The notes under the pieces were generated by a model, which was given only the letters and a program-made list of their open reading frames with translations, did no database searches and was not told where the DNA came from. Of a stretch of DNA of 20,422 nt, positions 1 to 20,422 are shown piece after piece. Within the stretch, counting starts at the first letter, position 1, and each line of letters starts with the position of its first letter. The DNA comes from a virus, in the IMG/VR virus record IMGVR_UViG_3300008450_000606, positions 1 to 20,422 of that record; one strand, written 5' to 3'. The translations under genes were made by a program, and so were the position numbers.

Positions 1-2
1 AA

Positions 3-161
3 GGAAACGCGTTTTACTTGTTAGGTCTTGCTAGTGATTTGTGTAACAAGTTTGAACTTGACAAAGCTCAAGTGCATAAGGAGATGACGCTAGGTGATTA
101 CGAAAACTTAGTGAGTACATTCGACAGATATTTTGGTACAATGGTGGTTTTATATCGCTAA
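3..161 (+). CDS. C-terminal part of a small phage protein (5' end outside window)
   Basis: An open frame enters from the left edge and ends at the TAA at 159-161, giving 52 residues. It begins GNAFYLLGLA and contains LGDYENLVSTFDRYF. From memory this resembles the C-terminal half of a small family of uncharacterised phage proteins with a 'GNAF..(L/M)G' helix and a 'GDYdhLl' segment. No catalytic motif is visible and the function is unknown. The start codon lies outside the window. A 42-base gap separates it from the next gene. The assignment as real coding sequence is fairly safe because the frame is open from the edge and the composition matches its neighbours; the family link is from recall only. 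Confidence 0.6.
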   Translation, partial: GNAFYLLGLASDLCNKFELDKAQVHKEMTLGDYENLVSTFDRYFGTMVVLYR

Positions 162-203
162 AAAGTTGCACCGTTGGAATTAAGTAACGACCTTTAGGTA
201 TAA

Positions 204-509
204 ATGAGAGATATGAAAAAACAAGAGTATTTTAAGATGATCAGAAAGATCAACAGAGCTTTAAGAGTTCAAGGAGTTGACTGGGCTCAGACCTATTCAG
301 AGCCACGTAAGAAGACTAGTTACCGAACCAAGTTGTATTACATCATGTACAATCCTTCCGGTAAGATATTTGATAGTCTTGCTGCTGCTGAGTTAGTTAG
401 TGAGTTGTCAAACGGATTACTTGAAGCTAAGAAGTTTATTGGTAAAAACTACCATGGACATTCAGTATTGAATCTAGTTATTAGACCTGTTAATTTGTTA
501 AACCAATAA
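204..509 (+). CDS. Hypothetical protein, 101 aa
   Basis: A basic, soluble-looking protein of 101 residues with no membrane segment. It starts with a Lys/Arg-rich helix (MKKQEYFKMIRKINRAL), followed by an aromatic stretch (KLYYIMYNP) and an Ala/Leu helix (LAAAELVSEL). I do not recognise the family. The start could be the ATG at 204 or at 213; neither has a Shine-Dalgarno sequence, so the sequence does not decide. It is the first gene of a run of small ORFs reaching 962. The basic N-terminus could bind nucleic acid, but nothing specific supports that. Confidence 0.65.
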   Translation: MRDMKKQEYFKMIRKINRALRVQGVDWAQTYSEPRKKTSYRTKLYYIMYNPSGKIFDSLAAAELVSELSNGLLEAKKFIGKNYHGHSVLNLVIRPVNLLNQ

Positions 510-518
510 TCGAGAGTT

Positions 519-656
519 ATGAGTAATGAAATGATCGGAAATTTTGTCTATTTGTATTTTGTAATTAGTACAATAGCGTTGATGAGATGGGGAGCTGAGA
601 TCCTCGATAAGAGACAAGAAAAGCGCAACAATGGCAAAGAAGAAACAGAAGGATAG
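519..656 (+). CDS. Small single-span membrane protein, 45 aa
   Basis: This short frame starts at ATG 519 and stops at TAG 654-656. It encodes a polar N-terminus (MSNEMIG), one hydrophobic segment at residues 8-25 (VYLYFVISTIALM), and a charged tail rich in Lys, Arg and Glu. The layout matches a small single-pass membrane peptide with a cytoplasmic charged tail. Its last 26 bases overlap the start of the next small ORF. The function is unknown. Support is positional, since it fills the gap between two neighbours on the same strand, and it has a clean membrane-plus-charged-tail pattern. Confidence 0.45.
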   Translation: MSNEMIGNFVYLYFVISTIALMRWGAEILDKRQEKRNNGKEETEG

Positions 657-738
657 TGAGCCAGCTTACAACGAGATTAACAGAAAGATCGCTGCTAGAT
701 TAGAGAAATATAATAAAGAAAAAAACACACAAAAATAA
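631..738 (+). CDS. Small basic protein, 35 aa
   Basis: This frame runs from ATG 631 to TAA 736-738 and begins inside the end of the preceding 45-residue ORF, in another frame. The product is a short, highly charged peptide (MAKKKQKDSEP, then a helix-like INRKIAARLEKYNKE). It is probably a single amphipathic helix. It ends five bases before the next ATG, the usual packing in this genome. No family is recognised. Codon content is A-rich, so a chance ORF cannot be excluded. Confidence 0.4.
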   Translation: MAKKKQKDSEPAYNEINRKIAARLEKYNKEKNTQK

Positions 739-743
739 AAGTT

Positions 744-962
744 ATGTCAAGAGAGAAAAACACATCAAATGGAATTGGATTAGGAACGGTATTGTTCTTG
801 ATATTTTTAACACTTAAACTAGCTGAGGTTGGTCCAGTTCAATACTGGTCTTGGTGGTGGGTTACTTCACCGCTGTGGATCCCACTAACTCTCGTGCTTG
901 TAGTTCTTGCAGTAATTGGTATTATTACTCTTGTAGCTGTTAATAGATCGAAACGAAAATAG
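744..962 (+). CDS. Two-span phage membrane protein ('transmembrane Fragile-X-F'-like)
   Basis: A 72-residue protein with a short polar N-terminus, a first hydrophobic helix at about residues 10-27 (GIGLGTVLFLIFLTLKLAEVG), a Trp-rich hinge (WSWWWVTSPLWIP), a second helix at about 46-66, and a basic tail (NRSKRK). The GIG...LKL...WSWWWV..PLWI pattern matches small phage proteins commonly labelled 'transmembrane Fragile-X-F protein'; that label carries no known function. It probably sits in the host inner membrane. It is the last gene before the late-promoter-like site and hairpin at 975-1015. Confidence 0.7.
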   Translation: MSREKNTSNGIGLGTVLFLIFLTLKLAEVGPVQYWSWWWVTSPLWIPLTLVLVVLAVIGIITLVAVNRSKRK

Positions 963-974
963 ATATTTAAGTAC

Positions 975-982
975 TATTTATA
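975..982 (+). promoter_or_regulatory. TATTTATA late-promoter-like box 1
   Basis: Exact TATTTATA in the gap after the gene ending at 962, ahead of the three-gene operon beginning at 1022. The same eight bases occur in five other gene-start gaps of this window. T4 late promoters, recognised by gp55, have TATAAATA, of which this is the exact reverse complement. A gp55-family sigma factor is encoded at 11979-12710. Promoter function is inferred. Confidence 0.6.
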
Positions 983-983
983 T

Positions 984-1015
984 GAAAGGTTCTTGTAACG
1001 AGAGCCTTTCTTTCT
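984..1015 (+). terminator. Hairpin plus short U-tract between promoter box and start codon
   Basis: GAAAGGTTCT (984-993) pairs with AGAGCCTTTC (1001-1010) over ten positions with one G-U pair, around a 7-base loop, followed by TTTCT. It has the form of a rho-independent terminator for transcripts arriving from the genes ending at 962. It lies just after the TATTTATA box at 975-982 and ends six bases before the ATG at 1022. A transcript initiated from that box would start inside the left arm and so could not fold the full stem. Confidence 0.55.
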
Positions 1016-1021
1016 ATGCAT

Positions 1022-1702
1022 ATGATAAAGTTAAAACAATTAATGGAGATAGTGACTGGTGAAGAGCAGTCTCGAGAAGAGTATGTACTCAGGCTATCAC
1101 GTGACATTGTTAACGCATTCAAAAGTGGAACTGCTAGATTCAAGGCTACCTTTGAATACTCACGAGGCGATGAGACCGCTGATATGCTTGTTGATATTAG
1201 GTTTATCAAGCGACCAAATCAAGAGCATGCATTCTCTATTGCTGCAGGGTATGGACCTAGAACTTTTGTTAAGAAGGATGAAGATGCATTGGAGATGACT
1301 ATTGAATACAATCCTAGCGCTTTTCCTAAAGCAATGAACGCATTTGTGGCGGAAGTTAAGGAAACTGTAGAGCATGAGTTTGAGCATGTTGGACAGCAAA
1401 ACTTTGAGGAATTTTACATTGTTTCCAATCGATACGATGAACCATTGGCTTATCCGGAAGAGGCTCCTCAAGCACCTAATCACTTTCTATATCTAACCAG
1501 TAATAGAGAGGTTCCAGCCTATGTGAAGGGTCTTTTGAAACGTGCTAAAGTTAGCAAAATGACCTTTGATCAAGCACTTGAAGACTACTATAATGACTAC
1601 AAATCTACGTTTGATTTGTATGGAACTAGCTGGCCTACAGTAAAGAAAACATGGAAGGATTGGGCTCTATCTAACAAGGATAAACTTAGAAAATTCTCAT
1701 GA
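1022..1702 (+). CDS. HExxH metalloprotease-like protein with capsid-targeting-like N-terminus
   Basis: This 226-residue protein starts MIKLKQLMEIV. The L7-M8-E9 fits the [L/I]-x-E cleavage consensus of T4 prohead protease gp21, and the leader resembles the T4 internal-protein targeting peptide (MKTYQEFIAE). Residues 118-122 read HEFEH, inside a helix-like stretch (EVKETVEHEFEHVGQ), which is the HExxH zinc-binding signature of metallopeptidases. The Glu in REVPAY (E163) could be a third zinc ligand. I infer a zinc peptidase packaged in the head and possibly injected with the DNA. The ATG at 1016 would add only Met-His; 1022 is preferred because the two following genes also begin MIKL. It overlaps the next gene by ATGA and heads a three-gene operon. 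Substrate unknown. Confidence 0.7.
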   Translation: MIKLKQLMEIVTGEEQSREEYVLRLSRDIVNAFKSGTARFKATFEYSRGDETADMLVDIRFIKRPNQEHAFSIAAGYGPRTFVKKDEDALEMTIEYNPSAFPKAMNAFVAEVKETVEHEFEHVGQQNFEEFYIVSNRYDEPLAYPEEAPQAPNHFLYLTSNREVPAYVKGLLKRAKVSKMTFDQALEDYYNDYKSTFDLYGTSWPTVKKTWKDWALSNKDKLRKFS

Positions 1703-2088
1703 TAAAGCTATATGATTTGTTGATTGAAACGGTGACTCAAGCGCAGCTAATGTCCCTAGAGCAGTACGCCGATAAGTTATTTGCTGCCGTAGGAATCGAT
1801 GTAGAATTCTCCGGACACTTCTTCAAACGAGTGAATGATCCCCGCAACTTAAAACCAATTTCTGACGCTGAGTTAATCGATATGTTTCAGAAAACCTACG
1901 AGAAGCATGGCAAGAAAATTGCGCAATTAGGACGTGATGCAGAGGCTGTAATTGTCGATATGCAGAAGGACATTAACATACCTTTCGTGCTACAATACAA
2001 CCCAAGATTACAGCAACTAGAGCTCATGTCTAAGACAATAATGCGCAAGAAAAACTTCCAAACTTCAAATCAAAAATTAACAGTATGA
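1699..2088 (+). CDS. Capsid-targeting-like protein, possible RelE/BrnT-type fold
   Basis: A 129-residue protein beginning MIKLYDLLIETVT, with L8-I9-E10 matching the prohead-protease cleavage consensus. The start is translationally coupled: its ATGA overlaps the stop of the preceding gene. The rest (HFFKRVNDPRN, then an ELIDMFQKTYEKHG helix, and a C-terminal strand ending SKTIMRKKNF) looks like a small alpha/beta protein conserved in marine T4-like phages. The His/Arg near the first strand and the short strands ending in a basic segment recall RelE/BrnT/DUF4258-type RNase toxins. That comparison is by pattern only and is weak. If the leader is cleaved, the mature protein would be about 119 residues inside the capsid. 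Confidence 0.65.
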   Translation: MIKLYDLLIETVTQAQLMSLEQYADKLFAAVGIDVEFSGHFFKRVNDPRNLKPISDAELIDMFQKTYEKHGKKIAQLGRDAEAVIVDMQKDINIPFVLQYNPRLQQLELMSKTIMRKKNFQTSNQKLTV

Positions 2089-2636
2089 TAAAGTTAAAAG
2101 ACCTTTTAGGCGAATCCTTTGGAGATGATTTTGGTAAAAACAAATGGATACAACTACCTAAGGATGCAGTTAAAAAGTACGCAGATGAGATTGTCGATCT
2201 CATTGTGTCAGCGTACGCTGCTAAGGGGGGAAACTTCGAATACAAAGATGCAGAGGATATTAAAAAATCAGATTTAGATTTTTGGATTGCTAACGATGTT
2301 GACACTGATCCTGAGATGGATTCTGTATTAGGTGGAAAGCGTTCTCGGGGTGGAGTAAAGGTGACTGTATTTGGTCAAGATGGCTCTAGTGCTGCAAAGA
2401 AGGTTGGTATTGTTCGCATGATAAACCTCATGAAGACTCGTGGATTCTATGCCGAATTAGATAAAGATTTAGCTCAAAAAATGGGCATGCCTTTTGTTAG
2501 TGATGAGGATGCTATTCGTAGAGTTCTCGGTAAAGAGATTAAGATGAATCCCGACGGAAGCTATGATAGAAAGTTGACGATGGGACCAGTAAAAACCAAA
2601 GTACTTGTAGGTATGCCCAACGTACCTAAAGCATAA
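2085..2636 (+). CDS. Capsid-targeting-like protein of unknown function, 183 aa
   Basis: It starts MIKLKDLLGESFG, with L8-G9-E10 as the predicted prohead-protease site, and its ATGA overlaps the previous stop. The remaining roughly 170 residues look globular and soluble: a helix KKYADEIVDLIVSAYAAKGG, a strand VKVTVFGQDGSS, a helix GIVRMINLMKTRGF, and a C-terminal GPVKTKVLVGMP strand. The first helix followed by K-G-G-N is somewhat like the N-terminus of GNAT acetyltransferases, but I see no reliable acetyl-CoA loop. It resembles uncharacterised proteins of other T4-like phages. It is the last gene of the operon; hairpins and a strong terminator follow within 75 bases. Confidence 0.65.
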   Translation: MIKLKDLLGESFGDDFGKNKWIQLPKDAVKKYADEIVDLIVSAYAAKGGNFEYKDAEDIKKSDLDFWIANDVDTDPEMDSVLGGKRSRGGVKVTVFGQDGSSAAKKVGIVRMINLMKTRGFYAELDKDLAQKMGMPFVSDEDAIRRVLGKEIKMNPDGSYDRKLTMGPVKTKVLVGMPNVPKA

Positions 2637-2640
2637 AAAA

Positions 2641-2668
2641 ACGGCTTAGGACCGTATAGCTTCGGCTA
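2641..2668 (+). other. Two small hairpins ahead of the terminator
   Basis: ACGG (2641-2644) can pair with CCGT (2652-2655). TAGC (2657-2660) pairs with GCTA (2665-2668) around a TTCG tetraloop, a very stable RNA cap. Both lie between the stop at 2636 and the terminator stem at 2671. They may protect the 3' end of the operon mRNA. No protein-coding reading is evident. Confidence 0.4.
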
Positions 2669-2670
2669 AA

Positions 2671-2710
2671 AAACCACTCTAAGTGTCGCTACCTGGAGTG
2701 GTTTCTTTTT
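2671..2710 (+). terminator. Rho-independent terminator
   Basis: AAACCACTC (2671-2679) is perfectly complementary to GAGTGGTTT (2696-2704), followed by CTTTTT (2705-2710). This nine-pair stem with a U-tract is the clearest terminator in the window and closes the three-gene operon 1022-2636. Confidence 0.85.
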
Positions 2711-2719
2711 GAGAATAGC

Positions 2720-2727
2720 TATTTATA
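2720..2727 (+). promoter_or_regulatory. TATTTATA late-promoter-like box 2
   Basis: Exact TATTTATA ten bases after a terminator and four bases before the ATG at 2732. With the spacing of a T4 late promoter (start a few bases downstream of the box), transcription would begin at or next to the start codon, giving a leaderless mRNA. Its position after a terminator is the best single argument that the motif is a promoter. Confidence 0.65.
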
Positions 2728-2731
2728 AGCA

Positions 2732-3520
2732 ATGGAAATAAGAGGATACGTTCACCCAGAATCATGCTTTGCCACTATTAAAGAGTGGGAACAGATTGCT
2801 AAGCAGTTCCTTGCAATCCAGAAAAACGGAGCGGATACTAGGGGTGGTCAATTGGACTCAGATCCTAAGCTCGCACAGCTTGTTAATCGCTGGTTTGGCT
2901 TCCTACTTCACACCGAAGTACAGCGCTGGGATTTACTAACTCAACGCAATGTTTTAGACTTCATTGAAGACTTTGTTAACCACAAAGTGTGGGGCTTAGA
3001 GAGGGAGTTTCATTCCTACTTCTACAACGATGAGCGTGATACTAGTTACCTAAAAGACATCAAAATAGCTTACTTCTATTCTCGCGGTGATATCGAACCT
3101 TACGTACTTATTGACGATGTATTCACTTCACTAGTGTACGGACGAACAGACTTAAAAGTGACCACTATGCACTGGACTACAGAGCAGGGATTGCTTAATT
3201 TACAGGACAGTATAAACAACAAACATGCTTACGCAATCAGCACATTTACTAAGCAGTGGAAGCCCTTTTTCCGAAAGGAAAGTAATGTGCTTCTAAAGCT
3301 GGAAGGGAACTTATGTGCTGCCTTTAAGAGTGACGTAAAGAGCTATGTTACTGACTGTGGTAATAGAGCAATCAATATGGAGCGCTTAGCTTATCCTGGG
3401 GGTGGATCTAATCTATGCCTTGATCCTGAAGAGTGTGTAGGTGGCGCTACGTCTTTATGGAATGAATTTATCGTAAAACCAACTAACCTTATAGCTTTCA
3501 AAAGAATAAACAAATACTAA
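2732..3520 (+). CDS. Late protein, possible ADP-ribosyltransferase-like fold
   Basis: A 262-residue soluble protein expressed from its own late-promoter-like box. The N-terminal half is mostly helical (IKEWEQIAKQF, VLDFIEDFVNHKVWGLE). The C-terminal half has the strand pattern AYAISTFTK, then SNVLLKLEG, and near the end SLWNEFIVKP. In mono-ADP-ribosyltransferases a Ser-Thr-Ser-type strand is followed by a Glu-x-Glu motif just before a final strand; STF and NEF could occupy those places, with an Arg upstream (YGRTDL) as the third element. The first Glu of the pair is absent, so this is tentative. T4 uses ADP-ribosyltransferases (Alt, ModA, ModB) to alter host RNA polymerase. The gene overlaps the next start by one base (TAATG). 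An unrelated phage fold is equally possible. Confidence 0.6.
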   Translation: MEIRGYVHPESCFATIKEWEQIAKQFLAIQKNGADTRGGQLDSDPKLAQLVNRWFGFLLHTEVQRWDLLTQRNVLDFIEDFVNHKVWGLEREFHSYFYNDERDTSYLKDIKIAYFYSRGDIEPYVLIDDVFTSLVYGRTDLKVTTMHWTTEQGLLNLQDSINNKHAYAISTFTKQWKPFFRKESNVLLKLEGNLCAAFKSDVKSYVTDCGNRAINMERLAYPGGGSNLCLDPEECVGGATSLWNEFIVKPTNLIAFKRINKY

Positions 3521-4140
3521 TGGCAACAACTGGAATAGCAACAATCATAGCAGCATTTATTACGGGAGTATTAGGTCCCGTTTTAGTAATAACGGTAAAG
3601 CAATTATATGATAAGCGAAAGAAGAAGGTCGATATGATTACCGACACTTTAGAACTCAGTGAGCGAGTAATGCTTAAGGTAGATAGAATCAAAGAGCAAT
3701 TCCATGCAGATAGGGTTTGGATAACTCAATTTCATAATGGTGGGCATTTCTATCCAACCGGCAAATCAATAGCGAAGTTTAGTGCAGTATATGAGACTGT
3801 TGGTAGTGGTGTTGGATCAATACGATCTAACTTTCAGAATATTCCAGTGAGTTTGTTTAGCAAGTCAATCAACTACCTTCTCGAGAATGATGTAATTGCT
3901 ATTGCCGATTATAAGGATGAAACGACAGCTACCTACGGTCTAAAGTACATAGCAGAAGAGGCTAACTGCAAATCCGGATACTTATTTGCTATTAAGACGA
4001 TTGACGATAAGTTTATAGGTACTTTAGGTATTGATTTTACTAAAAAGAAAGTTAAGCTCGATTCAGAAGATCTAGGTGATTTACTAAATCATGCAACTGC
4101 AATTGGTGGTGAATTAGCGGCACATCTTCATAAAGCCTAA
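3520..4140 (+). CDS. Membrane-anchored GAF-like sensor protein
   Basis: A 206-residue protein with an N-terminal transmembrane helix (residues about 5-28), a basic stop-transfer stretch (DKRKKK), a short helix, and a cytoplasmic domain from about 50 to 200. The domain has ADRVWITQFHNGGHF, then FQNIPVSLF, a Cys in EANCKSGYLF, and IGTLGIDF near the end. This strand order and the 'GtLgidf' ending are characteristic of GAF domains, small-molecule or redox sensing modules. No output domain (kinase, cyclase, methyl-accepting) is attached. It starts in a TAATG overlap with the preceding gene and sits just before the promoter of the PAS/lysis cassette, which suggests a linked sensory role. Ligand unknown. 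A GAF-fold protein without ligand is the alternative. Confidence 0.6.
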   Translation: MATTGIATIIAAFITGVLGPVLVITVKQLYDKRKKKVDMITDTLELSERVMLKVDRIKEQFHADRVWITQFHNGGHFYPTGKSIAKFSAVYETVGSGVGSIRSNFQNIPVSLFSKSINYLLENDVIAIADYKDETTATYGLKYIAEEANCKSGYLFAIKTIDDKFIGTLGIDFTKKKVKLDSEDLGDLLNHATAIGGELAAHLHKA

Positions 4141-4141
4141 C

Positions 4142-4149
4142 TATTTATA
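4142..4149 (+). promoter_or_regulatory. TATTTATA late-promoter-like box 3
   Basis: Exact TATTTATA directly after the stop at 4140. It lies 106 bases ahead of the PAS-protein start at 4256, so the transcript would have a leader of about 100 bases, unlike the short leaders of boxes 2, 4 and 6. It would drive the PAS/holin/endolysin cassette. Confidence 0.6.
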
Positions 4150-4232
4150 TTAAAGCCCAAATAAACAGTTCAACGGAAGAGGTAAACCAAGGTGTATTAG
4201 AAGAGGTAAAGGTTACAGAAAAAAACAACTAG
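4149..4232 (+). other. Start-less open frame in the leader of the PAS gene
   Basis: A frame from about 4149 to the TAG at 4230-4232 reads like the acidic C-terminus of a protein (SSTEEVNQGVLEEVKVTEKNN) but has no ATG, GTG or TTG start; only ATT (4149) or ATA (4161) are available. It holds an 11-base direct repeat, GAAGAGGTAAA, at 4176-4186 and 4200-4210, in phase (24 bases apart). It may be a remnant of a decayed gene tail, a leader peptide with a non-standard start, or chance. Confidence 0.25.
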
Positions 4233-4255
4233 AATCCACTGAATGCAACTTAGAT

Positions 4256-5371
4256 ATGAAAAATCTACCAAAAGAAGAACTATTAAGTAGACTTGAAGCA
4301 ATTAATAGAAGTAATGCTATTATTTACTTTGACCTTAGTGGTACTATATTAGGGGTTAATGATATTTTCTTAGAAGCTATGGGTTTTGGGAAAGGTAACC
4401 ACGATGATATCATTGGTAAACACCATAGCATTTTTGTATGTGAAGATTATGCAAGATCGCTTGAATACGAAAAGTTTTGGGACATATTAAGAAGCGGTAA
4501 ACACTATACTGGGGAGTTTGAGAGAAGAAAGAAGGATGGAAGTCTCATCAATCTCCAAGCAACTTATAATCCTATTTTTAATGAGGATGGTAAAATAACC
4601 AAAGTCATGAAAATCGCTACTGACGTTAGTATAATTGTCAATAGTAAGAAAAGAATAGATGCAATCAATAGAAGCACCGCTCTTATTAGTTTTAATATTG
4701 ATGGATTTATAACGGATGTAAATTCTATATTTTTAGAAACTATGGGGTATAAAGCCAATGAAAAAAATAAAGTCATTGGTAAACACCACAGCGTTTTTGT
4801 TAGCTACGAGTATTCAAAGTCTGATGAGTATGCTAAGTTTTGGGAAAGTTTGAGAAAAGGAAAGTTCTTTGATGGAATATTTGAGAGAAGGAAAGTAGAC
4901 GGATCTACTGTTTACTTGCAAGCATCTTATAATCCTGTAATGGATAGTAAAGGAAACATCACAGATGTAGTTAAAATTGCAACAGATGTTACTGACAGCG
5001 TTAACAATAAGAAGAGAGTAGAGGATCTTACAAATCATTTACAAGTAGAATTGGACAACTCTGAAAAGCTTAAAAACTCAATAGAGATAGAAAAGAATGC
5101 AGCTTTGAATGATTTAGATATAATAATGAAAAAAAGTCAGGGTGAGTTAATAAAAATAATTGTTAGAGTTGCATTAGCTGTTATAGTTGGAGTAGGAGTT
5201 GTAACAACAGTACTGTACTGGGCTGCTATTATGACCGGACAAGATACCCAAATAATAGGATCAACTTGGAGTAATATGTTCAGTGTATTATTAACAAATG
5301 CCTTTTCAATAGTAGGTACAATTATGGGTATCAAGTATGCTACTCAAGAAGGCAGTAAACAAACAAAATAA
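4256..5371 (+). CDS. Tandem-PAS membrane protein (PAS-PAS-coiled coil-2 TM)
   Basis: A 371-residue protein. Residues about 15-128 and 133-250 are two PAS domains of the kind found in bacterial energy and redox chemoreceptors: each has GKHHS(I/V)FV, then FW..LR.GK, F.ERRK.DGS, LQA.YNP and a closing KIATDV. The copies match at about 43 of 72 positions in their second halves. A coiled coil follows (about 253-300), then two hydrophobic helices (about 301-327 and 339-362) and a short polar tail. In chemoreceptors of this type such PAS domains precede a methyl-accepting output domain; here that is missing and a holin-like two-helix segment takes its place. It leads the putative lysis cassette, six bases before a holin-like gene. 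I infer a cytoplasmic sensor acting on the membrane or on lysis timing. Ligand (heme, FAD, other) unknown. Confidence 0.8.
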   Translation: MKNLPKEELLSRLEAINRSNAIIYFDLSGTILGVNDIFLEAMGFGKGNHDDIIGKHHSIFVCEDYARSLEYEKFWDILRSGKHYTGEFERRKKDGSLINLQATYNPIFNEDGKITKVMKIATDVSIIVNSKKRIDAINRSTALISFNIDGFITDVNSIFLETMGYKANEKNKVIGKHHSVFVSYEYSKSDEYAKFWESLRKGKFFDGIFERRKVDGSTVYLQASYNPVMDSKGNITDVVKIATDVTDSVNNKKRVEDLTNHLQVELDNSEKLKNSIEIEKNAALNDLDIIMKKSQGELIKIIVRVALAVIVGVGVVTTVLYWAAIMTGQDTQIIGSTWSNMFSVLLTNAFSIVGTIMGIKYATQEGSKQTK

Positions 5372-5376
5372 AGTGT

Positions 5377-5661
5377 ATGAAAAAGTTTTTTAGAGAATTA
5401 ATTTCAGATGACAACAGCATAAATGAGCAAGCATTTGTTGGAGTAATATCCTTTTTTGCGATGGTATTTGTGTTGCTAGTTGACGTAGTAACTGGTGTTT
5501 TTAGTAAAGAGTTATTGGTTAAAGAATTTATCTTTGATGGATTTATGATTCTTACGTTAGGTGCTTTTGGTATTACAACAGCAGGTAGGATAATGTCATT
5601 AAAGAAGAAAGCAGAAGAAAAGAAAGAAGAAGAAGTTACTAACGAAGAAGAAGTAGGCTAA
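5377..5661 (+). CDS. Holin-like small membrane protein
   Basis: A 94-residue protein: amphipathic N-terminus (KKFFRELISDDNSINEQ), hydrophobic helix 1 at about 20-40, helix 2 at about 51-72, and a strongly charged Lys/Glu tail (KKKAEEKKEEE). Two helices with a highly charged C-terminus, directly upstream of a lysozyme gene (two-base gap), is the normal arrangement of a phage holin. The N-terminal pattern resembles small proteins annotated as holins in phages of Bacteroidota, from recall. It would form the membrane hole that releases or activates the endolysin. An antiholin role is an alternative, because the PAS protein next door also has two membrane helices. Confidence 0.6.
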   Translation: MKKFFRELISDDNSINEQAFVGVISFFAMVFVLLVDVVTGVFSKELLVKEFIFDGFMILTLGAFGITTAGRIMSLKKKAEEKKEEEVTNEEEVG

Positions 5662-5663
5662 TT

Positions 5664-6122
5664 ATGAAAATAACTAAGACAGGTTCTAAAGGAATAGAAT
5701 TGATTAAATCATTTGAAGGTTTTAGAAGTAAACCTTATAAGTGCCCTGCAGGTGTTCCAACGATTGGATATGGTGCAACGTTTTACCCTAACGGAAAGAA
5801 AGTTACCATGGCCGATACTCCTATTACAGAAGAGATGGGTACAGAACTCCTTTTAAGTATGTTGGGAAGTTTTGAAAGATATGTAGACAGCTATTGTGTA
5901 GATACAATTACTCAAAATCAATTTGATGCATTAGTGTCCTTTGTTTATAACCTAGGACCTGCTAATCTAAAGTCCTCAACGCTATTAAAAAAAGTAAACA
6001 TTAATCCCGAAGATGAAACTATTCGAGTTGAATTTATGAAATGGGTTAAAGCTGGAGGTAAAACTTTGCAGGGGTTAGTTAAAAGAAGAACAGCAGAAGC
6101 TGATTTATATTTTGCAAAATAA
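5664..6122 (+). CDS. Endolysin, GH24 lysozyme (E-C-T active site)
   Basis: A 152-residue glycoside hydrolase family 24 muramidase that cuts the MurNAc-GlcNAc bond of peptidoglycan. The active-site region reads SFEGFRSKPYKCPAGVPTIGYG. E18 is the catalytic acid. C27 occupies the position of T4 lysozyme Asp20 (same nine-residue spacing) and T33 that of Thr26, so the triad is E-C-T; Cys at this place is common in GH24 enzymes. The conserved QNQFDALVSFVYNLG helix (85-99) and the C-terminal GLVKRRTAEADLY (137-149) are present. There is no signal peptide or SAR segment, so export would depend on a holin, which fits the gene just upstream. Length is normal for the family and no truncation is seen. 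Confidence 0.93.
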   Translation: MKITKTGSKGIELIKSFEGFRSKPYKCPAGVPTIGYGATFYPNGKKVTMADTPITEEMGTELLLSMLGSFERYVDSYCVDTITQNQFDALVSFVYNLGPANLKSSTLLKKVNINPEDETIRVEFMKWVKAGGKTLQGLVKRRTAEADLYFAK

Positions 6123-6132
6123 TAGATTAATT

Positions 6133-6945
6133 ATGGTACTTAAAAGAGGAGACAACAACGAAACAGTTAAAAAGATTCAAGCGTTTTTAGGCATTGAACA
6201 AGTGGGAAATTTTGGTCCCAAAACAGAGGAAGCAGTTAAAGCATGGCAAACTAAAAACGGCTTAACGGCTGATGGTATTGTTGGGCCAGCATCTTTGGCT
6301 AAGATGGGTATTACTGTAGACAGTAAACCTGCTACTTCAACTCCACCAGCTGCTACTAAATACACAGCAGCTCAAGTAAAAACTGCAGTAACATCTAAAG
6401 GATATAAGTGGTTTGAAGGTAAAGACTTAATGCTCAACATTATAGGAGTACGCAACTCTTCTACAGGTCAAAAGGTAACTAACCTATTTGATGATCATTT
6501 AACCTTAACCTACACTATTGAAGGGGTAGAGCATTTTCATTGTTGGCCAGCAACAACAGATCCAGGAACAAAGGGTGTGATGCAATATGGCAATAAAGCA
6601 GGTGTTGCACGTCTAGTTGAAGGCCAGTACATCAATTCACACATCATGCGTTTGCATGCTGGAAAGTATGAGGCTTTGGGTCAGAATAAGCCAGTTAAGG
6701 TGTTCCGTGATCCAAACAAAGATATGGTGTATGATGAAAAATCAATCCAAGAAGGAGTGTTCGGAATCAACATTCACAAAGCTGGAGCAGATTCAACTTA
6801 TGTAGAAAACTGGTCAGAAGGATGTCAGGTATTTAAGCGTGCGAAGGATTTTGAAGAGTTTATGGCAATTTGTCGCAAAGCAAAAGCAATCCATGGAAAT
6901 TCTTTTACTTACACTCTTATAGAGTCCTTAGACGTTAAAGCGTGA
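6133..6945 (+). CDS. Peptidoglycan-binding protein with L,D-transpeptidase-like Cys motif
   Basis: A 270-residue protein from ATG 6133; a TTG start at 6112 would overlap the endolysin and is less likely. Residues about 3-60 form a PG_binding_1 domain (LKRGDNNETVKKIQAFL, FGPKTEEAVKAWQTKNGL, DGIVGPAS), which binds peptidoglycan. A Pro/Thr/Ala linker follows (about 65-80). The C-terminal domain contains GINIHKAG and, sixteen residues after that His, WSEGCQVF. The His...S-x-G-C spacing recalls the YkuD L,D-transpeptidase active site (H...SHGC), though the usual SHGCxR is altered. It is probably a second cell-wall-active lysis enzyme or a cell-wall-bound protein. It overlaps the next gene (GTGA). 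No signal peptide. Confidence 0.75.
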   Translation: MVLKRGDNNETVKKIQAFLGIEQVGNFGPKTEEAVKAWQTKNGLTADGIVGPASLAKMGITVDSKPATSTPPAATKYTAAQVKTAVTSKGYKWFEGKDLMLNIIGVRNSSTGQKVTNLFDDHLTLTYTIEGVEHFHCWPATTDPGTKGVMQYGNKAGVARLVEGQYINSHIMRLHAGKYEALGQNKPVKVFRDPNKDMVYDEKSIQEGVFGINIHKAGADSTYVENWSEGCQVFKRAKDFEEFMAICRKAKAIHGNSFTYTLIESLDVKA

Positions 6946-7358
6946 AGCTAACCCACTTACTAATCGAAATTGAGACCAAATGTCCTGCAGCAACGCAGGA
7001 CATTGATCTTAATTTGGAGAATCGTCAGAAGGCGATTGACAAGTATCACTATGGTCCTGCCAATCCAGATGAACCAGGTTCTTACTGGAAAGATGCTGCT
7101 AAAGATTGGAAGGTTAGTGAAGCCACAGCAAAGACCATGAAGTGTGGTAACTGTGCTGCTTTTGATGTTTCAGATAAAATGAGAGATTGTATGGCAAAGG
7201 GTATTCAAGGCAAGGAAAAGCATGCCGACGCTTTGGCAACAATCGAAAAAGCTGACTTAGGTTACTGCAATTTTCTCCATTTTAAGTGCGCTGGCAATCG
7301 CAGCTGCGCTGCTTGGGTAACCGGTGGAGCGTTGGATGATAAAGATCGTACACAGTAA
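6942..7358 (+). CDS. Cys-rich protein with capsid-targeting-like N-terminus
   Basis: A 138-residue protein starting at GTG 6942, overlapping the previous stop by four bases. The N-terminus MKLTHLLIEIE carries L7-I8-E9, the same [L/I]-x-E site at the same place as the three proteins at 1022-2636. Downstream are seven Cys (14, 68, 71, 83, 109, 116, 122). The conserved-looking core is KCGNCAAFDVS, then GYC, then FKC..NRSC, followed by AAWVTGG, likely binding zinc or an iron-sulfur cluster. The Cys core resembles proteins seen in T4-like cyanophages, function unknown. Its place at the end of the lysis cassette may be incidental; by its leader it would be packaged in the head. Confidence 0.7.
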   Translation: MKLTHLLIEIETKCPAATQDIDLNLENRQKAIDKYHYGPANPDEPGSYWKDAAKDWKVSEATAKTMKCGNCAAFDVSDKMRDCMAKGIQGKEKHADALATIEKADLGYCNFLHFKCAGNRSCAAWVTGGALDDKDRTQ

Positions 7359-7366
7359 TATTTATA
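7359..7366 (+). promoter_or_regulatory. TATTTATA late-promoter-like box 4
   Basis: Exact TATTTATA immediately after the TAA at 7356-7358 and ten bases before the ATG at 7377. It would drive the virion fibre-like gene, a typical late product. Confidence 0.6.
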
Positions 7367-7376
7367 CTAAAAACGC

Positions 7377-8216
7377 ATGGCAGTCATAAATAAAACCGGC
7401 ATCACAAATGGTGGTACCATACAAGCAGAACATATTACAAGAGCAATCGATGCTCTAAGTGGTGTCGGTACTGATACCCTTATAGCAACTGGATCGTTTT
7501 CTGGTTCGTTTACTGGAACAGTTACTTCTGCTTCATTTGCAACATCATCGTCGCTTTCTGTTTCTGCTTCCCTTTCGCAAACAGCCTCTGTAATATCTGT
7601 TACCGATACAACTTCTGGAACAGGACCTTATTATGTTACCTTTACAGACGGAACTACTGGTACAAGAGTTCTACGAGTCGATTCTAATACTAATGCACTT
7701 GCATTTAATGCAACAGCAAACACATTATCAACAACAGCTTCTAGAGCTAACAGTGCTCTAAGCTCTTCGTATGCCGTAACAGCATCATATGCTCTTAATG
7801 GTGGAGGTGGTACCCAAAAAGACACAACAACTCTTACATTCTTTCACGCGGAGGTTACTAATACTACTTCCGGAAGTATATTGTATATAGGTGGATTTCC
7901 TGCAGCGCCAATAACTAACGTAGCTAGGATAGGTTTAGTTGTGCCGTTTACTGGTACAGTAACTAATACACAGGTAACATCCTACGCATCTGATCCCGAA
8001 ACTGCAACAATCGATCTAGATTTAATGAAAAATAGTACTCTTGTAGACAAAATCGCTACTGCACTTGATTTAAGTGCATTTATAAGCTCCGAGTATACTA
8101 ACGATGTCGCGTATGATGTAAATGCTGGTGATGTTCTTAATATTCGAATAATACAGAATACCACAAGTAATGCTGTATGGAATGTCAATGTTGGTATCGT
8201 AATTAAACGTGATTAA
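7377..8216 (+). CDS. Ser/Thr-rich virion fibre or appendage protein
   Basis: A 279-residue protein. The N-terminus (MAVINKTGITNGGTIQAEHITRAI) resembles attachment segments of phage fibre proteins. From about 38 to 145 the sequence is dominated by short Ser/Thr/Ala/Gly repeats (GSFSGSFTGTVTSASFATSSS, then TASRANSALSSSYAVTASYAL), as in beta-structured trimeric fibres of phages of Bacteroidota. A Gly-rich break (NGGGG, 141-145) leads to a C-terminal beta-sandwich-like domain of about 130 residues ending IVIKRD, possibly the receptor- or glycan-binding head. It sits alone behind its own late-promoter-like box. Assignment as a virion surface protein rests on composition and repeat style, not on a catalytic motif. 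Confidence 0.7.
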   Translation: MAVINKTGITNGGTIQAEHITRAIDALSGVGTDTLIATGSFSGSFTGTVTSASFATSSSLSVSASLSQTASVISVTDTTSGTGPYYVTFTDGTTGTRVLRVDSNTNALAFNATANTLSTTASRANSALSSSYAVTASYALNGGGGTQKDTTTLTFFHAEVTNTTSGSILYIGGFPAAPITNVARIGLVVPFTGTVTNTQVTSYASDPETATIDLDLMKNSTLVDKIATALDLSAFISSEYTNDVAYDVNAGDVLNIRIIQNTTSNAVWNVNVGIVIKRD

Positions 8217-8257
8217 CGATCGTAGGTTATTGTTGTAATAAATTGTATATTAAAACC

Positions 8258-8473
8258 ATGTGCTATAGCAGTGATCGTTTAGATGAAATTATGTACAAAG
8301 CCTACAACCTAGGAGTGCAGGATTTAGTATTCGATAAGGTTACAGAACTTAGTACAAGTACTAAAATATACGATACACATAGCCGAGCGCAAGTTTATGA
8401 ACAAGCATTTAATCTAGTTACAAATGGAGACACAAAGCAAAGTGGAGATACTTCTCCAACCCGACCAGCTTGA
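8258..8473 (+). CDS. Hypothetical protein, 71 aa
   Basis: A soluble 71-residue protein beginning MCYSSDRLDEIMYKAYNLG. The ATG at 8258 is preferred to the TTG at 8243. The two helices (LDEIMYKAYNLGVQDLVFDKV and RAQVYEQAFNLV) look like a small helical protein of a kind often found in T4-like phages; function unknown. Its last 50 bases overlap the start of the phosphoribosyltransferase gene in another frame, which is long for this genome. The polar tail after NLVTNG looks non-conserved, so the overlap probably affects only tail residues. Confidence 0.6.
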   Translation: MCYSSDRLDEIMYKAYNLGVQDLVFDKVTELSTSTKIYDTHSRAQVYEQAFNLVTNGDTKQSGDTSPTRPA

Positions 8474-8963
8474 CGATATCGCATACGGTGTCGCAAACGC
8501 AATCAACGATCTTTACGAAGAACAAACAATTGAAGTAGAGCATGAAATAGTATTCTGTCCTATCCTTCAAGGTGCAGTTCCCTTCTTTGTAGATGTATGT
8601 AAGTACACTCTCATTGAACCGTTTGTTGATTACATTGGTATTTCATCTTATGAAGGACAAGAGCAAAAAGAGTTTAATGTATACAAAATGCCCGACGCTA
8701 ATCTGGTAAAAGGAAAGACTGTATGGCTGTTTGATGACATTGCTGATAGTGGTAAAACTTTGGAGTTTCTAAAAACAACCTTAATGTCTTTTGGTGCTAG
8801 AGAAGTAAAAACTTGCGTACTACTTAAAAAGCAATCTTGTCCTTTCCCAGTAGATGTATACGGCTATGAGCTGGAAGATGATTACTGGGTGTGGGGTTAT
8901 GGTATGGATGCACCAAACGGTCGCAGTCGCACATCTAGCATACTGTTAGGTGAAAGAAAATAA
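8424..8963 (+). CDS. Hypoxanthine-phosphoribosyltransferase-like enzyme
   Basis: A 179-residue type I phosphoribosyltransferase. Residues 43-50 (VFCPILQG) match the HPRT first-loop region, SSYEG (74-78) matches the HPRT flexible loop (SSY), VWLFDDIADSGKTL (100-113) is the PRPP-binding motif, and YGYELEDDYWVWGYGMD (146-162) corresponds to the base-binding segment near the C-terminus. In cells, HPRT converts hypoxanthine or guanine with PRPP to IMP or GMP, so this would support purine salvage for phage DNA synthesis. The ATG at 8424 overlaps the previous gene by 50 bases; a GTG at 8442 gives a start closer to the family core. A divergent phage PRTase with another base specificity is possible. 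Confidence 0.85.
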   Translation: METQSKVEILLQPDQLDDIAYGVANAINDLYEEQTIEVEHEIVFCPILQGAVPFFVDVCKYTLIEPFVDYIGISSYEGQEQKEFNVYKMPDANLVKGKTVWLFDDIADSGKTLEFLKTTLMSFGAREVKTCVLLKKQSCPFPVDVYGYELEDDYWVWGYGMDAPNGRSRTSSILLGERK

Positions 8964-9306
8964 AACACGTTCAATGTTAATTCTACTCGGACTAAGCTTA
9001 TTTGTTGTAGGACAATCCTTAGCCTGGTTCCAAGTAAATGGTCAATTTATATCTGAGTGGTGCAAGAATCATCCTATGCTAGTTTCACTTCTTGGTGTTC
9101 CAATCGGCTTAGCTTTTATGTATGGTACTGGATACCTCTATCAAGGATTTGATGGCCAAACATGGCCGGCTAGACTACTAACCTTTGCAGTTGGCATAGT
9201 AGTCTTTATTCTATGCACCAATTGGTTCTTAGGAGAACCGGTAACCTGGAAGACAGCTGTAAGCTTAGTTCTAACCTTTATAATAATTCTAATACAAATA
9301 CTATGA
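8950..9306 (+). CDS. Four-helix membrane protein, unknown function
   Basis: A 118-residue hydrophobic protein with four likely membrane helices at about 9-27, 43-64, 73-95 and 99-118, and polar turns with FQVNGQFISEW and YQGFDGQTWPARL. The pattern resembles an uncharacterised membrane protein family seen in marine T4-like phages. The start is probably GTG 8950 (14-base overlap with the preceding gene); ATG 8974 would remove the charged N-terminus (MKENKTRS) and cut close to helix 1. The C-terminus ends in the membrane (IIILIQIL) with no polar tail. It overlaps the next gene by ATGA. Confidence 0.65.
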   Translation: MKENKTRSMLILLGLSLFVVGQSLAWFQVNGQFISEWCKNHPMLVSLLGVPIGLAFMYGTGYLYQGFDGQTWPARLLTFAVGIVVFILCTNWFLGEPVTWKTAVSLVLTFIIILIQIL

Positions 9307-9497
9307 CAGTTTCTTTTTATGTTGAAGTTGATGATCTATATGTGATTGAAAAGTACATTGAAGATTATAACGAAGATGAGGATACGACTCCTATCTATTA
9401 TTCCAATACTCCATCCAGCCCTACTCAGGTAATGGCTACTTTGGATTTCTACGCATTCAATGAACTTATAGATTTAGAGTTGCTCCAAGCGCTTTGA
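9303..9497 (+). CDS. Small acidic hypothetical protein, 64 aa
   Basis: It starts at ATG 9303 in an ATGA overlap with the preceding membrane-protein gene. An upstream start at 9213 would bury a third of the gene inside its neighbour and is rejected. The 64-residue product is acidic (VEVDDLYVIEKYIEDYNEDEDTT) with a Ser/Pro turn (SNTPSSPTQ) and an amphipathic C-terminal helix. No family is recognised beyond similar short phage proteins. It is the last gene before the terminator at 9563. Confidence 0.6.
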   Translation: MTVSFYVEVDDLYVIEKYIEDYNEDEDTTPIYYSNTPSSPTQVMATLDFYAFNELIDLELLQAL

Positions 9498-9562
9498 TTT
9501 CTGAAATTAATTTACTATAGTGCTTTATCTCTCGATGTCTAACTGACGTCAACTTGTGTGTT

Positions 9563-9596
9563 AAGGATGGCTGAGGAAACTTGGCCATTCCTTTTT
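9563..9596 (+). terminator. Rho-independent terminator
   Basis: AAGGA+TGGC (9563-9571) pairs with GCCA+TCCTT (9584-9593) with one bulged T, followed by a T-run ending at 9596. It closes the unit ending at 9497; a TATTTATA box starts eight bases later. Confidence 0.7.
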
Positions 9597-9603
9597 GCTG
9601 AGA

Positions 9604-9611
9604 TATTTATA
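9604..9611 (+). promoter_or_regulatory. TATTTATA late-promoter-like box 5
   Basis: Exact TATTTATA directly after a terminator, as for box 2. The next credible start codon is at 9703, so the leader would be about 85 bases and extremely AT-rich (9612-9702). Confidence 0.6.
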
Positions 9612-9702
9612 TATAAGATTGCTGAAAAAAAATAATATCAAACTGTTGACTTTCTGGATTATTTTCCTGATATTATTAAAATATAAACTTAATTTATTTT
9701 TT

Positions 9703-10029
9703 ATGGTTGCACCAATTTTACTAAGTGTCAGTTTTATTTCAACTGCAGTATTCGCCTTTCTGTATTACAGAAGTGAAGGAGAAAGGAAGGATTTAGTTGC
9801 TAAATTCAAAACTACACGAGACTATGCGGAGAAGCTTACAAAAGCAATATCCAAACTCGAAGCGCAAAACAAAGGACACCAATTACGTATTGACTTTTTA
9901 GCTACGCAACTTTCGGCGAGTGCTAAGCCATCCGTTAATGGTACTGAGAAAGCAGTAAGTGCTAGCGAAGATAAGAAGCCGCGTAGAAGAGGTCCTCGTC
10001 GCAAAAACAATAATAACGACAATAAATGA
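9703..10029 (+). CDS. Single-span membrane/coiled-coil protein with basic tail
   Basis: A 108-residue protein from ATG 9703; an in-frame TTG at 9595 lies upstream of the promoter box and is not used. Residues 3-22 form a membrane helix (APILLSVSFISTAVFAFLYY). A coiled coil follows (about 25-70, ERKDLVAKFKTTRDYAEKLTKAISKLEAQNK), and a tail rich in Lys, Arg and Asn (KKPRRRGPRRKNNNNDNK). A membrane helix plus periplasmic coiled coil is the plan of an Rz-type inner-membrane spanin, but no outer-membrane lipoprotein partner is seen and the lysis genes lie about 3 kb away, so this is only a possibility. The arginine-rich tail could instead bind nucleic acid. It overlaps the next gene by ATGA. Confidence 0.6.
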   Translation: MVAPILLSVSFISTAVFAFLYYRSEGERKDLVAKFKTTRDYAEKLTKAISKLEAQNKGHQLRIDFLATQLSASAKPSVNGTEKAVSASEDKKPRRRGPRRKNNNNDNK

Positions 10030-10457
10030 GATGTTTCGAGCAACTAGTTAATTCTAAGTTTCTCGGACAAGCATCGGAGGAACTACGTCGCGCACAGAGG
10101 TTATTACAACGTGGTGACGTAGTTTCTCTTTTTGATCCTCCAACAATATATGCAAGCAAGGCTGATAGAAGATATATCTATGATTGTTATTTGGAGGACT
10201 TCGGATTGATGGAAGAATTGCAGGATAAAGATGATCCGGAATATGATAGTAAGGATACGATCTTCTATATTCACGATGAACCTATTCTATTCATATACAG
10301 CCGATCAAAGAGACTGATTACAGAAGCTATTAAGTACTCTTACTACGTTAACGGCGACATTCCCCTACACACAACAAAGCATACTGTGAACGGTAAAGTA
10401 TGGTTTACTACAATGATCGACACAAGAATCCCGTTTCCAGCCAGCTCTCCTAACTAG
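10026..10457 (+). CDS. Hypothetical protein, 143 aa
   Basis: A soluble protein of 143 residues translationally coupled to the previous gene (ATGA). The N-terminus is helical (FLGQASEELRRAQRLLQRGDVV). The middle is acidic and aromatic (YIYDCYLEDFGLMEELQDKDDPEYDSKDTIFYIHDEP), and the C-terminal part contains strand-like NGKVWFTTMID. No catalytic motif or known domain is recognised. A 38-base gap with an eight-T run follows it, but there is no clear stem, so I do not call a terminator. Confidence 0.6.
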   Translation: MRCFEQLVNSKFLGQASEELRRAQRLLQRGDVVSLFDPPTIYASKADRRYIYDCYLEDFGLMEELQDKDDPEYDSKDTIFYIHDEPILFIYSRSKRLITEAIKYSYYVNGDIPLHTTKHTVNGKVWFTTMIDTRIPFPASSPN

Positions 10458-10495
10458 TTTGCAGTTTTGATTTTTTTTGGCTATAGTTACGATAT

Positions 10496-10948
10496 ATGAG
10501 TACTAAAGCAAAGACAATCAAAAGATCACAAGAGACGCACACTATAGAGTGTAAATTTTGTGGTGTAGAAAAACAAGCTTCAGTAGATACTACTGGATAC
10601 ACTTGTTGGCAATGTGTGATAGAGCAGTATTGGTCCCCTATGGATGGTCCAAAGAAAAAGACCATAGGATATCCAAAGGGATGGAGATTTATGAAGGAGT
10701 TTGTGCATGAGAATGGTACAGTATACCGCAAAGGTGAAGAACAACCAGACTTGAAAGGTACATTACCGCCAACTCCAATTCAACAAAAAGAACCTAAGGT
10801 TAAGCAGAGTAAAGCTCAGAAAGCTCAGCAGAAGCAAGAAGCATTAGCTAAACTAGGAAAGTTAAAAAAAGAGTTACAGAAAGAGGCTCGAGTTACTTAT
10901 CGTAAGAAGCTTGAAACTCAAATTAAGAAGTTACAAAAACAGATTTAA
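10496..10948 (+). CDS. Zinc-ribbon protein with basic coiled-coil tail
   Basis: A 150-residue protein. C19-x-x-C22 and C37-x-x-C40 (ECKFCG ... YTCWQCV) make a four-Cys zinc-ribbon-like finger. A conserved-looking middle segment (YPKGWRFMKEFVHENGTVYRKG, then EQPDLKGTLPPT) is shared, as far as I recall, with proteins of T4-like marine phages. The last 50 residues are a lysine-rich helix or coiled coil (KAQKAQQKQEALAKLGKLKKELQKEA). A nucleic-acid or ribosome/RNA-polymerase contact is plausible but unproven. It is followed one base later by the HD-domain gene. Confidence 0.7.
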   Translation: MSTKAKTIKRSQETHTIECKFCGVEKQASVDTTGYTCWQCVIEQYWSPMDGPKKKTIGYPKGWRFMKEFVHENGTVYRKGEEQPDLKGTLPPTPIQQKEPKVKQSKAQKAQQKQEALAKLGKLKKELQKEARVTYRKKLETQIKKLQKQI

Positions 10949-10949
10949 T

Positions 10950-11714
10950 ATGAACTTATCAGCAGAACAATTGTCGGATAACTTCGAAGCGTTAATTGGA
11001 CTAATCGAAACGCATATCACGACATCTAGAAAAGATACACTCGTTAAGATGTATCGAGACCATCAAGAGCGGCTAATGCTTATGCCGGCTAGTGGCAACA
11101 TTAACTACCACAACTGCTTTCCAGGAGGATATGTAGATCACGTCATTCGAGTAGTTAATTGTGCTTTAGAATTAAAACGCGTTTGGACAAGCTTAGGTGC
11201 AGAGATCGACTTTACAGAAGAAGAGCTAGTATTTGCAGCTATCAATCACGACTTAGGAAAGATGGGTACAGAGGAGGCAGAGCAATACATTCCTAACCCT
11301 TCAGATTGGCACAGAAAGAATCAAGGAAAGATTTACACCAATAATCCTGCAAATGCCTTTATGACTGTTCCAGATAGAAGCTTAAAGCTTTTGGCGGATA
11401 GAGGTATTTCAGTAACCGATAATGAATGGTTTGGTATTAAGTTGCATGACGGAATGTATGAGGAGGCTAACAAGGCTTACTTTATAAACTATAATCCGGA
11501 TAGCGCTTTACGTACAAACTTACCATACCTACTGCATCATGCGGATATGTTAGCATCTCGCATTGAAAAGACTCTAACAGTTGCTCCAGTAGAGTCAGCA
11601 CCAAGAACAACTATTATTAAACCAACAAAGCGAGCAGCATCAATTCCAACAGATATGTCACAAGATCAGAAAGATGAGTTGATGAAGGCCTTTGGCAATC
11701 TATTTGGAGAATGA
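10950..11714 (+). CDS. HD-domain metal-dependent phosphohydrolase
   Basis: A 254-residue protein from ATG 10950. A longer frame from a TTG at 10911 overlaps the previous gene and is rejected. It has the HD superfamily metal-binding pattern: H64 in GGYVDHVIRV, H100-D101 in INHDLGKMG, H166-D167 in KLHDGMYEE, and a late HHADMLA (196-202). HD proteins hydrolyse phosphate esters such as nucleotides, cyclic dinucleotides or (p)ppGpp; the substrate cannot be read here. The spacing, with an extra HD-like pair before HHAD, suggests a two-metal site. The C-terminal 40 residues are a polar, lysine-rich extension. Similar phage proteins are annotated as metal-dependent phosphohydrolases. It overlaps the next gene by ATGA. 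Confidence 0.8.
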   Translation: MNLSAEQLSDNFEALIGLIETHITTSRKDTLVKMYRDHQERLMLMPASGNINYHNCFPGGYVDHVIRVVNCALELKRVWTSLGAEIDFTEEELVFAAINHDLGKMGTEEAEQYIPNPSDWHRKNQGKIYTNNPANAFMTVPDRSLKLLADRGISVTDNEWFGIKLHDGMYEEANKAYFINYNPDSALRTNLPYLLHHADMLASRIEKTLTVAPVESAPRTTIIKPTKRAASIPTDMSQDQKDELMKAFGNLFGE

Positions 11715-12025
11715 TATATGCAGTTATTATACTAACCATAATGGTAGCCATATTAGGCTACCTAGTCTATGCTAACTACAAGAAAGCACAACGAGCTGCA
11801 GATTACTGTGAAGCTTATGTTAGATTTATCTCTGCACTATTTTTCAAATTCAACGATACAAGAGATCGTATGAAGGAAGTGGATCGCTTAGGAGCGTTTC
11901 AAGCAGACGATGAGGTGGGTTTTATTTTTAGAGAGCTAGACGAATCAATTGAAGATTTATATGAATTTATTACAAAGTATGTCAACACAACAGAAACCGA
12001 AGAAGACAAGAAAGCCAAAGACTAA
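11711..12025 (+). CDS. Membrane-anchored hypothetical protein, 104 aa
   Basis: A 104-residue protein whose start overlaps the stop of the HD-domain gene (ATGA). One N-terminal membrane helix (residues 2-22, IYAVIILTIMVAILGYLVYA) is followed by a helical cytoplasmic part (AADYCEAYVRFISALFFKFNDTRDRMKEVDRLGAF) and the acidic ADDEVGFIFRELDESIEDLYEFI. The same pattern occurs, from recall, in a small protein found in T4-like cyanophages; its function is unknown. Its end overlaps the start of the late sigma factor gene by 47 bases, which implies translational coupling. Confidence 0.65.
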   Translation: MIYAVIILTIMVAILGYLVYANYKKAQRAADYCEAYVRFISALFFKFNDTRDRMKEVDRLGAFQADDEVGFIFRELDESIEDLYEFITKYVNTTETEEDKKAKD

Positions 12026-12710
12026 AAGAATGTACTTCGGTCCGGAAGTTGATTTAGCGATCGTAGAGTATAATCAAACTATGGACTCACTTGAGCGAAG
12101 TAAGATTTATCAATATCAAATTAGACCCGCCTTTGAGAAGCTAGTAGAGAACATTATTCACACGTTTAAGTTTTACTACACTGCCGATCAATCCATGCAA
12201 CAAATGCAGCATGAAGTGGTAAGCTTTCTAGTTGAGAAGCTTCCAAGATTTCAACAAAGCAATGGGAAAGCTTTCAGCTACTTTAGTATTGTAGCCAAAA
12301 ACTATTGCATTCTAAAAAACAAAAACAACTACAAAAAGCTAACTAGTCATGACCGACTTGACGTGGGAGTAGATCTAGTAATGGATACAACTGCTGCTGA
12401 CATCGAAGAGAGAGAGGCATTACTGAGCGCGTTTGTTAACAAGTACGTTGATTATTTAGATACACGAATCGATGACATATTCACAAAGCAGAGTGATCGA
12501 GTTTTAGCTTATGCAGTATTGCATTTATTCAAGACACGCGAGTCTATCGAACTATTCAATAAGAAGGCTTTATACATCTATGTGCGTGAAATGTCCAATG
12601 CAAATACTCAGCAGATAACAAAGATGGTTAAGTTTATGAAGGATAAATATAGGCTAATGTATAACGATTATTTGCACCTAGGTTATTTACCAAAAGACAA
12701 AGAGTATTAA
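11979..12710 (+). CDS. 55: Late-transcription sigma factor, gp55 family
   Basis: A 243-residue protein from ATG 11979; the ATG at 11949 would add residues inside the neighbour. It has a basic N-terminus (KPKKTRKPKTKRMYFGPEVDLAIVEYN) and then a sigma-region-2-like helical core (about 45-120): FEKLVENIIHTFKFYY, HEVVSFLVEKLPRF, GKAFSYFSIVAKNYCILKNKNNYKKL. This matches the gp55 proteins of T4-like marine phages; T4 gp55 itself is shorter (185 residues). In T4, gp55 binds host RNA polymerase core, and with gp33 and the sliding clamp gp45 starts transcription at TATAAATA late promoters. Here it would read the TATTTATA boxes, an inference. The C-terminal extension (about 150-243) is helical and of unknown role. 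It ends in a TAATG overlap with the next gene. Confidence 0.85.
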   Translation: MSTQQKPKKTRKPKTKRMYFGPEVDLAIVEYNQTMDSLERSKIYQYQIRPAFEKLVENIIHTFKFYYTADQSMQQMQHEVVSFLVEKLPRFQQSNGKAFSYFSIVAKNYCILKNKNNYKKLTSHDRLDVGVDLVMDTTAADIEEREALLSAFVNKYVDYLDTRIDDIFTKQSDRVLAYAVLHLFKTRESIELFNKKALYIYVREMSNANTQQITKMVKFMKDKYRLMYNDYLHLGYLPKDKEY

Positions 12711-12955
12711 TGTTAATTGCAATAAACAAAGAGCAACTTGTAGCACAACTGGAGCATCAAATAAAAATGTGGGAGGAGATAGGAGGAGGAGCTAACTATG
12801 ATGCCTTTGAGTTTAATCCTAAGAAAATCGATCAGCAACAACTGGTCGATTTAGGTTTTTATGAGAATCGTGATTCATGGATTGCAGGAGTGCAGATTAA
12901 AAAGTTAACTGAATACCTTAATGAGATTAAGGATACTTCAAATATTCGTATTTGA
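12710..12955 (+). CDS. Hypothetical protein, 81 aa
   Basis: It starts in a TAATG overlap with the gp55 gene and is probably translated by restart. The 81 residues are soluble, with a first helix (NKEQLVAQLEHQIKMWEEIGG) and a second one near the end (VQIKKLTEYLNEIKD). No family is recognised. It is the last gene before late-promoter-like box 6, four bases past its stop. Confidence 0.6.
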   Translation: MLIAINKEQLVAQLEHQIKMWEEIGGGANYDAFEFNPKKIDQQQLVDLGFYENRDSWIAGVQIKKLTEYLNEIKDTSNIRI

Positions 12956-12958
12956 GTC

Positions 12959-12966
12959 TATTTATA
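12959..12966 (+). promoter_or_regulatory. TATTTATA late-promoter-like box 6
   Basis: Exact TATTTATA three bases after the TGA of the previous gene and 13 bases before ATG 12980. It heads the baseplate/tail-tip block, classic late genes, whose members follow with gaps of 13 bases or less and no terminator. Confidence 0.65.
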
Positions 12967-12979
12967 AGAAACACAGTTT

Positions 12980-13324
12980 ATGGATAAGGATAGTTTATTG
13001 TTTGACGATAAGTCTTTTAGTGATCTGCTTCGGGACGTATATACTAATACGAAGAAGAAGGAAACACAAATTAACGGACTTATTGATCAGTTAAAGCCAA
13101 TGATCAAGAGTATGACAGATGCTTCTGTAATGGTGCCTCTTGTGAAGGAATACCTCGAGGTATCTGTAAAGAATGATGACAACCTAGTTAGGCTGACTGC
13201 AATAATTCAACGACTACTGGTTACAGGAAGTAAGACAACTGCAGAAGGCGAGTTGGGATTAACAGAGGCTGAAAGGACGCAACTGCTATCTGAAGCGCAG
13301 GAACTAATGGATAAAACTAAGTAA
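12980..13324 (+). CDS. Small helical protein at the head of the baseplate block
   Basis: A 114-residue, almost wholly helical protein (SFSDLLRDVYTNTKKKETQINGLIDQLKPMI, VPLVKEYLEVSVKNDDNLVRLTAIIQRLLV, TEAERTQLLSEAQELMDKTK). No membrane helix or catalytic motif. Similar small helical proteins precede baseplate genes in other marine T4-like phages, from recall. It probably acts as an assembly factor or minor virion component. Its stop TAA overlaps the next ATG by one base. Confidence 0.6.
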   Translation: MDKDSLLFDDKSFSDLLRDVYTNTKKKETQINGLIDQLKPMIKSMTDASVMVPLVKEYLEVSVKNDDNLVRLTAIIQRLLVTGSKTTAEGELGLTEAERTQLLSEAQELMDKTK

Positions 13325-14442
13325 TGGGTTTTTTTGATTTTATACAAGGACCAAATGCATCGATGCCAGTTGAACCTGGCAAAGAAAAGTCACGCATTGT
13401 ACCGGCGCATGTACTAGAGGTATGTATGTCTCCGGACTCATCCTTGTATGAAAATCCAATGGATATTGGAAAGATCCGGTATCGAGATGTTGGTAACATA
13501 ACTATCTTTAGACCAAGCGTAGAACAAGAGCTCAGCACTGTTGCATGGCCAATGGATAGATCCCTATTAAGGTATCCATTGCCAGGAGAGCAAGTTATTG
13601 TGTTCGAAGCTTTTGGAGATGTTAAGTTACCATTTGCAGACGCACTACAGCGAATAGCTTTCTATACGTTTAACGTAAACACAACACATAACGTATCCTA
13701 TAACTCAATACCTTTCTTGATGTCTAATCAGGATATGATTGAGAAGAACAGAAGGGTGGCAATGGGAGTTGCTAAAAAGCGTTTTGAGAAAAAACTAATT
13801 GACGATGATAAGTTTTTGGAAGGAGACACTCCAAAAATATATCCACAGCTCCGACCGTTAGAAGGTGACTTTATAATGCAGGGAAGGTTTGGTAATAGTA
13901 TTCGACTAGGATCGACTTCAAAAAAAGAATACGATAAGCAGGATAAGGGAGAAGATGAAACACCAGCAGCAGACTGGAATAAGGTTGGAATAGCAGGTGA
14001 TCCAATTATAGTAATGCGAGTCAACAAGGATACAGTTGATAACCCAGATTCAGAGGAAGCCTATGTAATGGAGGATCCAACTGTTGATCAGTCAAGCCTA
14101 TATTTGTGTTCTAGTCAAAACGTACCGGTACTACTATCATGTACCTTGCAAATGAAATCGTGGAAGGCTACGTACGATATTGGACCAGATACCAAGCTAG
14201 ACAAAGTAGAAACGGACAGCAAGCTATATGAGCAGTTGTATTCTAAGGTTGTTGAGATGGATAAAGATGTCCACGATCAGATTAACGATCCGCCAAAAGG
14301 AGAACCAACACAAAACGCAGCTGATGAGGCAAATGCACCATTTGCACCGGATGCAGAAGGAAACGTAGAAAGTAACCCAACAGCAGATGAAGCATTCCCA
14401 GCAGAAGACGCCTTCCTGGATGCAGAAATAACAGAAGAATAA
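13324..14442 (+). CDS. Baseplate/tail-needle protein, gp5 OB-fold-like
   Basis: A 372-residue structural protein. The N-terminal part contains a strand-rich stretch (RYPLPGEQVIVFEA, 83-96) typical of the OB-fold opening of tail-spike and hub proteins. Residues 177-198 carry PLEGDFIMQGRFGNSIRLGSTS, a hallmark of phage baseplate proteins of this group ('P.EGD...GR.GNSIR.GS'), then GDPIIVMRVNK. After about residue 310 the protein becomes an acidic Ala/Pro/Glu-rich disordered tail. It would correspond to the N-terminal part of T4 gp5, which seats the cell-puncturing device on the hub. The next two genes supply the lysozyme and the gp5 C-terminal-like part. Virion-structural role fairly sure; exact T4 counterpart inferred. 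Confidence 0.7.
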   Translation: MGFFDFIQGPNASMPVEPGKEKSRIVPAHVLEVCMSPDSSLYENPMDIGKIRYRDVGNITIFRPSVEQELSTVAWPMDRSLLRYPLPGEQVIVFEAFGDVKLPFADALQRIAFYTFNVNTTHNVSYNSIPFLMSNQDMIEKNRRVAMGVAKKRFEKKLIDDDKFLEGDTPKIYPQLRPLEGDFIMQGRFGNSIRLGSTSKKEYDKQDKGEDETPAADWNKVGIAGDPIIVMRVNKDTVDNPDSEEAYVMEDPTVDQSSLYLCSSQNVPVLLSCTLQMKSWKATYDIGPDTKLDKVETDSKLYEQLYSKVVEMDKDVHDQINDPPKGEPTQNAADEANAPFAPDAEGNVESNPTADEAFPAEDAFLDAEITEE

Positions 14443-14445
14443 GAT

Positions 14446-15411
14446 ATGTCAGGACCACCACCAATAGTACAAGCTGGCTTTGCAGCAGAATGCAAAGAGG
14501 TAGCAGATATGGTTGATAAGAACTACGAAAAGCTAGTACAAACCCTAGTATCAAGTGCTTTAACCTCTGCCGGAATCGAACCACGCATCCGTGTGACTAC
14601 TTTAATGAAAATGTGTCAAAGCTTTGTAATCCCGCAAGTTCAAAAGTTTGAAGGAGGATGGGGAGATCACCCTAACGACTCCGGAGGACCAACAATGCGG
14701 GGTGTAATCTCATCTACGTTTCAAGGTAACTACAATAGGTTATTTATTGAAATACCAAAAAAGGCAGGCCTAAATGCAATTGCAGTAAAAGCTGAAGCAC
14801 TTGCTAAAAAGTATCCAAATGTACGAGGTGGCGATAGGCGAGGCGAGCACGTCAAGGGTGCGCTATATACGTTTAACACTAGTCATAAAGTAGCATCTCT
14901 ATTTATTTGGAATGGCCTATCTAAGGCTGAAACCGGATACCCTATTGCCGTAATGGCCGAGGATGCTTGGCTTGGTTACATACAATTTGAAATGTGCTGG
15001 GGTGGTGGAGCAGGATCGGTATTTGGTACCGGTAAGGCATCATACGATGGTGTTGCTAAGAAAAAGTATGGACGAGTTGCGATGGGTGCTAAGGGATGGG
15101 TAAAGTGGATATCGCAAACACTAGGACCATCCAAGACGCCAGCATTTGCTGTTGACTGCTTTGCATCTCAAGTCGATTTCTATGATAGGATTAGTCGTCC
15201 TGGAAGTAAGAATAACACATTTCGTAAGGGATGGTTTAATCGCTTAATAAACTGGCCAACATCCGATTTGAAAATGTGTATTATTTTGAATGAAGTATTT
15301 AACAAAAACGTCAAAGGTATGTTTGAGTTTAATGAGAAGGAGACTGAGTTTCTAACTCAAAAAGCTAAGATATATGAGTCAATGACTATAAATTACCCTA
15401 CCGGAGGATAG
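14446..15411 (+). CDS. Tail lysozyme, GH108 muramidase with PG-binding domain
   Basis: A 321-residue tail-associated cell-wall hydrolase. Residues 64-87 hold VQKFEGGWGDHPNDSGGPTMRGV, the GH108 (ZliS-type) active-site signature with catalytic E69 followed by the conserved DxxDxGGxTxxGV. Near the C-terminus FYDRISRPGSKNNTFRKGWFNR (245-266) is the PG_binding_3 pattern that normally follows GH108. Inserts between the two (about 100-200, with Gly-rich GGGAGSVFGTG) make it longer than a typical 180-residue enzyme. The first 55 residues are a helical extension, perhaps for docking to the hub. It cuts peptidoglycan locally as the tail penetrates. It lies between two gp5-like genes with gaps of 3 and 1 bases. 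Confidence 0.85.
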   Translation: MSGPPPIVQAGFAAECKEVADMVDKNYEKLVQTLVSSALTSAGIEPRIRVTTLMKMCQSFVIPQVQKFEGGWGDHPNDSGGPTMRGVISSTFQGNYNRLFIEIPKKAGLNAIAVKAEALAKKYPNVRGGDRRGEHVKGALYTFNTSHKVASLFIWNGLSKAETGYPIAVMAEDAWLGYIQFEMCWGGGAGSVFGTGKASYDGVAKKKYGRVAMGAKGWVKWISQTLGPSKTPAFAVDCFASQVDFYDRISRPGSKNNTFRKGWFNRLINWPTSDLKMCIILNEVFNKNVKGMFEFNEKETEFLTQKAKIYESMTINYPTGG

Positions 15412-15412
15412 T

Positions 15413-16384
15413 ATGCCACAGTTATCGTATAGTGAAGTATTAGAGCGTGTTAAGTCAGAAGGAGGCTTTGAAAAGGCACTCAAAGGATCGTCTAGTGGCG
15501 GCGGAGGAGAAGGTTTTGGAGGAGATGCCGGTGGTGCTGGTGGATTTAGTGCACAAGATTTAGTAGGTAAGAGTATTGAGATAGAGGTACAACAGTTACC
15601 TACTATTGACTTCCCTATGGAAGACCTTACATACAAGCAAAACATTTCTCCAAAAGCTAACGACATACCAGTACTACTGCATCTAGCTAGGAGTGGAGAC
15701 GATGCATCACCATGGGTTAACGATTATACAGAAGGAAAGGGTCAAGTCATACTTAATAGTGGTCGATTGGTGTTTAATGCCGATAAGGACTTCTTAATGT
15801 TATTTGGTAAGAACGTAGCAATAGCATCTCCAGGACCAGTTAACGTTGATAGTGAAAACACCGTTACCATCTTTGGCGAAAAAGGTTTATTCTTAGGAGT
15901 GCCAAATAAAGGAGGGGAGTGGAAACCAGATGATATTCCACCACCAAAGGAGAAGGGAGATAAGACACCAAATCAAGCATATGAGCCTTTGGTTTTAGGA
16001 ATAAAGCTAGCAAACCTGCTTGAAGACTTGTTGGTGGTATTGAAGAATGCAAATATTATCACACCCATAGGAAAGGCTTATTTTCTAGAAGATACGCAAT
16101 GGGAGTTGGCTAGTTTAGCATCACGCTTACCTGAGATGCTAAGTACATATGCCTATATTGATGGTGTGAGTCACGAGGAGCCACCTCCACCGCCAAAACC
16201 ACCAGAAAAGGTTACACCATATCCTACAAAACTCATAGGTACAATCGTTGCAATTGGTGATAGTACATTAAACAGTAGTGTAGCAAATAATCCAGCACCA
16301 ACGGCAGCAATCTCATCACCACTAAAAGACGTGCCAGGTTTCTACGAAAGTGTTGACGATCTATATATAATACCAGGCGTTTAA
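15413..16384 (+). CDS. Baseplate protein, gp5 C-terminal/beta-structure-like
   Basis: A 323-residue structural protein preceded by GGAGG, one of the few Shine-Dalgarno-like sites here, although those bases also code for the end of the lysozyme. A short helix is followed by a Gly/Ser linker (GSSSGGGGEGFGGDAGGAGG, 25-44). The core has the repeating strand pattern GQVILNSGRLVFNADKDFLMLF, GKNVAIASPGPVNVDS and TVTIFGEKGLFLGVP, typical of beta-helical tail-needle and VgrG/gp5-like tails. Then EPLVLGIKLANLLEDLLVVL forms a helix seen after such domains in phage hub proteins. A Pro-rich stretch (PPPPPKPPEK) precedes the C-terminal part. It likely forms the trimeric shaft that T4 makes from the end of gp5. 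Confidence 0.65.
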   Translation: MPQLSYSEVLERVKSEGGFEKALKGSSSGGGGEGFGGDAGGAGGFSAQDLVGKSIEIEVQQLPTIDFPMEDLTYKQNISPKANDIPVLLHLARSGDDASPWVNDYTEGKGQVILNSGRLVFNADKDFLMLFGKNVAIASPGPVNVDSENTVTIFGEKGLFLGVPNKGGEWKPDDIPPPKEKGDKTPNQAYEPLVLGIKLANLLEDLLVVLKNANIITPIGKAYFLEDTQWELASLASRLPEMLSTYAYIDGVSHEEPPPPPKPPEKVTPYPTKLIGTIVAIGDSTLNSSVANNPAPTAAISSPLKDVPGFYESVDDLYIIPGV

Positions 16385-16397
16385 GTAAACAGAACTT

Positions 16398-17861
16398 ATG
16401 GCAAACTTAAAAGACAAATTAGGACAAGTACCAGGCGGATCGGCAGTCGTATTGATAGAGGGCTTCACGCTATTTTCTCGTATGATTGAGGCTTTGAAAA
16501 GGGATAAGGGAGTTGAGTTAAAGGTAGAACAAAGCTACTTATCCAAGTTTGAAGTAGTTGACGAGCTAAGAAAAATTGCTAAGAATAAAGAAAAGGAAGG
16601 TTATGCAAACCTACTAGATCCTAAAGCAAAGATTGAGGATATACTAGGAGTAAAACCACCAGCAACAGCACCATCCGGATCTGCAACTCCAACAACGGGT
16701 TCAGCAGCTTCGGGTTCAGCTGCGACAGGGTCTGCAGCACCAGTACCAACTGCTCCTGCATTTCCAGAAGGGTCTTATGAAAAGCTTGAGACTTACATTA
16801 AAGGATTGGGAGCGGATGAGTTTGAGCCACCACTAAAATCATCATTTCAGAGCTCACAAGAAAACTTTCCAATTGTACAATATCCAAATAAACCAGGATT
16901 AGATCCAAGACAGACTGCAAATTTATTTATATTAGGTCCTGCAGAAAATATTAAACCAGACGTACTAAACTGGATATATAACAACAGTGTTCTTTATGGC
17001 TTCTTACCATATGGTAACCCTCAAACGTCAGCAGTTTACTACATTGGCGTTGAGAAGCTGAAAGCCAAAGTAAAAGCCGAGGAGAGTGTGATTAAGGTTG
17101 TATCAATCTTCCTACAACAACAGCTATCACCAGACATTGTAACTCAAACGGTAGACAAAGTATTAACACACAACCTAAATGGAGGAGCGGAGTTTTTGGA
17201 TCCAGGAAACCTAGATGAAGTAGTAACTGAACTACAGGACAACGACAAGCAGGTAATACCATGTGTAGTTATTCCGGGAGAGAGTGATAAGGTTGTAAGA
17301 TATGATGTTGCAGTGGCCTATGTAGCAATGAAGGCAGCAGCAGCTAAAGATGGTGTTACGCTGGCAATAGGATCAGCATTCCGTCCAGCCTTTGGAGATA
17401 TTGCTACAGCAACAACAAAGAGCGGAAAAAAGGTAGGACTAACATCTCAATATTCTATCCGAAAGAGTAGAGCTCCAGGTAAGGGAGAAAACCACTGGCT
17501 TAATGCAGCATCAAGTGCATACAACGCCGCAGTAGCTCCTCCAGGTAAGTCACAACACGGAAATGGAAGAGCATTAGACTTAAACACAGGGGGTTATTCT
17601 AGCTATCCTGCAGCACCCTTTACGCAGGGAGGGAAGATTATGCAATGGTTGGCTGAGAATGCTCATAGATTTGGATTTCTAAGAGCGGTAGCATCTGAAG
17701 CGTGGCACTGGGAATACTATCCACCAAACAAACCAACCAAAAGCGGAAAAAGTAGTACAACTGGACCATACACAATTGTAGCAAAGTCAAACTCACAATG
17801 GGGTCCATATGGTAATGTGGATTGGCAATCTAAAGGAGGATTCGCAGGGTCCGCATCATAA
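16398..17861 (+). CDS. Virion-associated VanY-type peptidase (D-Ala-D-Ala carboxypeptidase family)
   Basis: A 487-residue protein. The C-terminal domain has the zinc peptidase motif of the VanY/M15 family: SAFRP (326-330), SQHGNGRALDL (385-395) with zinc ligands H387 and D394, and EAWHWEY (434-440) with catalytic E434 and ligand H437. It would cleave peptide cross-links or stems in peptidoglycan. The N-terminal 85 residues are helical; a GSA-rich repeat linker spans about 92-115; a middle domain (about 125-260) is unassigned, with NWIYNNSVLYGF reminiscent of the WLAENAHRFGF helix in the VanY domain. Its place beside tail lysozyme and baseplate genes suggests a tail-tip enzyme working with GH108 during entry. 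The start at ATG 16398 follows the prior stop by 13 bases. Confidence 0.8.
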   Translation: MANLKDKLGQVPGGSAVVLIEGFTLFSRMIEALKRDKGVELKVEQSYLSKFEVVDELRKIAKNKEKEGYANLLDPKAKIEDILGVKPPATAPSGSATPTTGSAASGSAATGSAAPVPTAPAFPEGSYEKLETYIKGLGADEFEPPLKSSFQSSQENFPIVQYPNKPGLDPRQTANLFILGPAENIKPDVLNWIYNNSVLYGFLPYGNPQTSAVYYIGVEKLKAKVKAEESVIKVVSIFLQQQLSPDIVTQTVDKVLTHNLNGGAEFLDPGNLDEVVTELQDNDKQVIPCVVIPGESDKVVRYDVAVAYVAMKAAAAKDGVTLAIGSAFRPAFGDIATATTKSGKKVGLTSQYSIRKSRAPGKGENHWLNAASSAYNAAVAPPGKSQHGNGRALDLNTGGYSSYPAAPFTQGGKIMQWLAENAHRFGFLRAVASEAWHWEYYPPNKPTKSGKSSTTGPYTIVAKSNSQWGPYGNVDWQSKGGFAGSAS

Positions 17862-17863
17862 AC

Positions 17864-20422
17864 ATGGCATACGATTTTCAACGAGATTTTATAGAACCCC
17901 TTACTAAAGACCTTACTGAAGGAAACTTAGGAGGGGCGGAAGACTTTGCAAACGCAGTTACAAAGTACTACATGAATACAGTGCAAAAGGGACTACCACA
18001 GGGTGTTCCTATAACATTACCAGCTCCAGGTCTTAATCCAACAGCACCACCTCCATTTGTAATTGGCGCTAAAGGAGTTGTTCCAAATGAAGCCAAAAGA
18101 AAAATCTTTTATGAAACCGTAAAGGCTTACTTTTTAGCAAAAGAGCTTTCTCTAGATAAAGGATCAATAAAAGGCTTAAAGGATTCGGTAATCCAAACAA
18201 CCAATAAGCTAAAAGCAAAAAAACAAGAGATCACAGATCTAATCAAGCAAACAAAAGAGCTCACAAAAGAAGTTGCAAATATTCCAATATACATTCTAGA
18301 GGTAGTTGAGGGCGCAAAAGAGGTCATTCAAGAGGAAAAGGATAAGATTAAGGAAATTGGTAATTTGTTTTCCAACCTTAAAGAAGAGCTTAAAGAGCAG
18401 GGCATTGATGAGTCTAGATTTAAGGAAATATTTTCTCAAGAGTTGAGTTTAGTAGATCAGGTTACCAACTTTAAGTTAACCTCCTTTCAAGACTTTACAA
18501 CAATACCAGATAAGATTAACGCAATTAGAGGAACAGTTGATTCAATAAAAAGTAGCGCAGGGGTTGTATCTCCAGAAATAAACAGCCCAGCTGATTTAGA
18601 GCGAGCAAGAGCAGCAAAGCAAAACTATTCAGCATTCGACCAAGCTCCCCAATCAACAAAATTACCAACCAACACTACAGCTAATCTTACTACAGGTGTA
18701 CGATCAATAACCCCTTCAGAAATACTGCAAGGAGATACTCGCATTGCATCTATACTACAATCAATAATAGATAAAGCAGCATCTGTAGAAACATACATAG
18801 AGACGGATGGTGAGGGAAATCAAAAGTATATAATTCGATCATATAGTGCAGATGGTAAGCTGAGTGTTCGATCTGAAGCAATACCAGTTCCAGAAACAGA
18901 CATACCAGAACGCCCGGTAGGATCCTTTACCGGAGATGCGTTAACAGATCAAATAAGAAGAGCAGAATCTTTCCAACAAGATAAGATTAACGCTCTAAAA
19001 TTTTACGCTGCAAATAGGATTAGTGAAGCTGCCACATCCATAGAGCAGCTGTCAGTAATAATAATTGAACCACCTAGATTCATAAACTACATTGAGAGAG
19101 TTGCTCGTAAAAATCCAAAAGCGGATAGGTTGTACCGAGCTATAACAAAGTTAGATGCAGTTGAGCGGCTAATTAAGCCACAAATAAAAAAGCTAGAAAT
19201 CCAGATCGATATTAAGAAAAAGGAAATTAAAAACTACATCGAACCCCGTATTGATGCTTTGAAAAAGAAACTCGAAGACCGAGTAACAGAGTATGTTCAA
19301 AAAAAGAAGGCTGGAGCAAAGCTGCGATTGTACAGTAAAGCTCAGCAGCGCGTAAAGGATTTTAGAAAGCAGCACGAAGAGCAGATGAAGATACGTAAGG
19401 AGGAGGTTCAAATGACCTTAAAAGCAATTCGAAAAGCTAACTCCTTATTCAATAAAGCAAAACAATTGCAACAAAGTGTTGTTTTGGAATTTGAAAATAT
19501 TAAGAGTGAGTTAATTCTTCTCAAAGAAAAAGCTGTGTCTGGAGAATTGCTAGCCAACTACGCTGAGATGGGTAAGGATTTGAAAACAGGATTGGCTAAC
19601 ATGAAGTTAGAACAATTAGCTAATAGCGGATCGTTAGCTAGCATCACACCAACTAACCCAACACAACAGCCTACACTGCGAACACAAAATCCCAACTCTT
19701 TTGTGCAAGGATATGATAGGCAAATTAATAGTGTTGCCGATTTGGAGAGAACGAGAGAGTTACGTAGAAACTCAATTAACAATCAACAATCCGATGTAGC
19801 GACACCAGAACAAGTATACACATACATGAATCAGCTAGGTTTAGGAGACTTTGCAACACCAGTAGTAGGATTGTTGGCAGAAGCTAAGACAGATATAGAT
19901 AGCTTTAAGCGTCTTTTTGAGAGGCGGGTAGATTACTACAAAACTTTCATGGCAACAATCCAAGATCTGGTCGCCGAGACTAAAGATCTACTCTCACTAT
20001 TACAAGAGATTTCAGAATCTAAAGGTCCAATTGGAAAAAAAGTAGCTTGGGCAAAGAGTGGTGTAGCTGGTATAGCTGATAAGGCATCAAATGTGGGAGA
20101 AAAGATTAAGTACAGCAAACTAGGTAGGTATGCTGTTAAGGTAAAGGTGTCTATGCAGGACTTGTTGAATGAACTTATAAAAAAAGTTGATCCACTTATA
20201 AAAAAGGCAATTGTGTGGGCATCGCGTTTGTATAAAAAGGCAAAGACCTACATTGAAGAGAAGGTTCAAAAGTTCCAAAAAGACATTGAAACTTACTTAA
20301 TAAACCTTATACCACTCAAGGGTTATCAAAAGAAAAAGCTAGAAGATGCTGAGAATCGAAAAATGATTATCGAAGCAAAAAAACAACGCATAGAGGAGTT
20401 TAAGAAGACAATACAATACTAT
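17864..20422 (+). CDS. Very long coiled-coil tail/baseplate protein (3' end outside window)
   Basis: An open frame from ATG 17864, two bases after the previous stop, runs without a stop to the window edge: at least 853 residues. The N-terminus is globular (MAYDFQRDFIEPLTKDLTE, PITLPAPGLNPTAPPPFVIG). After that it is mostly long charged helices (KLKAKKQEITDLIKQTKELT, KKLEIQIDIKKKEIKNYI, KQHEEQMKIRKEEVQMTLK) separated by Pro/Thr/Gln-rich linkers. A short sequence recurs: INSPADLERARAAKQN (residues 239-254) and INSVADLERTRELRRN (621-636), 10 of 16 identical, 382 residues apart, pointing to an internal duplication. No catalytic motif. By position a baseplate, tail-fibre-base or tape-measure-like structural protein; I cannot name its T4 counterpart. 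Confidence 0.75.
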   Translation, partial: MAYDFQRDFIEPLTKDLTEGNLGGAEDFANAVTKYYMNTVQKGLPQGVPITLPAPGLNPTAPPPFVIGAKGVVPNEAKRKIFYETVKAYFLAKELSLDKGSIKGLKDSVIQTTNKLKAKKQEITDLIKQTKELTKEVANIPIYILEVVEGAKEVIQEEKDKIKEIGNLFSNLKEELKEQGIDESRFKEIFSQELSLVDQVTNFKLTSFQDFTTIPDKINAIRGTVDSIKSSAGVVSPEINSPADLERARAAKQNYSAFDQAPQSTKLPTNTTANLTTGVRSITPSEILQGDTRIASILQSIIDKAASVETYIETDGEGNQKYIIRSYSADGKLSVRSEAIPVPETDIPERPVGSFTGDALTDQIRRAESFQQDKINALKFYAANRISEAATSIEQLSVIIIEPPRFINYIERVARKNPKADRLYRAITKLDAVERLIKPQIKKLEIQIDIKKKEIKNYIEPRIDALKKKLEDRVTEYVQKKKAGAKLRLYSKAQQRVKDFRKQHEEQMKIRKEEVQMTLKAIRKANSLFNKAKQLQQSVVLEFENIKSELILLKEKAVSGELLANYAEMGKDLKTGLANMKLEQLANSGSLASITPTNPTQQPTLRTQNPNSFVQGYDRQINSVADLERTRELRRNSINNQQSDVATPEQVYTYMNQLGLGDFATPVVGLLAEAKTDIDSFKRLFERRVDYYKTFMATIQDLVAETKDLLSLLQEISESKGPIGKKVAWAKSGVAGIADKASNVGEKIKYSKLGRYAVKVKVSMQDLLNELIKKVDPLIKKAIVWASRLYKKAKTYIEEKVQKFQKDIETYLINLIPLKGYQKKKLEDAENRKMIIEAKKQRIEEFKKTIQYY

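Follow-up and report, generated by a model that had tools for sequence, protein, structure and literature searches.

A predicted zincin-like metalloprotein behind a capsid-targeting-like leader in a phage from metagenomic sequence

Introduction

What does a small phage protein do when it joins an HExxH motif to a leader of the kind that loads proteins into phage heads, and where would it act? Phage T4 injects a few packaged proteins (Alt, IPs). The locus that raises the question lies at positions 1022-1702 of a 20,422-nt stretch, IMG/VR record IMGVR_UViG_3300008450_000606, which is a fragment and is referred to here as the window. The original prediction, made from the letters of this stretch, described a possible packaged metalloprotease that could disable a host defence or regulatory protein at the moment of infection. 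Zincins injected with phage DNA have already been predicted in polyvalent proteins (PMC5512222), and no description of CTS-tagged packaged zincins was found in the literature searched.

A single HExxH protein with a short leader

The open reading frame encodes a 226-aa product whose N-terminus reads MIKLKQLMEIVTGEEQ. An in-frame ATG is present at 1016, two codons 5' of 1022, but it is missing in an 83% identical relative (L001), and 1022 is therefore the likely start. The features of the gene are as follows.

1022..1702, + strand: predicted zincin-like protein with leader, 226 aa plus stop (open frame; family HMM built without it, E=1.8e-10)
1022..1048, + strand: leader MIKLKQLME, residues 1-9, capsid-targeting-like, with a predicted prohead-protease cut after E9 (L-M-E) (shared tag; disordered in the model)
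1373..1387, + strand: HEFEH, residues 118-122, predicted zinc site and catalytic Glu (82/82 conservation; helix 101-124)
1508..1510, + strand: E163, predicted third zinc ligand (82/82 conservation; first residue of helix 163-177)

This is the only HExxH among ATG-started window ORFs of at least 60 aa. The protein has only four His, its composition leads one to expect 0.007 HExxH motifs, and such a motif appeared in 0.6% of 20,000 shuffles. Searches of Pfam and PHROGs with the window protein gave no family match of its own, and phmmer against the PDB returned chance-level matches.

A domain conserved among highly diverged relatives

As a query, the window protein recovered one IMG/VR relative (L001) and, weakly (E 0.07), the C-terminal part of a protein from Flavobacterium phage Immuto. 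The Immuto domain, used as the query in turn, recovered at least 80 IMG/VR loci. From its matches we built a family HMM that left out both the window protein and the L001 relative; it scored these two at E=1.8e-10 and 2.5e-9, respectively, and the best of 20,000 shuffled copies at 0.12. Because the single-sequence search gave E 0.07, the link between the window protein and Immuto is secure only with the family HMM. Scans of bacterial genomes confirmed no relative, a weak test in that confirmation was made against one sequence.

The two His of the motif, both of its Glu and the distal Glu (H118, E119, E121, H122 and E163) are invariant in 82/82 aligned sequences; the 82 sequences do not represent as many independent events, since the phages behind many of the 80 loci are close relatives. 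In window numbering the invariant positions also include S26, P102, K113, Y157, A166, G170, A175, K176, Y189 and W211, and 50 non-redundant rows yield the same set as the 82-sequence alignment. Most family members are about 20% identical to the window protein, and retention at that level indicates strong constraint on both zinc-ligand His, the catalytic Glu and the third ligand. The original prediction named homologues without either His or the Glu as its refutation; none occurs in the alignment.

The Immuto protein (QQO91862.1; L004, 3871-6594) has 907 aa and carries the family domain at its C-terminus. Its name, NMN adenylyltransferase, comes from a weak nucleotidyltransferase part, and its two HExxH domains are unannotated. 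Fused relatives (L006-L062 and others, e.g., L023 and L033) likewise combine a HEMIHH and a RHEIEH domain in one polypeptide, with an [L/I/M]xE site at the domain junction and, in many cases, a leader like MNSLVKSLIQPILE.

An AlphaFold model of the window protein (50 alignment rows; mean pLDDT 76.8, pTM 0.73) features, in order, a helix at 18-34, four strands, the HExxH helix at 101-124 and a helix at 163-177 that starts at E163; the loop at 127-151 is poorly predicted and the leader is disordered. In the model of a standalone 214-aa homologue (L063; pLDDT 91.7, pTM 0.87) the elements follow one another in the same order, and the leader, residues 1-11, is again disordered. In both, an N-terminal helix is followed by a small beta sheet and two catalytic helices, the order given for zincin-like peptidases by Iyer et al. 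2017 (PMC5512222). The helical placement of HEFEH foreseen by the original prediction is thus confirmed, and the motif and E163 lie on two conserved helices behind the sheet. In the structure comparison that it proposed as a check, the VIA-align rows are mostly HExxH zincins, including aminopeptidase N and relatives, thimet oligopeptidase, IrrE, BlaR1 and anthrax lethal factor, but the scores are weak (Z of 5.1 or below; the best are 5.1 and 4.8), and Foldseek against the PDB gave no significant match for either model. For this reason we use "zincin-like" on the joint basis of motif, conservation and topology. On that basis the product is very probably a zincin-like metalloprotein, and there is a reasonable likelihood that it is an active peptidase.

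A leader shared by unrelated proteins

The next two ORFs downstream begin with closely similar residues, MIKLYDLLIE and MIKLKDLLGE, and each start overlaps the preceding stop as ATGA. The additional window genes with such leaders are as follows.

1699..2088, + strand: second tagged gene, MIKLYDLLIE, 129 aa (PHROG 23027, E=4.7e-23; tblastn)
2085..2636, + strand: third tagged gene, MIKLKDLLGE, 183 aa (tagged homologues in L001, L113 and L176)
6942..7358, + strand: gene with a loosely related leader, MKLTHLLIE, GTG start, 138 aa (the L001 homologue begins MNLKHLLIE)

The domain of the 1699-2088 product is also found at the C-terminus of SmphiM12_458 of Sinorhizobium phage phiM12, in Methylophilales phage Melnitz and in Immuto gene 191 (T4-like isolates).

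A degenerate DNA pattern of the tag matched at least 120 IMG/VR stretches, several with two to four consecutive matches. ORFs in these loci, together with those of the window and L001, constitute the tagged set. Among the matches listed, the 178 tagged ORFs form 94 clusters (65 with a single member) that share no BLAST similarity apart from the tag, and 90 of the 178 starts overlap or abut the stop of an upstream ORF. The leader Glu of the window protein is at residue 9 (L7-M8-E9), one shorter than the commonest form, in which it is at 10. Of 37 independent ORFs that start with MIKL without matching the seed pattern, 31 have Glu at one of these two positions (21 at 10 and 10 at 9), and E9 is thus a common variant of the tag. 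Larger contigs reached through distant relatives of a tail protein belong to phages without tags, and a search of open-licence literature for the tag strings found no paper.

Synonymous codons within the tag vary as they do in gene bodies, save for an excess of AAA at codon 5. Since they are free to vary, selection is mainly on the tag peptide, and on the same grounds we rejected an explanation at the RNA level.

Targeting positions, cutting sites and the prohead protease

The 10 N-terminal residues of T4 IPIII are enough for head entry; positions 4 and 7 of the CTS serve targeting, positions 8 and 10 serve cutting, and gp21 cuts after L/I-X-E (PMC9026906). The T4 leaders compared here are MKTYQEFIAE of IPII and IPIII and MAKINELLRE of the vertex protein gp24. 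The pattern MIKLKxLLxE is likewise hydrophobic at 4, 7 and 8 with Glu at 10.

Predicted cutting sites are not confined to N-termini. The Immuto-type domain starts directly after [L/I/M]xE|GRYD in 60 of 61 distinct contexts, and the sequences upstream differ, being either a leader or another domain. The first residue of this site is L or I in 45 of the 61 against a background of 14%; in 15 it is M, always within a single Immuto-like type. In three relatives of the window phage reached through window gene 11949-12710 (L275, L279 and L280), the tag is joined directly to the domain as MIKLSRLLIE|GAYD. Three loci fetched by the tag alone show the same arrangement: MISLSKLIVE|GRYD, MISLKTLILE|GRYD and MISLKHLIIE|GRYD.

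Peptidase S77, the T4 gp21 type, is encoded by Immuto and, in two sets of contigs with tagged or family loci, by 8 of 12 and 10 of 19. It occurs in one of 10 contigs from near relatives of the window, a 91-kb one, the other nine being fragments; none was found in the 20-kb window or the 53-kb G001, both fragments. Five long genomes carry the fused two-zincin gene 13-19 kb upstream of S77, both on one strand.

The putative packaging tag of the original prediction thus gains strong support from comparison, through the 94 unrelated clusters and the [L/I/M]xE junctions. We consider the leader probably a packaging signal. Because it is of the T4 head-loading kind, the protein probably travels inside the particle and enters the cell together with the DNA.

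Diversity of tagged cargo

Pfam assigned tagged cargo to superoxide dismutase (L130), RimK-like ATP-grasp (L198), zeta toxin plus NT5C (L113) and, in L001, a beta-lactamase-fold protein. A bulk Pfam scan added Mom, NUDIX, HD, GNAT and ADP-ribosyltransferase exoenzyme domains, with one member each. Further tagged HExxH proteins are encoded in L001 (7090-7842, HESLH), L122 (weak MPTase-PolyVal, DUF6782) and L100 (weak M56). The superoxide dismutase gene (L130, 2455-3084, minus strand) has the related leader MKLKKLIEQ and shares its contig with several tagged genes.

Between its second and third tagged genes, L001 holds three tagged genes that are absent from the window, and tagged cassettes are thus gained or lost as units at this locus. 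The insert (L001, 7090-9511) encodes the HESLH protein, the beta-lactamase-fold protein and a possible serine hydrolase, and the window counterparts of its neighbours are adjacent.

We judge it an evenly balanced question whether T4-like phages mainly known from metagenomes use the tag as a general, modular means of cargo delivery. Dozens of unrelated single-gene cargoes would be swapped behind one 10-residue peptide, and the two-zincin fusions would be polyproteins cut at [L/I/M]xE|GRYD into separate packaged peptidases. The cargoes named under this proposal are several kinds of zincins, superoxide dismutase, a beta-lactamase-fold hydrolase, and ADP-ribosyltransferase-like, RimK-like, Mom-like and zeta-toxin/nucleotidase proteins.

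Discussion

We propose, at about even confidence, that the window protein is a packaged zincin that the prohead protease releases from its leader and that, once ejected along with the DNA, cleaves a host protein. The N-terminal tag of 9-10 residues would draw the zincin-type metalloprotein into the prohead core, and the phage S77 protease would cut after (L/I)xE, at E9 in the window protein, to free the folded domain. The domain would then remain in the head beside the DNA, enter the next host on ejection and cleave a host protein, whether of defence or regulation, early in infection. We infer each of these steps, namely zinc, catalysis, packaging, cutting, ejection and target. Action on a host protein after ejection has an even chance at best, and the disabling of a defence or regulatory protein by the injected zincin is plausible. 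Four observations count against the packaged effector: the Glu at 9 rather than 10, the finding of S77 in only one near-clade contig and in neither G001 nor the window, the Mom-like, NUDIX and nucleotidase cargo that would be odd as injected proteins, and structural Z scores of 5.1 or below.

The main rival to an injected effector is action inside the head, with the packaged protein following S77 as another maturation protease, one that would trim scaffold or other core proteins. The fused relatives occupy a conserved place near head genes, 13-19 kb upstream of S77 in five long genomes, and maturation roles have been suggested for a jumbo-phage zincin (Iyer et al. 2021, PMC7824862). The gene of the window lineage, however, lies outside the head module in an array whose cassettes come and go, and its tag also occurs on proteins, superoxide dismutase among them, for which a head role is not evident; we consider this role unlikely. 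Zincin-fold proteins can be non-catalytic, and a packaged but enzymatically inert protein might use the fold for structure or binding, for example to bind a host nuclease without cutting it. Against such inertness, all 82 sequences keep E119, a residue required for catalysis alone, and we regard an inert protein as improbable.

That the protein stays out of the particle is distinctly unlikely as well. Its leader would then signal contact with a membrane or entry into another complex, with the protein at work in the infected cell, as might be expected from the several tagged cargoes that are ordinary intracellular enzymes. The tag in its commonest form nevertheless matches the T4 CTS rules position by position, the [L/I/M]xE junctions also separate fused domains, and S77 is present in genomes of relatives. 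Finally, HExxH is a short motif that could occur by chance in an unrelated protein; its rarity in shuffles (0.6%) speaks against this candidate, its 82/82 conservation across very diverged relatives refutes it, and the probability left to it is negligible.

Returning to the packaged effector, one of the closest likenesses is to T4 IPI-IPIII and Alt, which also set an N-terminal leader of about 10 residues on otherwise unrelated proteins. As in the T4 CTS, most tag copies are hydrophobic at 4, 7 and 8 with Glu at 10 and contain the L/I-X-E cut motif, and T4 cargo, too, is partly enzymatic (Alt). The window system differs in its leader sequence, its zincin cargo, its far greater number of cargo types and the Glu at 9 in the present protein, and its packaging is one that we infer. 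Within the family, the window protein shares with the C-terminal domain of the Immuto protein and its IMG/VR relatives the HMM match, HExEH and the distal Glu, and in the relatives a preceding [L/I/M]xE. The Immuto type is usually fused behind a second HExxH domain, whereas the window protein is single-domain and about 20% identical.

MPTase domains of phage and plasmid polyvalent proteins have HExxH, a Glu on the second helix and a proposed co-entry with DNA (PMC5512222). Polyvalent proteins are multidomain, whereas the window protein is a standalone tagged single domain of 226 aa (fused relatives exist). ImmA/IrrE-type peptidases (M78) feature HExxH followed by ExxA(N), as in relatives of the window protein, and IrrE is among the structural rows (Z 4.3); that match is weak and tied with many other zincins, and Pfam gave no M78 match.

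The HELQH proteins of Rak2-like jumbo phages (Serratia BF_0319, CBB_321 and ENKO_351) are HExxH proteins of about 530 aa annotated as virion structural. Their leaders end in LxE or IxE, and most start M-x-Y-x-Q-[LI]-x-E. ENKO_351 is recorded as identified by LC-MS/MS; CBB_320 and CBB_322, which flank CBB_321, are in the CBB virion proteome, and CBB_321 is absent from that table (PMC5259590). Foldseek gave a hint to one member (E 1.1e-3), a hint of fold only, and profile comparison of the window family with this one found no homology (probability 1.5%). Because that comparison was negative, we treat the Rak2-like family as a parallel rather than a relative.

If the packaged-effector reading is true, a 10-residue tag makes it possible to read from sequence what protein cargo many uncultured phages bring into their hosts. 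It would also yield a set of candidate effectors of the first minute of infection that can be tested directly, and several of these have enzyme sites that can be recognised.

Other leaders and window genes are recorded here as separate observations. A run of small ORFs in G001 (4532-8716; L214) has other repeated leaders (KKRLMELA... and MKLRELKxIIKEEV...) that are perhaps head-targeting. In the window, 4256-5371 encodes a protein with two PAS domains and a hydrophobic C-terminal stretch, which is unusual for a phage. The products of 16398-17861 and 14446-15411 feature a VanY carboxypeptidase domain and a GH108-like domain, and an additional lysozyme is encoded at 5664-6122.
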